A DNA stretch of 64,000 nt. Origin: Canibacter oris. GTDB lineage: Bacteria; Actinomycetota; Actinomycetes; Actinomycetales; Microbacteriaceae. The translations under genes and the position numbers were made by a program. Where the stretch lies: positions 1-64,000 of the forward strand of contig NZ_JACIFD010000003.1 in the NCBI RefSeq assembly GCF_014197205.1, written 5' to 3'. Shown one piece after another: positions 1 through 64,000 of this stretch (position 1 is its first letter; every line of letters starts with the position of its first letter). Below the pieces are notes generated by a model. The model saw only the letters and a program-made list of their open reading frames with translations, was not told the origin of the DNA and did not search any database.

Positions 1-327
1 CGCTGACCTTTTTCGCATATTCTTTCCTTTGTTCACAAGCTTACGGGTAAATCAGATGATTCTAACATGCAACTTAGTATCAACAGATGATTATTCCACA
101 TCCCCCTGTGCAGCGCCATTAAAACCCGACTTCGTCTAATTATTTATGAGGTGTGGATCACGCCGCCGTGCTTTCTCCCTTCCAAACCCACTAAAGCAAA
201 TTACTGTTAGATGTCCGTGTCGCCTCGCAGCTCGGGCGCGCCGCAAAACAGCACAAGCCGCGCGAGCAGCAGTCTTAACAATTGGCAGTGCCAACAGTAA
301 TCACAGCAGCGGCACTAAAATTAAGGC
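1..327. other. Leading non-coding stretch
   Basis: No coding region, RNA gene or clear terminator could be supported here. The first 150 bases are AT-rich and the rest approaches the GC content of the downstream gene. A GTGGATCA motif (153-160) recurs in other intergenic gaps of this window and is treated as a finding. Promoter elements for the carboxypeptidase gene at 328 probably lie here, but none stands out. Confidence 0.4.
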
Positions 328-1635
328 ATGGCCGCACCAACAAAACACACCACAACTGCACCGGAACAGCCGCAACGTAAACGGCGCCGTGGCCGGGCAC
401 TGCTGGGAGTGCTGCTTGCCGGGTGCGGCTTCGTCGGCACCTACGGCGGCTTAGCCGCGACCGCACCGCTGCCGCAGCTGCAACCGGCTATCGCCGAGCT
501 CAACCCACACCTCGCTCCTAGCAGCGCCGCGAACGTCGAGCAGGTGCTGGCTAATCTCCCGCACCCGAGCGCGGTGGGATACTTGCATGATCCGCAAATC
601 CGCAGCAACGACTCCGAAAAACACTCGATCGCGAGCATCACGAAAATCGTCACGGCGCTGGTTTGCCTGGAGCAAGCACCGCTGCCGCAGCACAATTTCA
701 CGCACACCTTCGATGCCGCAGACGAGCAACTAACCGCAGAAATCGCGGAGCTTGACGGCGTTGTTGCACCAACCCCGCAGGGCAGCACCGTCACCGCAGC
801 CGAGCTGCTCGACGCCACCCTGCTCGCCTCCGCAAATAATTACGCGGTGATTTACTCCCGCGAAGTTTTTGGGTCAGACGCCCAGTTTCTCGCTGCGGCA
901 AGCGACTGGCTGCAGCGCCACGGCCTCACCGACACTGAAATTGCTGATGCCAGCGGGCTGAACCCTGCCAACAGGGCAACCACCGCCGACCTCATCAGAC
1001 TCGGGCAAATAGCTCTCGAGCACCCCACCGTGGCTGCCGTGATTCGCAAAACTGAAGTGACAATTCCGGGCATCGGAACCTTCCAAAACACCAACCCTTT
1101 CAGTAACAATCCCGATAATCGCGGCATCAAAACCGGCACCCGCGACGAGGGATACTACAACCTTCTTGCGGCGGCCGCCGGCACCCACCAAGACGCCCCC
1201 TACACCGCCATCACCGTGGTGCTGCAGCGCCCCAACAAGGAACAGCGCGATGCAGACAGCCGCCTGTTACTGGCATCACTGATGCGCCACAGCTCAGACA
1301 CCCTGGTAGCTGCGGACCAACCCGTCGGCACAATCGAAACCTGGCAGGGAGACACCGTGACCCTGGTCACCGCCGCTCCCCTCACCGCAGAACTGTTACC
1401 TTCGGCGCAGCCGAGCCTAGACGCCGCGCTCGAACCGGTAACCGCCGCCGTGCCGGCCGGCACCCAGCTGGGCACCGTCACTGCTCACGGCGCGATCACC
1501 GCAGGGACCGAAACTGCGGAGCTCGCACAGGTCGCCGTCGTCACAGCCGAGCCTATCACCGAGCCAGATTTATGGTGGCGGATTACCCACCCGGTGGTTT
1601 TCAAATGGTGGCTTGCGGAGTTAACAGGTGAGTAG
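328..1635 (+). CDS. D-alanyl-D-alanine carboxypeptidase, peptidase S11 family
   Basis: Penicillin-binding-protein-type serine peptidase that trims the terminal D-Ala of peptidoglycan stem peptides outside the membrane. All three active-site motifs are visible: SITK (S103, K106), SAN (168-170) and KTG (268-270). A basic N-terminus is followed by one hydrophobic segment at about residues 24-46, consistent with a membrane anchor or uncleaved signal. At 435 residues it has a beta-rich C-terminal extension, and its last residues hold another short hydrophobic, Trp-rich patch. It is a single gene converging on the dehydrogenase at 1731. Family assignment is firm; the exact physiological role (DacB-like) is inferred. 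Confidence 0.9.
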   Translation: MAAPTKHTTTAPEQPQRKRRRGRALLGVLLAGCGFVGTYGGLAATAPLPQLQPAIAELNPHLAPSSAANVEQVLANLPHPSAVGYLHDPQIRSNDSEKHSIASITKIVTALVCLEQAPLPQHNFTHTFDAADEQLTAEIAELDGVVAPTPQGSTVTAAELLDATLLASANNYAVIYSREVFGSDAQFLAAASDWLQRHGLTDTEIADASGLNPANRATTADLIRLGQIALEHPTVAAVIRKTEVTIPGIGTFQNTNPFSNNPDNRGIKTGTRDEGYYNLLAAAAGTHQDAPYTAITVVLQRPNKEQRDADSRLLLASLMRHSSDTLVAADQPVGTIETWQGDTVTLVTAAPLTAELLPSAQPSLDAALEPVTAAVPAGTQLGTVTAHGAITAGTETAELAQVAVVTAEPITEPDLWWRITHPVVFKWWLAELTGE

Positions 1636-1656
1636 CTTCACCAGGAAACAAACGGC

Positions 1657-1685
1657 GCGGCCCGGACTAAACTAGTTCGGACCGC
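1657..1685. terminator. Probable bidirectional terminator between convergent genes
   Basis: An imperfect inverted repeat, GCGGCCCGGA pairing with TTCGGACCGC with one C/A mismatch and a G-U pair, around a short A/T-rich loop. It lies between the convergent carboxypeptidase and alcohol dehydrogenase genes. There is no long T tract, so the call rests on position and pairing only. Confidence 0.4.
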
Positions 1686-1730
1686 ACCGCGAGGTTTTCG
1701 CTGCGCTGACTTCATCAGCGCCTCAACTGT

Positions 1731-2816
1731 TTAAGCAGCGTCGATAATAACTTTCATTGACTTGTGCTCGTCTGCATTAATGAATACATCCCAAGCTTTT
1801 TCAAACTCGTCCCAGGTGAAATGGTGAGTGGCAAGGTTTTCAATTGGAACAGCCGTATTTTGCACGGCTTTAAGCAGCATTCCGGTGGTATTTGCACTCA
1901 CCAAACCGGTGGTAATTGTGAGGTTGCGAATCCACAGCTTCTGCAGCTCCATTTCTACTGGCTTGCCGTGCACGCCAACAACCGCAACATTGCCTCCCTC
2001 TTTCACGCTTGCCGCGCACATATCCCAGGTAGCTGGCAAACCGACGGCTTCAATTGCAGTGTCTACGCCGCGACCGGCCGTCACCTCTGCAATTACCGCC
2101 TGCAAATCCTCTTTAGCAGGATTTACCACGTGAGTGGCACCCATAGCTTTAGCCATTTCGAGGCGATTTTCGTTCATGTCAGCGACAATAATTGATGCCG
2201 GTGAATAGAACTGCGCGGTGAGCAGTGCACCCATTCCAACCGGGCCCGCACCCACAATCAGCACATCTTTACCCGGCGCTACCTGACCGCGCTGCACTCC
2301 AATTTCGTGACCGGTTGGAAGTGCGTCTGAGAGGAACACTGCAACATCCTCATTGAGGTCTTCTGGAAGTTTGTAGAGTGAGTTGTCAGCAAACGGGGTA
2401 CGCACGTATTCTGCCTGGGTGCCGTCGATCATGTAACCCATAATCCACCCACCGCCGTTGCGGCAGTGCGCATACAGTTGCTTCTGGCAGTTATCGCAAG
2501 AGCCGCAGCGGGAGATACAAGAAATAATCACCTTGTCGCCAACCTTAATGTTGGTGACGCTGTCGCCAACCTGCTCCACGATGCCGATGCCCTCGTGACC
2601 CAGAATTCGACCATTCCACTCGCCAGTTTTCTCAAGCGCAGTGGCCTCAATCTCTGGGTTTTTACCCTTGTAGATACCGAGGTCGGTGCCGCAAATTGTG
2701 GTCTTGGTGACGCGCACAATGGCGTCGGTTGGGTCAATAATCTGCGGCTTTGGACGCTCTTCAAAACGCACATCGTGATCGCCGTAGTAGGTAATCGCAC
2801 GCATGGTTTCAGTCAT
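1731..2816 (-). CDS. Zinc-dependent alcohol dehydrogenase (MDR family)
   Basis: Medium-chain dehydrogenase/reductase of 361 residues, expected to oxidise an alcohol or polyol with NAD(P)+ in the cytosol. The catalytic-zinc region shows GTDLGIY and GHEGIG near the N-terminus. The structural-zinc motif CGSCDNCQKQLYAHC follows, and the Rossmann loop GAGPVGMG lies in the middle of the chain. Length is typical. It stands alone, converging on the carboxypeptidase gene. The AT-rich stretch upstream (2820-2960) probably holds its promoter. The substrate cannot be read from the sequence; similarity to TdcE/AdhA-like alcohol dehydrogenases is general. Confidence 0.9.
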   Translation of the reverse strand: MTETMRAITYYGDHDVRFEERPKPQIIDPTDAIVRVTKTTICGTDLGIYKGKNPEIEATALEKTGEWNGRILGHEGIGIVEQVGDSVTNIKVGDKVIISCISRCGSCDNCQKQLYAHCRNGGGWIMGYMIDGTQAEYVRTPFADNSLYKLPEDLNEDVAVFLSDALPTGHEIGVQRGQVAPGKDVLIVGAGPVGMGALLTAQFYSPASIIVADMNENRLEMAKAMGATHVVNPAKEDLQAVIAEVTAGRGVDTAIEAVGLPATWDMCAASVKEGGNVAVVGVHGKPVEMELQKLWIRNLTITTGLVSANTTGMLLKAVQNTAVPIENLATHHFTWDEFEKAWDVFINADEHKSMKVIIDAA

Positions 2817-2979
2817 GACTTCTCCTTCGATTGTCTAACATTGACACCTACAGAATAAACTGGTTTTACCCCCGGCACAACACAAACGCCGCACATATTA
2901 GCAATTGCTTATCTATTTGATAATAGATATTATTCTCATTAATGTCTGCATACCCCATATTAGGCGGAGTTAAGCTGCT

Positions 2980-4476
2980 TTAGCCAGAGTTTGCACTGGT
3001 GTTTGCCGCAATCGCAGCAATCACAGCGAGCGTCGCGGGGGTCACGGCATCCGGCAATCCCACCGTGAACTCTCGCCCACCAACTCGCACAGTGTCGCGT
3101 ATCAGGCCTCGCTCCGGCAGCAGCGCGGGACGCAGCTGCGGAGCTACCAGCTGCTGCGAAATCGCAAGTTGCTGCAGCCGTTTTAGCAGTTCTAGCTGCT
3201 GCGACGCGGCTGCCGGAGCTGCAGCTGTGACCTGGGCCACACCCGCGCGCAGGGACTCTCGCGCCCCGCCCGCCAACTCCGCCGCAAGCGCAGCCGTTAC
3301 CGAAGCAGTTGTCGGCACCCCACGCAAAACTGTGCCCCGTAGCGCAGCCGCCAGCTGTTGCCACGCGGCCACGCGATCCACACCCCGCACCGTAACGGCG
3401 GCAAGCACCCCGTCGCAATCCCACGGCACCTGGTCACCGCTGGCATAGCCCGGCTCCCAGGTGGTGCCCGGCCCGGCCGGAGGCGCCACAGCGATGAGCT
3501 CGCCGTGCTGCGGTGCGAAGCCCAAACTAGCATCAGCAGCCAGCACCCGGCAGGTCACCGCCGCCGCGCGCGGATCCACCGCCGCAACCTTTGCCGCCAG
3601 AACCGCCGCAACCTCACCCCTGGCAGCGGCCACGTCTTGCAGCGCCAACCGCAACAAATCTACGCCCAGCGCTGCGCTAAAAACACTGTGAGTAGCGGGC
3701 AGTCCAGCACTAACCTGCGAGATTCGCGGCTCCGCAACATCGGCTGCGGTCGGCTCAAAATCGAAGGCTACAAAACCCGTTAGCTGCTGCTTCACACACT
3801 GCTTAGCCACGGCAGCCCGCAGCGCATCTAGCTGTGTGGCGCTAAAAACAGAGCTCAAATCAGCCATGCTCAGCGCCAGCAGCACCTCGCGGCGCACGGC
3901 CACCAGGTTTTGTGCGGCACCCAGCAACCACACCTCTTGGTTGCGCACAAAAGCCACACCGGTGTAACTCGGCACCATACTCCCGCCTGGAGCAGGGGCG
4001 CCACTGTCTGACAGAGACTCCGGCGCGGCGGCGCCTCGCGGCAGCGCCTCCGTCGCAGCAAAACCTTGTGACAGTGGCTCTGCTGCGGCAGCACCCTGCC
4101 ACAGCACCTTAATCCCAGCAATCTGAGCCAGCTGTCGCAGCTGCAAGTTATGCCTTAACTCCCCAAAGCCCGGGTGAATCGCCTGGCACTCAGCGCGCAC
4201 CGCCGCGGCAACAACCGCAACCGGATTCTCATAAGTTTCAGCCGCAGTGGTTCCCGGCACCGCCACCGCGAAATCCGCCTGACGCACCGGCAGACTGTCA
4301 AAATCTGGGTCCGCGTAAACCGCAACCGGCTGCCACCCAGCACCGCGGCTGGCACGCAACAGCTGCGCCGCCGCAAACCCGCGCGCGGCAACCAGCAACC
4401 TCCCGCGATGTGCCGTTGTCTCACCAAGCTCCGCTGCACTGCTGTGCGACACAGATCCCTGATGCGTGCTACTCAT
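2980..4476 (-). CDS. Degenerate biotin-carboxylase-like protein of the 5-oxoprolinase operon
   Basis: The N-terminus (about residues 24-127) follows the biotin carboxylase N-domain, with the landmark HPGFG at 101-105. The region around residues 305-430 follows the biotin carboxylase C-domain, including counterparts of GVDL and of the GVRTN strand. The ATP-grasp core between them is mostly missing. There is no Gly-rich nucleotide loop, no counterpart of the lysines that bind ATP, and the EMN-R catalytic segment reads ISQV-SAG instead. No biotinyl-lysine motif follows. Its start overlaps the end of pxpBC by an ATGA junction, so the two are translationally coupled. AccB/AccC homologues often accompany pxpABC; this one looks catalytically dead and may be structural. 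Homology is seen; loss of function is inferred. Confidence 0.7.
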   Translation of the reverse strand: MSSTHQGSVSHSSAAELGETTAHRGRLLVAARGFAAAQLLRASRGAGWQPVAVYADPDFDSLPVRQADFAVAVPGTTAAETYENPVAVVAAAVRAECQAIHPGFGELRHNLQLRQLAQIAGIKVLWQGAAAAEPLSQGFAATEALPRGAAAPESLSDSGAPAPGGSMVPSYTGVAFVRNQEVWLLGAAQNLVAVRREVLLALSMADLSSVFSATQLDALRAAVAKQCVKQQLTGFVAFDFEPTAADVAEPRISQVSAGLPATHSVFSAALGVDLLRLALQDVAAARGEVAAVLAAKVAAVDPRAAAVTCRVLAADASLGFAPQHGELIAVAPPAGPGTTWEPGYASGDQVPWDCDGVLAAVTVRGVDRVAAWQQLAAALRGTVLRGVPTTASVTAALAAELAGGARESLRAGVAQVTAAAPAAASQQLELLKRLQQLAISQQLVAPQLRPALLPERGLIRDTVRVGGREFTVGLPDAVTPATLAVIAAIAANTSANSG

Positions 4477-6281
4477 TGCGTCACCTCCGCACCTAACTCA
4501 GTGGCTGCGGTGTTCGGCACTTGCTCCTGCGCGATCCTCCCCGGCACCCCCGCGCCCGACTCCGACGCACCCACGGCAGCAGCAGGCACTAGCTCAAAGC
4601 GCACCCGCATCCCCGGCGCCAACTGCGCCGCCAGCGCCAGCCCGGCAGGAGTCAGCACCGCCACCACGGGGTACCCGCCGGTGACAGGATGATCCGCCAA
4701 AAATACCACCGGCTGCCCGTCAGCTGGCACCTGAATCGCGCCCGCCACAACTCCCTCACTCGGCAGCTCCTGCACCAGTCGCCGCTCAAGCGCAGTCTTG
4801 CCCCGCAGCCGCACCCCAACCCGGTCAGCCGCAGCGGTGACCTCCCAGCTCTGCGCCGCAAAATCAGCTATCGCGGCGGCGGTAAACCAGTCATCACGCG
4901 GCCCCAACACGGCTTGCAAAACCACAGTCTCCCCGGCTCGGGGTAGCTCTGGCAGGGCACTTTTTACCGGTGCAACAATTCCTGCGGCTGGTGGATCCGC
5001 CACCGCCACAAAATCCCCTGCCTGCAAAGGTGCCGGGCCAAGCCCCGCCAGCGTGTCTGTCGCCGCGCTGCCCAACAGCCGCGCCGCCCGAAACCCGCCG
5101 CGCACCGCCAAATACCCCCGCAGCCCCGCGGTGAACACGGCAATTTCCAGCTCGTCGCCCGGCTCCACAGTGTACGCGCGCCCGGGCGCTAACCGCTCCG
5201 GCGTTGCAGGGGTGTCATGACGCAGCAGCATCGCCGCGGTGTCATCTCCCGCCCAGCTCACCAGGGTGCGCACCTTCACGCGAAGCAGCGCGCCGCCGAC
5301 TGTCACCTCCAGGGCAAGGGCGTGCGGATCGTTGCCGACTGCCTGGTTTGCCGCTCGTAACCGCGGCAGGTCAGCGGCTCCCGCAGCACCGACCCCGAGC
5401 CCGCGATAGCCCGGGCGCCCCGCATCCTGCAATAGTAACTGCAGCCCCGGGCGCACCACTTCAAAAACCCCTTGTGCAGCGGTTTCTGTCGCGCTGGCTT
5501 GCGTCGCGGCTACCGCCTGGATCTCGGCTTGCTCAGCAGCGGCCCGCTGCATTTCGGCCCGTTCAGCCTGTTCTGCCCGCTGCCCCGAGGCGCGCCGGGT
5601 TTGTGCGGCCGCCGCACCCGCCACAATCGCAGCCCGCACCGCCCGATACCGCACCCGATCTCCCGGCTGCAGCAGCGCCGGCTGCTCGCGCCCAGTATCC
5701 CACAGCTCAGCGGTGGTTGTGCCGAGCAGCTGCCATCCCCCGGGAGACTGTCGCGGATACACCGCCCCGAACTCTCCTGCAACCGCAACCGCGCCCGCCG
5801 GAATCCGCGGCCGCGGAGTGTCACGCCGCGGAAACTGCCACGGCTGCGTGGTGTTAATGCAGTACACAAAACCCGGCGCAAAACCCGCAAAAGCCGCCCG
5901 CCACTCGCTCTGCTCATGCCAGCGCACCAGCTCCGCGACACTGCACCCCGTCGCGGCAGCAGCTTCCCGCAAATCAGCGCCATCGTAAACCACATCGAGC
6001 ACCACCTCACGGCCCTCCCGCTGCGTTCCGCCAGTCGCCGCGGCAGTGCCCCGAATCGCTGCGAGCAGTGCTTGCAGGGTGGTGGATCCCGGATCAAACA
6101 ACACCAGCACCGTCCGTGCCGCCGGCACTAACTCCAGCACACCCGGAAGCTGGGCCGCCGCTAAAGCCTCGTAGTGCGCGAGGGCGGCGGGCAGATCCAC
6201 ATACTCCAAAAGCAACGCGGTCTCGCCGCACGGCAGAATCCGCTGCGGTGCCCCGGCTGCGGCGCTGTTTTGTCCACTCAC
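4473..6281 (-). CDS. pxpBC: Fused 5-oxoprolinase subunits B and C (PxpB-PxpC)
   Basis: Single polypeptide of 602 residues joining the KipI-like PxpB (about residues 13-214) to the KipA-like PxpC (about 272-590). An Ala/Glu/Gln-rich, probably helical linker separates them. PxpB landmarks are GFAPGFVY, RIPAGAVAVAG and PRQSPGGW. PxpC landmarks are the QDAGRPGYRGLGV block and PVTGGYPVVAV. With PxpA it should hydrolyse 5-oxoproline (pyroglutamate) to glutamate at the cost of ATP. pxpA lies 22 bases upstream and the biotin-carboxylase-like gene overlaps downstream. PxpB and PxpC are separate proteins in E. coli and Bacillus; fusions occur, so this is uncommon rather than unique. Confidence 0.88.
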   Translation of the reverse strand: MSGQNSAAAGAPQRILPCGETALLLEYVDLPAALAHYEALAAAQLPGVLELVPAARTVLVLFDPGSTTLQALLAAIRGTAAATGGTQREGREVVLDVVYDGADLREAAAATGCSVAELVRWHEQSEWRAAFAGFAPGFVYCINTTQPWQFPRRDTPRPRIPAGAVAVAGEFGAVYPRQSPGGWQLLGTTTAELWDTGREQPALLQPGDRVRYRAVRAAIVAGAAAAQTRRASGQRAEQAERAEMQRAAAEQAEIQAVAATQASATETAAQGVFEVVRPGLQLLLQDAGRPGYRGLGVGAAGAADLPRLRAANQAVGNDPHALALEVTVGGALLRVKVRTLVSWAGDDTAAMLLRHDTPATPERLAPGRAYTVEPGDELEIAVFTAGLRGYLAVRGGFRAARLLGSAATDTLAGLGPAPLQAGDFVAVADPPAAGIVAPVKSALPELPRAGETVVLQAVLGPRDDWFTAAAIADFAAQSWEVTAAADRVGVRLRGKTALERRLVQELPSEGVVAGAIQVPADGQPVVFLADHPVTGGYPVVAVLTPAGLALAAQLAPGMRVRFELVPAAAVGASESGAGVPGRIAQEQVPNTAATELGAEVTQ

Positions 6282-6303
6282 GGTAATCGCATTCCCAACC
6301 TGA

Positions 6304-7065
6304 CTAGCTCACAAACGGCTTGAAGCTCACTCCGGCCGCCGCCAGTCGCTTTCTAAGCGTGGCGGTAAGCTGCACCGCTGCCGGACTGTCGCCGTGCACA
6401 CACACCGAATCCGCCCGCACCGCCACGGTGCTCCCGTCAAGCGCCGTAACCGTGCCCGTGGTCACCAGCTGCAGCATCTGCTCCGCAACCCGCTCCGGGT
6501 CACTCAAAACCGCTCCCGGAGTGCCGCGCGGCACTAGGGTTCCTGCCGCGGTGTAGGCGCGATCCGCGAAAGCCTCTGCCGCAACCGTGAGACCCGCCCG
6601 GTCACACTCACGCAGCCCCGCACTGCCGGCAAGACCCAACACCACGAGACGCGGATCCACCGCCCGCACCGCCGCAGCCACCACGCGCGCCTGCGTCGCA
6701 TCTGCCGCAATCGTATTGTAAAGCGCACCGTGCGGTTTCACATATCGCACCGGCACCCCAACGCTTGCCGCCAAACCCAGCAGCGCCCCCAGCTGGTATT
6801 CCACCTCTGCCTGCAGCTCCCGTGCACTCAGCTGCAGCTCGCGGCGCCCAAAATTGGCGTAGTCGCGGTAGCCGGGGTGCGCACCGACCACAACCCCGCG
6901 CTCAGCAGCGGCCGCGAGGGTGTCTTTGATGCCGAGCGGGGTGCCCGCGTGCTGCCCGCACGACACGTTGGCGCTGGTTACTAAATCCAGCATCGCGGCG
7001 TCGTCAGCAACCGGCCGCTCGGGACTGTTTTCACCGAGATCACTGTTCAGGTCAAGACTCAGCAT
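6304..7065 (-). CDS. pxpA: 5-oxoprolinase subunit A (LamB/YcsF family)
   Basis: PxpA of 253 residues, the subunit thought to bind 5-oxoproline and catalyse ring opening together with PxpBC. Family signatures are LNSDLGE at the N-terminus, [10 protein letters not shown] (usually CGFHAGDP), GAHPGYRD and VKPHGALYN. Length matches the family norm of about 250. It is the first gene of the pxp cluster and lies 32 bases downstream of the old-yellow-enzyme gene, so all four may share one message. Confidence 0.92.
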
Positions 7066-7097
7066 CGCTTTTCCCTCAGCTCATACCTCAACCAGCG

Positions 7098-8177
7098 CTA
7101 TCGCCGCGCTGCCCGATACTGTCGCGGCCAGCTAATTTCTTGCCCCAGTTCGTGCGCAGCCCGCAACGCAAAACTCGGCTCGCGCATAAACTGGCGGCCC
7201 GCCAAAACCACATCCGCGGTGCCATCCTGCAACGCCTGCTGCGCTTGCTGCGGCGTGGTGATCAGCCCCACACACCCCACCGGAATCTGCACCGCTTCAC
7301 GCACCGCCCGCGCAAAATGCAGCTGGTAGCCTGGCCCGATATTGATTTGCTGGTGTGGATCATTCCCGCCAGAGGAAATGTCTAAGAAGTCTACACCGAG
7401 GGCTTCTAATTCCCGGCACAGCTGCACAGTCTCAGCGATATCCCAGCCGCCAGGCACCCAGTCGCTGGCAGAAAGCCGCACAAACAGCGGATAGTCAGCC
7501 GGCAGCGCCGCACGCACCTGCGCAGTGAGCTCCAGCAGGAAACGGCTGCGATTAGCGAAAGAACCGCCGTACTGGTCAGTGCGGTGATTGGTTAGCGGCG
7601 ACAAAAACTCGTGCAGCAGATAGCCGTGGGCGGCGTGCAACTCAACCCCGGCGAACCCCACTTTAACAGCGCGCAAAGCCGCGGCAACAAAGTCTTGCTG
7701 CAGCTGCTTGATTTCCGCCACGGTGAGCTCTCGCGGCACCGGCAGCGGCTCAAACGCCACCGCAGATGGCGCCACCGTTTCCCAGCCGCCCTGCAGCGCC
7801 GGCCCCGGCCCGGTGCCTTCGTGCGGCGCCCGCACCGCGGCTTTGCGGCCGGCGTGCGCCAGCTGCACCACCACGGGAACGCCCTGTTCCGCGGTAAAGC
7901 TCAGCACCCGGCTCCAGGCTGCGGCGTGCTCGTCACTCCAAATACCGGCATCATGCGGGGTGATGCGCCCCTCCGGCACCACGGCGGTCGCCTCGGCGAT
8001 AATCAACCCGGCGCGCCCCACCGCGAAAGATCCCAAATGCACAGTTTGCCAGTCGGTGACAAAGCCATCCACCGCTGAATACTGACACAGCGGCGCAACC
8101 CACAGGCGGTTAGGTGCGGTTAAACCCCGCAATCGCAGCGGACTGAACAGGTGCGGTGGCGCAGCCGAAATACTCAC
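7098..8177 (-). CDS. NADH:flavin oxidoreductase / old yellow enzyme, YqjM-like
   Basis: FMN-dependent ene-reductase of 359 residues with a full TIM barrel. The N-terminus reads APLCQYS, the Cys being the redox-tuning residue of YqjM/NamA-type enzymes. The substrate-binding pair is in LHAAHGYLLHEFLSP, and the Arg/Gly FMN phosphate-binding residues near the C-terminus are in VLAGRQFMREP. It would reduce activated alkenes with NADPH and may serve detoxification. It sits between the AAA/radical-SAM operon (114-base gap) and pxpA (32-base gap), so it may lead the pxp operon. Confidence 0.9.
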   Translation of the reverse strand: MSISAAPPHLFSPLRLRGLTAPNRLWVAPLCQYSAVDGFVTDWQTVHLGSFAVGRAGLIIAEATAVVPEGRITPHDAGIWSDEHAAAWSRVLSFTAEQGVPVVVQLAHAGRKAAVRAPHEGTGPGPALQGGWETVAPSAVAFEPLPVPRELTVAEIKQLQQDFVAAALRAVKVGFAGVELHAAHGYLLHEFLSPLTNHRTDQYGGSFANRSRFLLELTAQVRAALPADYPLFVRLSASDWVPGGWDIAETVQLCRELEALGVDFLDISSGGNDPHQQINIGPGYQLHFARAVREAVQIPVGCVGLITTPQQAQQALQDGTADVVLAGRQFMREPSFALRAAHELGQEISWPRQYRAARR

Positions 8178-8291
8178 AGTGGTCGCCTTTCCCCGAATAG
8201 TATTAGTAGCAAAATTATCTCATGCACGCTCTGCTTCAAGCTGCCGCAGCCCGGGATACAGCAGCGGTGAGGCGCTGCGATGCTCCCAATT

Positions 8292-9014
8292 TTAGCCTTC
8301 CTTGGCGCGGCGCATCTCTGCAAACAGCGCATCCAGAGCTTCCGCATCGGCCCAGCCATTAACCGCGACGCGCCCGTCAGTCGCCACCGTAATCTCAAGT
8401 CGATCTGGGGTTTCGCTCCAGGATCCCTGCAGGTGTTGATAGCGCGGAGTCAGGGTGTGAAAGCCCTGATTGCGTGACCCCACCCAAGGGCGCTCATGAT
8501 CGAGCTGCTCCTGCACAAAAGGCCCGTCGATTAGCAGATCGGTTGCTTCCAGGAGCTGCGCGGTGGCGGTGTCGCCCGCGGCGGCGCGCTGGCGTAGTTG
8601 CTGCAGCATGTACCCCGTGAAGCTCATCACCGACAGTCCCGCCTGCTGCACCAGCCGTGCAAACGGCGCCAGCGCCGCAGCCTGCTCAAACGGTTCCCCG
8701 CCGAGCAAAGTCACGCCCTCCACCTGCTGCTGCGGAATCTCAGCAAACAGCTCGGCCGCGCTCATCAGCTTACCGCCGCGGCTTGTCCAGTACTGCGGGT
8801 TGAAACAGCCCGGGCAGCGGATTGTACACCCCTGCACCCACACCGCAAACCGTGTGCCGGGCCCCTCGGCAACCGTTTCCGGCACCACCCGGGCAACCCG
8901 AATCAGCGGCGGCTGCCCCATCGCCGGGGTTTGCTCAGCTCCCGCCGCCGGCGCAGCCCGCATCAGCGGCGGCGCCCCGTCTTGCCGTAGTCTGGGGAAC
9001 GGCAGCTCAGTCAT
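8292..9014 (-). CDS. Radical SAM / 4Fe-4S activase-like protein
   Basis: Radical-SAM protein of 240 residues resembling glycyl-radical-enzyme and anaerobic-RNR activases. The cluster-binding Cys triad is in CTIRCPGC (C63, C67, C70), and the SAM-contact motif GGEP is at 105-108. The first ~45 residues are a low-complexity Pro/Ala extension. It is the last gene of the Ycf46 operon, 31 bases after the AAA gene. No glycyl-radical enzyme (pfl, nrdD) is visible nearby, so the target is unknown and may be one of the operon's own proteins. The start at 9014 is the only one in frame; two similar ATGs upstream fall in the other frames. Confidence 0.85.
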   Translation of the reverse strand: MTELPFPRLRQDGAPPLMRAAPAAGAEQTPAMGQPPLIRVARVVPETVAEGPGTRFAVWVQGCTIRCPGCFNPQYWTSRGGKLMSAAELFAEIPQQQVEGVTLLGGEPFEQAAALAPFARLVQQAGLSVMSFTGYMLQQLRQRAAAGDTATAQLLEATDLLIDGPFVQEQLDHERPWVGSRNQGFHTLTPRYQHLQGSWSETPDRLEITVATDGRVAVNGWADAEALDALFAEMRRAKEG

Positions 9015-9019
9015 TGAAT

Positions 9020-9051
9020 GTCGCAGTCATTAAAAGTCGCAGTCATTAAAA
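9020..9051. repeat. 16-bp tandem duplication between AAA and radical-SAM genes
   Basis: Two perfect adjacent copies of GTCGCAGTCATTAAAA (9020-9035, 9036-9051), with a third partial copy (CAGTCATTGAA) leading into the radical-SAM start. On the coding strand each copy presents an ATGACTG. The three ATGs (9046, 9030, 9014) are in three different frames, and only 9014 opens the full gene. The AAA stop codon lies inside one copy. Confidence 0.85.
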
Positions 9052-10719
9052 GTCTACGATTCGCCCGCCGCGCGACTCATCACTACGCTGCGCCTTCGCC
9101 GCGGTATCTTGCAGCGGCGCCGCGGTAGCAGACTCCGCCGCGGTAGCGTAACCAGCGCGATCTTCCCGCGAGGTTGCCGCAACTGCCCGCTCATCTGCCC
9201 AGGCGCGCAGTTTCGCGATCTGCTCCGGCTGTGTCACCGCGAGCGGCACCATAGTGTCGGCGGCGTGCCGCAGATCCTCCATCGTGAGCTTGCGCTGCCC
9301 GGTGTAAGAGTCAAACATCGCGGCCACCACGGCCTGCTCAATCTCCGCACCAGACCACCCCTTGCTGAGGTTCACCAGCTCGGTTAAGTTCTCGTTAATA
9401 TCAATGTCGTGCAGCACCTTGGGGTTCGCGAGCCGCTTGCCAAGGTGCAGCCGCCAGATCACGTCACGCTCCACGGCGGTGGGCAGATCCACAAAGAAAA
9501 TCTCATCAAAACGTCCCTTGCGCAGCAGCTCCGGCGGCAGCACGTCAATGTTGTTGGCGGTTGCGATAACAAAAACCGGGGCTTTCTTTTCCTGCATCCA
9601 GGTCAGGAAGGAGCCAAAAACACGCGACGATGTGCCTGAATCATGCGACTGCATCACTCCTGAGAAGCCCTTCTCAATCTCATCGATCCACAGCACACAC
9701 GGTGACACAGCTTCGGCCGCTTGAATCGCGGTGCGCATATTCTGTTCGCTGGATCCGACCAGCCCCGAAAACACCTTCCCGATATCAAAACGCAATAACG
9801 GCAGCTGCCAGGCCGACGCTACCGCCTTCGCGGTCAGCGACTTACCGCAGCCCGGCACGCCGGTAATCAAAACCCCGCGCGGCGCCGGCAGGCCATAGGC
9901 TGCGGCCTCCGCCATCCACGAGTTTTTGCGTTTGCCAAGCCACCGCTTCAGGTTCGTCAAACCCCCCACATCCTCCAGGTTAATTTGTGCATCAACAAAC
10001 TCCAGCATCCCGGATTTGCGAATAGTTTGCTGCTTTTCCGCGGTGATAATATCGACGTCTTTGGCGCTGAGTTTACCGTCTTCCACAATCGCCAGGGCGA
10101 TAGCGTTTTCGGTTTCTTGCAACGTTAAACCACGCGCCGCGTCAATTAGACGCTCCCGGTCGGCCTCCGGGAGGTCAATAGCGATCCGCCCCGAGTGCGC
10201 ATTGGCGGCGATGATGCCGTCCAGCGCCTCCCCGATTTGGGCAGCTTCCGGCAGCGGGAAATCCACAATAGTGACGTCTTTTTGCAGATCGATGGGCAGC
10301 TCCACGCTCGGCGCCACCATCACCAGGGTGCGTGCCACCTCGCCGTTTTGGAAAGCAGCCGCGATGTCACGAATCGCACGCACCACAGTGGGGTCAGCAG
10401 GGCGCCGCTGATCACCGAGTGAGGCGTGCAGATCCACAAACACAAAAACCGCGGCCTCGGTTTGTCGCTGCAGAATCTCAGTCAGCGCGTCGAGCGGGGT
10501 TTTGGTGTGCCCGATGGGGCTGTTGTCGCTGTCGAGCAGCCCGTCAGTGAGCGACCAGCGGTAGATTTTTCGCGGGGTGCGCACCGCGGCAGCATCGGTT
10601 GCAACCGCGGTAATCTCACGCAGCACCCGCTGCTCCTCGTGTGTTTCAATCAACAGCACCGGAAAGCGGGCTTTAATCAGCTGGGCAAGCTCCCTGCGGA
10701 AACGTGACTGCTCAGACAT
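9046..10719 (-). CDS. Ycf46-type AAA ATPase
   Basis: AAA+ ATPase of 557 residues. The N-terminal ~240 residues match the Ycf46 family ([15 protein letters not shown] near residue 15). The AAA module has Walker A GVPGCGKS (287-294), Walker B WIDEIE (344-349), sensor-1 ATANN (386-390) and arginine finger in RKGRFDE (400-406). The C-terminal ~50 residues are low-complexity Ala/Arg/Ser. The start at 10719 is chosen because GGAAGGA precedes it and it overlaps the upstream stop by 8 bases; 30 more residues are open upstream but lack a ribosome site. Ycf46 proteins are known from cyanobacteria and red-algal plastids with no settled function. Here it sits with DUF1257 and DUF2997, its usual partners. 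Confidence 0.88.
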
Positions 10720-11767
10720 CGAGGATCCTTCCTTGTCGCGGCGGCTCGGATGCCGCCGGCTTGGGTTGCTGCCCTGCCGGGGTGCGGGCAGAAGTTTGTT
10801 TGCGGCCACGCCGCGCAGTCTTACCGGCGGCGCGCGCGGTGCCGGACTGTGCGCCGCCCTGTGTCACGCCGCTTGCCGCAGCGCCGGTGTGCGAATTTGC
10901 ACCAGTAGGCTGCCCGAATGCGAGGCGGGCGCGGATCTGGGCGGCCTCGTGCGGCTGCAGCTGCAGCGCCGCAATCACATCGGTGATATCCCGCAGCCGA
11001 CCACGGTCACGCAGCGCCACCAGCTGCTCGGCGCGCGACCTGCTGATAAACGGCAGCACCTCTAGCTCATCCACGGTCGCGGTGGCAAGATTCACCAACC
11101 CCACGGTGCCGAAAGTACGCTGGGTATCAATCTCATCCCAGCTGCGATAGCGCGGTTCCGGGCGCGGTGCAGTGCGGCGCCAAGATTCCGGCTGCTGCCA
11201 TGGCTCATCTGCCGGCAACGGCGGGAAAGTGTAACCCTGATCTCGCACGTCACCATTTTGTGCCGCTCGCTGCTGCGTCGGGCGCGGCCCTTTCCGGCCT
11301 CGCTGCGGGATGCTACCGCTATCGACATCAGCGCCGCTTAAGTCATTGTCACTAATGTTACGCAGTCGCAACCACAGCGGTGCGGCTACCGTCGCGACAT
11401 CTTGCCCAAGCACTTCTTGCCGCCAGGTGCTACGCAAATATGCAGGATTCAGGTAGAGCCCCAAAAGCGTTGGGCCGATCCACAACAGCAAATGCATAGC
11501 CGGAGTTTCAGCTGCTTCATAGTCAAAGAAAGTCAAAGGCAGGTAAAGCAAGCTCAGGCCCAGCAGCACCAGCGCCATGCCCCGCAGACCGACGCTGTTC
11601 CATTTTTTGGCGAGCCAAAAATACGACACAAAACTGAGATAGCCAAGCCCCAATAGCGCCGGCAGAATCCACATACTGCGACGCAGCATCCACCCTACCG
11701 GCGGGGTTTCCGGCGGGTTCTGCGCTGTTTTGCGCGATGTTTTTTGAGCTGCGGTGCTGTGTGCCAT
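10712..11767 (-). CDS. Membrane protein with C-terminal helix-hairpin-helix domain
   Basis: Unnamed protein of 351 residues. Three hydrophobic segments (about 32-52, 60-81, 90-107) are followed by a long polar, charged stretch. A ComEA-like helix-hairpin-helix block is at about 225-284, starting VNLATATVDELEVLPF and repeating the hairpin pattern. The tail is Ala/Thr/Arg-rich and basic. The helix-hairpin-helix fold usually binds DNA or mediates protein contacts; at a membrane it would hold its ligand on the cytosolic face. The ATG directly follows the DUF1257 stop (TAAATG), and its end overlaps the AAA gene by 8 bases. Translation of the three is therefore likely coupled. Confidence 0.75.
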   Translation of the reverse strand: MAHSTAAQKTSRKTAQNPPETPPVGWMLRRSMWILPALLGLGYLSFVSYFWLAKKWNSVGLRGMALVLLGLSLLYLPLTFFDYEAAETPAMHLLLWIGPTLLGLYLNPAYLRSTWRQEVLGQDVATVAAPLWLRLRNISDNDLSGADVDSGSIPQRGRKGPRPTQQRAAQNGDVRDQGYTFPPLPADEPWQQPESWRRTAPRPEPRYRSWDEIDTQRTFGTVGLVNLATATVDELEVLPFISRSRAEQLVALRDRGRLRDITDVIAALQLQPHEAAQIRARLAFGQPTGANSHTGAAASGVTQGGAQSGTARAAGKTARRGRKQTSARTPAGQQPKPAASEPPRQGRILDV

Positions 11768-12310
11768 TTACGATTCCACACTCACCGTGTCTAACACTAT
11801 GCGGATGCTCTGATCTTCCTCCACCGTTTGCGAACTCACCTGCATCCCCACGTTTGCCGCTTGGGCGTGGATCCGCTCCACCACTGCCTGCTGCACGAGT
11901 CTGCCGTATGTGGCATCTAGTTGCCGTAACATTTCAGCCGCCGTCTCCGCGGTCACCTGCCGTTGCCGGCCGCGCCCCACAGCTACCGCCTCCGCGTGTG
12001 CTGCCCACACTCCGGTGCTGTCGCGCTGCATTGTGAAAAGGGTGTGCTGCAGCTCAGCCACCACCATGTCCTCCGCCGCTTCGTGAACGGTTGCGCCGAG
12101 CTCGGAGAAAGCCCGTACCAGCAACCCGGTGTCGCGCATTCTGGTCTGCACCTGCAACACCGTTGTCTCAGGGGAGTTAGTTTCGTGCACCGGCTGTGAA
12201 GTAACCGCGCTGTCGGTGATTTTCTCTTTTGCCTGCTGGGTTTTGTGTGTGGTCATCACCCCGGCGGTCACGGTTAGTGCCATCGGCACCAAGAATAGCG
12301 ACACGCTCAT
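11768..12310 (-). CDS. DUF1257 (Ycf35-like) protein with N-terminal hydrophobic segment
   Basis: Small protein of 180 residues. From about residue 48 it follows the DUF1257/Ycf35 pattern: a 'TRMRDTGLLVRAFSELGA' strand-helix, a central hydrophobic hairpin, an alpha-helix rich in Leu/Gln, and the closing EEDQSIRIVLDTV strand. Unusually, a short hydrophobic segment (about 3-18) and a ~30-residue polar linker precede the domain. Plastid and cyanobacterial Ycf35 are soluble and start at the domain. Its start overlaps the DUF2997 stop by ATGA. Function is unknown in every lineage I know of; the constant linkage to Ycf46 suggests a shared complex. Confidence 0.75.
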   Translation of the reverse strand: MSVSLFLVPMALTVTAGVMTTHKTQQAKEKITDSAVTSQPVHETNSPETTVLQVQTRMRDTGLLVRAFSELGATVHEAAEDMVVAELQHTLFTMQRDSTGVWAAHAEAVAVGRGRQRQVTAETAAEMLRQLDATYGRLVQQAVVERIHAQAANVGMQVSSQTVEEDQSIRIVLDTVSVES

Positions 12311-12552
12311 TCTGCAACCTCCTGCTCGGTGACCTCCTGGCCGGACGCGGTGGTGGCGACTGCGTAGTTATGACTTGCCGCGGTGACACTACGCTGATAG
12401 TCGGCGGTGAACTCTGAGGTAACGGTGGTTGCGGCAAGCAAATCTTCCAACATTGCAACATAGTCAAGACAGTCTGGCCCGGTGACACCCATGGTTTTTG
12501 CTTGCACAGTGCCGTCTTGCGCCACAGTTATTATGACTTGGGGGCTAGTCAT
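12307..12552 (-). CDS. DUF2997 family small protein
   Basis: Small acidic protein of 81 residues. The body VIITVAQDGTVQAKTMG then GPDCLDYVAMLEDLL matches the DUF2997 pattern of a beta-hairpin followed by a helix carrying an invariant Cys. The end of the domain (EFTADY) also fits. The last ~25 residues are a Thr/Glu-rich tail. GAGGAGAAAG lies just before the ATG. It is the second gene of the operon, coupled to DUF1257 by a 4-base overlap. DUF2997 genes recur beside DUF1257 and Ycf46 in cyanobacteria; no biochemical role is established. Confidence 0.75.
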   Translation of the reverse strand: MTSPQVIITVAQDGTVQAKTMGVTGPDCLDYVAMLEDLLAATTVTSEFTADYQRSVTAASHNYAVATTASGQEVTEQEVAE

Positions 12553-12563
12553 TTCTTTCTCCT

Positions 12564-13418
12564 CTATTGCGCTGTGCGCTGCCGCTCAATTTCTTGTTGT
12601 ATTGCAGCGTCCCGTTCATCATAGTCAGAATCTTGCACCCAGGCGCGCCAGGTTTGCCCGGGCCTCGCGTGCACGGTCACAACAATTCCCCGCACCTGCC
12701 CGGCGGTGTAGCTGTTGTGATCGGATGTGTATTCGCCAAGGTAAATCCCTACCCCGTTGCCTTCATCGGAGTTATAATAGCAGCCACCCGCGGCGCAGTA
12801 GGCAATTGTCTCACCTGCCGCATCAGCGAGCTGCACCTCAAGATATTCTCCCGGGCCGTAATAGTAGAAAGACCCCGTCCCGGAGCTTTGCCATTCAGCG
12901 TAAATGGGCAGATTCTCAAAAACAGTTTGTGGTTTAAGAGCCGCAACCGGCTCAACTTTGATTTTCCAGCTGGACCCATATACCGTCAGCAATTCTCCCG
13001 GCAGCATTCTTAGCACCAGCAAGTTGCGATTCGGAGCGAGTGACATTGACTGCGTAAATCTTGAAGTTTTCGATCTCGCTTCATCCTCGTAGATATGCAA
13101 GCTGACGGTGTCATCAGCCGACTCCAGCAGCGTGATTTGCAAAAGCTCCGCGCCCTTCACCTCCGCGCTTAACGGCACTACTTCGCGATGCGTGTCGCCG
13201 CTGTAGGTGGTGTCATCGATTATCTCCGCGGTTTCCGCGGCGAGTTTCCGCTCGGCGGCGAGCTGCGCGGCCATTTCAGCAGTTTGCACATACCACGGGA
13301 AAATCCGCCCGAAAAAAACCAATTGCCCGGCAACCAGCGCCGCTAATACGATACCGACAGCGCTGCTTAAAACAATAGAGAAGCGCTGCACCCGCTGGTT
13401 GATAGGGTTGATGGTCAT
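12564..13418 (-). CDS. Membrane-anchored extracytoplasmic protein, unrecognised
   Basis: Protein of 284 residues that I do not recognise. One hydrophobic segment (about 12-37) follows a short cytosolic N-terminus. The rest should face outside: a short helical stalk rich in Ala/Glu, then a beta-rich region with several aromatic residues and a Cys pair (CAAGGC). It ends in a charged Arg/Glu/Gln helix. It is the first gene of the Ycf46 operon. A TATAAA -10-like box lies 8 bases before the ATG, so the message is nearly leaderless. No catalytic motif is visible; a sensor or ligand-binding role is only a guess from topology. Confidence 0.65.
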   Translation of the reverse strand: MTINPINQRVQRFSIVLSSAVGIVLAALVAGQLVFFGRIFPWYVQTAEMAAQLAAERKLAAETAEIIDDTTYSGDTHREVVPLSAEVKGAELLQITLLESADDTVSLHIYEDEARSKTSRFTQSMSLAPNRNLLVLRMLPGELLTVYGSSWKIKVEPVAALKPQTVFENLPIYAEWQSSGTGSFYYYGPGEYLEVQLADAAGETIAYCAAGGCYYNSDEGNGVGIYLGEYTSDHNSYTAGQVRGIVVTVHARPGQTWRAWVQDSDYDERDAAIQQEIERQRTAQ

Positions 13419-13517
13419 AATTTGATTTTATAGCGTGATGCGTTATTTTAGGGCGTAATACCGTTTATGCAACAAATACCGCACTTCACCCATTAGTTTT
13501 TGCCAGTATGGTAGACA

Positions 13518-14765
13518 TTAAAAGAGCCCAGCTATCCGACGATCCATAGCCCGTTCTAGGTATTTAAAATCGTCAAACAAGCTGCGGTTCATCCAAATAC
13601 GATTACGAGATTTTCCAGTTATCTCCGTCAGCAAGCCCGTCTCGGTCAGAGTTTTTAAGGCACGCAAAACCGCCCTCTCACTAAGGCCTGTTTTTTCTCG
13701 TAGAGAGACGCTGTTAAGAACAGGCTGTTCTATCAATTCCGGCAATAACTGCCACACCGTCGCATCACGTCTCACCCCGGTAAGCCAATGTCTCATAAAA
13801 GCATAAGTGCCCCGGAGCCTATGCACCAATCCATTATTAATACATGAAGCAGAGTCAACTGCCCGTGCGAAGACTCTAATAATTGGCCCGGCATCACCAG
13901 CACGATAGCTGTCGAGAGCGGCAAAATATTCAGCTTTGTCTAATAACAGCCCACCAGAGAGCGCAACCGTGGTCCGCTTAACAACACCTTTGTGCCGCAG
14001 AAATAGATACATTAGCGCTCTGCCCACCCTACCGTTACCGTCAGCAAATGGGTGGATTGTTTCAAACTGCGCGTGGGCAATTGCACACTGTGCCACAAGT
14101 GGCAGATCGTCTCGCCGCATAAACTCCAGCAAATCTGTCATCGCAGAAGCTACAAGATCGTGATGCGGAGGTATAAAATCAGCGGTGAGCGGGCTGGAAT
14201 TGTCGGGGCCGATCCACACCTGCTGTTTTCTAAATTGCCCGACGAACTCTGGCTCAATTGCAGTCTGCTGGTGCAGCAACGCGTGGTGTATGCTCAGAAT
14301 GTTTTCTACACTGATTGTGTGCGATAACTGCTGGGCGATTTCCATTGCCCGCAAGTTGCCAACAACCGCAGCAGCGGTGCTGTCAATGCCTGGCGTCAGC
14401 TCCTCCCAAAAAAGCTGCTTAGGAGTAGTTTTGAGCTGCTCAAGCTGCGAGCTAAAATAGGCTTCCGCACGTAACATAATCGCCTCCGCCGGCTCAAGCA
14501 TTCCACGGAAGCTTACAAGGTTCAATGCCACATACCCGTCAAAGATGTAAAGGCTGCGTAGCGCGTAATCCACAACAGCGGCGTCGCTTTCCGACAGCTG
14601 TAACCGCATATCGCTAATTTTGGCTGGAATCGCTGCCCGGTAGCTGCCTGCTTGACTCGCGACATCTCGGTCTAAACGCGGCTCTGGCGTGCACGGTTCC
14701 CACGACAGTTCCTGCCATGAGACGGGTTCAACCGGCACTCTAAGCCCATCAACAGTTATTCTCAT
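13518..14765 (-). CDS. Fic family protein (probable AMP-transferase)
   Basis: Fic-domain protein of 415 residues with the complete catalytic motif HPFADGNGRVGR (238-249). Such proteins usually transfer AMP from ATP to hydroxyl side chains of target proteins. An N-terminal helix carries SSQLEQ (105-110), resembling the class II inhibitory motif [S/T]xxxE[G/N] but with Gln last. The C-terminus looks like a winged helix. I place the start at 14765 because TATAGT lies 6 bases upstream, giving a leaderless message; ten further residues are open up to 14795. GC is lower than in neighbouring operons. It shares a non-coding strip with repeat operators and the HTH gene, suggesting one accessory unit. 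Confidence 0.88.
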   Translation of the reverse strand: MRITVDGLRVPVEPVSWQELSWEPCTPEPRLDRDVASQAGSYRAAIPAKISDMRLQLSESDAAVVDYALRSLYIFDGYVALNLVSFRGMLEPAEAIMLRAEAYFSSQLEQLKTTPKQLFWEELTPGIDSTAAAVVGNLRAMEIAQQLSHTISVENILSIHHALLHQQTAIEPEFVGQFRKQQVWIGPDNSSPLTADFIPPHHDLVASAMTDLLEFMRRDDLPLVAQCAIAHAQFETIHPFADGNGRVGRALMYLFLRHKGVVKRTTVALSGGLLLDKAEYFAALDSYRAGDAGPIIRVFARAVDSASCINNGLVHRLRGTYAFMRHWLTGVRRDATVWQLLPELIEQPVLNSVSLREKTGLSERAVLRALKTLTETGLLTEITGKSRNRIWMNRSLFDDFKYLERAMDRRIAGLF

Positions 14766-14821
14766 AAGGCAACTATAACGACAGATAAGGAGCATAAATG
14801 TCGGTAAAGTCCCGCGTTACC

Positions 14822-14871
14822 AACACTTAACGTCATAAGTGTTAGTAAGCTCTTGCTGCTACCAACACTTA
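14822..14871. promoter_or_regulatory. Inverted/direct AACACTTA repeats, likely operator
   Basis: AACACTTA (14822-14829) and its inverse TAAGTGTT (14836-14843) form an 8-bp dyad around a 6-base spacer. A third AACACTTA follows at 14864-14871. The block lies 57 bases upstream of the Fic start and just past the end of the HTH gene, an appropriate place for a repressor site controlling fic. The binding protein is unknown; the HTH protein encoded next door is one candidate. Confidence 0.55.
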
Positions 14872-14933
14872 TGGCGTTGCGCTAGCGCCAGTAATCTGCC
14901 CTCGCCAGCGCCCCTAGTGAAGCTGAAATTACG

Positions 14934-15389
14934 CTACAGATCCAGTTCGCTCTCTAGGTTACGCAGCCTCTCAAATGCGGCTCGCTGTTCAGCTGCTCGC
15001 TGCTGCAGCATTTTGCTGCGGAAAGCATCAGCTTCAGCGACACTAATGCGATGATGAGAGCCCACCTTGTGTGACTTAATCTCGCCCTCCCTAATTAGCT
15101 TCATCAGCACGGGCCGAGAAACTCCAATTCTCTTCGCCGCCACAGTCGTTGTCAGGTCTGCCGGTTCCGCAATAATCTTTGGAGTTTCACCCTTGCTGAT
15201 AATACGCAAAGCATCTGTGATAACTTTTTGCAGCTCTTCTCCAATTTGTTTCGCAGCAGCGCCATTAACACTGAGTTGGATTGAAATATCCGGTTCACGC
15301 TCAGCGCTCTGCATAATCCGCTCTGCCTCTTTAACGGCAGCAAGCGGAGCCTTTACAGTAGCCCTCTCTAACAGTTCGACGGCAGTCAT
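14934..15389 (-). CDS. Excisionase-family HTH protein, probable antitoxin
   Basis: Protein of 151 residues. The first ~70 form a helical region. A MerR/excisionase-like winged helix follows at about 82-125 (TTVAAKRIGVSRPVLMKLIR, then a HHRISVAEADAF recognition segment). A charged C-terminal helix closes it. Proteins of this type are often antitoxins to PIN-domain toxins in actinobacteria. A broken PIN gene lies just upstream on the same strand, an order (toxin first) opposite to the usual one. A perfect 17-bp dyad starts 24 bases before its ATG and is a likely autoregulatory site. Confidence 0.7.
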   Translation of the reverse strand: MTAVELLERATVKAPLAAVKEAERIMQSAEREPDISIQLSVNGAAAKQIGEELQKVITDALRIISKGETPKIIAEPADLTTTVAAKRIGVSRPVLMKLIREGEIKSHKVGSHHRISVAEADAFRSKMLQQRAAEQRAAFERLRNLESELDL

Positions 15390-15412
15390 GATTTTCCTTC
15401 AGCCACGCAATA

Positions 15413-15458
15413 GATTAAGTGCAATAAGTTTATTGTGTTTCACTTATTGCACTTAATC
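15413..15458. promoter_or_regulatory. Perfect 17-bp inverted repeat upstream of the HTH gene
   Basis: GATTAAGTGCAATAAGT (15413-15429) and its exact reverse complement (15442-15458) flank a 12-base spacer. This is far longer than chance would give. It occupies the promoter region of the HTH gene starting at 15389 and lies in the gap after the PIN gene. It fits a dimer or tetramer operator for autoregulation; as RNA it would form a strong hairpin between the two genes. Confidence 0.8.
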
Positions 15459-15505
15459 GTATCAAGTTCCGCATGGAACACAAACCCTGCCGTGGAACTT
15501 TAAAC

Positions 15506-16122
15506 CTAATCTCGCAACTCAGGAATGACTCTGCGGCGCACGAATTCGGCAAAGTTAGGTGCACCCGCTTTGACCAAAGCACGGGGCAAATCGACCCCTT
15601 CAGCGTCAAGCTTGCGGTTATTTTTGGGGTTGCTCCAGTATTCTTCCTGGTCAGTGAAAACTTTCACAAACACTGACAGCGGAACATACTCAGTTAGCTG
15701 CATTAAGAACTCATCCGCAGTTAAAGTTTCATATGGCAGCTCGTCACCATACGATGATTGGGCATATTCCAGCAGATTCTTGTCAGCTGTAACCAATGCG
15801 TCTACCTCGCATGCTACAGCTGCTGAATGCACATGATAATCACCCGGATCAGGATACTTTGGCGGCTTGTCTGTACCGTATCTGGAAGCAACTTCATACA
15901 TTGCCCCACGGATCCCATTGAAGATTTGCTCTTGCGCAAATCCGCTCTTGTCCGGGTGTGTTTTCCGCCAGTGATACCCCGCCTCGATGATAATATCCTC
16001 TGAGCTGCAGAGCTGGAAAAATGGTTTTCGGTCTCATAACTGAGCAGGCATATCCAGTCGCGCAGCGTTCGGCTATATAAAATGTTAGCGTCCAGCAAGA
16101 CTCGATATGTCTGCTCAGTCAC
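15506..16122 (-). pseudogene. PIN-domain toxin gene broken by one frameshift
   Basis: The N-terminal part (GTG at 16122) opens a PIN fold with YRVLLDANILYSR, the first acidic metal site. After about 35 residues this frame drifts into non-family sequence. The family sequence resumes one frame over, through GDYHVHSAAVACEVDALVTADK (described here as two blocks), to the stop at 15506. Adding one T to a run of five Ts near 16020 (coding strand) joins both parts into one protein of about 205 residues. This is therefore a single-base slippage, frameshift mutation or sequencing error. PIN proteins are RNases, usually toxins. The start lies 16 bases after the nrdF stop. Confidence 0.75.
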
Positions 16123-16138
16123 AACACCCCTTCAGGAA

Positions 16139-17164
<1,026 letters not shown>

Positions 17165-17219
17165 TCAGTTGCGGCGCCGGTGAGGCAAGGCCGCGAGGGC
17201 TGATCCACCCCCGCACGCC

Positions 17220-19334
17220 TTACAGCATGCAGCTGACGCAGCCTTCAACCTCGGTGCCCTCAAGCGCCATCTGTCGCAGTCGGATATAGTAGATGGTTTT
17301 GATGCCTTTACGCCATGCGTAAATCTGTGCGCGGTTGACATCGCGGGTGGTTGCGGTGTCCGGGAAGAAAAGGGTTAGCGACAGACCCTGATCCACGTGC
17401 TGAGTCGCTGCAGCGTAGGTGTCGATGATCTTTTCTGGCCCGATTTCGTAGGCGTCCTGGTAGTATTCCAGGTTGTCGTTGGTGAGGTACGGAGCCGGGT
17501 AGTAAACACGGCCCAGCTTGCCCTCTTTACGGATCTCGATCTTCGATGCAATAGGGTGGATCGAGCTGGTCGAGTTGTTAATGTACGAGATTGAGCCGGT
17601 AGGTGGCACCGCCTGCAGGTTCTGGTTGTAGATGCCGTGCGCCATCACGCTGGCCTTCAGCTCTTCCCAGTCCTGCTGGGTTGGGATAGCGATGCCGGAG
17701 CGCTCAAACAGCTCCCGGACCTTAGCGGTTGCCGGCTCCCACGGCTGCTCTATGTACTTCTTAAAGAACTCACCGGAAGCGTATTTAGAGTTTTCGAAGC
17801 CTTCAAACGCGGTGCCTCGCTCAATCGCAATCTTGTTTGACGCTTTCAGGGCGTGGAACAGGATTGTGTAGAAGTAGATGTTGGTGAAGTCTACGCCCTC
17901 TTCAGAGCCGTAAAAAATCCGCTCACGCGCCAGGAAGCCGTGCAGGTTCATCTGCCCCAGGCCGATGGCGTGTGATTTATCGTTACCATCTTCGATGGAG
18001 CGCACAGAGCTGATGTGGCTCATGTCGCTGACCGCGGTGAGCGCCCGAATCGCGGCCTCTACGCTGCCACTAAAGTCTGGGCCATCCATCATTTTGGCAA
18101 TATTCATGGAGCCCAGGTTGCAAGAGATGTCTTTGCCAATCTCGTTGTAGCTGAGGTCGTCGTTGTAGGTGGTTGGGGTGTTTACCTGCAGAATCTCAGA
18201 GCACAGGTTAGACATGTTGATGCGGCCCGCGATTGGGTTTTCGCGGTTCACGGTGTCTTCGAACACGATGTATGGGTAGCCCGATTCAAACTGCAGCTCT
18301 GCGATTGTCTGGAAGAACTGCCGCGCATTAATCTTACTCTTGCGAATCTTCGGGTTATCAACCATCTCGTAGTATTTCTCGGTTACTGAGATGTCTGCGA
18401 AAGGCACACCGTAGATACGCTCCACATCGTAAGGTGAGAAGAGGTACATATCCTCACCCTTTTTAGCCAGTTCGAAGGTAATATCTGGCACCACAACGCC
18501 AAGCGACAGGGTTTTAATGCGGATCTTCTCGTCCGCGTTTTCACGCTTCGTGTCGAGGAAGTTAAGGATGTCTGGGTGGTGCGCTGAGAGGTACACCGCG
18601 CCAGCGCCCTGCCGCGCACCGAGCTGGTTTGCGTAGCTGAAGCTGTCTTCCAAAAGTTTCATCACCGGGATGATGCCGGATGACTGGTTTTGAATCTTCT
18701 TGATTGGGGCACCGGTTTCGCGCAGGTTGCTCAATAGCAGAGCAACGCCGCCGCCGCGCTTTGAAAGCTGCAGCGAAGAGTTGATGCCACGGGAGATTGA
18801 CTCCATGTTGTCTTCAATCCGCAGCAGGAAGCAAGACACAAACTCACCACGCTGTGCCTTGCCGGCGTTGAGGAAGGTTGGGGTTGCCGGCTGGAAACGA
18901 CCAGAGATGATTTCTTCAACGTAGCGTTTTGCCTGCTCCTGGTCGCCCTGCGCCAGCGCGATCGCGACCATGACCACGCGGTCCTCGAAGCGCTCCAGGT
19001 AGCGCTTCCCGTCGAAGGTTTTCAACGCGTAGGAGGTGAAGAACTTAAACGCGCCCAGGAAGGTCGGGAAGCGGAACTTCAGGCTGTAAGCGTAGTTGGT
19101 GAGCTCCTCTACGAAACCGCGTGGGTACTGCTCCAGCACCGCAGCCTCGTAGTACTCGTTTTCAATCAAGAAACGCAGCCGCTCATCAAAGTCGTGGAAG
19201 AAAACGGTGTTCTGGTTAACATGCTGCAAGAAGTACTGTCGGGCCGCTTCGCGGTCTTTATCAAACTGAATTTTGCCGTCTGCATCATACAGATTCAGCA
19301 TGGCATTTAGCGCGTGATAGTCAGTTTCGCTCAC
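17220..19334 (-). CDS. nrdE: Class Ib ribonucleotide reductase large subunit NrdE
   Basis: Catalytic alpha subunit, 704 residues from the GTG at 19334, reducing NDPs to dNDPs with NrdH as electron donor. The sequence is very close to actinobacterial NrdE throughout, including [13 protein letters not shown], the NLCSEILQV active-site region and the C-terminal redox pair in EGCVSCML. The GTG overlaps the nrdI stop as GTGA, which favours this start. A TTG at 19376 would add 14 residues but overlaps nrdI by 46 bases. No activity (ATP-cone) domain is present, as expected for class Ib. Confidence 0.95.
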
Positions 19335-19762
19335 GCGTGAAGAGTCGTGCCCTGGCTGGGTTGCTGTTGTTTCCAAAACCGTTCCAATCCCTGTTTGACG
19401 CGTACTACGTCTTCTGGTGTTCCAAAGAGTTCAAATTTGTAAAGCAGCGGTACCTGGCATTTGCGGGCTACAATCTCACCCGCTAAGCCGTAGGCTTCCC
19501 CGAAGTTGGTATTGCCCGCAACAATCACCCCGCGTAGTAAACCACGGTTGTGTGCGTCGTTGAGGAATTTAATGACCTGTTTCGGGACCGCTTTAGTATC
19601 CGGGCCGCCGCCGTATGTCGGCAAGATCAGGACGTAGGGCTCAGTGATTTGCAACTGCGCATCTGTGCGGCGCAACGGAATCCGCTGTGCCGGCAACCCC
19701 AGCTTTTCAATAAAGCGGTGAGTGTTACCGGAAACACTTGAGAAATATACGATGCTTCCCAC
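19331..19762 (-). CDS. nrdI: Flavodoxin-like NrdI protein
   Basis: FMN protein of 143 residues that supplies the oxidant for assembling the manganese-tyrosyl radical in NrdF. Signature [11 protein letters not shown] binds the FMN phosphate near the N-terminus. PTYGGG and [17 protein letters not shown] match NrdI. It lies between nrdH (68-base gap with a hairpin) and nrdE (4-base overlap), the standard order. Confidence 0.95.
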
Positions 19763-19797
19763 GGTGTCCTGCCTTTACCGGATGGATTTTATGACAA

Positions 19798-19819
19798 GAA
19801 CCCCGCGCAAGCGGGGTTC
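19798..19819 (-). terminator. Hairpin between nrdH and nrdI, possible attenuator
   Basis: A perfect 9-bp stem, GAACCCCGC with GCGGGGTTC, around a 4-base loop. Only a weak T-rich stretch follows on the coding strand, so it may cause partial termination or protect the short nrdH message. This would give nrdH transcript in excess over nrdIEF. Confidence 0.55.
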
Positions 19820-19830
19820 CGGGTAGCTGG

Positions 19831-20061
19831 CTAGAGACGGCCAGCCAGCTCTTCGATTTTGTCTGGGCGGAAGCCTGACCAGTGATCCTCATCAGTTACA
19901 ACAACCGGAGCCTGCAAGTATCCAAGCTCTTTTACGGTTTGCAGGGCGTCCTGATCTTCTGACAGATCCAGCACGTTGTACTCAATACCCTTGCTGTCAA
20001 GCGCGCGGTAGGTAGCGGTGCACTGTACGCATGAAGGCTTTGTATAAACCGTAATTGCCAT
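19831..20061 (-). CDS. nrdH: Glutaredoxin-like NrdH redoxin
   Basis: Thioredoxin-fold protein of 76 residues with the active site CVQC near the N-terminus and the NrdH-specific C-terminal block WSGFRPDKI. It passes electrons from thioredoxin reductase to NrdE. GGAAGAAG precedes the ATG. It is the first gene of nrdHIEF and lies downstream of paired NrdR boxes. Confidence 0.96.
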   Translation of the reverse strand: MAITVYTKPSCVQCTATYRALDSKGIEYNVLDLSEDQDALQTVKELGYLQAPVVVTDEDHWSGFRPDKIEELAGRL

Positions 20062-20102
20062 TTTCTTCTTCCAATCTTAAAAATTCAAGATTTGTGTAAA
20101 AC

Positions 20103-20147
20103 CACTACATCTAGTGAACCACAACTTCCGCCAACACTAGATGATGT
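20103..20147 (-). promoter_or_regulatory. Paired NrdR boxes upstream of nrdH
   Basis: CACTACATCTAGTG (20103-20116) and ACACTAGATGATGT (20134-20147) both resemble the NrdR consensus ACACwATATATwGTGT. Their starts are 31 bases apart, three helical turns, the spacing known for NrdR box pairs. NrdR represses ribonucleotide reductase genes when dATP is high. nrdR itself is not in this window. Confidence 0.75.
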
Positions 20148-20380
20148 AATTGCACTGTTGTAATTATCAACAAGATAAGCACCGGTTTTTAACCCCTCCT
20201 GTTGAAAAAGTTTCGCGGAATTACAAGCATGTAATGCAGTTATCCACAGCGGTGCAAAACTAGAAAATATTTTTGTTTGGAAAACCATTTGGGCGTGTCG
20301 ATAAACACAAGATATAGGGCGCCAAAAGTAACCACACCACAACAGTTAGTGGTGCTCAATTTTAGCTCGCTATCTCCCGT

Positions 20381-20418
20381 GGTTACACCACCCGAAAGCG
20401 CGGCTACACCGCCCAAAA
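20381..20418. repeat. Two 17-bp near-repeats 21 bases apart
   Basis: GGTTACACCACCCGAAA (20381-20397) and GGCTACACCGCCCAAAA (20402-20418) differ at 3 of 17 positions and are spaced two helical turns apart, on one face of the DNA. They lie in the long non-coding region between nrdH and the XRE gene. A smaller dyad, CACCAC/GTGGTG, sits just to the left near 20334-20353. These are possible binding sites; the protein is unknown. Confidence 0.55.
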
Positions 20419-20494
20419 TCGCGCCGTTGCTGATACAAAGCTGACACAAAACCCTCTGCCGTAAGCCACGGCCGCCGTTTATGGCGACTGTCCC

Positions 20495-20600
20495 GCAAGC
20501 TTGGTTCCGCCGGTTTTCCTTGGGGCAAGCTTTCTGCAAGTACTCTTGGGGCAAGCTTTGTTCGAGTGTTCCCAGAGCAAGCTTTCTTTGAATAATCTCA
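20495..20600. repeat. Iteron-like array of GCAAGCTT repeats
   Basis: GCAAGCTT occurs at 20495, 20525, 20551 and 20577. The last three are exactly 26 bases apart and share longer flanks (CTTGGGGCAAGCTTT in two of them). The 20148-20700 stretch holds no supportable gene on either strand. It contains this array, the 17-bp repeats and a large palindrome. It could be the extended control region of nrdHIEF and of the divergent XRE gene, or a remnant replication or partition site. Confidence 0.6.
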
Positions 20601-20627
20601 AGCGCACCTCCTAAATTAGGGTATAAA

Positions 20628-20652
20628 CACCTCGGGTTTATAAACCCGGGTG
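20628..20652. promoter_or_regulatory. 25-bp palindrome centred on TTTATAAA upstream of XRE gene
   Basis: CACCTCGGGTTTA joins TAAACCCGGGTG to make a palindrome with one mismatched pair. It lies 48 bases before the XRE regulator's start, overlapping its probable promoter. It is a plausible operator for autoregulation by that protein. Confidence 0.65.
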
Positions 20653-20700
20653 CCATTAACATCTGGCGTCAGAAACCCGGTTCTAGTGACTATAGAAAGT

Positions 20701-21021
20701 ATGACCTCTGCTGTTCCGCCTACCGTGCCACTTGGCAAGAAGCTTAAAGAAATTCGTCTGCGGCTCGGCATTAGCCAAAACGATGCTGCCTACCTGGCAC
20801 ATATAGACGTGAGCAATTTCGGCAAAATTGAACGCGGGGAAGCAAACCCCAGCCTCACTACCCTAACCCGTATCGCAACCGCGCTCGACACCACTGTTGC
20901 CGAACTAACCAGCGAAATCACTGGCGACAATGTGCCTGATACAGATCGCACCCTTACAGCACGAGATTTTATTGCGGCACGGAAAGCAGGACAGAGCCGC
21001 CCGCAGAGCCGCTGGCTCTAA
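20701..21021 (+). CDS. XRE-family HTH transcriptional regulator
   Basis: Small DNA-binding protein of 106 residues, mostly one Cro/C1-type helix-turn-helix. The segment LGISQNDAAYLA is the first helix pair, and NFGKIERGEANPSLTTL is the recognition and following helix. The tail is polar and basic. An extended -10 (TGACTATAGA) ends 4 bases before the ATG, so the message is probably leaderless. A GTG at 20650 would add 17 residues but would put the start inside the 25-bp palindrome. The target is unknown; the palindrome just upstream suggests autoregulation. Confidence 0.8.
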   Translation: MTSAVPPTVPLGKKLKEIRLRLGISQNDAAYLAHIDVSNFGKIERGEANPSLTTLTRIATALDTTVAELTSEITGDNVPDTDRTLTARDFIAARKAGQSRPQSRWL

Positions 21022-21127
21022 GCAACGCAACCAGGCCGCAGCAAGCAGCACAGCATAACCTGCTCCACACACCGGTCTGGGGCCAGCCGCAGCGTTAGCG
21101 GTCGCAACGCCACCAACCTATCGCTGC

Positions 21128-21487
21128 TTAGAGAACCGGAACTGACCATAATAACTCCCTGCCCGCGCTATCTAACCAGCGCACCACAATCGTCTGTTGC
21201 TCTGCTCTTGCAGCAGCCCCAACCCTGAAAAGCAGCCGTTCGCCAGGCTCTAACTGCACCGGCAGAGACTGAGCAAAAACCCCGTCACCGGCTAGCAGTA
21301 CCCGCACCTGACGCGCAGGAGACTTACCCGCGTGCCGCACCCCACGCAGCCTTCCCGTACCATCGCGGATTGGCGCCCACGGCACCAGCGTTACAGCCTC
21401 AGTCGGGCCACGAGCACTGCTGTTTTTAGCCCCGCAAAATTTTACCTGTGGCGCCGCTAAGCGCACCCATAATTGCTTTAGTTTCAT
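21128..21487 (-). CDS. Small hypothetical protein, beta-rich
   Basis: Protein of 119 residues that I cannot place in a family. It has alternating hydrophobic strands (RVLLAGDGVF, ERLLFRVGAA, TIVVRWLDSAG), a basic N-terminal third and no signal or membrane segment. It lies 39 bases downstream of rlmH on the same strand and may be cotranscribed. Strand-like spacing of charged and hydrophobic residues argues that it is a real protein, but homologues would be needed to prove it. Confidence 0.5.
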   Translation of the reverse strand: MKLKQLWVRLAAPQVKFCGAKNSSARGPTEAVTLVPWAPIRDGTGRLRGVRHAGKSPARQVRVLLAGDGVFAQSLPVQLEPGERLLFRVGAAARAEQQTIVVRWLDSAGRELLWSVPVL

Positions 21488-21526
21488 GCCCCCAGTCTAA
21501 AGACCGGGTATGACAACTTTGCCTGG

Positions 21527-21982
21527 TTAAACGTGGTGGTAAGGCCGCCCCGCGGCAATTTCCCCAGCACGATAAATCTGCTCCACCAAAATCAGCCGCA
21601 CTAACTGGTGCGGGAACACCAGATCCGACAGGCTCCACACCAAATCTGCACGCTGTCGCACCCGCTCATCAACCCCGTATGCGCCGCCAATAATCACCGT
21701 GGCATTACGCCGTTGCAACTGTTGCTCCAGCGTCTGCGCCAGTTTCGGGGAGCTCAGCATCTTGCCGCGCTCATCAAGCAAAACCACAAACTCTGCATCC
21801 TGCAGCTTCCCTAAAATGCGCGTTGACTCCTCGGTGCGCGCCTGTTCCTCCTGCTGCGCTGAGTGGGGCAGCAACTGCCACTGCACCTGCCAAGGCTTGC
21901 GCAGGCGCTTTTCGTACCGACCGATTCCCTCGGCAACCCAGCTTTCGTGCTTCTTTCCGACAGCTAAAATCCGCAAAGTCAT
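21527..21982 (-). CDS. rlmH: 23S rRNA (pseudouridine1915-N3)-methyltransferase RlmH
   Basis: SPOUT-class methyltransferase of 151 residues that methylates pseudouridine 1915 in helix 69 of 23S rRNA on assembled 70S ribosomes. The N-terminus MTLRILAVGK, the VVLLDERGK strand, the IIGGAYGVDE SAM-binding knot and the C-terminal LVEQIYRAGEI..PYH are all present. Length is normal. It is followed by the small hypothetical gene. Confidence 0.95.
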   Translation of the reverse strand: MTLRILAVGKKHESWVAEGIGRYEKRLRKPWQVQWQLLPHSAQQEEQARTEESTRILGKLQDAEFVVLLDERGKMLSSPKLAQTLEQQLQRRNATVIIGGAYGVDERVRQRADLVWSLSDLVFPHQLVRLILVEQIYRAGEIAAGRPYHHV

Positions 21983-22129
21983 ACCCCTAACCTAGCCGAT
22001 TACTAAAAACCACAGCGGGGTTACACACTTCCTGATTCACACCCAAAAATATTTTTGGACTTGTTACCCAGCCAGCACCGGTAGGCTATAAATAGTTTTA
22101 AGATTATTGTTTACAGAATAGAGGCACTT

Positions 22130-22384
22130 ATGAAGACCAAGCTTACGCTCCTGTTCGGCTTCGGACTCGGCTACTTCCTCGGCGCACGTGCCGGTCGCAA
22201 CCGCTACCACCAGATTTGCAAAATTGCTAACAAAGTCTGGAACACCCCGGTAGTACAGGGCGGCGTGGGCGCAGTTTCAGATTTCGCGAGCGACCGTTAC
22301 GATGATGTTCGCGAGCTGGTTGGCGACAAAGTTGGCGCCGCTATTGCCGGGAAGAAAAACTCAGCGAAAAAGACTGCTAACTAG
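22130..22384 (+). CDS. YtxH-like small membrane protein
   Basis: Protein of 84 residues. An N-terminal hydrophobic, Gly-rich segment (about 5-20, LLFGFGLGYFLGARAG) resembles YtxH-type proteins, and a helical Lys/Ala-rich tail follows. It leads a row of three small envelope genes with the DUF1469 and DUF3618 proteins, which probably act at the inner membrane. Their function is unknown. Confidence 0.75.
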   Translation: MKTKLTLLFGFGLGYFLGARAGRNRYHQICKIANKVWNTPVVQGGVGAVSDFASDRYDDVRELVGDKVGAAIAGKKNSAKKTAN

Positions 22385-22458
22385 CGGCTCACCCAAAGCT
22401 ACGGGGCATCTGCTCCGCCGCTCTCTAGTGCACTGCAACAGAACCATAAGGACGCCAA

Positions 22459-22917
22459 GTGTTTAAGAAAAAATCTCCTAGCACCCTCGCGCTGCTGTCT
22501 CGCCTGCCGAAACAGATTAAGCAGGTTGCCGATGTTGAGCTGGCTAACGCCAAAGCGGAAGTTGGCGGGCGGATCAAAAACCTCGTGATCGCCATAGTCC
22601 TGTTCGTGGTGGCGCTCATTATTCTTTACTGGACAATCGCGGTGCTGCTCACCGCAGCAATTGCCGGCATAGCTGAAGCGCTGCCGGTATGGCTGGCGGC
22701 GCTGATTGTGGCAGGCGGCGGTTTGCTGGTGATTATCATTTGCGTTATCGCGGGCATCGCACTGGCGAAGCGCGGCAATCCGATTCCGTCTGCAACTATC
22801 GCTCGCGTCAAAGCAGACTTTGCGGCTGCCGCTGAAATGCAGAACGGTGCCAATAAGATGCGCGCGCAGCCGGGCAAGAAGGGCACCAAGCCGGGCGAGT
22901 CAGGAGTATGGGAATGA
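22459..22917 (+). CDS. Phage-holin-like DUF1469 membrane protein
   Basis: Protein of 152 residues starting with GTG, with AAGGA just upstream. After a helical basic stretch it has two long transmembrane helices (about 35-70 and 77-103) and a basic Lys/Gly tail. This is the layout of the Phage_holin_3_6/DUF1469 family, widespread and chromosomal in actinobacteria, often beside DUF3618 as here. It is not evidence for a prophage. Confidence 0.8.
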   Translation: MFKKKSPSTLALLSRLPKQIKQVADVELANAKAEVGGRIKNLVIAIVLFVVALIILYWTIAVLLTAAIAGIAEALPVWLAALIVAGGGLLVIIICVIAGIALAKRGNPIPSATIARVKADFAAAAEMQNGANKMRAQPGKKGTKPGESGVWE

Positions 22918-23174
22918 ACGCAGAAAACACACCAAAGTCAGGCGTAGCAGCGGCACAGCAGGCGCACGCGCAGTTGCACAGCACTCTCAACCAGTTGGCA
23001 TACAAGCTCGACTACCCCGCCCGTATTGATGCGGCGGTGGATCGCGGCAAGGCTCGGGTACAGGAAACGCGACGCCGCAACCCCGTGCTATTCTTTGCCG
23101 TTGTAGGAGCTGCGAGCGCGGTGGTTGGCTTGGCAACCGCAGCGGCTGTTTCAGCAGTTATAAAGTCTCTCTAA
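22914..23174 (+). CDS. DUF3618 family membrane protein
   Basis: Protein of 86 residues with an amphipathic helix followed by RRRNPVLFF and one C-terminal transmembrane helix, the DUF3618 plan. I use the second ATG (22914). It overlaps the previous stop as ATGA and sits 7 bases from AGGAG, whereas the ATG at 22908 is too close to the ribosome site. It is translationally coupled to the DUF1469 gene. Confidence 0.8.
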   Translation: MNAENTPKSGVAAAQQAHAQLHSTLNQLAYKLDYPARIDAAVDRGKARVQETRRRNPVLFFAVVGAASAVVGLATAAAVSAVIKSL

Positions 23175-23301
23175 GGCAGCCGGCTGCGCATTGCTATATT
23201 GATTATTTGCATTTAGCTAGATATTAGGCGAAAATAGACGCAGGAAAATTTACAACCGCCCTTTGTTTAAAACGGTTGTAAACAGGCAGTGAGTGGAGTT
23301 T

Positions 23302-24084
23302 ATGTCCGAATTGAAAGCCCCGCTCTCAGGTCTGCGCGTGCTTGTGCCACGCGGCGGGGTCTGGGGCAAGGTGGTGTCAAAGGCGCTAAAAGCGCAAGGC
23401 GCTACCACTGCTGTATCACCGCTTGTTGATTTCGCACACACCAGCGAGTTAGATCGTCTCCGCGAATCTCTGGAGAAGCTTGAGGCCGGCTATTTCGATT
23501 GGGTCACTGCCACCAACTCCACAATTGTTGATGTGCTTAATCACCACAACATCAAAATTGCCAAACGTACCCAGGTAGCGTGCGCAGGTGAAGCAACCTA
23601 TGAGGCTTTTATCGAGTCAGGCTACGAGGTAGCACGCACAACCGAAGATGCTGACACCACCACTGTCGGCTTGCTGAAGGTGTGGCCCGAGATTGACAGC
23701 GGCAATGTGCTGCGCATTTTGACGCTGCGTTCAGACGCGGCAAAGCCAGTGCTAACCCTCGGTCTGCTGGAGCGCGGCCACGATGTGACGCAGGTTGTGG
23801 CGTATCGCACCGTTGGCGTGCGCGCCTCTATTCACACCCGTGAAGATGTTACCGCGGGTGACATCAACGCGATTTTAGTAACCTCCCCGCAGATTGCGCG
23901 TGAGGTTGCAACGCAGTTCGCTGACCGCCCTGACACCACGATTGTGGCGTGCATCGGCGAAGCTGCGCAGGAAGAAGCCGCACGGCTGGGGCTTACCAGC
24001 GGCCCAGCGGCATCTGCTGAGCTGTGCGAGCAGCTGGTGCAGACCGTATTCGGCACGCTTGATCCAGCCGACATGCTCGACTAA
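23302..24084 (+). CDS. hemD: Uroporphyrinogen-III synthase
   Basis: Protein of 260 residues with the bilobed HemD fold. Recognisable segments are LRVLVPRGG at the start, WVTATNSTIV, VACAGEATYEAF, LRSDAAKPVL, VVAYRTV, ILVTSPQIA and IVACIGEAAQEEA. It closes and inverts the D ring of hydroxymethylbilane to make uroporphyrinogen III. GGAG precedes the ATG; a GTG nine bases upstream is in frame. No other haem biosynthesis gene is adjacent except the degenerate HemY-like gene on the other strand. Confidence 0.88.
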   Translation: MSELKAPLSGLRVLVPRGGVWGKVVSKALKAQGATTAVSPLVDFAHTSELDRLRESLEKLEAGYFDWVTATNSTIVDVLNHHNIKIAKRTQVACAGEATYEAFIESGYEVARTTEDADTTTVGLLKVWPEIDSGNVLRILTLRSDAAKPVLTLGLLERGHDVTQVVAYRTVGVRASIHTREDVTAGDINAILVTSPQIAREVATQFADRPDTTIVACIGEAAQEEAARLGLTSGPAASAELCEQLVQTVFGTLDPADMLD

Positions 24085-24259
24085 TCAAGTTTAAGTTTCT
24101 CGCGCTGCCAACGGCTGCCAGCTGCCACGGCGGGTTGATCCACCACACACGCACTTCACACCGCACCCGTGTTCAACATCAAAAAACACGCAATGCGCAC
24201 CGCGGCACTAGCCACAGATGCCCTAAGCTCCCCGCCTGTAGTGCTCGCGCAAATAAATG

Positions 24260-25630
24260 CTACGCCTCAAAACCCAACAGTTTCCGTCGCAACGGCTTTA
24301 ACGCCAATTGCATTTCGTGTAGTTCTTGCACCGCAGCGTGCTGCCACTGTGGATCAGCCAGCACAAACGCCTGGATCTCCGTGACCACTGCGGCTCCCAG
24401 CTGCGCCGCGGCCTGCCGCAACACCTCCGCGCCGCTGCCAGGCTGCGTATCAGCGTAATGCAGGCTCAAAACAGCAACTTGTCCGTTATTCTCCGCCGCG
24501 GCGGGCAACGCTTGATACAGCTCTGCCTGGTGCAGCGCCGCTACTTCTGCCGGGTGCAGCACACGGGCGTGCACCACGCGGGTATCGGCAGGTGCGGGGC
24601 GTTGCTTGTCGCGCAGCGCGATAACCTCGCCGGCCGCGGTCAAGGGCAACACGATTTCATCACCCGGCTGCACCGCAAGCGTATCTGCCAGAGTCGCTAA
24701 AACGCTGCTCCCTACTGCTGCGGCAGTGACAGGTGGAACTGGCGCAGCCAAGACAGCCGGTGCCGAGGCGCCAGCAGCCGGAGCGGGGGCGGTTTCTGCG
24801 GTGCCGTGCAGCGCGGCATCGTCCGCGGTCGGGGCACCGGCGGCGTATTCAGTCTCCTCCCCCGCGGCGAGACGGAGCAGCGCGGCGGTGTCGTAAGCAT
24901 CAGCCGGAGCCTGCCCAAACTGCACGGTCACCCCGTAATACTGCAGTGCCCGCAGCACCGCGTCTCGCGCCGCCACTGCGCCCTGCTGTGGATAGCTGAG
25001 GGCGGGCCGATCCGCAGCCAACCACGCGATAGCGCCGCTGAGTGAGCCGGTTTTAGTTAATCCCTCATTAAGGTGCGGCACCACGGCCGCGGTTTTAAGC
25101 TCCGCGAGCGCCTGCCCGGTGCGCGCACGATTCACGAGCTCAGGCAGCACTGCGGCGGTGGCCCCCTGCCGTTTAGTTACTAGCGCAGCAAGCGATTTCA
25201 CCTTGCCAATGTTGAGCACCGGCAGCAGCCGATCACAGTACGCGCGAATACTCGCCGGCCATCCCAAGAGCTGCTGCATTTGCGGCGCGAGGGCAGCGGC
25301 GGTGATGCCAGCAAGCTGCGGTTCAGGCAACTGAATCAGCCCGCCCGGCTGCCAAAAATAGGTTTTCCCGGGAGCAACGTCGACGCTCTGCAGCGCCTTG
25401 CTGTGCACCACCTCTGCCGCCGCTTGATACAGCTTCGCGAGGGCTTTTTCCGGATCTGCGGCCGCGGTCAAGGGCCACGCAGTGTGGGCTGCGTGGGCGG
25501 CGTGATCCACCCACAGCTCCACCGCAAGATTTACCTGCGCCAAGCTAAGCGCCGCTTGCAAAACTGCGGGGGTGGAGCCCGCGATGACAATCTTCGTTCC
25601 GGATTGGTTACGATGTGCTTGGTGCGTCAT
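24260..25630 (-). CDS. HemY-like protein lacking a normal FAD motif
   Basis: Protein of 456 residues. Its middle (LLGWPASIRAYCDRLLP, then VTKRQGATAAVLPELVN and GSLSGAIAWL) follows the substrate-domain order of protoporphyrinogen/coproporphyrinogen oxidase HemY/CgoX. The N-terminal Rossmann strand reads IVIAGSTPAVLQAALSLA, in which the GxGxxG that holds FAD is lost. The C-terminal half is unusually rich in Ala/Pro with few family landmarks. It is probably a pseudoenzyme or a divergent paralogue. It faces hemD across a 175-base gap. The start is the ATG at 25630; a GTG 42 bases upstream is also in frame. Confidence 0.6.
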   Translation of the reverse strand: MTHQAHRNQSGTKIVIAGSTPAVLQAALSLAQVNLAVELWVDHAAHAAHTAWPLTAAADPEKALAKLYQAAAEVVHSKALQSVDVAPGKTYFWQPGGLIQLPEPQLAGITAAALAPQMQQLLGWPASIRAYCDRLLPVLNIGKVKSLAALVTKRQGATAAVLPELVNRARTGQALAELKTAAVVPHLNEGLTKTGSLSGAIAWLAADRPALSYPQQGAVAARDAVLRALQYYGVTVQFGQAPADAYDTAALLRLAAGEETEYAAGAPTADDAALHGTAETAPAPAAGASAPAVLAAPVPPVTAAAVGSSVLATLADTLAVQPGDEIVLPLTAAGEVIALRDKQRPAPADTRVVHARVLHPAEVAALHQAELYQALPAAAENNGQVAVLSLHYADTQPGSGAEVLRQAAAQLGAAVVTEIQAFVLADPQWQHAAVQELHEMQLALKPLRRKLLGFEA

Positions 25631-25679
25631 CTCAGCTTCTCTCTCAACGGGTTTAGGGCAGCGCCCAGGCACTCAGGGC

Positions 25680-26963
25680 TTAAGCAGTGGGCAAGGGCAT
25701 GCCCTGGACGGTGGCCAGCGGGCGGCGCACCTCAATCCAATCGATGCGGTGCCGGTACCAGGCTTTACCGCGGGCTTTACCGCGGCGCCAAATAAGTTCC
25801 ACAGCCGCGGTGAACAGCAGCAGAATCACCAGTTCTGAGAGCAGTGAGAATGGACCAATCTGGTCAGGATCACTAACAAACCCGAAGGTGTTAATGGTGA
25901 AAACCACCACATTATTTACGGTATGCAATGCCATCGCTGCCTCCAGACCGCCGGTTCGAATGGTTAAGATTGCCATACACAAACCCATCATGCCAGTGAC
26001 CAACATGCCCCAGATGTTGTACTGTACGTGAGCTGCTCCAAACAGCATAGACGTCACAATCACCGCTAGCACCGGGGAGCGCAGCCAAGACCCGAAAGTC
26101 TGCAGCAACACACCTCGGAACACGACTTCTTCGGCGGTAGCCTGCAACGGCACCAGCAACACAATCACTAACAAGGTCAGCAGTAGCATCCCGGTTGACT
26201 GCTGCGGCTCTTGATAAATCATCTCGCCGCCGGTACCGAGCAGCAAGCCCACCCCCTGCACAACCGCGTAAATCAGTAGCGCTGCAAGAGTAAACCACAG
26301 GATTAGTTCCCAGCGAATACGAGCTGCCACAGACCACACCCGGCTGAAGATGCCCTTCCCGAAAATTCGCATCGCGAGCCAGGCTGCCGGCATCATTGTA
26401 ATCACGCTCAGCAACATTATCGCAATAATAGCCGGGTGGGTAGCCGCATCATTCAGAATCTGGTTAGCGGCCTCCGGATTTGCGCTGAGTTCTTGGAACA
26501 GCGGGTCATCTAGCACCTCCGGGCCCGCAATCACGAGGAAGATTAGCGCCCCCGCCATAAACAGTATCAGGGTACCAAACAGATAAACTGCGGCACCGGT
26601 GATTGACATCACCAGCGGCTTCCACCACTCGTAGCGTTTCATTCCACGTAGCAAACGGTGGTACTCCAGCGGCTCGGTCTGCTCCGGCACCCACACCTCC
26701 GGACCCACAGCCCAAGGGTAAGCAGCGCCCTGCTGCACCATCGGCGCTAGTGCTGGCGCAGCTGCTACTTGATACGGATGCGGCGCGGTCGCCTGCTGCC
26801 CAGCCACAGACTGCGGCACCGCAAACTGCGGTGACTGCGCAGGCTGCGACGCGGACGGCGGAGCGTACTGCGGTTGCGACGGCGGCGACGCGGGATGCGG
26901 CGCATACTGTGGCTGTGGCTGTGCCGCAGGCTGCGGTTGCGGGTTCAGATTCTGCTCAGTCAT
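25680..26963 (-). CDS. CPBP family intramembrane protease with Pro/Gln-rich N-terminus
   Basis: Polytopic membrane protein of 427 residues of the CPBP (CAAX protease/bacteriocin-processing) family. Motif 1 EEVVFRG and a downstream motif-2 His (AAHVQYN) and motif-3 Asn (HTVNNVV) are present in the C-terminal half. About eight hydrophobic segments follow a ~90-residue cytosolic region of Pro/Gln/Ala repeats (QPQYAP). Substrates are unknown; in other bacteria such proteins mature peptides or protect against them. It is followed by the HemY-like gene after 49 bases, so the two may form an operon. Confidence 0.85.
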   Translation of the reverse strand: MTEQNLNPQPQPAAQPQPQYAPHPASPPSQPQYAPPSASQPAQSPQFAVPQSVAGQQATAPHPYQVAAAPALAPMVQQGAAYPWAVGPEVWVPEQTEPLEYHRLLRGMKRYEWWKPLVMSITGAAVYLFGTLILFMAGALIFLVIAGPEVLDDPLFQELSANPEAANQILNDAATHPAIIAIMLLSVITMMPAAWLAMRIFGKGIFSRVWSVAARIRWELILWFTLAALLIYAVVQGVGLLLGTGGEMIYQEPQQSTGMLLLTLLVIVLLVPLQATAEEVVFRGVLLQTFGSWLRSPVLAVIVTSMLFGAAHVQYNIWGMLVTGMMGLCMAILTIRTGGLEAAMALHTVNNVVVFTINTFGFVSDPDQIGPFSLLSELVILLLFTAAVELIWRRGKARGKAWYRHRIDWIEVRRPLATVQGMPLPTA

Positions 26964-27037
26964 GATAATTTTCTATCCTGCTTCAAAACTAACTGTGGTT
27001 AAAACAAGTGCTGCTTCCGATACTCGGTAGCGAAAAC

Positions 27038-27069
27038 GAAGCCCGGGGCAGATTTGCACACCGGGCTTC
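27038..27069 (-). terminator. Terminator downstream of glyS
   Basis: A 9-bp stem, GAAGCCCGG with CCGGGCTTC, around a 14-base loop, just past the glyS stop. A short T-rich tract (CGTTTTCG) follows in the direction of glyS transcription. Confidence 0.6.
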
Positions 27070-27077
27070 AAAACCGA

Positions 27078-28460
27078 CTAGGCGCCGCGCAACCGCTCCG
27101 CCATAAAGCCATAAAGTTCCGTAATCGGTACACGCACCTGCTCCATAGTGTCGCGTTCGCGCACTGTTACCGCGTTATCCTCAAGTGAATCAAAGTCTAC
27201 GGTGATGCAGAACGGAGTGCCGATTTCATCCTGACGGCGGTAGCGACGGCCGATTGCACCGGCGTCATCAAAGTCCACGTTCCAGGTGTCACGCAACTGA
27301 TCCGCAAGCTCGCGCGCCAGCGGGCTGAGTTTCTCGTTGCGGCTCAGCGGCAGCACGGCCGCCTTTACAGGTGCCAGCCGCGGATCCAACCCCAAAACCA
27401 CTCGGGTATCGGTGCCGCCCTTCGCGTTGGTGACGCTCTCCTCACGGTAAGCATCAACCAGGAACGCCATCAGCGAGCGTGTCAGGCCAGCCGCCGGCTC
27501 AATCACGTAAGGAGTCCAGCGCTCGTTCTTGGTCTGATCGAAGTAGCTGAGGTCTTTGCCGGAGGCCTTCGCGTGGGTTGACAGATCGTAGTCAGTGCGG
27601 TTTGCGATGCCCTCCAGCTCGCCCCATTCGCCGCCGGTGAAACCGAAGCGGTACTCAATATCAACAGTGCGCTTAGAATAGTGGCTCAGCTTTTCCTGCG
27701 GGTGCTCGTAGAAGCGCAAATTTTCTGGATCGATGCCGAGATCGGTGTACCACGCCATCCGCTCGTTCATCCAGTACTCCTGCCACTCTTCATCAGTGCC
27801 AGGTTCTACGAAGAACTCCATCTCCATCTGCTCAAACTCGCGGGTGCGGAAAATGAAGTTACCTGGGGTAATCTCGTTGCGGAAGCTCTTGCCAATCTGG
27901 CCAATGCCAAACGGCGGCTTCATGCGAGCTGACTGCAGCACGTTCGCAAAGTTCACGAAAATACCCTGCGCGGTCTCCGGGCGCAGGTAGTGCAGCCCCG
28001 CCTCATCATCAACAGGCCCCAAGAAAGTCTTCAAAAGTCCCGAGAACGCACGCGGCTCAGTCCACTCCCCGCGAGTGCCACAGTTGGTGCACACAATCTC
28101 GGTCATCCCCTCAGCGGCGCGACCCTTCTTCTCCTCAAAAGCCTCCAACAGGTGATCCTCGCGGAAACGCTTATGGCAGCTGGTGCACTCCACCAGCGGG
28201 TCGGTGAAAACATCAACGTGCCCCGACGCCTCCCACACCTGCTTGGGGAGGATAACGCTAGAGTCGATCCCCACCACATCTGCGCGCTTCTGCACCATGG
28301 TGCGCCACCACTGCCGCTTAATGTTCTCTTTCAGGGCGGTGCCGAGCGGGCCGTAATCCCACGCGGACCGGGAGCCGCCATAGATTTCGCCAGCCTGGTA
28401 CACAAAGCCGCGCTGTTTCGCGAGCGAAATTACCTTATCAAGCTGTGTCGCAGTTGCCAT
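27078..28460 (-). CDS. glyS: Glycyl-tRNA synthetase (single-chain, dimeric type)
   Basis: Class II synthetase of 460 residues that charges tRNA-Gly. Motif 2 is in [21 protein letters not shown], and the C-terminal ATP site near [16 protein letters not shown] is motif 3. Zinc-type CTSCHKRF and CTNCG pairs are in the insertion. The anticodon-binding domain forms the C-terminal ~120 residues. The ATG at 28460 is used because a GAGA ribosome site lies just before it; an upstream extension is open but unsupported. Hypothetical genes do not intervene before the divergent control region. A terminator follows. Confidence 0.95.
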
Positions 28461-28562
28461 TCTCTTTTTCTCCAAGGTGCATCCGGGGATCTTTGGATCG
28501 CACACCGGCGGTGCGCGAGGCTGCCGGGCACACGCGCAGCGGGCCGGCATCTCTACACTATT

Positions 28563-29501
28563 CTACGGTGTCACAATATTTTCTGGTTGCTCCCCCGCAA
28601 GCAAGGCCGCGATTTGCCGCACCACAAGCGCGGTGATTCGCGGCAGCATCACGTCTGCGTCGCCCCCGGCGTGCGGAGTCAACAGCACATTCGGCAGCTG
28701 CCACAGCTCATGCTGCGGCGGCAGCGGCTCCGGATCAACCACATCTAAAGCCGCGCGAATCCGCCCGGTACGCAATTCGGCAAGCAGTTCAGCAGTGTGC
28801 ACCACCGCGCCCCGCGCAACATTCACCAACAGCGCATCATCCGGCAGCAATGCCAACTGCGCAGCCCCCAACAATCCCCGGGTGTGCGTCGTTAGTGGCA
28901 CCGCCAAAATCACAATTTCCGCCTCCGGTAACAGCTGCGGCAGCTCTGTGATGCCGTGCACTTGCACCGTGTCACCGCCGGGCAGCTCCTCAAGCCGGGC
29001 GGTGCTAGCGACGCAGGTGAGATCCACCTCAAAAGCCCACAGCCGCTGCGCAATCGCTTTACCCACGCCACCATAGCCGACCAGCAGCACACGGCGGTCA
29101 GCGAGCGCCCGCGTCGTGCCGCCGTGCCACTGCCCGCGCCCTTGTTGCCGCACAAACCGTGGTAACTCCCGTTGCGCCGCAATCGCTAACCCCACTGCCA
29201 GCTCCGCGGTTGCGGTCTCGTGCACAGTCGCAGCGTTCGCCAGCCGATGCCCCTTCGGCAAATACTGCCCTACCGCGTTATAACCAATCGACTGCCACTG
29301 CACCAGCTGCGTCGCAACCCCGTTGAGCCGGGTTAGCAGCGGCTCCGCGTTGAGATAGGGTGGCACCACAATATCGATTGTGGATCGCGGGGCCGCCTCT
29401 CGCATATCCCACAGCAGCAGCTCGACGGTGGCTGGATCCACCCGCTGCCTGACACTCTGCAAGAGTTCTTCGTCTGGCACTGAAACTACGATTTTGCGCA
29501 T
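28563..29501 (-). CDS. D-2-hydroxyacid dehydrogenase
   Basis: NAD(P)-dependent oxidoreductase of 312 residues. The Rossmann motif GYGGVGKAIAQ sits in the middle, and the catalytic trio is seen as R in NVARGAVV, E in VDPEPLP and H in LTPHAGG. It interconverts a 2-oxoacid and a D-2-hydroxyacid; glyoxylate, hydroxypyruvate or pyruvate are typical, but the sequence does not decide. GAGG lies 5 bases before the ATG. It follows glyS on the opposite side of a 102-base gap on the same strand. Confidence 0.9.
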   Translation of the reverse strand: MRKIVVSVPDEELLQSVRQRVDPATVELLLWDMREAAPRSTIDIVVPPYLNAEPLLTRLNGVATQLVQWQSIGYNAVGQYLPKGHRLANAATVHETATAELAVGLAIAAQRELPRFVRQQGRGQWHGGTTRALADRRVLLVGYGGVGKAIAQRLWAFEVDLTCVASTARLEELPGGDTVQVHGITELPQLLPEAEIVILAVPLTTHTRGLLGAAQLALLPDDALLVNVARGAVVHTAELLAELRTGRIRAALDVVDPEPLPPQHELWQLPNVLLTPHAGGDADVMLPRITALVVRQIAALLAGEQPENIVTP

Positions 29502-29657
29502 CTTCGCCTCATCTTCTTGGGTGTTGCACGCGGGCGACTGCCGCGGCGCTTAAATACTCGCGTTACTGCTCCAATTTTAAGCGTGGAAGCTGATTTTGCG
29601 CCCAGCATGTCAGCTCAATATCAGCGATATCTGGCTAAAAACTGTCACAATAGAACT

Positions 29658-30587
29658 ATGTCTGTGCAGCATGAACGCTTTACTTACCTTGATGACTACG
29701 GCATCACGATTCACGCCCAAAAGTGGGTGCCTGATGCGCAGTCACTGAGCTTTACTGCGCCGGTGGCCGGCGACCGTGCCTCCTTCGCGGATGATGCCGC
29801 GCTCGGTGTGGTGCAGCTGGTGCACGGCATTAGCGAGCATTCCGGTCGCTACGATGCTTTTGCGCGGGAGCTTGCCGCTGCCGGTTTTATTGTCTACGCG
29901 GAGGATCACCGCGGCCACGGTCTGACCGGAATGCAGCAGCACGAGGGCAATCGTAAGAAGCTCGGCAAGCTTGGCAAAGGCGGGCTGCGCGCCACCGAAG
30001 ACGCCATCACTAAACTCACCGCGTTAATTCGCGAACACCACCCGGATTTGCCGCTCGCTGTTTTCGCCCACTCCTGGGGGTCGCTGATGGCGCAGCGGAT
30101 TTTACAGCGCGCTGGTGCAACTGCGATGTGGGACGCGGTTATTTTGGCTGGCACAGCCTACCGCACCCCACGCCACATGAACGCCGATGATCTCAACAAA
30201 GAGTTCGGAGAGCCGCACGGGCGCGACTGGTTGAGCCGTAATCCGCAGGTCGCAATCGACTTTGAGAATGATGAGTTGAACTGCAACGTTGATGTTTTAA
30301 AAACCTTCGGAGTGGTGAATGCCGCAAAACTGTTCGGCACGCCGAAAGCGCCGCTCGCACCGCAGGTGCCGATTCTGATTACCAGTGGCAGTGCTGATGC
30401 TCTTAATAAGCACAACGGCTTAACACTTTTAGCTAACGACTATCGTCGAGCCGGGGTGCGAGACGTGTCTTTGAAGCTTTATCCGGGCGCCCGCCACGAG
30501 CTGATTCACGAGATTAACCGCGATGAGGTGATTGCGGATTTGATCACCTGGTTAACTGATCGACTACTGGAAGGGGCTGCGATATAA
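29658..30587 (+). CDS. Alpha/beta hydrolase, monoacylglycerol-lipase-like
   Basis: Serine hydrolase of 309 residues. The oxyanion motif HGISEHSGRY, the nucleophile elbow AHSWGS (Ser), a GSAD acid segment and GARHE with the catalytic His are in the canonical order. It resembles lysophospholipase/monoacylglycerol lipases and probably acts on lipid esters. The ATG at 29658 has a CAATAG-like -10 close upstream and no ribosome site, suggesting a leaderless message. The lipoate ligase gene begins immediately after its stop (TAAATG). Confidence 0.85.
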   Translation: MSVQHERFTYLDDYGITIHAQKWVPDAQSLSFTAPVAGDRASFADDAALGVVQLVHGISEHSGRYDAFARELAAAGFIVYAEDHRGHGLTGMQQHEGNRKKLGKLGKGGLRATEDAITKLTALIREHHPDLPLAVFAHSWGSLMAQRILQRAGATAMWDAVILAGTAYRTPRHMNADDLNKEFGEPHGRDWLSRNPQVAIDFENDELNCNVDVLKTFGVVNAAKLFGTPKAPLAPQVPILITSGSADALNKHNGLTLLANDYRRAGVRDVSLKLYPGARHELIHEINRDEVIADLITWLTDRLLEGAAI

Positions 30588-31643
30588 ATGTCTTGGCACG
30601 GTGAATACAAGGTTCCCGGCGGCAAGCTGGTGGTGTGCGACTTCGATGTTGTTGGCGGCAAGATTATTGATTTTAAGCTGTCAGGTGATTTTTTCCTGGA
30701 GCCAGATTCACTGCTACAGGAAATTAACGCCGCAGTTTCGGGGCTCAGCGCGGCAAGTTCCATTGCGGATATCGCCACGGCTATTCGCGCCGAAGTGACG
30801 CATCCGCCGGGGATGATCGGTATCACCCCGGAAGCTATCGGCACGAGTGTGCGGCGGGCTCTCACCAACGCCGCGAGCTGGCGTGATTTCGAGTGGGAAA
30901 TTATTCTCGGAGAGCCGGTTAGCCCGCTGCTGAATGCCGCGCTCGACGAAGTTTTGACGCAGCAGGTGGGCTCCGGGAACCGCAAACCGACGCTACGCAT
31001 CTGGCAGAGCACTGCCCCCGCGGTGTTTATCGGCAGTTTCCAGTCGCTGAAGAATGAGGTGGATCTCACCGCCGCCGCAGCGCAGGGGGTGCAGGTGGTA
31101 CGGCGTATCAGTGGTGGTGGCGCCATGTATATGGTGCCCGAAAACTGCATCACCTATGCTCTGCACGTGCCGGAGGAGCTGGTGCGCGGCATGACTTTCG
31201 AGGACAGCTACGCTTTCCTCGACGAGTGGGTTATCGAGGCGCTGCAGCAGCTCGACATTGATGCTCGCTATCTGCCCTTGAACGACATCACCGGGCCGGC
31301 CGGAAAAATCGGTGGTGCGGCACAAAAGCGTTTGGGTTCTGGCGGAATTTTGCACCACGTCACCATGGCGTACGATATGAACGCCCAGGCAATGACCGAG
31401 GTGCTGCGCATTGGCCGTGAAAAACTCAGCGATAAGGGCATTAAGAGCGCGGTGAAGCGGGTGGATCCGCTGCGCTCGCAGACCGGGATGAGCCGTGAAG
31501 CGATTATCGAGCACCTGGTGAAAGTGTTTCAGCTGCGGCACGGTGGCACGATGTCTACGGTGACCGCTGCAGAGCTGACGGAGGCCGAGCGGCTGGTTGC
31601 TGAAAAGTTTGACACCCCTGCTTGGCGCAGCCGGGTGGCATAG
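30588..31643 (+). CDS. Lipoate-protein ligase A family protein with N-terminal accessory domain
   Basis: Protein of 351 residues joining a ~95-residue N-terminal domain, resembling the small LplA accessory domain normally found at the C-terminus, to a biotin/lipoate ligase catalytic domain. RRISGGGAMYM and KIGGAAQKR hold the lipoyl-AMP pocket and its lysine. It should attach lipoate to E2 and GcvH proteins by an ATP-dependent route. The order is the reverse of E. coli LplA; similar arrangements are known in actinobacteria. It is translationally coupled to the hydrolase gene by TAAATG. Confidence 0.85.
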   Translation: MSWHGEYKVPGGKLVVCDFDVVGGKIIDFKLSGDFFLEPDSLLQEINAAVSGLSAASSIADIATAIRAEVTHPPGMIGITPEAIGTSVRRALTNAASWRDFEWEIILGEPVSPLLNAALDEVLTQQVGSGNRKPTLRIWQSTAPAVFIGSFQSLKNEVDLTAAAAQGVQVVRRISGGGAMYMVPENCITYALHVPEELVRGMTFEDSYAFLDEWVIEALQQLDIDARYLPLNDITGPAGKIGGAAQKRLGSGGILHHVTMAYDMNAQAMTEVLRIGREKLSDKGIKSAVKRVDPLRSQTGMSREAIIEHLVKVFQLRHGGTMSTVTAAELTEAERLVAEKFDTPAWRSRVA

Positions 31644-31673
31644 GTAATCGCGCGAAAGTATAGGATATTTAGA

Positions 31674-32279
31674 GTGTTACTTTCAGACAAAGATATTCGG
31701 GCGCAACTAGCTGCGGGACGTATCGAGTTACAGCCAAGCAATGATAACCTGGTGCAGCCCTCCAGTGTTGATGTGCGGTTGGATCGGTATTTCCGGCTTT
31801 TTGATAATCACAAGTACTCTGAGATCGACCCGGCTCGCCAGCAAGAGGATCTCACCCGCCTGGTGGAAGTTGACCCGGCTGAAGGCTTCGTGCTGCACCC
31901 GGGCGAGTTTGTGCTGGGGTCAACCTTCGAAATGGTTACGCTCCCCGACGATATCGCGGCCCGCTTGGAGGGTAAAAGTTCCCTGGGGCGGTTGGGGCTG
32001 CTGACCCACTCGACCGCCGGTTTTATCGATCCTGGTTTTTCAGGCCACGTCACCCTAGAGCTGTCAAACGTGGCGACGCTGCCGATTAGGCTGTGGCCGG
32101 GGATGAAAATCGGTCAGCTGTGCTTCTTCCAACTTTCTAGTGCCGCAGAGAAGCCTTACGGCGCCGGCGCCACTAACAGCCGCTACCACGGCCAGCGCGG
32201 CCCGACAGCGAGCCGCAGCTACCTTAACTGGGAGTGCGCCGATGTCACCATCACCGCTGCCGGGGAGCGCGGCAACTAA
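31674..32279 (+). CDS. dcd: Bifunctional dCTP deaminase / dUTP diphosphatase
   Basis: Protein of 201 residues starting with [21 protein letters not shown] and [15 protein letters not shown] closely follow the mycobacterial enzyme, which converts dCTP to dUMP in one active site. Such bifunctional forms remove the need for a separate dUTPase. [17 protein letters not shown] closes the C-terminus over the nucleotide. It supplies the dUMP used for thymidylate and fits with the ribonucleotide reductase cluster of this genome. Confidence 0.94.
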
Positions 32280-32342
32280 GCACTGCGCGCCACGGGCCGG
32301 ATAGGCCGGTGGGTGCGGTGTCTGTCTTATCTGGATTAAGCT

Positions 32343-33905
32343 GTGACTGGTTACTCTGTGACATCGCAACCGTCGCGGGCGCTGAGCCCCGAGCCGTTCC
32401 CCGAAAGGGTTAGTGCCGTGCAGCTGCGGCAGCTGTTGCGAGCGGGCGCGTGCAGTGCGACCGCGGTCACTACTTGGTATTTGGAGCGAATCGCTGCCCT
32501 GAATCCGCAGCTGGGAGCTTTTAACCGGGTCACTTCCCAGCTCGCGCTTGAACAGGCTTTGACGCTTGACACGGCTCGCCGCCAAAACCCCTCACGGCCG
32601 CTCGACCAGCTATGGGGAATGCCGCTGGGCCACAAGGATCTGGTGGATGTTGCGGGAGTGCCCACAACCCACGGCTCTCGCGCTTTCGGTAGCTCCCCGG
32701 CGCAGCAGGATGATCCGCTGGTAGCGCAGCTGCACCGCGCCGGCGCGGTGTGTCTCGGTAAAACCCAGGTGCCAGAGTTCGGCTTGTCTGGCCACTCTGA
32801 GAATTTAATTGCGGATCCAGCACGTAACCCGGCTGCCCCCACCTACACTGCCGGCGGCTCCTCGGGCGGCGCGGCTGCAGCGGTTGCGGCACAGTTGCTG
32901 CCGTTTGCGCCGGGCAGTGACGCGGGCGGGTCGATCCGCATTCCCGCTGCTTGCTGTGGCATTGTGGGTTTGAAGCCGGGCCGTGGCCGTATCCCGGCAG
33001 ACATGGCTGCGGTCCGGATGGCAGCCCAACCTGCTGCTACCGCGTCTAAAGCCGGCACAGCGGCTCAAACAGGCTTGGCAGCTGCGCAGGCTGCAGCGGC
33101 GGCGCTCACGCTAACGGCGCAGGGGCCGCTAGCGCGTTCTGTTACAGATGCGGCTATGCTGTACGACGCTATGCTCGGAGATGCTACCGAAGCAAACCTC
33201 TGGGCGGTGCGTCGCGGGAGCTCGCAGTCGCTGCGCATTGGCGTAAGTTTCGCTTCGGTTTTCACCTCGGAGCTCGACATTCAGGTTGCTCCTGAGGTGA
33301 TCCGGGCGGTGACCGACTGCGCGGCCGCGCTGCGCGAGCTCGGACATCGGGTGCAGTTCGTAGATTTTGACTACCTATCCGGCTACTACCCGGCCTTCGA
33401 GAATTTTTGGCAGTGGAATTTCGCACAAGCTTCCTTCGCGCCGAGCGCCATCGCCGAATTTACTCCTTACGCTCAGCACAGTTATCGCCGCGGACAGCAG
33501 CTTTCCGTTACCCAGTTCCAGACCGCTGCGGAACGGCTGCGCAAGATTGTGGCTGATGCGATAAAGCAGTGGCAGGAATTTGACGCAGTGCTGACACCAA
33601 CGTTGAATGTTGCGCCCCGGCCGGTGGGGTTCTTTGAGCGGGCTGATCCAGCGCAAAATTTCCGGTTACAGTGCGAAGCGATGCCTTACACCTCGGTGTT
33701 TAACGTTGCTGGGTGGGCGGCTTTGGCACTACCGGTGCCGACTCACAGCTATATTTTTGAGTCGGATCCGCCCACAACTGCAACTCCGGTGGGAGTGCAG
33801 TTAGCAGCTCCAAGTGGTCAGGAAACTTTGCTGTTAACCCTGGGAGCGAATCTCGAAAGCATCTTATCGGGAGATAAAATCCCTGGTCAGGAGCCTAGTT
33901 TATAA
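32343..33905 (+). CDS. Amidase (amidase-signature family)
   Basis: Enzyme of 520 residues starting with GTG. The Ser-cisSer-Lys triad is visible as K in LGHKDLVD, the first Ser in GGSSGG and the nucleophile Ser in [11 protein letters not shown] ~30-residue Ala/Thr-rich insertion follows the signature. It hydrolyses amides; substrates range from peptides to nitrile-derived amides, and the GatA role is unlikely without gatB/gatC nearby. It follows dcd after 63 bases and may be cotranscribed. Confidence 0.88.
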
Positions 33906-34013
33906 AATTGTTATTTTTAATTTGCTTTGTAACAGAAAAGTAACGCATAATTATTAAGGAGCTTTTGACTAGGTCAAACTCAGCACAAATCGGAAAATTC
34001 TGAAGGAGACGCA

Positions 34014-34652
34014 TTGCTAGGAAAAACTAAAGCGCTGATTATCGGCGCTGTTGCAGCACTGCTAACCCCGTTTGCAGCAACCCCGGTACACGCTCAAACT
34101 TTTACCCTAGATTTCTCAGATCGCTCTTCCTACACTGCTTTTGCAGCCAACGCTCAAGCACTAAACCTTGGCAATAGCGACCTTGCAACTGAGTCTCTTG
34201 ATGCACTCTCGCTCGCAACCACCGCTGATGCGGTTGCAGCAACTCACACCTTCGATGTAGCCGCAGCAATTGCCGCGGCTAAAAGCGAAGTTGGTACTAG
34301 CCGCCCGACCGGCTGGTCTCAGCCTGGTGAATGCGTGATCAGCGCCAACCGTTGGCTTCGCGCAGGCGGTTCTAACTGGGTTAGCAGTGGCTCACCGGTA
34401 ACCACCTACAGCCAGGCAAAACGTCTGCCTCTGTCAGCTGCGCTGCCAGGCGATGTGATTCAGTTTGAAAACCTCGCCTACCCTGACAGCTGGGCCACCG
34501 GCGTGCACACTATGCTGGTTGTAGGCGTTAATGATGACGGCACCTACCACATCATTCACTCAAACTTTAGCGGGGCTGGCCTGGTTACAGAAGAGCTGAA
34601 CTTCAAGATTACCCCTCCTGCCGGTTTCCAGGCCGTTGCTTGGCGTTTCTAA
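34014..34652 (+). CDS. Secreted CHAP/NlpC-P60-like cell-wall protein
   Basis: Protein of 212 residues starting with TTG, 4 bases after AAGGAGA. A signal peptide (about 1-27, ending PVHAQT) precedes a Thr/Ala/Ser-rich linker. The C-terminal ~110 residues carry GECVISANRWL (candidate catalytic Cys) and VHTMLVVGV (candidate His) in a CHAP- or NlpC/P60-like order. This suggests a peptidoglycan amidase or endopeptidase. Ala/Ser-rich linkers of this kind are common in secreted actinobacterial muralytic proteins. It has its own promoter region and a strong terminator, so it stands alone. The catalytic assignment is tentative. Confidence 0.7.
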   Translation: MLGKTKALIIGAVAALLTPFAATPVHAQTFTLDFSDRSSYTAFAANAQALNLGNSDLATESLDALSLATTADAVAATHTFDVAAAIAAAKSEVGTSRPTGWSQPGECVISANRWLRAGGSNWVSSGSPVTTYSQAKRLPLSAALPGDVIQFENLAYPDSWATGVHTMLVVGVNDDGTYHIIHSNFSGAGLVTEELNFKITPPAGFQAVAWRF

Positions 34653-34698
34653 AACCATGCTGTAGTGGCTAACACTGTAACTAAAACTTGCAGCACTA

Positions 34699-34723
34699 AA
34701 AGGCGCGGCTAGACCGCGCCTTT
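34699..34723 (+). terminator. Rho-independent terminator of the CHAP-like gene
   Basis: A perfect 10-bp stem, AAAGGCGCGG with CCGCGCCTTT, around a 5-base loop, 46 bases after the stop. It is the clearest terminator in the window. Confidence 0.85.
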
Positions 34724-34861
34724 GCGTTTCCAATATATGTTTGCCAGGCGTTCCCACCGCCGGCGCCACTCGCTGTCGAATCCGGTCTTGCCGCGCGCAC
34801 ACGTTAAGCACCCCAGGTTGCCTCCCGTGCACCTAACTGCTGCGGGGCCGCAGCGCACCAA

Positions 34862-36055
34862 CTACTCGCCGCGGTACAGTCGCTCGAAAGTATCAAGGGT
34901 GGTGTTAATGTCGTGCGCCTTCACACCCTCCAGCGAAGCACGCTGCATCGCCACAAACTCCTCGTGCGGCAGCTCCAGAATCTGCCGCAGCTGGGCCCCC
35001 AGTTGCTCATGGTTGCCCGGCTCAAAAAGATAGCCGTTCACCCCCTCATCAACCAGGTGTGGCAGCGCCATCGCGTTTGCCGCGAGAATCGGCAAGCCAG
35101 AAGCCATTGCCTCCATGGTGGCAATCGATTGCAGCTCTGCGACCGACGCAATCGCGAAAACGCTCGCACCGGTCAGAGCCGCGCGCAGCTGCGCGTCACT
35201 CACCCGACCGTGGAAGGTAACCCTATCTGCAACGCCCAACTGCTGAGCCAGGTCTCGCAACTGCGGCACCTGATCACCCGGACCCACCAGGTCAAGCTGC
35301 ACATCAACGTCCTGCAGCGCCAGCGCACGCACAATAACATCTACATGCTTTTCTTGAGTCATACGACCCACAAACACCACCCGCCGCTGCGCGCGCGGGG
35401 TGAGATCAGGGGTGTACTGTAAGGCGTCAATACCACAGCTAATCGGATACACGTTCCGCACCGGAGTGTAGCGCTCCAAAAAGTCTGCGGCACGGCGAGT
35501 CGGTGTGGTAATCGCATCCATGTGCCGCAGCACACTGTAAGCGTCGTGCCAACCCCACTTCACCACTAGCGCCCGCACCCAGCGAGGCATATTGGCGAGA
35601 TCCACAATATTTTCTGGCATGATGTGGTTCGTCGCGATTTTTTGCACATTACCGTTGTTTTTAACAGCTTTCGTGAGCATCCGCCCGATCATCAAATGAG
35701 ATTGAATGTGAATCACGTCAGGCTGAATCTCTCGCACCAGTTTACGAGTTGCCACCCGGCACACCCACGGCCACACAAATCGCAACCACTCGTGTGGTTT
35801 AAAGCGCACAGACGGCAAACGATGCACCAGCATCCGCTGCCCCTCCACAATCTCATAAATAGCTCCGGTGTCAGTGCTATTAGCTGCAGGAGCCACGATG
35901 TGCACCTCGTGCCCACGCTCCACGAGACCGGCTGCCAAACGCTCTGAGAAACGGGCAGCCCCGTTAATATCAGGCGTGAAAGTGTCAACCCCTAGCATCA
36001 CACGCAGTGGGCGCTGCGCCGGCAGAGCTGCATTGGTGGTTTTCTGTTCTGTCAT
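34862..36055 (-). CDS. Family 4 glycosyltransferase
   Basis: GT-B glycosyltransferase of 397 residues. The N-terminal acceptor domain begins RVMLGVDTFTPDINGAA, and the donor site has VFVGRMTQEKHVD and the EX7E motif (E in ELQSIATME, ending EAMASGLPI). It most resembles actinobacterial enzymes that add mannose or glucose to diacylglycerol or phosphatidylinositol lipids. The acceptor and donor cannot be fixed from sequence. It is a single gene with its own intergenic region. Confidence 0.85.
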   Translation of the reverse strand: MTEQKTTNAALPAQRPLRVMLGVDTFTPDINGAARFSERLAAGLVERGHEVHIVAPAANSTDTGAIYEIVEGQRMLVHRLPSVRFKPHEWLRFVWPWVCRVATRKLVREIQPDVIHIQSHLMIGRMLTKAVKNNGNVQKIATNHIMPENIVDLANMPRWVRALVVKWGWHDAYSVLRHMDAITTPTRRAADFLERYTPVRNVYPISCGIDALQYTPDLTPRAQRRVVFVGRMTQEKHVDVIVRALALQDVDVQLDLVGPGDQVPQLRDLAQQLGVADRVTFHGRVSDAQLRAALTGASVFAIASVAELQSIATMEAMASGLPILAANAMALPHLVDEGVNGYLFEPGNHEQLGAQLRQILELPHEEFVAMQRASLEGVKAHDINTTLDTFERLYRGE

Positions 36056-36203
36056 AGCACCTTAGAGTCTATTAGAGTTTGCCACAGAAAACAGTTCTGC
36101 AACGCAGTATCAGCAGAGTTTCCAACCAGGGTATGAGCTCTCACACGGCGGAATACTGCCCGGACGCGATTCACCGTGACACTGCTTCAATAAAGACAGG
36201 GGG

Positions 36204-36638
36204 TTAGCGTCGCCTGGTGTCCGGGGTCGGACGCCACACCATGACTTCGCCGCTGCGCCGCACCCGCTTGCCGCGCACCACAGTGATAACCTCGCCGCTC
36301 GCGCCGGCCGCAAAAACCCGCCGATCTTCGGCCATCTGTTTGTTTGCGAAAGCCCGCTCCAGCTCCCGCACCCGCAGCTTCAGGCGGTCAACCTCGTTCT
36401 GCAGCTGCAACACCCGCCGGATACCCTCCAGGCTCAGACCCTCGTTTGATAGCTGCGCCACCTGCCTGAGCTGCTCAATGTCGTGCAGCGAATACCGCCG
36501 GGTGTTCCCGCGGGTCCGCTGCGGATTCACCAGTCCGATGCGATCGTATTGCCGCAGTGTCTGCGGGTGCATCTGTGCTAGTTCCGCGGCAGCCGCAATC
36601 GCAAAAACAGGCGAGTATCGGTCCATCTGTTCATGCAT
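36204..36638 (-). CDS. hspR: Heat-shock repressor HspR (MerR family)
   Basis: MerR-type regulator of 144 residues. The winged helix (VFAIAAAAELAQMHPQTLRQ, RRYSLHDIEQLRQ) is followed by a coiled-coil helix and a variable tail. AAGGAGG precedes the ATG by 7 bases. HspR binds HAIR operators together with DnaK and represses the dnaK operon; two HAIR-like sites lie upstream of dnaK here. It is last in the cluster, 188 bases after dnaJ, a longer gap than usual, so it may have an extra promoter. Confidence 0.9.
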   Translation of the reverse strand: MHEQMDRYSPVFAIAAAAELAQMHPQTLRQYDRIGLVNPQRTRGNTRRYSLHDIEQLRQVAQLSNEGLSLEGIRRVLQLQNEVDRLKLRVRELERAFANKQMAEDRRVFAAGASGEVITVVRGKRVRRSGEVMVWRPTPDTRRR

Positions 36639-36826
36639 TTTGCTGCCTCCTTAAGACTTATTTTATTACGCACTCCGCCGCTACCGGGTGCGGCGCGAGT
36701 GCTGGGGGTGGATCCGCCTCCCGAATCCAACCCCCAACGGCGCTGTGCAAAACGGCAGCGAAGCCCAGGGTGAGCCGCTGCCGCCGGCATGCCGATCCGC
36801 GCAGCGGAGGCCCGCCGGACCCGCCA

Positions 36827-37780
36827 CTAAACTCGCGCCCGCGCCAACAGATCAGCGCGCGGATTCTCGTCTGGCTCCGCCGCCTGAAACGCCTCCAGCG
36901 CCTCCTGCTGTGCGCTGTTCAGGTGCGCCGGAACCGCAATCTGCACCTCCGCCAGGAGGTCGCCGGTGCCAGCTTTCGTGGCAATTCCGCGACCCTTCAC
37001 GCGCAGCACCCGGCCACTCGGGGTGTGCGGAGCGAGCTTCAGCTTCACCGGGCTGCCCTGCAGTGTCGGGACCTCCACGGTGGCGCCGAAAACCGCTTCG
37101 GTGAAAGTCACCGGCAGCTTCACCCGGAGGTTGTTGCCGTCACGCTCAAACACCGGGTGCGGGCGCACCTTTACGGTGAGCAGCAAATTACCTGCGGGGC
37201 CGCCCTGCGGGCTCGGTTCTCCCTTGCCGCGCAGTTTAATCCGCTTGCCGTCTGCGATACCGGCGGGGATGCGCACCTTCAGCTGCCCGGTCGGACCGGT
37301 CACGCTGATGGTGTCGCCGAGCACCGCGGTGCGAAAATCGACGGTGGTGGTGGCGGTAATGTCACGCCCCGGTTGCGGGCCGCCGAAGCCGCCGAAACCG
37401 GGGTGGGCTGATCCACCGCCCCCGAACATACTAAAGATATCTTCAAAACCACCGCCGCCGGTACCGAAGCGAATGTTCTGCCCGCCGAAGCCGCCGAACA
37501 TGTCTTCAAAACCGCCGCCGCCCGCGCTAAAGCGCGCTCCGCCGGCTCCCATCGCGCGAATCTGGTCGTACTCGGCGCGCTGCTCTTTGTCGCTCAGCAC
37601 GCTGTACGCTTCGCTAATTTCTTTGAACTTCGCCTCTGCCGCAGCATCACCCGGGTTTGAATCTGGGTGATACTTGTGCGCCAGCTTGTGGTATTTCTTT
37701 GTGAGTTCTTTCTCCGAAACCTCGGAGTCAACCCCCAGTACCTTGTAGAAGTCTTTCTCTAACCAGTCTTGACTAGCCAT
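36827..37780 (-). CDS. dnaJ: DnaJ co-chaperone without zinc finger (class B)
   Basis: J-domain protein of 317 residues with HPD at 38-40, a long Gly/Phe-rich stretch (about 75-135) and two C-terminal peptide-binding barrels. The four CxxCxGxG repeats of class A DnaJ are absent, so this is the class B (CbpA-like) form, as often found in actinobacterial dnaK operons. It stimulates DnaK ATPase and delivers substrates. It overlaps the end of grpE by 8 bases. Confidence 0.92.
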   Translation of the reverse strand: MASQDWLEKDFYKVLGVDSEVSEKELTKKYHKLAHKYHPDSNPGDAAAEAKFKEISEAYSVLSDKEQRAEYDQIRAMGAGGARFSAGGGGFEDMFGGFGGQNIRFGTGGGGFEDIFSMFGGGGSAHPGFGGFGGPQPGRDITATTTVDFRTAVLGDTISVTGPTGQLKVRIPAGIADGKRIKLRGKGEPSPQGGPAGNLLLTVKVRPHPVFERDGNNLRVKLPVTFTEAVFGATVEVPTLQGSPVKLKLAPHTPSGRVLRVKGRGIATKAGTGDLLAEVQIAVPAHLNSAQQEALEAFQAAEPDENPRADLLARARV

Positions 37781-38453
37781 CTTGTGCCACCGCCACTGCT
37801 ACTTTGGCAGGGCGCAGCTCTACGGCTCCTAAGCGATAGCCGTACTCGACGACGTCAAGCACGGTGTTTGGCTCAGCTCCGGGGGCTGGCACCTGCGCGA
37901 TTGCTTCATGGATTTGTGGATCAAACTCCTCGCCAACCGCACCGAATTTTTCCAGCCCCTGCCGGCTCAGCGTATCCTGCAATTTCTGTGCGATTGCCGC
38001 GACGGCGCTGCCCTCTGGGAGGTCACCGTGCTTTGCGGCACGCTCGAAATCATCGAGAATCGCGAGCAGCGGAGTGATAACCCGTGCCGCGGCACGCTGT
38101 TTTTCCAGCTCGGCGTTCTCTTCGGTGCGCTTGCGGTAGTTAGCGTATTCGGCGGTGAGGCGCCGCAGATCCTCAAGGTAGACGTTCGCCTGGGCGCTGT
38201 CGCCCGCGGCACTGTCTGCTGCGCCGTCTGCTGCAGGCTCGGCAGCACCGGCAGCTGCACTGTCTGCAGTATCTGACGCTGGGGCGCTCTGCTCCGCAGC
38301 ATCCTGCTGCTTGGCCGCTGCGTTTGGTGCGGCAGCCAAAATATCTTCCACGGTGAGATCCTCCGCAGCTGCGGCAGAGCCGGAGGTGTTTACCTCCGGC
38401 TCGCCCTGCTGTGGAACCTCGTCACCTGCTGGGCGCTGTTCCTCGTGAGACAT
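37773..38453 (-). CDS. grpE: Nucleotide exchange factor GrpE
   Basis: GrpE of 226 residues, the ADP-release factor for DnaK. A ~95-residue acidic, Ala-rich N-terminus precedes the long coiled helix (YLEDLRRLTAEYANYRKR), and the beta domain ends with LRPAKVAVA. Only 2 bases separate it from dnaK, and it overlaps dnaJ. The family ending ('VVEYGYRLGAVELRPA') is intact. Confidence 0.94.
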   Translation of the reverse strand: MSHEEQRPAGDEVPQQGEPEVNTSGSAAAAEDLTVEDILAAAPNAAAKQQDAAEQSAPASDTADSAAAGAAEPAADGAADSAAGDSAQANVYLEDLRRLTAEYANYRKRTEENAELEKQRAAARVITPLLAILDDFERAAKHGDLPEGSAVAAIAQKLQDTLSRQGLEKFGAVGEEFDPQIHEAIAQVPAPGAEPNTVLDVVEYGYRLGAVELRPAKVAVAVAQDG

Positions 38454-38455
38454 GT

Positions 38456-40336
<1,881 letters not shown>

Positions 40337-40368
40337 CTACTGGCCGAGAGTGCTCTCGGGGCTCCTAA

Positions 40369-40389
40369 GTTGAGCCTTACACACTCAAT
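40369..40389 (-). promoter_or_regulatory. HAIR operator 1 (HspR site)
   Basis: GTTGAGC-N7-ACTCAAT, differing by few bases from the HAIR consensus CTTGAGT-N7-ACTCAAG, 75 bases upstream of the dnaK start. HspR is the expected ligand. Confidence 0.8.
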
Positions 40390-40432
40390 TCTCACATTTG
40401 AGTCAATCCGTGTCAAGTTTGAGCGGCAAAAA

Positions 40433-40453
40433 CTTGAGCCTTTCTCACTCAAC
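40433..40453 (-). promoter_or_regulatory. HAIR operator 2 (HspR site)
   Basis: CTTGAGC-N7-ACTCAAC, a second close match to the HAIR consensus with the same 7-base spacer. Half-sites (TTTGAGT, GTTTGAGC) lie between the two operators. It is only 50 bases from the start of the divergent helicase gene, so HspR may affect both directions. Confidence 0.8.
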
Positions 40454-40502
40454 TTTAAGCTTTAGGGTGTGGATCTCGCCACCGCGCGCTACCATTAACA
40501 CT

Positions 40503-41813
40503 ATGCGGAAGAAAATTACTCTCACGGCCGAACAGCAGGCCGTATTCAACCGCATCGAAACCACCCGGGAACACCTCTTCATCACCGGACGCGCCGGTAC
40601 CGGAAAATCCACGCTGCTTAACCATCTCGCACAAAACTCCAGTAAAACCCTGGCAATCTGCGCCCCCACCGGTGTCGCCGCGCTGAATGTTGGCGGGCAG
40701 ACAATCCACTCCCTGCTGAAACTCCCGACCGGGGTTATCGCCGATCATGAACTGACTCAAACCCGGGAGCTGAAGAAACTGCTGCAAGCACTGACAACCC
40801 TGGTTATTGATGAGATTTCGATGGTTTCAGCTGACCTCATGGATGGCATCGACCGCGCGCTGCGTCAGGCTCGCAAAAAACCTTTCGACCCTTTCGGCGG
40901 GGTACAGATTGTAATGTTCGGCGACCCATACCAGTTACCGCCCGTGCAGCCGCGCGATCCGCACGAAATCGCATACTACAAAGACACCTACCCGTCGCTG
41001 TGGTTTTTTGACGCCAAGGTATGGCATGACGCGCCGGTTAGCGTGGTAGAACTCACCGAAATTTTGCGACAGCGCGATGATCGTTTTAAGGAAATTTTGA
41101 ATGCGGTGCGGATCGGCCAGGTCGATTCTGCAATGGCAGCGGAGCTGAATGCGGCCGGGGCACGACCGGCGCCCGTGGAGGGCACCATAACTCTCGCCAC
41201 GACGAACCGCGCGGTGAAAGAAATCAATGAACGCGAGCTCGCAAAGCTGCCGGGTAAAGAGCTGAAGGCGCAAGCGGAGGTCACAGGGAGTTTTAGTGAA
41301 AACAGCTACCCCGCCGACGAAACACTGCGGCTCAAAGTCGGCGCCCAGGTGATGTTTTTGCGCAATGACCCGGAGGGGCGGTGGGTGAACGGCACCCTGG
41401 GCGTGGTGTCACGCATTAATAAAAACGTGTGGGTTGAGGTTGACGGCGATATTCACGAGGTGGAGCCGACCAGCTGGGAGCGAAACCAGTATCACTACGA
41501 CGCCGAAACCAAAAAGCTAGAAAAAGAGGTGGTTGCGGAGTTTGAGCAGTTTCCGCTGCGGCTCGCCTGGGCAGTGACAATTCACAAATCGCAGGGGCAC
41601 ACCTATGACCGCGCCATTATTGATCTCGGCACCCGGGTTTTCTCAGCCGGGCAAACCTATGTGGCGCTCAGTCGGGTGCGCAGCCTGGAGGGCATCTATC
41701 TGACCCGCCCGCTGGCGCCGCGCGACATCATTATCGACACCAGCGTGCAGCGGTTTATCCGCGAAAATCTGACTCGGCTAGAGGGCGAGATCCCCCAACG
41801 CAGCCTCTCGTAA
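40503..41813 (+). CDS. Pif1-like superfamily 1 helicase
   Basis: ATP-dependent DNA helicase of 436 residues. Walker A GRAGTGKST, Walker B VIDEISM, GDPYQLPPV (motif III) and the C-terminal motif block AVTIHKSQG and YVALSRVRS mark the Pif1/RecD2 branch. It unwinds DNA 5'-3' in relatives. The ATG at 40503 has a TACCAT -10-like box 7 bases upstream and no ribosome site. It is divergent from dnaK across a region with two HAIR sites, which might tie it to heat shock. Confidence 0.88.
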   Translation: MRKKITLTAEQQAVFNRIETTREHLFITGRAGTGKSTLLNHLAQNSSKTLAICAPTGVAALNVGGQTIHSLLKLPTGVIADHELTQTRELKKLLQALTTLVIDEISMVSADLMDGIDRALRQARKKPFDPFGGVQIVMFGDPYQLPPVQPRDPHEIAYYKDTYPSLWFFDAKVWHDAPVSVVELTEILRQRDDRFKEILNAVRIGQVDSAMAAELNAAGARPAPVEGTITLATTNRAVKEINERELAKLPGKELKAQAEVTGSFSENSYPADETLRLKVGAQVMFLRNDPEGRWVNGTLGVVSRINKNVWVEVDGDIHEVEPTSWERNQYHYDAETKKLEKEVVAEFEQFPLRLAWAVTIHKSQGHTYDRAIIDLGTRVFSAGQTYVALSRVRSLEGIYLTRPLAPRDIIIDTSVQRFIRENLTRLEGEIPQRSLS

Positions 41814-41821
41814 AACGCACT

Positions 41822-41849
41822 CCGGCCCGGAGCCAATGCTCCGAGCCGG
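41822..41849. terminator. Terminator-like hairpin after the helicase gene
   Basis: CCGGCCCGGAGC pairs with GCTCCGAGCCGG around a CAAT loop with one C/A mismatch. It lies between the convergent helicase and haem oxygenase genes and could act in both directions. Confidence 0.6.
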
Positions 41850-41904
41850 CAGTACCGTGTGCGCTTACACGACGCAGCTTTACGTTTGTCGCTCACCACA
41901 GCTG

Positions 41905-42978
41905 CTATTCTGCTGCCGCAGCTTTCTTCGCAGCCAGATCAATGAACATGCGGGTGTTGAAGTCATAGGCAAGCTGCACCTCCGCTAAGAAGCGCTGCCG
42001 TTCCTCCTCATCCATGCTCGCACCGAGCTCATCCAGCCAAGCCCGATACTGCTCTTTAAACTCCGTCAAATCACCGAGCTCATCAAACTCATAGAACGCT
42101 ACTCCGTCGCTCTCAAAGCCGTGTTGTTTACGCATCCGGCGAGCAATCATCTGTCCGCCTGAGAGGTCACCGAGGTAGCGAGTGTAGTGCTGCGCCACGA
42201 TGCCCGGCAGCCAGCCCTCCGCGGCAATCTCACGAATCCGCGCAACGTACTCAGCGGTTGACTGCACCGGCTCAACGCGTTCGCGCCACTGGGCGCCCCA
42301 GAGGTGCTCCAGGTCTTTTTCCAGCGCCGCGGCGCGGTTAGTCAGGCCAGGTGCCATAAACTTTGCGGTGCGTTCGTCCTGCAGCAACAGCTCACCGGTT
42401 TCTTCCAGGGCAACATACAGTGGGTAGTGCTGCGCGACCAGCTCTTCGTAATCTGCCAGCGGCGCGACTCCCCGCATAATATTTGCCATAAAGTCGGCGC
42501 CCTCGCTGTCGCCGTGCGCGCTCCAGCTGCTCTCGCGAATCACCACAGAAAACGGCTTTTCCCCCGCCAGCTCACTGCCATCTGCCGGAGCTCCCGCTGC
42601 TGCACCATGCGCGCCATGTCGGTGATGACCGCCATGCTCATGACCGTCGTGTGCTCCATGCTCGCCGTGTGCATGCTCTTCGCGTGGTTCCACCTTTACT
42701 CCTAAAGCCTCAGCTGCTGCCTCAAACAGCACCACAACCTCACGCCGAATCTCTGGGCGCTCACTAATCGGACCGTTCGGCCACGCAACCCGCAACTCGT
42801 GCTCCCCAGCTGCGTCAGTGACCCGCCAAAAAGCCGCGTGCTCGTCAAGGCCGGTCATGGTTGCTGAGGTTGCTTCCGGGTATCCGTTAGCGCGCACAAT
42901 CAGCAAGTTGTCAGCGCTGTGGTCGTCATTCATATGCGCGGTTACGCGCTCCACAATTTCGTCTGAAAATACTGCCAC
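41905..42978 (-). CDS. DUF2470-haem oxygenase fusion with His-rich linker
   Basis: Protein of 357 residues. The N-terminal ~90 residues (ERVTAHMNDDHSADNLLIV) form a DUF2470 domain, a haem-binding fold shared with HugZ-type proteins. A linker at about 100-125 carries a dense run of His/Gly/Glu. A haem oxygenase domain follows, with the proximal-His segment WSAHGDSEGADFM and the distal-helix signature YLGDLSGGQ. It would open haem to biliverdin, CO and iron. The His-rich linker could bind iron or hold haem. It is a single gene converging on the helicase; the upstream intergenic region is AT-rich. Confidence 0.88.
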   Translation of the reverse strand: MAVFSDEIVERVTAHMNDDHSADNLLIVRANGYPEATSATMTGLDEHAAFWRVTDAAGEHELRVAWPNGPISERPEIRREVVVLFEAAAEALGVKVEPREEHAHGEHGAHDGHEHGGHHRHGAHGAAAGAPADGSELAGEKPFSVVIRESSWSAHGDSEGADFMANIMRGVAPLADYEELVAQHYPLYVALEETGELLLQDERTAKFMAPGLTNRAAALEKDLEHLWGAQWRERVEPVQSTAEYVARIREIAAEGWLPGIVAQHYTRYLGDLSGGQMIARRMRKQHGFESDGVAFYEFDELGDLTEFKEQYRAWLDELGASMDEEERQRFLAEVQLAYDFNTRMFIDLAAKKAAAAE

Positions 42979-43100
42979 ACAACTACAATAGCCAGGGTGC
43001 TAGGTTTAGCGCAGCATCATCTGACGAAATACACGCCGAATTACTAGGGTTACAGGGTAGAATTTTGTGAGAATATGTACGTTTCAGAAGAGGCGAGATT

Positions 43101-44369
43101 GTGTCAGTAGCGAAAACTTCCATCCGCACCGCGGTCACCGCAGGCGCCGCGTCCCTCGCGCTGGTTCTCTCCGGCTGCAATGGTGAAGCTCAAACTTCCG
43201 GCGCCGCCGAGGTCACCACCGCGAGCGCCGCAGTGCAAGAAAAAGTCGACGCGATTGTGAACGACGCTCTCACCGGGGCGCACGCCACCGAGGCAATTGT
43301 AGGAGTGTGGCTCCCCGACGGAACCGCGTATGTGAGAGGCTACGGTGAGGGGGTTTCCGCGCAAACTCTGGTTCGTGCCGGGCAGCAAACCGCCCCGGCG
43401 ACCTGCGCACTGTTGTTAGAACTCGCCAACGATAAACTGTTCGGATTCGACGAGAAAATCACCGATAAAACCCCACGGCAGGAGCCTCTGCTGGCTGACA
43501 CCACCTACCGCCAGCTGTGTGACGGCAATAGCCGCTTCGCTGACTACAAAGGCAAGCTGCTGCCACAGGTGTTAAACACCCCGGCTCGCCCGTGGAGTGA
43601 AAATGAGCTGCTTGCCGAGTCTGCTGCGCACTCCCCGGTGCCGCACGCTGGTCTTGACTATCACCTGAGCGATACCAACGCTGTCCTGGGCTTAAAGCTG
43701 GCACGTACCCTGAGCTCACAATCCAGCAGCGAACTGCTCGAGACTCGCATTTTCAAACCAGCTAACATGCACTCCACTTACTACCCGGAGCTGAAAAACG
43801 CCACTCTGCCAGAGCAGAGCCTCACCCCGCTGGCTTACCCGGGCGCCCCGGGCGCACCTAGCTGCGATGTTGAACCGCAGCAGCTCACCGAGGTCTCCCC
43901 GAGCTTCCTCGCCGGTGCTGGCGCAACCATTACCACAGTGGGTGATTTGAAAAACTTCTACACCCTATTATTTGATGGGCACTATGGTAACCAACGCCTG
44001 TTTGCGGAGCTAAACACCCCGCACAGCCTGGCAAATCCGAAGCGCGATGAGTCGGGCAACATCACCGAGGAGGGTCCGGTTGCGGATCCGGGTCAGGTGC
44101 CTTACAGCGAAACAGCTCTCGCCGCTGAAAAGATTGGCCCGCTTTATGGCCGTTCCAGCTGGCTGCCTGGCGCAGTCGGCGCCACTTTCCACGACCCAGA
44201 AACAAATTTCACTGTCAGCATCCAGCTCAATAACTCCGGGGTCACTGACGGTTACGCCCGGGAAACCGCGCTGCTGCTAGCTGCAGAGCTCGGCGATGCC
44301 GGGGTCACCGTGCCGTGGACAGCTGAGGTTGCACGTGAGCGCGTTAACTCCATGAAAGTTTGCCAATAG
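43101..44369 (+). CDS. Lipoprotein of the beta-lactamase/serine-hydrolase fold, catalytic residues lost
   Basis: Protein of 422 residues starting with GTG. The lipobox LVLSGC gives a lipid-modified Cys at 26. The body follows the class C beta-lactamase/carboxypeptidase-like fold. At the place of SxxK it reads QTAPAT, the YxN-equivalent reads LSD (in YHLSDTNAVLG), and the HxG/KTG-equivalent region reads RSSWLPG. All three key motifs are therefore changed, and the protein is probably a non-catalytic cell-surface binder or structural relative. It is a single gene ending in a strong terminator. Fold similarity is clear; the loss of activity is inferred. Confidence 0.75.
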   Translation: MSVAKTSIRTAVTAGAASLALVLSGCNGEAQTSGAAEVTTASAAVQEKVDAIVNDALTGAHATEAIVGVWLPDGTAYVRGYGEGVSAQTLVRAGQQTAPATCALLLELANDKLFGFDEKITDKTPRQEPLLADTTYRQLCDGNSRFADYKGKLLPQVLNTPARPWSENELLAESAAHSPVPHAGLDYHLSDTNAVLGLKLARTLSSQSSSELLETRIFKPANMHSTYYPELKNATLPEQSLTPLAYPGAPGAPSCDVEPQQLTEVSPSFLAGAGATITTVGDLKNFYTLLFDGHYGNQRLFAELNTPHSLANPKRDESGNITEEGPVADPGQVPYSETALAAEKIGPLYGRSSWLPGAVGATFHDPETNFTVSIQLNNSGVTDGYARETALLLAAELGDAGVTVPWTAEVARERVNSMKVCQ

Positions 44370-44397
44370 GCTCACCCAAATTCCTCAGTCGCTAAAA

Positions 44398-44420
44398 GGG
44401 CGGCCCGAAGCGGGCCGCCC
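44398..44420 (+). terminator. Terminator after the lipoprotein gene
   Basis: A perfect 10-bp GC stem, GGGCGGCCCG with CGGGCCGCCC, around a 3-base loop, 29 bases past the stop. No long T tract follows. Confidence 0.75.
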
Positions 44421-44527
44421 CAATCATTTCCGCGGTAATCGCTAAGCGCCGCGATGCCTGCCCTTTACCTATAACGCGAGTTAGCACCGCGCCACGGCAT
44501 TCATACCGGGAAGCCGCGTATACCCGG

Positions 44528-45229
44528 CTAGGCAGCTGCAGGTTGCGCTGCCGGGGTGAGCACCCCGTCGATCATGACGTACTCGGTGTCACACCAGTGC
44601 AGCTGCTCACGATCGTGAGTAACCACCACGGTTGCGAGATTAAAGTCCACAGTGAGCTGCTTTAACAAACCCATCACCGCTTCACTGCGCGCGCTATCTA
44701 ACGCACTGGTCGGTTCGTCAACTAACAAAACCTTAGGCGAGTTCATCAATGCCCGGGCAATGTTCACCCGCTGCCGCTGCCCACCAGAAAGTTCACTCGG
44801 GCGCTTTCGGGCGTGATCCGCCATATCCACTGCCCGCAACAGCTCCGCAATCCGCTCCCGCACCGCTTCCCGTGCCTCCGTGCCGCGCTGCGCCCCACGC
44901 AATTCAGCCGCAATTTCCAGCTGCTCCGCGACGGTCAACGACGGGATAAGGTTCGGGGCCTGAAAAATAATACCCAACTGTTCGCGGCGCAGCTTTGACA
45001 GTTCTGCGCTGCTCATCCCGGTGGTATCAATGCCAGCAATTTCGACACTGCCACTGTTTGGTTGCTGCAGCGTTGCCGCAACCGCCAACAGGCTTGACTT
45101 ACCCGAACCGCTCGGGCCGGTAATCGCCACCATTTCCCCTGCAGCAACCTGCAAGCTCACCCGCTTAAGCGCCACAATCTCGCTGTTACCGTCGGGGTAG
45201 ATTAGCTCTACGTCTTTAATCTTTAGCAT
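44528..45229 (-). CDS. ABC transporter ATP-binding protein (MacB/LolD type)
   Basis: ATPase subunit of 233 residues with Walker A GPSGSGKSS, signature LSGGQRQR, Walker B VLLVDEPTSALD and the H-loop VVTHD. It is last in an operon with two FtsX-type permeases and should energise one exporter or lipid/peptide-extruding system. Sequence type is that of LolD, MacB and BceA. Confidence 0.93.
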   Translation of the reverse strand: MLKIKDVELIYPDGNSEIVALKRVSLQVAAGEMVAITGPSGSGKSSLLAVAATLQQPNSGSVEIAGIDTTGMSSAELSKLRREQLGIIFQAPNLIPSLTVAEQLEIAAELRGAQRGTEAREAVRERIAELLRAVDMADHARKRPSELSGGQRQRVNIARALMNSPKVLLVDEPTSALDSARSEAVMGLLKQLTVDFNLATVVVTHDREQLHWCDTEYVMIDGVLTPAAQPAAA

Positions 45230-45284
45230 TATATGCTTCTTTCTTATTTTGTAAAGAGGTGTTTGTACCCTGAGTGTTGATGAC

Positions 45285-46460
45285 CTATGCTCCCGCAGCC
45301 TGCAGTGCGCTGTTTGGATCCGCCTTCACAATCTGCCGCAGCGACACCAGCGCTCCCAAAAGCCCGGCTATCACCATCAGCGCGGCCGGCAGCGCAACCG
45401 GTAACAGCCCAGAAACAAACGGCAGACTCTGGCTCACCGCTGCCCCCAGCGCGAAGTTTGCAACGCCGCCCACCAGCACGCCGAGCACCAGCACCAGCAA
45501 CGCCTGCCCGATACTGTCACGTACCAGCCACGAGGTTTTGGCTCCCAGTGCTTTCAAAACCGCAATGTCGCGCTGCCGCTGCATTGACCACACCAGGAAG
45601 AAAACCCCGATCGCGAGGGTAGCGATAACCACCAGCATGCCAATCATCATACCCAGTGAACCAATTTCTGATTTGAAAGACTCCAGAGCTAACAGTGACA
45701 TCAGCAGCGGCTCCGCCTGAGTTGCGGTGAGCGCCTGCGTTTCGGCAAGCTGCGTCGCAACCTGGTCAGCACTGAGCGCCGCAGCGCCGCTGGAGTGCGT
45801 CGCTGCACTGTCGATAGCCGCAGTATCACCAACTTCAACGCCCGCTGCTACCGCACCGACCTGCCCGGTTTCCCGCAGCAACAGCACTGAGGTGTAACCT
45901 GCATCTTGGCGAGTGCGCTGTTGAAACTCATGCGCGGCCTCAAGTGACACCCAAGCTACTTCGCGGTGCGAATAGTACTCGTCACGAGTAATATCGGCCA
46001 CAGTCAGCTCAGTGCCGGCGAGCGTCACGCTGTCACCAATTGCAACACCGAGCTCGGCGGCGGTGCCCTCACCGAGCACCACTTCAGAGCCGGCGGCAAC
46101 TGCGGCGCCATCAGGATCCACACCCGCAAAAAGCACCAACGACTTCTTAGCTGTTTCTCCCTCTAGAGCACCGTTCACAATGCTCAGCGGAGTTACCTCG
46201 ACTCCAGCAACTTGCTGCCACTCGGCGACGGCATCAGCGGAAATCGCAGACTCTGCGTAAGACAGTTTTTTGTCTGCGGTCGGCGCACTCAGCACCACGC
46301 GATCTGCGCCGGTACGCAACAAGGCTGAAATGTTTTGGCTGGCGAGACCACCTGTGAGTCCGGTGAGGAAACCGACCAGCAGCGTCATCAGCGCAACAAC
46401 TGTGACGATGAGGGAAAACCGACCCTTGGCAAACTTTAATTCACGAATTGCTAGAAACAT
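45285..46460 (-). CDS. FtsX-type ABC transporter permease (paralogue 2)
   Basis: Permease of 391 residues. One N-terminal transmembrane helix (about 17-38) is followed by a ~200-residue extracytoplasmic (MacB-like periplasmic core) domain and three C-terminal helices. It is strikingly similar to the gene upstream, at protein level throughout and at DNA level over the C-terminal segment (about 45480-45620 here against 46745-46895). This points to a tandem duplication with recent conversion. It contains a ~30-residue insertion (around TAAIDSAATHSSG) that the paralogue lacks. The pair may form a heterodimer with the ATPase 55 bases downstream. Confidence 0.9.
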   Translation of the reverse strand: MFLAIRELKFAKGRFSLIVTVVALMTLLVGFLTGLTGGLASQNISALLRTGADRVVLSAPTADKKLSYAESAISADAVAEWQQVAGVEVTPLSIVNGALEGETAKKSLVLFAGVDPDGAAVAAGSEVVLGEGTAAELGVAIGDSVTLAGTELTVADITRDEYYSHREVAWVSLEAAHEFQQRTRQDAGYTSVLLLRETGQVGAVAAGVEVGDTAAIDSAATHSSGAAALSADQVATQLAETQALTATQAEPLLMSLLALESFKSEIGSLGMMIGMLVVIATLAIGVFFLVWSMQRQRDIAVLKALGAKTSWLVRDSIGQALLVLVLGVLVGGVANFALGAAVSQSLPFVSGLLPVALPAALMVIAGLLGALVSLRQIVKADPNSALQAAGA

Positions 46461-46563
46461 ACTTCCAGTTTGCTCGCGTGCGAAGCTGCCGAAAACCGCA
46501 AAAAGGCCGGTTTAAGGTCATCCTTTTGGAGGATATCTGGTGGTGGATCACGTCAATCTGCGT

Positions 46564-47652
46564 TCAGCCGCCGGATGCCTGCAAAGCAGCATTCGGGTCA
46601 GCTTTCACAATCTGCCTAAGCGACACCAGCGCCCCCAAAAGACCCGCAATAATCATTAAAATCCCGGGGATCAGCACCGGCAGCACGCCGGACACAAAAG
46701 GAATGTTGCTGCTGCTAACCGCGGCTCCCAGCGCGAAGTTGGCTGCGGCGCCCACCAGCACGCCGAGCACCAGCACCAGCAACGCCTGCCCGATACTGTC
46801 ACGCACCAGCCACGAGGTTTTGGCTCCCAGTGCTTTCAGAACCGCAATGTCCCGCTGCCGCTGCATTGACCACACCAGGAAGAAAACCCCGATCACCAAA
46901 GCGGCAATCGCAATCAGCATGCCGATCATCATACCCAAAGACCCCAGCTGTGCCTTAAAAGCATCAAGGGTTAGCAGTGATAAAAGTATCGGCTCTGCTT
47001 GCGTCTCAGTCGCTGCAGCAACGTCAGCAACCGCAACCGCAGAATTAGCTGCGTCACTTTCTTGATGCAGCAGCATCACGGTTGCATAAGGAATTTCCTG
47101 GCGGGTGCTCTGTGAAAACTCTTGAGCGGTTTCTAGAGAAGCCCAGGCTACCGGCAAATGGGAATAAAATTCATCAGTGGTCACCTCGGCTACCCGCAGT
47201 TCTGCACCAGCCAAGGTCACGCTGTCACCGACGACAACCCCCAGCGCTGCGGCGGTTTCAGTGCCGAGCACAATGTCGCTGCCCTTAGACACCGCGGCGC
47301 CGTCAGGATCCACCCCCGCAAACAGCGCGATGGCTTTCTTTGCGTTGCCCGCCTCAATCGCACCGTTTACAATGCTTAACGGAGTTGCCCGAACGCCATC
47401 AATCTCCTCCCATTGCTTCGCTGCGTCTGCAGAAATTACTGATTCTGCGTACGACATTTTCCGCTCCTCTGTCGCAGCAGCAAAAACAACCTGGTCGGCC
47501 CCGGTGCGCAGCAATGCAGAAATGTTCTGACCTGCAAGCCCTCCGGCAATACCGGTCAAGAACCCAACCAGGAGGGTCATCAGGGCAACAACAACCACGA
47601 TCAGAGAAAAACGTCCCTTGGCAAACTTAAATTCCCGCAGCGCTAAATACAT
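46564..47652 (-). CDS. FtsX-type ABC transporter permease (paralogue 1)
   Basis: Permease of 362 residues with the same plan as its neighbour: N-terminal helix (YLALREFKFAKGRFSL leads into it), extracytoplasmic domain, three C-terminal helices around LVWSMQRQRDIAVLKALGA. It is first in the operon and is divergent from the two-component genes that start 143 bases away. Exporters of this type beside such regulators often respond to cell-envelope stress or peptides. This is inference from context. Confidence 0.9.
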   Translation of the reverse strand: MYLALREFKFAKGRFSLIVVVVALMTLLVGFLTGIAGGLAGQNISALLRTGADQVVFAAATEERKMSYAESVISADAAKQWEEIDGVRATPLSIVNGAIEAGNAKKAIALFAGVDPDGAAVSKGSDIVLGTETAAALGVVVGDSVTLAGAELRVAEVTTDEFYSHLPVAWASLETAQEFSQSTRQEIPYATVMLLHQESDAANSAVAVADVAAATETQAEPILLSLLTLDAFKAQLGSLGMMIGMLIAIAALVIGVFFLVWSMQRQRDIAVLKALGAKTSWLVRDSIGQALLVLVLGVLVGAAANFALGAAVSSSNIPFVSGVLPVLIPGILMIIAGLLGALVSLRQIVKADPNAALQASGG

Positions 47653-47795
47653 GCTCTAATTCTTCCGGGCGCTTGCTGCGGGATACCCGCAAAATTGCGC
47701 AAAACGTCATACTTTTGGGTGATTTCCAGGTTCACGGAGGATTTTTGCACTGTTTACGGTGGCAACTGCAACTACAAGCCAGCTAGGCTGAGAAT

Positions 47796-49202
47796 ATGTC
47801 TCACAGATTCCTCGGCACAGCAGCTCCGGCAGCTGCAACCGCCACTGGTATCGCAGGCAACACGTCTGCAGCGACCGCTGCTACCGGGAGCACAACAGCC
47901 ACCGCGACCCGGCTGCGGGAGATTGCGATGCTCGCGTGTGCGGTGGCGCTGCTGTCACTGCCGAGTGTACTAGCGTTTGTGGAGGCGGATCCACAGCGCC
48001 TGAGAATCCTGACCTTTTCACTGTTAAGCGCGCTGCAACTCCTGTTGGGCAGCTATTGGCTGACGCGCAACGGAGTTTCGCTGCTGCGCCCCGCGACCCG
48101 CACCAACTGGCGGGTTGTGGTGTACCTCGTAATCTTCAGTTCGCTATGGGCCATGGTGATTGCCGACAGCCCCTACGCCAGCTATCTACTGTTTCTGCTG
48201 GTGCTGAAAAGCTACTGGCTGTTGCCGCCCGTGCCGGGTTTCATCGCGGCCGCGGTGCTGACCGTCGGCACCATTGGCGGGGAGCTGATGCACCACAGCT
48301 GGTCGCCGTTTACCCTGCTCGGGCCACTTATCGCCTTCGCGGTTATCACACTGCTGTCGGTTTTGCTGCGCAGCCTGCTGACCGCGGGTGACGCTAAATC
48401 TCGGGCGCTGGCGGAGCTCACCGCGGCCCGCCAGCAGCTCGCCGATTCGGAGCATCGTGCCGGGGTTTTGGCCGAGCGCAGTCGCATCGCGGCGGAGCTG
48501 CACGACACCGTGGCGCAGTCGCTATCGAGTATTCAACTGTTTCTGCAGCTGGCGGCGAGCAATCCGCAGCACGCCGCCAAAAACATCGAGCTCGCCCGCG
48601 CCGCCGCCGCACACTCCCTCGCCGAAACCCGCAGCTTTATCTCCGAGCTGAAGGCTCCGGCTGATTTAAGCGGTAACTCTTTGCCCGCGGCATTGCAGCA
48701 GGTGGTGGATCGCGCCGCCCAGCACAGCGCCGCCCGCGCCGCGCAGGCCACCGCGACTGCGCTCAGCGCCGCGAGTGCGCCCGATGGCGCCCTGGCAGCG
48801 GCGACCGGTACCCTGACAGCGGCGACACCCACAGTTTTCACACTGCGCTGCGACCTCACCGGCCACTCCCTGCCCATGTCGTACGACACCACACTGCTAC
48901 GCATCTGCCAGGCGTCGCTCGAAAACGTGGTGCAGCACGCGGCGGCGCAGCACTGCGAGGTGCGGCTTACCGCGGGTGACGGCGAGGTGCACCTTGAGAT
49001 TGACGACGATGGCGTGGGCTTTGATTACGATCAGCAGCTGACCGCGGCGGTGCAGCCTGACGGCGGCTGGGGGTTGAAGCTTTTGGCTGACCGGGTGCAG
49101 TTGCTCGGCGGCAATCTGGCGGTGATTACGGAGCCGGGTGCCGGCTGCTTGATTTCGGTGACGCTGCCACTTGCGGCAGAGCAGACTGGAGGTTCACTGT
49201 GA
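47796..49202 (+). CDS. Sensor histidine kinase, NarL-type (HisKA_3)
   Basis: Kinase of 468 residues. An N-terminal Thr/Ala-rich cytosolic region precedes five or six hydrophobic segments (about 43-62, 72-88, 106-123, 128-142, 148-165, 172-195). The HisKA_3 helix carries the phospho-acceptor His236 in AAELHDTVAQSL, and the ATPase ends with GVGFD and GWGLKLLADR. A low-complexity Ala stretch interrupts the dimerisation domain. It is coupled to its response regulator by GTGA overlap and lies opposite the ABC exporter genes, which are its likely targets. Confidence 0.92.
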   Translation: MSHRFLGTAAPAAATATGIAGNTSAATAATGSTTATATRLREIAMLACAVALLSLPSVLAFVEADPQRLRILTFSLLSALQLLLGSYWLTRNGVSLLRPATRTNWRVVVYLVIFSSLWAMVIADSPYASYLLFLLVLKSYWLLPPVPGFIAAAVLTVGTIGGELMHHSWSPFTLLGPLIAFAVITLLSVLLRSLLTAGDAKSRALAELTAARQQLADSEHRAGVLAERSRIAAELHDTVAQSLSSIQLFLQLAASNPQHAAKNIELARAAAAHSLAETRSFISELKAPADLSGNSLPAALQQVVDRAAQHSAARAAQATATALSAASAPDGALAAATGTLTAATPTVFTLRCDLTGHSLPMSYDTTLLRICQASLENVVQHAAAQHCEVRLTAGDGEVHLEIDDDGVGFDYDQQLTAAVQPDGGWGLKLLADRVQLLGGNLAVITEPGAGCLISVTLPLAAEQTGGSL

Positions 49203-49819
49203 TTCGCATGATTATTGTTGACGACCATCCGATTGTGCGCAGCGGCCTGCAGGCGGTGTTCGCGCAGGATCCGGGTTTCGAGGTTGTGGGCGAGGCGGAT
49301 CGCGCCGCCGCCGCACTCCCGCTCGTGGCGGAGCTGCAGCCGGATCTCGTGACGATGGATCTGCGCTTCCCGGAGGGGTTAAGCGGGGTTGAGGCGATCT
49401 GCCAGCTACACAGCCTGCCGCAGCCACCGGCGATTTTGGTGCTCACCAACTACGCCGACGACACAGATATTGTGGAGGCGATTGCCGCGGGCGCGCAGGG
49501 GTATCTGCTGAAAGACGCGGCGCCTGCGGAGTTATTGCGCGCGGCCCGGGCAGCGGCGAGCGGGAGCTCGGTGATTGCGCCGCTGGTGGCGGAGAAGCTG
49601 GTGAATCGGATGCGTGATCCGCAACCGGAGCTAACGCAGCGGGAGCTGGAGGTTTTGCGGGCGCTGGCGAGTGGGGCGAGCAATAAGGAGATTAGCGCGC
49701 AGTTGTTTATCGGGGCGACCACGGTAAAAACGCATTTGGCGCGGATCTACGCGAAGCTCGGAGTGACGAGCCGCACCGCGGCGCTGGTGAAGGCGCGTGA
49801 CTTGGGTTTAATTACCTGA
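49199..49819 (+). CDS. LuxR-family response regulator
   Basis: Two-domain regulator of 206 residues. The receiver (IIVDDHPIVRSGL, phospho-acceptor D54 in VTMDLRFPEG) is followed by a LuxR/GerE helix-turn-helix (LTQRELEVLRALASG, NKEISAQLFIGATTVKTHL). The GTG start overlaps the kinase stop as GTGA. It likely controls the divergent ABC exporter; no target sequence can be named. Confidence 0.93.
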   Translation: MIRMIIVDDHPIVRSGLQAVFAQDPGFEVVGEADRAAAALPLVAELQPDLVTMDLRFPEGLSGVEAICQLHSLPQPPAILVLTNYADDTDIVEAIAAGAQGYLLKDAAPAELLRAARAAASGSSVIAPLVAEKLVNRMRDPQPELTQRELEVLRALASGASNKEISAQLFIGATTVKTHLARIYAKLGVTSRTAALVKARDLGLIT

Positions 49820-49878
49820 TACACTGGTTAAGTTACTGGTCACAGTTGCGCTGCGGCGCGAAGCGGTGACGGTAGCCC

Positions 49879-49952
49879 GCCGATGTAGTTTAGTGGTAGA
49901 ACATCAGCTTCCCAAGCTGAGAGTGCGAGTTCGATTCTCGTCATCGGCTCCA
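49879..49952 (+). tRNA. tRNA-Gly (anticodon CCC)
   Basis: The acceptor stem GCCGATG/CATCGGC is complete. The D arm contains AGTGGTA, the anticodon stem-loop is TCAGC-TTCCCAA-GCTGA with anticodon CCC, the T loop is TTCGATT, and CCA is encoded. All arms fold normally. It lies downstream of the response regulator; a repeat-bounded insertion begins 21 bases beyond its CCA. Confidence 0.93.
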
Positions 49953-49973
49953 TTTACTGGTTGTGATAAGGTG

Positions 49974-50053
49974 AACTCCCCCCATATAGTCACTACCTAC
50001 TCACTACTAGTAGTCACTACCTGGAGGAGTTCAGTTGCAGACCTTGATTTTCC
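49974..50053. repeat. ~80-bp direct repeat, copy A
   Basis: Starts AACTCCCCCC and ends GATTTTCC. It differs from copy B (51653-51731) by one extra C in the C run and two substitutions near the right side. Inside are TCACTACC copies, the palindrome ACTACTAGTAGT, and terminal AACTCC/GGAGTT inverted ends, so single strands could fold into a hairpin of ~60 bases. It lies 21 bases after the tRNA-Gly CCA. Confidence 0.9.
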
Positions 50054-50144
50054 TGGGTTTTGCATCTTTTACGAAGTGTTCAGTACGGCACAGCAAAACA
50101 GGTCGGCGCCAAAGCGCCTTTAGCGGCACCGCAAACACCGTAGC

Positions 50145-51581
50145 CTAGTTAGTTTTCATGCGATACCGCTGTTTTGGGCTGCGGCTGGGTTCGGTTTTTT
50201 CAATCACCTTTGCCGCCACTAACTCACTGAGTGCTTTTTGGAGGCCGCCGCGGCTATATTGTCCACCTGCCAGCAGTTCACCAACACTGACACTTGCACG
50301 CTCTTCCAGCTGTCGCAAAATATAGTCTTTTGCGGTTGCCCGCCGCTCGGTTAGCGCCACCCGCCGTTTATAGAAAGTGATTCTGAAAAAGCTAATATTG
50401 CTTTCAATTTTCGCGGGCGGCATGAGTGAATCCTGCAATGCTCTGTTAATCACCGCTATGCCGGAGCCGCGGTTCTCCGCAACTAAGCGATTGTCAGCGT
50501 CTTTAATATTTTCAAGCAGGTAGGAAAGCGTTTGATTTCTGGTTGAGCTAACCGATTCGTTGCCTAACCGATCAACCGTAACTGCGCCGTAAAGGCCGCC
50601 CGGGTTTTGAATTTCCAGGCGATCTACAAACATATCCACCTGCACCTGCGACCCTCGCGCCTGTGGTGAATAGTCACGGTGCATCAGGGCGTTTACTATC
50701 GCTTCACGCACTGCTTCCATCGGATAGTCAGGAATATTTTTACGCTGTGCATTCTCCATATACGCCGCAACTCGCATATTTTGCTTCACCAGCGCCAGTG
50801 TCTGCTCCACCAGTTCAGGAATTGACCCGGCGAGGGTTTTGCTGTCTAAAAGCCTCTCCCCGGCAAGCACTTCACCGCGATCTGTGCCCGGGTAAAGCGC
50901 AAAGGTCACGGTTAAGCGCCGGAAAAATTCTTGCGGATACTCTCCCATCGCGAGCAGCGCTGCAAGTGTTGGTGCCCCCTCCCGCAAAACTCCCAACCGC
51001 TGCAGCGCAACCGTGTCACCGTTTTTAAAAGTGTTTGGGCGATCACGACGCTCCCGCCGCATAAACATTGTTAAAACCGCCGCATCGAGTTTTTCAATGT
51101 CGGCCGCTAAAACAGGCTCTTCATCCCATTTCGGCTGTGTCTTTTCCTCTTTTAAGCGGTTTACTTCATACTCTGTTAGGCGCTGATCGCCATCATTGCT
51201 GCGCCTATAACTGCCAGCATACATCCCCCTGTCTCTCACATAGCAAGGCTTATCGTACTGCGGCATTTCAGGGATTTCTGCCACCACTATTGTGGCATCG
51301 TCTAACACCGCCCTCTCAATCACCGCGTGCACTGGTGGATGCAACTTCTGAGCCATTGTTTGCAGCTGATTTTCTGCCTTTGCAGCCTCGAACCCAGCTA
51401 CCGGTTGAAACCCGTCATGTTCGCTCAGTCCCACTATTATCAACCCACCAGTGGTATTTGAGAAAGCGCTCAGGGTCTCTAGAATACTCTTACCAACCCC
51501 GCTTTTAACCTCGATTTTTGAGGTATCTTTACCAATCAACCGCAGGTGTGCAACCAGTTCTTGGATTTCCTGTGCCCGCAT
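50145..51581 (-). CDS. AlbA_2 / divergent ATPase-domain protein (Schlafen-like)
   Basis: Protein of 478 residues. An N-terminal AlbA_2 domain (KIEVKSGVGKSILETLSAF, then GGLIIVGLSE) is followed by a GHKL-like ATPase core (REAIVNALMHRDYS, NPGGLYG, NRGSGIAVI). A C-terminal winged helix (SVGELLAGG, RGGLQKALSEL) is present. Such proteins are annotated as ATP-binding or RecG-like regulators and recur in accessory and defence-type regions; activity is not established. The ATG at 51581 is preceded by AAAGGAG at good spacing. Direct repeats lie on both sides, so it behaves as cargo of a small insertion. Confidence 0.83.
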   Translation of the reverse strand: MRAQEIQELVAHLRLIGKDTSKIEVKSGVGKSILETLSAFSNTTGGLIIVGLSEHDGFQPVAGFEAAKAENQLQTMAQKLHPPVHAVIERAVLDDATIVVAEIPEMPQYDKPCYVRDRGMYAGSYRRSNDGDQRLTEYEVNRLKEEKTQPKWDEEPVLAADIEKLDAAVLTMFMRRERRDRPNTFKNGDTVALQRLGVLREGAPTLAALLAMGEYPQEFFRRLTVTFALYPGTDRGEVLAGERLLDSKTLAGSIPELVEQTLALVKQNMRVAAYMENAQRKNIPDYPMEAVREAIVNALMHRDYSPQARGSQVQVDMFVDRLEIQNPGGLYGAVTVDRLGNESVSSTRNQTLSYLLENIKDADNRLVAENRGSGIAVINRALQDSLMPPAKIESNISFFRITFYKRRVALTERRATAKDYILRQLEERASVSVGELLAGGQYSRGGLQKALSELVAAKVIEKTEPSRSPKQRYRMKTN

Positions 51582-51652
51582 CGCACTCTCCTTTACGCCC
51601 TCACCAATCACTCAAGGTGACTAACACGATGCCGTATACACAACTATACCGC

Positions 51653-51731
51653 AACTCCCCCATATAGTCACTACCTACTCACTACTAGTAGTCACTACCT
51701 GGAGGAGTTCGGCTGCAGACCTTGATTTTCC
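51653..51731. repeat. ~80-bp direct repeat, copy B
   Basis: Second copy of the element at 49974, same orientation, 1.68 kb away, one C shorter. Together the copies bracket the AlbA_2 gene. Recombination between them would delete that gene and leave one copy between tRNA-Gly and the Lrp-type gene. Confidence 0.9.
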
Positions 51732-51742
51732 GCTGTTTTGGC

Positions 51743-52234
51743 TTAGTCGTGCTGATCCGCAACTCCCCAGCCGTAGGAGAGCTTGTATGCTTTGAGCACG
51801 AAGAAGGTTTCGGTGCCGACAACTCCCGGCACTTTTTGCAGCCGGTTAAACAGGAAGTCGGTGAAGTGCTCGATGTCGCGGCACACCACCTCAACCATCG
51901 CGTCGAAGGTGCCGCTGGCGAGCACCACGTAGCTGGTTTCCGCAAACTTGCTGATTTCTTCGCAGATTTCGGGGGCTTTGCCAGCTTCGCACTTAATGCC
52001 GAGCATGGCGAGCCGCTCAAACCCGATGTTGAGCGGGTTGGCGATGCCCACAATCTGAAACTGCCCGGTGTCTTGCATCCGCTGCAGCCGGTACCGCACC
52101 GACGATGCCGGCACCCCCAGCTCTTCCGCGAGCACGCTAAACGGCTTACGGCCGTCTTTTTGCAGCGCCGCAATGATTTTACGGTCGATTTCGTCTAACG
52201 CGAGCGGCTCGGTTTTATAGTTCTGGGTGTTCAT
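51743..52234 (-). CDS. Lrp/AsnC family transcriptional regulator
   Basis: Regulator of 163 residues. An N-terminal winged helix (LDEIDRKIIAALQKDGR, SVLAEELGVPASSVRYRL) is followed by the RAM/AsnC ligand-binding domain (YVVLASGTFDAMVEV, GTETFFVLKAYKLSYGW). It probably senses an amino acid or related effector. Its place downstream of the aldehyde dehydrogenase and transporter genes on the same strand suggests it regulates them. Confidence 0.9.
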   Translation of the reverse strand: MNTQNYKTEPLALDEIDRKIIAALQKDGRKPFSVLAEELGVPASSVRYRLQRMQDTGQFQIVGIANPLNIGFERLAMLGIKCEAGKAPEICEEISKFAETSYVVLASGTFDAMVEVVCRDIEHFTDFLFNRLQKVPGVVGTETFFVLKAYKLSYGWGVADQHD

Positions 52235-52307
52235 CGTTTTACGCTTCGGGGTTGTAAATCAGGGTAATTATTGTGTGGATCAGCCGACCCGGTTTGGGTT
52301 CGTACAT

Positions 52308-52350
52308 AAAAAGCGTAGCAGGGGGATGACCCCTCCCTGCCACACTTTTT
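52308..52350. terminator. Bidirectional terminator-like hairpin
   Basis: AAAAAG-N4-GCAGGG faces CCCTGC-N4-CTTTTT, giving a GC stem with A and T tracts on both flanks. It lies between the aldehyde dehydrogenase stop and the Lrp-type start, so it can end the dehydrogenase message. Confidence 0.65.
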
Positions 52351-52430
52351 ATGCTGAGCCGCTGCGGCGCTACTGCGTTGCCCCACTCAAACACTGTAGC
52401 CTTGTGCCGCAGCGGCGGCCTCGTTAGCTG

Positions 52431-53891
52431 CTAGTCTCCAATATGGATGATGGAGGTGCGCAGGTCTGTCATATCTCGCAGCGTGTGAATGCCGCCGATG
52501 CGCCCCCAGCCGGTGCCTTTACCACCGGCACCGCCGAACGGCATGTTGATATCCCACCAGCCGTTGGATTCATTTAGCAGCACCTGTCCGGTTTCCAGCT
52601 CCTGCAGGAAGCGGAAGCCGCGGTTGATGTCGTTGGTGAACACCGCCGATTGCAGACCGAGCGCGTCGGCGTTGGCGATCCGCAATGCGTCATCGTCGTT
52701 TTCTGCGACGATAATCGGCAGCACTGGCCCGAATGATTCTTCCCGTGACAGCAGGGAGTCTTCGGCGACATTGTTGACGATTGTGAACTCGTAGAAGAGG
52801 TTGGTTGCGAAACCGTCGGCGCGGCCCCCGCCCATCACAATGTCAAAGCCGCGGTCGCGCGCCTCGGCGAGGTGCCGATCCATCTTCGCCGCAACCGCTT
52901 CGTTGTTGAGACAACCAAGGTTCACTCCCTCACCGAAGGGGTCACCGAGTTTGACGGTGTCTGTGGCGTATGCGATTGCCGCCTCCAAGAAGGCATCTTG
53001 GGCGTCTTTGTGCACGATGACTCGCTCGGTGGCGCAGCACACCTGGCCGCCGCAGTAGAAAGCGGAGTCTACCGCGGCTTTGGCGGCGCGCTGCATGTTG
53101 GCGTCTTCGAGCACCACGACCGGGCCGTTGCCGGAGCACTCCATCACGGAACGTTTCAACCCCGCGAGCGCCTGGATTTTCGCGCCGGTTGCGGAGGATC
53201 CGATAAACCCGATCGCGTCAATGCCGGGGTGTGCAACGAGCTTCGCACCGAAATCGCCCTCGCCCGGCAGAATGTTTACGAGCCCTGCCGGCACACCCGC
53301 TTCCACGAGCAGCTCCATGGCTTTAAGCACGGTGAGGGAGGTGTGCGTCGGCGGTTTCACGACGAGGGCGTTGCCGGTTGCGAGTCCCGGCGCGGCAAAC
53401 TCGGCGAACATCAGGAACGGGAAGTTCCACGGCGTAATAATCGCCCAGGTGCCGACCGCCTGATGCCAGGTGTACATTACTTTTTGTGGATCAGTCGACG
53501 GGATGGTTTCCCCAAACAGCCTGAGCGCGTCTTCCGCGTGCAGGTGAAACAGCTCTGCCGCTTCGCTAATGTCGGCGATTGATTCGGCGAGGGGTTTGCC
53601 CTGTTCGAGGGTTTGCAGCGCCGCCAGCTCAGCGACGTGCTCTGCGATTTTATCGCCGACGCGGTGACAGATTTTGGCGCGGTCTGCGACGCTGAGTTTG
53701 CGCCATTCCCGTTGCGCGGCGCGGGCTGCGGTGATGGCAGCGTCAAGATCCGCCGCGGTTGGCACCGGCAGCGCCGCGATTTGTTCGCCGGTTGCGGGGC
53801 TGATGACATCGTAACGGTCTGTTGTTTTACCGAGGGTGTATTCCCCGTTAATAAACAGTTTTTCTACCGGGGTAGGAATTGTGGTGTGCAT
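52431..53891 (-). CDS. NAD(P)-dependent aldehyde dehydrogenase
   Basis: ALDH-superfamily enzyme of 486 residues. The catalytic Cys is in CGGQVCCATERVIVH, the general-base Glu in VMECSGNGP, and the cofactor-binding segment PWNFPFLMFAEFAAP is intact. It oxidises an aldehyde to the acid. Its neighbour is an MFS transporter 18 bases upstream, so the pair is an operon for uptake or export plus oxidation. Succinate-semialdehyde, aminoaldehyde or vanillin-type substrates are possible; none is indicated. Confidence 0.92.
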   Translation of the reverse strand: MHTTIPTPVEKLFINGEYTLGKTTDRYDVISPATGEQIAALPVPTAADLDAAITAARAAQREWRKLSVADRAKICHRVGDKIAEHVAELAALQTLEQGKPLAESIADISEAAELFHLHAEDALRLFGETIPSTDPQKVMYTWHQAVGTWAIITPWNFPFLMFAEFAAPGLATGNALVVKPPTHTSLTVLKAMELLVEAGVPAGLVNILPGEGDFGAKLVAHPGIDAIGFIGSSATGAKIQALAGLKRSVMECSGNGPVVVLEDANMQRAAKAAVDSAFYCGGQVCCATERVIVHKDAQDAFLEAAIAYATDTVKLGDPFGEGVNLGCLNNEAVAAKMDRHLAEARDRGFDIVMGGGRADGFATNLFYEFTIVNNVAEDSLLSREESFGPVLPIIVAENDDDALRIANADALGLQSAVFTNDINRGFRFLQELETGQVLLNESNGWWDINMPFGGAGGKGTGWGRIGGIHTLRDMTDLRTSIIHIGD

Positions 53892-53909
53892 TGTTATCTC
53901 CTTCGATGT

Positions 53910-55121
53910 TTAGCTTGCCTGCGATTGCGGCAACCTGGTGTTTTTAGCGAAGATAGCGGCGATGAAGTTCAGCACGAACGTTGCCGCGACTATGGCGAAG
54001 AAACCAATGGTGAATTCTCCGGTGGTTTCTTTGATGAGGCCCATTACGTATGGGTACACGACACCGCCCACGACGAAGCCGATACCGAGGATCACCCCGG
54101 TCGCTCCGCCGGCTTGCCCCTGCGGCACTGATTCAGCTGCGAGAGCCAGCGCGAGCGGCATTCCGGTGTAGACGGCGAGGCCGACGAGCGGCAAAGCGAT
54201 TACTGCGAGACTGTAGTTTTCTGCCTGCACCGCGAGGGTGAGCAGCAGCATAAACAGCGTCATGCCAGCTCCGGCGGCGACGATAAGCATTTTGCGGGCG
54301 CCGAGCCGGTCTGAGAACAGCCCGAAGCCGATTGCAGTAATCATGCCGATGAGCACGTAGAGGGAGGAGAAGAGGCCGGCGAGTTCGGCATCCCAGCCGG
54401 CATTTTCAGTGAGAATTGTCGGCATCCAGGTGGCGACCATCGCAAAGATGCCCCACTCCCCGATAAAGAACAAAGCCGCAACAATCACGTTGCGGCTCGA
54501 AAAGATTTGCGGCAGAGACAGCTGCTCTGTTGTAGCGCCCGCGTCATATTTGGGCGCGTCTTGCAGCAGCAGCGCGAAAATGAAGACCACCGCCATCAGG
54601 CCGGCGCCAGCGAGTGCGCCCTGTCGCCACCCGAGCGCCAGCAGCAGCAGCGCGAAGATATAGAACGCGAAAGCGGTGCCGACTCCGTCGCTGGTGAACA
54701 TGATGCCGAGAGCGACACCGTTTTTGCGCTCACGCTCGAACCAATTAACCGCCATCGTGTAGGGGCCAACAAACAGCAGCCCGACACCGATGCCGGTGAT
54801 GGCGCGCCCGGTGAGCAGCAGCGCGAAGTTGGGTGCCAGTGCGAACACTAACTGCCCGAGTGCCGCGGCTGCGACTCCCAGCAGGATGATTTTCTTGATG
54901 CCGATGCGGTCACCAATCATGCCTGCGAACGGGAGGATAACCCCGCCAAACAGCGCGGTTATGGAGTTGAGCAAGCCTGCTTGTGAGTCAGACAGGCCGA
55001 TTTCTTGTTGGATCTCCGTCAGGTGCAAGCCCCAGCTGATGTATGGCACGAAGCAGGTCACCAGAATGACGTAGGAAATCGCGAGCATTACCCATTTGGT
55101 TGCGGGTTTTACTGTTTTCAT
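53910..55121 (-). CDS. MFS transporter
   Basis: Twelve-helix major facilitator of 403 residues. The first loop has AGMIGDRIGIKK and the sixth-seventh loop FSDRLGARK, copies of the MFS loop motif. The start at 55121 has GAAGGA at 7 bases; a longer frame upstream lacks a ribosome site. It is cotranscribed with the aldehyde dehydrogenase. It resembles anion/carboxylate or sugar-acid transporters, but the substrate is open. Confidence 0.9.
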   Translation of the reverse strand: MKTVKPATKWVMLAISYVILVTCFVPYISWGLHLTEIQQEIGLSDSQAGLLNSITALFGGVILPFAGMIGDRIGIKKIILLGVAAAALGQLVFALAPNFALLLTGRAITGIGVGLLFVGPYTMAVNWFERERKNGVALGIMFTSDGVGTAFAFYIFALLLLALGWRQGALAGAGLMAVVFIFALLLQDAPKYDAGATTEQLSLPQIFSSRNVIVAALFFIGEWGIFAMVATWMPTILTENAGWDAELAGLFSSLYVLIGMITAIGFGLFSDRLGARKMLIVAAGAGMTLFMLLLTLAVQAENYSLAVIALPLVGLAVYTGMPLALALAAESVPQGQAGGATGVILGIGFVVGGVVYPYVMGLIKETTGEFTIGFFAIVAATFVLNFIAAIFAKNTRLPQSQAS

Positions 55122-55350
55122 CGTCGAATCCTTCGGTTGCACTAAGATGCTTAGCACCATCCAGCAATCTTTGCTGAATTACCTAAGAAGATACTCCTAT
55201 GGTTGCTTATATGTCAATCATTTTTATTAAATTTTGTGGATTTCTTAATTTTAGGCGGGCTGTGACAACAGTTTCGCAGCGCCGCCGAGCCCTTTACGCT
55301 ACCCAGACTCACGGGATAGAATCTGGGTAATAAGTTTTTTAGGAGTTCTT

Positions 55351-56055
55351 ATGTCTGTCAACGAAAACCACGCCCCTGACGCTGCTGAGGCGGCTAAACA
55401 GAAAGCGGCGGCAACAGCCCCGGAGGTCGCTACCTCTGCAGCAACCGCGGCACCGGAAACCGCAGCAGCAGCTTCCACCGGGACCACGGCAGCGGCTCAA
55501 CCTGCAACAACCGCGGCAGCCGCCGCTGCGCCAGCTGAGGAGCCAGTGACTCCTGCTGCTGCGCCAACCCCTCCTGCAGCACCTGCTGCGCCACAGTACG
55601 CGGCACCTCCGGCAGGGGCGAACTACCAACAGCCGCAGACAACACCGAGCGCACCGGGCTATCAGCAGGCCGCGCCACAGTATCAGCAGGCCGCGCCACA
55701 GTATCAGCAGGCCGCGCCACAGTATCAGCAGCCGGCACAGGGTTACGCGCAGCCTGGCCAGGGCTACGCGCAAGCTGCTCAGGGCTACGCGCAAACTGCC
55801 CCCGCTGCGAGCAACGCCAAGTCTAAGATTGTCGCCGGCATCCTGGGTATTTTGCTCGGCACCTTCGGTGTGCATAACTTCTATCTCGGCTTCACTGGCA
55901 AGGCAGTAGCTCAGTTGTTGATTACCGTGCTGAGCATCGGCATGCTGTCATTCGTGTCAGCAATCTGGGGCTTGATTGAGGGCATTCTCATCCTGGTCTC
56001 AAAGCCGGGTGACAACTGGCACCGCGACGCAGCAGGCATCGAACTGCAAGACTAG
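55351..56055 (+). CDS. TM2-domain protein with Gln/Ala/Tyr repeat stretch
   Basis: Protein of 234 residues. The first ~80 are Ala/Thr/Pro-rich, then repeats of QYQQAAP and GYAQ follow. The C-terminal ~75 residues are a TM2 domain (GILGILLGTFGVHNFYLGF, GLIEGILILVS). The DNA of the repeat region is itself a nearly perfect 21-bp tandem array. TM2 proteins are membrane-embedded and of unknown function. It is a single gene with a strong terminator. Confidence 0.88.
   Translation: MSVNENHAPDAAEAAKQKAAATAPEVATSAATAAPETAAAASTGTTAAAQPATTAAAAAAPAEEPVTPAAAPTPPAAPAAPQYAAPPAGANYQQPQTTPSAPGYQQAAPQYQQAAPQYQQAAPQYQQPAQGYAQPGQGYAQAAQGYAQTAPAASNAKSKIVAGILGILLGTFGVHNFYLGFTGKAVAQLLITVLSIGMLSFVSAIWGLIEGILILVSKPGDNWHRDAAGIELQD
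55660..55740 (+). repeat. 21-bp tandem repeat inside the TM2 gene
   Basis: Three perfect copies of a 21-bp unit (TATCAGCAGGCCGCGCCACA plus G) at 55660-55722, with a shortened fourth copy to 55740. A second set of 21-bp units (GGYTACGCGCA) follows to about 55800. Unit length is a multiple of three, so copy-number changes keep the reading frame. Confidence 0.9.
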
Positions 56056-56098
56056 CCTCAAGCTCCGCTGCGCAGCAGCGGCATCCACGGCCAACAAC

Positions 56099-56132
56099 TA
56101 GGGCGCCCCTTCCGTGCGAGGAGGGGTGCCCT
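56099..56132 (+). terminator. Terminator after the TM2 gene
   Basis: TAGGGCGCCCCTTCC pairs with GGAGGGGTGCCCTA around a short loop, followed by ATATTATT. It separates this gene from the RpiR regulator downstream. Confidence 0.75.
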
Positions 56133-56250
56133 AATATTATTAACTCACCAACCCTATCTTGGTGATATGGAGCTCAAATCAAGCATCAACCAGCACTGTA
56201 GTTTTCCCTAGTAGAACAGATTTTAATACTTAAACGGCATAATAGATAAG

Positions 56251-57084
56251 GTGAGCGAATCCTCGAACATCGCGTTGAAACTAGTTTCAGGCGAACTAAA
56301 ACTTACACGTTCCGCACAAAAAATTGTGCGAGCTCTGCTTGCTAATTACCCTGCCGCGGGGCTTTCTACTGTCGCAGAATTGGCAGAGGTATCGGGAGTT
56401 AGCGGCCCTACAGTTATTCGCTTCACGAAAGATCTTGGGTTCAATAGTTTTAAAGATTTTCAGGATGCGCTTAGAGTTGAACTCAGCGAACGGGAAACCT
56501 CCACTCTGCAACAAGTCACCCACCAAAAGGAAAACTCGCAGACTCAAACTCTCGTTTCAGCAGTCGCATCCTCACTAAACACTATTCCGTTAAAAGATTT
56601 AAATCAGGCCGTCCAGTACTTAAGTGACGCAAAGCGTAGAATTTTTGCGGTGGGTGGCGACTACTCAGAAATTGCTGCTGCACATCTCGTATTACAACTT
56701 ACCCAATTAAGGCCTCATGTCAGTGAGCTACCGGTTAAATCCGTTTTGGCAGCAGCCGCACTGTGCGATGCTAAAAAAGGAGACGTTCTCTGCGTCTATG
56801 ACGTTCGTAGATACAGTAAACACACCCTGCAAATTGCACAAGCCGCAAAAAATCAAGGGTTAAAACTCCTGCTTTTTACAGACAAGTGGCTCTCCCCAAT
56901 CACCGGTTTTTCTGACGCGGTTATTCCCGCGGAAGTCGTAACAGGAAATACGAATGACAGTTCTGTCGCTCTTCTAGCTGTCACCGAGTTGCTATGCAAT
57001 CAAGTCTCAGAGCATTTAGACAAAGAAGGTACAGCTCGTCTTGAAAAACTAGACGCTATACGACTTCAGATAGAACAAAATTAG
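56251..57084 (+). CDS. MurR/RpiR family transcriptional regulator
   Basis: Regulator of 277 residues. An RpiR-type helix-turn-helix (VAELAEVSGVSGPTVIRF, LGFNSFKDFQ) is followed by a SIS fold (AVGGDYSEIAAAHL, CVYDVRRYSKHTLQIA), which usually senses a phosphorylated sugar or small ligand. A CATAAT -10 lies 7 bases before the GTG, so the message is leaderless. Its end overlaps the M20 gene by 4 bases, in convergent orientation. It probably controls the four-gene operon at 57.1-62.2 kb. Confidence 0.88.
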   Translation: MSESSNIALKLVSGELKLTRSAQKIVRALLANYPAAGLSTVAELAEVSGVSGPTVIRFTKDLGFNSFKDFQDALRVELSERETSTLQQVTHQKENSQTQTLVSAVASSLNTIPLKDLNQAVQYLSDAKRRIFAVGGDYSEIAAAHLVLQLTQLRPHVSELPVKSVLAAAALCDAKKGDVLCVYDVRRYSKHTLQIAQAAKNQGLKLLLFTDKWLSPITGFSDAVIPAEVVTGNTNDSSVALLAVTELLCNQVSEHLDKEGTARLEKLDAIRLQIEQN

Positions 57085-58256
57085 TCTATCTGCAGCAGCT
57101 TTACACCAGCAAGGTATCCCGCCATCATTGTGAGTGCAACCCTGCGCACAGCATCCTCATCGGGCAAAAACCTTGGGTCATGCAACGAAACCCCTTCTGC
57201 TGAAACCTGGTTCTCTACCCCGACAAAAGCCATTACCGAAGGCACAACTGAACTGAAGAAGGAAAAATCATCTGCGCCTAGAGACCGCATTGGCTCCCCG
57301 ATAGATATCCCGCACGGTTTAAGCTCTTGCTTCATCTCCTCACAGAGTGTCGGGTCGTTGTCAAGCACTGGCTCCCCCTCCACATAGGTTAGATTCGCTG
57401 ATACACCATAAGCAGTTGCGACACTGCTACAGTACTTATCCAGAGCAGCGACCACATAACTTGCGTCTTCCGATCCGGTTGTCCGTATAGTCGCAGCGAT
57501 TTTCCCCGTAGCGGGCAGCACATTTGGAGCACCGCTGTCAGCTATCATTTGCCCCACGCTGACTAACGCCGGGTGCATAGGATTAACGTTGCGGCGAACT
57601 ATCTCATGTATGCCCGTGGCAATCGCTGCTATCGTAGCAACCACGTCTTGAGCTTGATGTGGATATGCACCGTGACCACCGGATCCGACAATCTCGATAT
57701 GCAGTTCCCCAGCAGCCGCATTAACAACTCCAGAACCTAAAGCTACCTCACCTTTTGGAATTCCTGGATGCACATGAGCTCCAATAGCGTAAGCTACCTT
57801 TTCTTTTTCTAATAATCCACTGTTTTTAATATCTAACGCCCCGGAAGGGTATGTCTCCTCACGCGGTTGCAATACCGGGATCAACGCGACCGGCAGCTCG
57901 ACTTGTCGCGCAGCCCGCACTACAGCTGCTAAAGCAGCCAAATGTATGTCGTGTCCGCAAGCATGCATTGCGCCATTCTTCGATGCTTTAGCAACTCCTG
58001 TCTCTTCTACAATCGGTAAGGCGTCTAATTCTCCTCGAATCGCAATAGCTGGCCCATAATCTGGGCCAAGTCTGCAAAACCCGCCAGTTTCCGCAGTAGG
58101 CGTCACTTGAAAACCGATATGCTCCTCAAACGCCGCTAGTGTATCGCTTTCTTCGCCAGATATCCGAGGGTCTTGATGCACTTTCCATCGCAATTCACTA
58201 GCAGCCGACAGTTCAGCTTCGAGCGCTACAAAAAGTTTTTGTTTTAACTTTTCCAC
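57081..58256 (-). CDS. M20D-family amidohydrolase/aminoacylase
   Basis: Zinc peptidase-fold enzyme of 391 residues. The metal-binding HACGHDIH segment, the EETYPSGA acidic segment and the HVHPGIP strand are in family order. It hydrolyses N-acyl amino acids or related amides. It is last in the APC permease operon, 3 bases after the amidohydrolase gene. With the GS-like ligase and amidohydrolase it may strip an N-acyl or gamma-glutamyl group. Confidence 0.88.
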   Translation of the reverse strand: MEKLKQKLFVALEAELSAASELRWKVHQDPRISGEESDTLAAFEEHIGFQVTPTAETGGFCRLGPDYGPAIAIRGELDALPIVEETGVAKASKNGAMHACGHDIHLAALAAVVRAARQVELPVALIPVLQPREETYPSGALDIKNSGLLEKEKVAYAIGAHVHPGIPKGEVALGSGVVNAAAGELHIEIVGSGGHGAYPHQAQDVVATIAAIATGIHEIVRRNVNPMHPALVSVGQMIADSGAPNVLPATGKIAATIRTTGSEDASYVVAALDKYCSSVATAYGVSANLTYVEGEPVLDNDPTLCEEMKQELKPCGISIGEPMRSLGADDFSFFSSVVPSVMAFVGVENQVSAEGVSLHDPRFLPDEDAVRRVALTMMAGYLAGVKLLQID

Positions 58257-58259
58257 TAA

Positions 58260-59411
58260 TTATCCCTCTAATTTATAAGCACGAATCGCGTTTTCGAACC
58301 CAATCATGCTTGCGACTCTCTCTGCTTCCGCCAGCGGCCATTGATGCTCGTCTATAAAACTCTGCAAAACGCGCGCAAGACCATCCCGGAAAAGTTTGGC
58401 ACCAATGTAATAAAGCTCCGGGAGCCCAAATGCATCCGAAGAAAATAGAATTTTCCCGAACGGGGCAAGCTCCAGGGACTCCGCTATTACGCTGGTACTA
58501 CGTGAACCTGTGTAGTTAATCGCGAGGCCCACATCAAAATAAACGCTAGGGAAAACATCCGCCAAGTATCCAGCTTCGCGATGAAACGGGTAACAGTGCA
58601 ACAGCATAAATCTAGCATCGTAGTCGGCTGCAGCTCGAATCAGATTGGTCAGCAACAATGGATTACATCGATGCAAATCAACGTCATCATCACCGTAACC
58701 GATGTGAAACTGGATTGCAGTTTCTTTCTTAATGGCATACCAAATTAAAGCCCTAATAACCTCTGGATCCGCCAATCTCGGAACCTGACCAGGCTCAAGC
58801 GTTTTAAACCAATTTGCTACGGCCAATACCGCCTCATCGTCGGTCGGTTGCGAATGAGGGAAGTCAAGACCAACTCGATAAGCAGCAATAGTTTTTACCC
58901 CGATTGCTCGACAAAGACTTTTATCAAGTTCAGCCACGATTTTTGACCATAACTCAAACGGGTTTCCCCCTACCTCTAAATGCTGAAAAGCTACGGTTTC
59001 CGCTACTTTTTCGAGACGAACAATCTCATAAGCCTTAGCACTAGCTGCTTCAGACATCTCTTCCGGTGACAGAATAGACTTCGGTTGGTGTCCTGTCTCA
59101 ATCCCAAGATAGCTGATCTTGCTAGCTTCCAGGAGAATTCTATTAACCTTGCTCGACCCTAATTCTTGTCTCACGCGTAGATACTCGTCTGGCTCTGAAA
59201 AATCTGATATTCCCAAAGGTGCAGAACAAAAGCGTCGTATAGCAAAGCCAACTTGAGAATCAAAACGAGTAGTCCCAGCTACTGCCGGTGCAGAAGATTC
59301 TGAGATTAGCTCTTCAAATCCGGCTCGGTCCAAATCTTCATTTACCACTCCGTGGCAGTGATGATCAAAAAGCACCAGCTCATCCAAATTCAATTTCACG
59401 TCAGTACACAC
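58260..59411 (-). CDS. FluG-like amidohydrolase
   Basis: TIM-barrel metallohydrolase of about 383 residues. FDHHCHG near the N-terminus holds the metal-binding His pair, FHIGYGDDD and MLLHCYPFHREAGYLA the later ligands, and FSSDAFG the metal Asp. Its start is unclear: GTGs at 59426, 59411 and 59399 are in frame, and the GAGG spacing favours 59411, overlapping the ligase stop. Amidohydrolases of this kind fused to or beside glutamine-synthetase-like proteins form the FluG pattern. Confidence 0.8.
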   Translation of the reverse strand: MCTDVKLNLDELVLFDHHCHGVVNEDLDRAGFEELISESSAPAVAGTTRFDSQVGFAIRRFCSAPLGISDFSEPDEYLRVRQELGSSKVNRILLEASKISYLGIETGHQPKSILSPEEMSEAASAKAYEIVRLEKVAETVAFQHLEVGGNPFELWSKIVAELDKSLCRAIGVKTIAAYRVGLDFPHSQPTDDEAVLAVANWFKTLEPGQVPRLADPEVIRALIWYAIKKETAIQFHIGYGDDDVDLHRCNPLLLTNLIRAAADYDARFMLLHCYPFHREAGYLADVFPSVYFDVGLAINYTGSRSTSVIAESLELAPFGKILFSSDAFGLPELYYIGAKLFRDGLARVLQSFIDEHQWPLAEAERVASMIGFENAIRAYKLEG

Positions 59412-60708
59412 TGTTGTATACCTCACATAATTCGTTTGGAGTGCGTCCCTTCAAGAAAGCAATTTCATCTCGCTTAATTGCCTCAAACGTAGCTAAGAAT
59501 TCAGGCGCGAACCATGAGCTCACAACATCGTTAGCCAACAACAACTCCAAGGCTGACTGTAAGTCACGTGGCAATTCAGACAAGCCCATATGTTCTCCTG
59601 CTAAATCTAGCTCACCAATCACAATTGGTTGCGGCGGAAGATCTTCAGCCAACCCTTGCATTCCCGCACGCAGAATAATACCAACAAGTATCCAAGGGTT
59701 TACGCCGATATCACTTGCTCTGAATTCAAAATGCAGTTGTGGAGCTGGATCACGACCATCCAATTCATTGGTTGGCGGGATTCTCAAAAGCGCTTCCCGG
59801 TTTTGCAATCCTAAAAATGCCCGCGCAGTAGACCAGTTGTGCGGTGCTAAACGATCATAGCTCGTGACAAGAGGTGCAAATAAAGCTGTGAGCGCTGGAG
59901 CATATTTCACGATTCCGGCAGCAAACTTTGCAGCCTTATCACTCAACCTCCCGGGCTTAGTAGAGTCAAAACAAATCTGATTGCCCTCTAAATCACTCAG
60001 CCCAAAGTGCACATGCACTCCGTTGCCTGCACTTCCGGGGGAAACGGTTGGCGCAAAACTCGCTTCTTTTCCTGCTTGTTCGAATACGTCATAAACAATC
60101 TCCCGCACCAAAACAGCGCGATCTGCCGCAGTTACAGGGTCGGTTGGCTGCAAAGTCACCTCAAATTGGTGTCTCCCGTACTCGGGCAGCCAAGTCTCTG
60201 GCTGCAAACCTGCCGCACTGAGGATATTCATCAGTTGCGTACCCATTGGCTCCGCCCGCCGGAATTCTTCAAGCGAAAAGGGATGATGTTCTCGGTTATC
60301 TGAAATATCGACAAATTCATGCTCAAAAGTCACTTTTGCCTTCAACCCATAAGTGTCCGCAAGCTCGGCAACTGCTTTTTTCAAGAAGGTGCGTGGACAC
60401 GCCGCCCACGGGGTGCCATCTGGTTCGATTAGATCCGCAAAAACGATATTAAGCGGTGGTTTCTCTCCGATACTCGGGATTCTAGTTACAGCATTGTGGT
60501 CAGGCAACAGCCGTAGATCTCCGCTTGAACCGTAAGGAATGTTCTCTACGATATGACCCAGCGGACCAATCCCCAGATTTGCTGGCACCCAACCTAGCGA
60601 AGTACGGGGGCTGTAATCACTGAGCAACATTGACCTGCCTTTGGTTCTGGCGGCAATATCGCTTGTAGCTACAAATAGCAGCTCTTCTCCAACATTTTCA
60701 AAAGTCAT
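59401..60708 (-). CDS. Glutamine-synthetase-like gamma-glutamyl ligase
   Basis: Class I GS-family protein of 435 residues. NGVHVHFGL, the ATP/metal segment FEHEFVD and LHFEFRASDIGVNPW keep the active-site order. The identity of its neighbours points away from nitrogen assimilation and towards gamma-glutamylation of an amine, as in PuuA and related ligases. It is second in the operon, 20 bases after the permease, and overlaps the amidohydrolase start. Confidence 0.87.
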   Translation of the reverse strand: MTFENVGEELLFVATSDIAARTKGRSMLLSDYSPRTSLGWVPANLGIGPLGHIVENIPYGSSGDLRLLPDHNAVTRIPSIGEKPPLNIVFADLIEPDGTPWAACPRTFLKKAVAELADTYGLKAKVTFEHEFVDISDNREHHPFSLEEFRRAEPMGTQLMNILSAAGLQPETWLPEYGRHQFEVTLQPTDPVTAADRAVLVREIVYDVFEQAGKEASFAPTVSPGSAGNGVHVHFGLSDLEGNQICFDSTKPGRLSDKAAKFAAGIVKYAPALTALFAPLVTSYDRLAPHNWSTARAFLGLQNREALLRIPPTNELDGRDPAPQLHFEFRASDIGVNPWILVGIILRAGMQGLAEDLPPQPIVIGELDLAGEHMGLSELPRDLQSALELLLANDVVSSWFAPEFLATFEAIKRDEIAFLKGRTPNELCEVYNSVY

Positions 60709-60728
60709 TTCAAGCTCCTATTTATTTC

Positions 60729-62168
60729 TTATAGTGGATCGTGTGCAGTGATATCACTGCCAATTTTTTTCGCGAGATCAGGTTTCGCTAATGCAATGAC
60801 TAGTCCGACAAGACACCAAGCGCCTGCCAAGTATGGGAAGTAAGTGTAGGGCGCTTCCTGTCCAATCACCTGATTGATATATACCAGGACGAGATAAGCA
60901 AGCGCCAGCAATGGCAGTACCAATTCATACTTAGCAATCTTTGACCCCGGTTTAAGCACATACCGAATAACACCTACTGATGTCATACCGTACGCAATAA
61001 CCATGCAAAGCGTGCCGATAGTCGCATACCAGTAGTAAACATCGACACTCGTGGCTCCGAACAAACCCAAAGCTAGTGCCATCACAACAGCCAAAACAAC
61101 TGCAAACCAAACTGCGTTTGCGGGAACACCTGTTTTAGGATTCACAGCAGCTAGCCGCTTCGGCCCAAAACCATCACGCGAAAGCGCAAATAGCAGACGT
61201 GAAGCAGCAGCTGTTGAGCTCAGGAACGCTGCAAGCGCCACACAGAACGCAATAGCTGAGATACCAATCGCAAACCATTTGCCGATGTAAGTGGTCGATA
61301 ACTGCGTGAGAGTTGATTCCGAGGCGCTAAATGCTGCTACTCCTGCTTCATCAGTACCGAAGCCAATAGTTTGAGCAAACATCACAATCACATAAATGAA
61401 CCCACCAAGAGCCACCGCCAAAAACAGTGACCGCGGCACAACTCGTTTGGGCTCTGCGGCTTCCTCCCCAAGAGAGCTGCCCGACTCAAACCCGGCCCAA
61501 GAGAGGAACGCGAAAACAGATGCTGTCAGGATCACACTAAAGCTGTTACCTGCAGGACTCAAAGCAGTGAAATCAATTCCAGTAGAAACCGGCGCTTTAC
61601 CGGTTCCGACGGTGACAAAAATCACCGCAGCCAATACCAACATTGCAACAATACCGATAAAACCAATGATGAGCAAGGTTCGGGCTGTGACTTTTGACTC
61701 CCGCAGATTTAGTGCTAGACCAAGCACCAGAATCAGCAATGGAATTAACATCCACAGCTTCCCATCCAGAGAAAGACCGATTTCTCCTAAGAAAGCTTCA
61801 AAGAAAACTGCGCAAGCACCGACGATGCAGGCTGCGAAAAAAATGTATGTTCCAAGCAGAGCGAAGCCACCAAAAAATCCGGCCCGCGGTCCAATCGTGC
61901 TACCGGCTAGAGCATATACTGATCCTGCATGCGTGATGAGACCCGTTAGCCGGATAAAACTATATGCAACAAGCATGGTGCCCAAAAAAGCGATTGAGAA
62001 TGTGAAAGGCACCGCTTTGCCTACAATACCGGCAACACCGATGCCATTAAGAGACATCGCCATCACCGGCCCCATAAAGCCAATAGAAATTGCTGTAATC
62101 TCCCAGGTTCGCAACTTCCTCTTAACGGATACTACTTCCGGGGCTGCTGTGTCTTCTGTGTACGCCAC
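60729..62168 (-). CDS. APC-family amino acid/amine permease
   Basis: Membrane transporter of 479 residues with twelve or so helices, opening with an ISIGFMGPVMAMSLNGIG helix and typical of the amino acid-polyamine-organocation family. The GTG at 62168 has AAGGAG at 6 bases and is taken as the start; ten more residues are open upstream to 62198. It is the first gene of the operon and likely imports the compound that the ligase and amidohydrolases act on. An inverted repeat 80 bases upstream may be the regulator's site. Confidence 0.9.
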   Translation of the reverse strand: MAYTEDTAAPEVVSVKRKLRTWEITAISIGFMGPVMAMSLNGIGVAGIVGKAVPFTFSIAFLGTMLVAYSFIRLTGLITHAGSVYALAGSTIGPRAGFFGGFALLGTYIFFAACIVGACAVFFEAFLGEIGLSLDGKLWMLIPLLILVLGLALNLRESKVTARTLLIIGFIGIVAMLVLAAVIFVTVGTGKAPVSTGIDFTALSPAGNSFSVILTASVFAFLSWAGFESGSSLGEEAAEPKRVVPRSLFLAVALGGFIYVIVMFAQTIGFGTDEAGVAAFSASESTLTQLSTTYIGKWFAIGISAIAFCVALAAFLSSTAAASRLLFALSRDGFGPKRLAAVNPKTGVPANAVWFAVVLAVVMALALGLFGATSVDVYYWYATIGTLCMVIAYGMTSVGVIRYVLKPGSKIAKYELVLPLLALAYLVLVYINQVIGQEAPYTYFPYLAGAWCLVGLVIALAKPDLAKKIGSDITAHDPL

Positions 62169-62248
62169 TGTGCGCTCCTTGACTCTCCCAAACATCACTG
62201 TTTTGTAATTTTTACTAAAAAACAGTTAAAAAACTGCTTTATTGAAAT

Positions 62249-62268
62249 AAATACTAAATTCAGTATTT
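62249..62268 (-). promoter_or_regulatory. Inverted repeat upstream of the permease operon
   Basis: AAATACT-N6-AGTATTT, a 7-bp perfect dyad 81 bases upstream of the permease start. The RpiR regulator is the candidate ligand. A weaker AATACTTAAA stretch precedes that regulator's own gene near 56224. Confidence 0.55.
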
Positions 62269-62375
62269 GGTTTTGTCAAGCTACCGATCAATTGAGTGCT
62301 TGAACTTCGAAATCCGTTCACACAAGCACTGATGTTAAAACCTACTCCAAAGTTGGAGTATGTGCGAGGTTTGCC

Positions 62376-63128
62376 CTACTTAAACATTTCATGAAGCGAC
62401 AAACTCATTCGAGCATGAATTTCATATATTGCATATAAATTTGCTTCTGCAGATAACTTCCAAATCTGCTTTTTCGGCGCTCCCTCTTTCGAATCGCTTT
62501 TAACGATCCACCGCATTTTTGCTTCTAAAATCTCTTTGTAATCGCTTAAAGTCGCAATTTTTATTTTTTGTTCCCCAAAGACTCCCATCCCCAAGCTATC
62601 GATAAACGCTTTAGAGTTATGAATTTCACTAAGGTCCAATGAAGTTGGGCTCCAAAAATCTTTACCAACAAGTTTATATAAGTCCGAATCATCCTTGAAT
62701 AAATAATGTGCTGCACCAAGGAGAAAATCCGATGTGGTAGCAGAAAGACGTTCATTCACGTTATAAAAGCGGGAAAATGACTTATCAAACTTACCCTTAT
62801 TCTTAGAAACTAAGTGCAAATCACATGAAGCAGCATTAATTAATTCCACCTGCGATTTAAGTTTGACATAGGGCGATCTTCGAATATCTCGTATCATAAA
62901 TAACCAAGGGATATCTAAAAATTCGACTTCCCCAGCATGAACGTAACTTCCGTTTTCTGTGATTAATTTCTTTCTTAACTCATTGCTCCAGGAGTTAAAA
63001 GAAGTTCTGACTGCCTGTTCCCTATCCAAATTCTTTTGATTTTTTTCAAACTTCCAACCAAAAAAAGCAATCAATAAAGATATGAGAAAATTAGACAGTG
63101 CGTCAATCCAGGGCAAATACTCTTCCAA
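62376..63128 (-). CDS. AT-rich hypothetical protein with one N-terminal helix
   Basis: Unrecognised protein of 250 residues. A single hydrophobic segment (about 10-24) is followed by a long, mostly helical, Lys/Ser-rich soluble region with no family motif I know. Base composition is far below the window average, suggesting foreign origin. It lies beside another AT-rich membrane protein gene. A signal-anchor topology with the body in the cytosol is likely from the charges. Confidence 0.65.
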   Translation of the reverse strand: MEEYLPWIDALSNFLISLLIAFFGWKFEKNQKNLDREQAVRTSFNSWSNELRKKLITENGSYVHAGEVEFLDIPWLFMIRDIRRSPYVKLKSQVELINAASCDLHLVSKNKGKFDKSFSRFYNVNERLSATTSDFLLGAAHYLFKDDSDLYKLVGKDFWSPTSLDLSEIHNSKAFIDSLGMGVFGEQKIKIATLSDYKEILEAKMRWIVKSDSKEGAPKKQIWKLSAEANLYAIYEIHARMSLSLHEMFK

Positions 63129-63254
63129 AACTACTCCTGCTAAGACAAAACTTTACTGCTGGTTTAGTTGCGAATACAAACACAAACATCTAATGATTTG
63201 TACAGATATTTCTGCGTATCTTTACAACAGGAAACAGTAAATCCAGTTCACTCG

Positions 63255-63833
63255 TCACATTACTTGAACCAAAGTTCTTGTCAGAATAAATTTTTTTGCG
63301 GAAAAAGCAATCCCAAAGACACAAACCCAAATTGCCGCACCTAACGCAAAGCCAGCATAAGGAAGAATTATTTCTACGTTTATTTGTTTAATTTTCTCCT
63401 TTTCAATTGCGCCTTCTCCGAAAAGTCCAAGTATAAATTCTAACGATCCAGTAAACATAAAAATCACAGTTACAACAATTGATGAACCGACTATTTGTAA
63501 AAACATCCAAATCAAAGTTATTTCTTTGTGCGCCTGCTGATAGGTGTTATCCAAAAACTGCGTGCTTACTTGCAATTCATCCATCTTGTTTTTAATGTCC
63601 TCCGCAGAAGGGATTTTTGTTAAATCTTCTTTTATAAACAACAACAAAATTACGCAATATAAAACTCCACTTGCTAGAAATATGATGCTTGGAAGTTTTA
63701 GCTCAGGCAAGCAACTAATGACAACTAACAATAAAGCAAATAATAAAAGAAATATCGTGATTGTGAAAAACACATAACGGCAAACGCATTGCTCTAAAAC
63801 ATATTTAGTGAGGTCTTTTTTTGTATTGCCCAT
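63255..63833 (-). CDS. AT-rich hypothetical membrane protein
   Basis: Unrecognised protein of 192 residues with about four hydrophobic segments (roughly 18-38, 44-65, 110-135, 155-180) separated by a Glu/Lys-rich loop near residue 75-100. No motif ties it to a known family. Its composition matches the neighbouring hypothetical gene and the two may be one transferred unit. Confidence 0.65.
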   Translation of the reverse strand: MGNTKKDLTKYVLEQCVCRYVFFTITIFLLLFALLLVVISCLPELKLPSIIFLASGVLYCVILLLFIKEDLTKIPSAEDIKNKMDELQVSTQFLDNTYQQAHKEITLIWMFLQIVGSSIVVTVIFMFTGSLEFILGLFGEGAIEKEKIKQINVEIILPYAGFALGAAIWVCVFGIAFSAKKFILTRTLVQVM

Positions 63834-63881
63834 TTTCCACCTCGTCTGATTTCGGGTTTAGCTTCTAAGCATTCAAGTGCT

Positions 63882-64000
63882 TCAGTCATCCACTACGGTG
63901 TAGTGTTTGCGCACGGGGGTGTGCACATCCCAGGTGCCGCGCCAACCGCTGGGCATCACAACAATGTCGCCGCCACGGTAGGTGCGCGGTTCCGCTCCCT
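63882..64000 (-). CDS. C-terminal end of a cupin-domain protein (partial)
   Basis: Only the last ~39 codons lie in the window; the gene continues beyond base 64000. The peptide reads YRGGDIVVMPSGWRGTW and ends VHTPVRKHYTVVDD, which is the C-terminal strand pattern of a cupin_3/DUF861 protein. Such proteins accompany amine and amino acid degradation clusters, which fits the nearby ligase-amidohydrolase operon, though AT-rich genes intervene. Confidence 0.7.
   Translation of the reverse strand, partial: GAEPRTYRGGDIVVMPSGWRGTWDVHTPVRKHYTVVDD

Follow-up and report, generated by a model that had tools for sequence, protein, structure and literature searches.

A five-gene set combining a Ycf46-type AAA ATPase, DUF1257-like and DUF2997 proteins, a membrane helix-hairpin-helix protein and a putative radical-SAM enzyme recurs across several phyla

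Genes for a Ycf46-type AAA ATPase, a DUF1257-like protein, a DUF2997 protein, a membrane helix-hairpin-helix (TM-HhH) protein and a putative radical-SAM enzyme form, by sequence comparison, one recurring set in Microbacteriaceae, actinobacterial plasmids, Clostridia and Gastranaerophilales. The set was analysed in a window of 64,000 nucleotides from Canibacter oris (contig NZ_JACIFD010000003.1, positions 1 to 64,000). Six ORFs lie on the minus strand of the window between 13418 and 8292, with gaps or overlaps of +11, -4, 0, -8 and +31 bases in that order, confirming the close packing described in the initial annotation. A search for RNA families found none, and promoter predictions were no more frequent than in shuffled sequences. 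The features are as follows.

8292..9014, minus strand: NrdG-like radical-SAM protein, 240 aa, with CX3CX2C and GGEP (PF13353, 5e-36; TIGR02491)
8295..8405, minus strand: C-terminal 37 residues of the radical-SAM protein, a DUF2997-like hairpin (hhalign against DUF2997)
9046..10719, minus strand: Ycf46-type AAA ATPase, AAA domain in the C-terminal half (PF00004, phrog_8638)
9049..9069, minus strand: AAA C-terminal tail, GGRIVDF (pattern match 9046-9069; tail survey)
10712..11767, minus strand: membrane HhH protein, 351 aa, two TM-like segments (HHH_3 profile, relatives, hydropathy)
10715..10732, minus strand: TM-HhH C-terminal tail, GRILDV (sequence; tail survey)
11768..12310, minus strand: DUF1257-like protein, 180 aa, with a hydrophobic N-terminus as in the five-gene class (profile chain, alignments, hydropathy)
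12307..12552, minus strand: DUF2997 protein, 81 aa, with invariant G14, G25 and C28 (PF11211, 2e-14; 38-sequence alignment)
12469..12471, minus strand: codon for the invariant DUF2997 Cys28 (alignment)
12564..13418, minus strand: anchored protein, 284 aa, one N-terminal TM-like segment followed by an extracytoplasmic part (ORF, hydropathy; orientation inferred)

The five genes recur in six orders: DYhAr, ADrYh, AYDhr, hrAYD, DhrAY and DrAYh (A, AAA; Y, DUF1257; D, DUF2997; h, TM-HhH; r, radical SAM). Counted with cleaned DUF profiles, the set is complete in 12 of 80 diverse AAA loci, on all three actinobacterial plasmids examined (from five listed) and in nine of 10 other Microbacteriaceae AAA loci, the tenth having four genes before the contig end; co-occurrence in these family relatives is more than chance. 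The AAA-DUF1257-DUF2997 core is present in 57 of 80 viral AAA loci, and AAA plus DUF1257 in 20 cyanobacterial loci. The HhH and radical-SAM genes, previously taken as a local gain on a cyanobacterial operon, are instead standing parts in several phyla, which corrects that view and makes the gene system larger than supposed.

Co-occurrence of all six genes in related genomes had also been expected. This holds for five of them, which are found in all nine relatives with a long enough contig, but not for the sixth, encoding the anchored extracytoplasmic protein, a homologue of which was seen only in the congener G004 among 20 loci searched. The sixth gene is lineage-specific as judged from these comparisons, and the idea that its product is a part conserved outside the genus was rejected. 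The 284-aa protein has no family match in Pfam, NCBIfam or PHROGs, and PADLOC returned a single chance-level row (E 0.034). A different one-TM protein is encoded upstream of the AAA gene in eight of 10 other Microbacteriaceae loci, and no homology between it and the 284-aa protein was detected (profile link ≤1.6%).

The motor is of the Ycf46 type, as initially annotated: PF00004 scores 110.4 bits and phrog_8638 488.6 bits across residues 5-526, indicating homology beyond the AAA core. A Geminocystis homologue matches it at 41.8% over 92%, and no Pfam match was found in its N-terminal half. The HhH protein of the window scores 25.5 bits against HHH_3, below the cut-off of 27, while its homologues L110 (71.1 bits) and L102 (54.4 bits) pass; its profile relatives comprise 30 ORFs. 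By hydropathy, the anchored protein and the DUF1257 N-terminus have one TM-like segment each and the HhH protein has two, in agreement with the membrane side of the gene system and the hydrophobic DUF1257 N-terminus noted earlier.

The DUF2997 assignment is certain (PF11211, 53.6 bits; cut-off 24.1), and the Cys singled out in the initial annotation is invariant, Cys28 being kept in 38 of 38 aligned sequences. The DUF1257 assignment stands in a weaker form, as the protein fails the PF06868 cut-off directly (12.2 versus 22.2 bits) and is DUF1257-like rather than a Pfam member, its homology being confirmed through intermediate profiles. The window's DUF1257 group matches DUF1257-like proteins of Clostridia and Gastranaerophilales at 98.5% (E 2.8e-15), which in turn reach 97.9% against canonical DUF1257 (E 5.2e-13); direct comparison of the window's group with canonical DUF1257 gave 93.6% (E 2.1e-7), with 12 controls all ≤1.2%. 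Solved structures searched by sequence for DUF2997 and DUF1257 gave nothing below E 0.09. AlphaFold modelling predicted that DUF1257 and DUF2997 fold as a single composite alpha/beta domain (pLDDT 90.4, pTM 0.85; output without inter-domain error estimates, query and nine rows read through stop codons), and a single viral ORF, L194:4182-4763, matches both profiles. Fold searching with the composite listed spermine synthase and AdoMet decarboxylase domains (3c6m, Z 10.9, 94 aligned, rmsd 2.9; AdoMetDC, Z 7.2-7.6), too weakly for the composite to be filed there, and the sole Foldseek row at E 0.001 was RnlA (TM 0.25).

The AAA protein and the unrelated TM-HhH protein were shown, from their sequences, to have a common C-terminal tail, R-x-[VIL]-[DE]-[FLW]. 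This tail is the exact C-terminus of 29 of 30 HhH proteins versus four of 2605 other ORFs. Among AAA proteins it ends 38 of 48 whose locus has DUF1257 or DUF2997 versus three of 31 whose locus has neither (p 6e-10, a descriptive value not corrected for kinship, as this wider expression was chosen after the cyanobacterial tails had been seen). Exclusion of 20 cyanobacteria leaves 20 of 28 versus three of 31 (p 1e-6), and the first expression, which misses the cyanobacterial form, gave 17 of 48 versus five of 31 (p 0.08; background 5/2605). In these counts L080 was left out of the 80 loci (AAA gene cut by the contig end), and L093, whose AAA ORF ends three residues early beside a contig end, was kept and scored as tail-less. 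The presence of the DUFs was called with a clean viral-trained profile and an iterated DUF1257 profile (E < 1e-6), the latter having taken in some wrong-frame ORFs from GC-rich loci. Viral AAA proteins carry the tail in 10 of 60 loci with DUF1257/DUF2997 and one of 18 without the DUFs (p 0.44), and the AAA protein of a Paenibacillus plasmid (L029) lacks it although both DUFs and the radical-SAM gene are present. In 10 genomes searched, GGRx[VIL][DE]F as an exact end gave nine matches, each at the AAA gene's stop, and none in other proteins or in the reversed control; the AAA protein of G005 ends in GGRTVDY and so gave no match. Docking of the tail was not seen in a fold model of tail, DUF1257 and DUF2997 from L088 (pLDDT 79.1, pTM 0.43; sequence read through two stops), in which the stretches containing the tail had a mean pLDDT of 42-45. 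The L106 operon contains an extra Mrr_cat protein (75.9 bits) with a TM-like N-terminus and the end GRRLDV. A TM ORF in L086 ending in ERLEL is probably a chance match.

The radical-SAM protein (PF13353, 124.4 bits) has only three Cys (63, 67 and 70). CX3CX2C and GGEP are kept in 33 of 33 members, a pattern that an active SAM enzyme should show, and mark it as a putative radical-SAM enzyme. The activase type initially assigned survives as an NrdG-like relationship; NrdG membership does not, since TIGR02491 scores 105.6 bits, under its cut-off of 126.1. That it is an ordinary NrdG or pyruvate formate-lyase (PFL) activase whose operon position is incidental would suit its closest curated model, NrdG, and its nearest solved relative by sequence, PFL-activating enzyme. 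However, the window's own genome (G000, 99.3% complete) gave no match to the glycyl-radical domain PF01228 or to the class III reductase NrdD (PF13597), and these were matched in only 2 and 1 of 11 system-bearing genomes, respectively; in those three genomes another PF13353 match adjoins the gene (ORF seen for G005). Moreover, the radical-SAM gene accompanies the AAA gene through several gene orders. The ordinary activase role was rejected on the sub-threshold score and the missing partners; this reading is largely refuted and very improbable. The lack of a glycyl-radical match, together with the protein being the sole PF13353 match in its genome, favours its acting on DUF2997/DUF1257. In addition, its C-terminus aligns with DUF2997 by hhalign (85.5%, E 5.7e-6; 75.2%, E 2.5e-5 with more tails), which is suggestive of a DUF2997-like hairpin, the match being short.

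NrdG/PflA-type enzymes activate glycyl-radical proteins, and DUF2997, with its invariant Gly14, Gly25 and Cys28, might itself be a small protein bearing a glycyl or other radical, a spare-part radical carrier that the NrdG-like enzyme activates. This is improbable, as DUF2997 occurs with no radical-SAM gene nearby in most viral loci and in ten bacterial or archaeal loci, and PF01228 has no match in the window's own genome. It is unlikely, too, that the Fe-S protein is simply a redox partner, Fed7 in cyanobacteria and the radical-SAM protein elsewhere, with a redox-active DUF2997 Cys. An Fe-S protein occurs in both versions of the cluster, a passage of PMC4284462 giving duf2997, ycf35 and fed7 as cyanobacterial cluster g, and the Cys is invariant, but conservation of CX3CX2C and GGEP in all members speaks for an active SAM enzyme. 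A phage-defence or conflict module, in which a membrane-held motor and a DNA-binding HhH protein act on invading DNA, would accord with the patchy, mobile distribution (AAA gene in 11 of 299 Microbacteriaceae genomes, and on plasmids) and with the same tail on the membrane Mrr nuclease of L106; ComEA-type HhH domains often bind DNA. We consider it unlikely. PADLOC matched no system in the operon beyond the AAA core (IetA, 85.1 bits), with weak viperin (radical-SAM), Cas7, DruH, TRIP13 and mad8 rows, and no model was matched by more than four of 103 neighbour ORFs (178 listed; first 25 of 76 models, without a control set). Furthermore, viral loci themselves often carry the core, and AAA with DUF1257 is found in cyanobacteria.

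The presence of the five genes together in unrelated bacteria and of the same tail on two unrelated proteins looks like the mark of one real machine. The reading that we prefer, tentatively and at slightly less than an even chance, is a membrane-tethered AAA+ protein-remodelling machine. The DUF1257-DUF2997 composite would be the adaptor that takes its client, and the shared tail would serve as a docking peptide, bringing motor and membrane anchor to a common binding surface on the adaptor or the AAA ring, by analogy with the C-terminal motif of proteasomal ATPases. The DUF2997-like hairpin would place the radical-SAM protein at DUF2997's site, and one of the system's own proteins would be modified, with DUF2997 the likeliest target in the region of its invariant G-x-x-C; when oxygen is low, this would arm the adaptor or repair it. 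Client binding may be a role of the HhH domain, and the client could be nucleic acid. The modification cannot be universal, since cyanobacteria, almost all viral loci and other loci have DUF1257/DUF2997 with no radical-SAM gene nearby. A bolder scheme, with a single receptor for motor and membrane anchor, both reaching it through the same peptide, a heterodimeric adaptor activated by radical-SAM modification, an enzyme that docks by mimicking DUF2997, and stripped-down versions in phages and plastids, is speculative and unlikely.

Cyanobacteria have retained Ycf46, Ycf35 and DUF2997, the first two of which are found in red plastids as well, and many viral contigs contain the core; to our knowledge, no job is known for any of the three. 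The tail common to AAA and HhH proteins and, more suggestively, the hairpin of the radical-SAM protein are the new sequence features here. The five-gene version makes DUF1257-DUF2997 binding, the tail's partner and the radical-SAM enzyme's target testable.

Among known systems, p97/Cdc48 are the best solved relatives by sequence and provide the closest AAA core. Proteasomal ATPases dock through a C-terminal HbYX motif (hydrophobic-Tyr-X), and docking by a C-terminal tail is likewise proposed here; the present tails differ from HbYX in ending in [VIL][DE][FLW] and similar and in being present also on an unrelated membrane protein. The radical-SAM protein has the single-cluster core and CX3CX2C of NrdG/PflA activases and differs from them in its sub-threshold NrdG score, the lack of a glycyl-radical enzyme match and the extra DUF2997-like C-terminus. 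In Rhizobium phage RHph_I4 and Pseudomonas phage SM1, AAA, DUF1257 and DUF2997 genes are near each other as in the window, with a further gene, for about 200 aa, 3' of the AAA gene; phage cassettes, unlike the window system, are mostly without tail, HhH or radical SAM. Cyanobacterial and plastid ycf46 and ycf35 encode the same AAA family and DUF1257, and 18 of 20 cyanobacterial AAA proteins end in an EYQR[LM]EF-type tail, like the tailed AAA protein of the window. Unlike the window system, the 20 cyanobacterial loci showed no radical-SAM or TM-HhH gene nearby, and their DUF1257 is without the hydrophobic N-terminus. Cyanobacterial DUF2997 lies in the fed7 cluster, and where duf2997-ycf35-fed7, as given in that passage of PMC4284462, carries the ferredoxin Fed7, the window system carries a radical-SAM protein.

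The studied operon comprises six minus-strand ORFs (13418 to 8292). Two neighboring pairs overlap, by 4 and 8 bases, one pair abuts without a gap, and the other two are 11 and 31 bases apart, the tight same-strand packing described in the initial annotation. They encode an anchored 284-aa protein, DUF2997, a DUF1257-like protein, a membrane helix-hairpin-helix (TM-HhH) protein, a Ycf46-type AAA ATPase, whose ATG is at 10719 (searches took 10722 as the start), and an NrdG-like radical-SAM protein. The DUF2997 assignment made there holds (Pfam, 53.6 bits), as do those of the AAA and Fer4_12/radical-SAM proteins, which are clear by Pfam; HhH is slightly under its cut-off. The DUF1257 protein falls far below the Pfam cut-off, but its identity is settled by profile comparison through intermediates: the window's group aligns with Clostridia and Gastranaerophilales proteins at 98.5%, these align with canonical DUF1257 at 97.9%, and the direct comparison gives 93.6%, against ≤1.2% for all 12 controls. 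Immediately upstream, on the same strand, lies a Fic-domain protein (13518-14795; PF02661, 73.7 bits). At the operon 5' end and beyond it (12000-16000), the G+C content is 0.48-0.56, down from about 0.60-0.69.

AAA relatives (E 1e-60) occur in 11 of 299 Microbacteriaceae genomes and DUF2997 in three of 59 close relatives, Canibacter oris itself counted in both; across the phylum, DUF2997 reaches E 0.001 in three of 396 genomes, two of them over the cut-off. The gene set is therefore patchy. Wherever the AAA gene occurs in the family, its partners accompany it: DUF2997, radical SAM and DUF1257 are present in 10/10 other family AAA loci (the weakest single-sequence matches, E 0.005 and 0.0015, were made firm by profiles) and TM-HhH in 9/10, the tenth locus lying on a contig of just 3.3 kb. 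All three actinobacterial plasmids examined, of five listed, carry the five-gene set, as profiles also show (two from Paenarthrobacter and one from Rhodococcus), and are annotated as AAA, hypothetical, DUF2997, helix-hairpin-helix (hypothetical in one plasmid) and 4Fe-4S.

On the membrane side, the TM-HhH gene is part of the five-gene class, and the hydrophobic DUF1257 N-terminus noted initially proved general there and absent from most canonical DUF1257 proteins. The anchored 284-aa protein turned up in a single congener when 20 loci were searched for it. It is paralleled by a different one-TM protein directly upstream of the AAA gene in 8/10 other family loci, with no homology detected between the two.

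A wider genome-collection scan took a protein of intermediate position, the Treponema AAA protein, as its query and counted same-strand partners within 4 kb of the AAA gene in the best 80 of at least 560 relatives. All five genes occur in 12 of these loci (Clostridia, Gastranaerophilales and other bins), AAA with DUF1257 in 20 (all cyanobacteria by title), AAA with both DUFs in 10 (Myxococcota, Omnitrophota, Chloroflexi, Hodarchaeota and others), AAA with DUF2997 and radical SAM in three (two spirochaetes, one archaeon) and remaining subsets in four. The AAA gene stands alone in 31/80, so the AAA family extends beyond the system. Six different arrangements of the five genes were seen, and this favors function over inheritance of a single operon as the explanation.

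Viral AAA loci (best 80 of 312) carry DUF1257 in 59 cases, DUF2997 in 58 and both in 57; one short ORF of a viral locus (L194:4182-4763) matches both profiles. In phages L032 (7843-8481) and L033 (7656-8261), a gene of about 200 aa comes after AAA, without a Pfam match in L032; similar AAA-to-DUF1257 spacing is common among viral loci. In three spirochaete loci (L037:5752-9785, L038:2582-9745 and L028:2606-9575), AAA and radical-SAM genes lie within baseplate-type clusters. Baseplate V domains were found in L028 (55.5 bits) and L037 (54.9 bits), the GPD hub match of L028 is weak and below cut-off, L038 is placed here by shared neighbor families, and DUF2997 is present in L037 and L038. On a Geminocystis plasmid (L030:2106-7521), DUF1257, DUF2997 and AAA lie close to RloB and zeta-toxin genes.

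Sequence searches matched neither DUF1257 nor DUF2997 to a solved structure. A Myxococcales pair (L040) was folded as a single chain across its stop codon. To it were added 32 rows, made up of nine viral read-through pairs, the L194 ORF and 11 rows each for DUF1257 and DUF2997. The model (pLDDT 90.4, pTM 0.85; lowest in the linker and C-terminal end) predicts that the two proteins form one composite domain, with DUF2997 as beta-beta-alpha-beta. Structure matches cover both proteins, up to model 1..198, and are led by the spermine synthase N-terminal domain (Z 10.9), followed by DUF4468 and KA1 (Z 8.6) and AdoMet decarboxylase (Z 7.2-7.6); the sole Foldseek row at E 0.001 was RnlA (TM 0.25). 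A DUF1257 protein of about 420 aa (L088:9648-10910; similar lengths in L087, L091 and L110) looks in its fold model like repeated DUF1257-type units. The L088 model including the AAA tail reached pLDDT 79.1 and pTM 0.43, with the tail at low confidence.

The AAA and TM-HhH proteins of the window end alike (RGGRIVDF and QGRILDV), and the consensus is RGGRx[LVI]DF in AAA and GRx[VL]D[LF] in HhH. The expression [RK]-x(0,1)-[VILMFA]-[DE]-[FLWYIMV] at the exact C-terminus is found in 29/30 HhH relatives (the remaining one carries one extra residue), in 38/48 AAA proteins with DUF1257 or DUF2997 at their locus and in 3/31 without either (79 of the 80 loci; L080, with a cut AAA, was left out). Without the 20 cyanobacteria, 18 of them with the tail, the ratio is 20/28 versus 3/31. 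Where HhH is present, 27/28 AAA proteins carry it, and the one that does not (L093) ends three residues short. Only 4/2605 other ORFs of ≥100 aa carry it; one is an Mrr_cat nuclease with a hydrophobic N-terminus within a five-gene operon (L106:7809-8549; PF04471, 75.9 bits; ending GRRLDV). Annotation gives the two families different folds, so the tail is a shared linear motif. Against the association stand the late widening of the expression, whose initial version reached only p 0.08, L029, where the DUFs and radical SAM accompany a tailless AAA, and the viral loci, where it fails (10/60 AAA with DUFs versus 1/18 without). In mycobacteriophage Shida (L034:7888-8688), a protein two genes past AAA, without a Pfam match, has tail-like GRAIDF and GYALDF near its C-terminus.

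CX3CX2C and GGEP are kept in 33/33 radical-SAM members collected, and the window protein, which scores below the NrdG cut-off, has only the three cysteines of CX3CX2C. A glycyl-radical enzyme (GRE) is missing: profile search of the window's own genome found no glycyl-radical domain and no NrdD (no NRDD match), and the system's protein is its only PF13353 match. Among the 11 system-bearing family genomes, two have a glycyl-radical domain and one NrdD; in each of these three, a second PF13353 match adjoins the GRE gene. Three kilobases away, 16139-19376 holds nrdF- and nrdE-like genes (by eye), presumably an aerobic ribonucleotide reductase. The radical-SAM C-terminal extension suggestively resembles the DUF2997 hairpin over 20 to 31 columns only: 16 sequences give 85.5% (E 5.7e-6) and roughly double that number 75.2% (E 2.5e-5), against ≤1.0% for other families. 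A strict pattern for the hairpin is fitted by 27/33 members.

The best reading is a machine in which the AAA protein would be tethered to the membrane and served by a heterodimeric adaptor, the tails would dock on a putative receptor and the radical-SAM protein would perform a modifying step, with a putative substrate and chemistry.

Among the PMC matches listed, no title or abstract describes this gene set, and PMC gave no match for ycf46 together with radical SAM. Related genes appear in published work: a duf2997-ycf35-fed7 cluster (PMC4284462), ycf35 and ycf46 in red plastids (PMC5940233), and the slr0374 operon, which shows a response to several stresses (PMC7496141), where ycf46 inactivation is also cited as lowering EcaB activity (Jiang et al. 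2015, as cited in PMC7496141).
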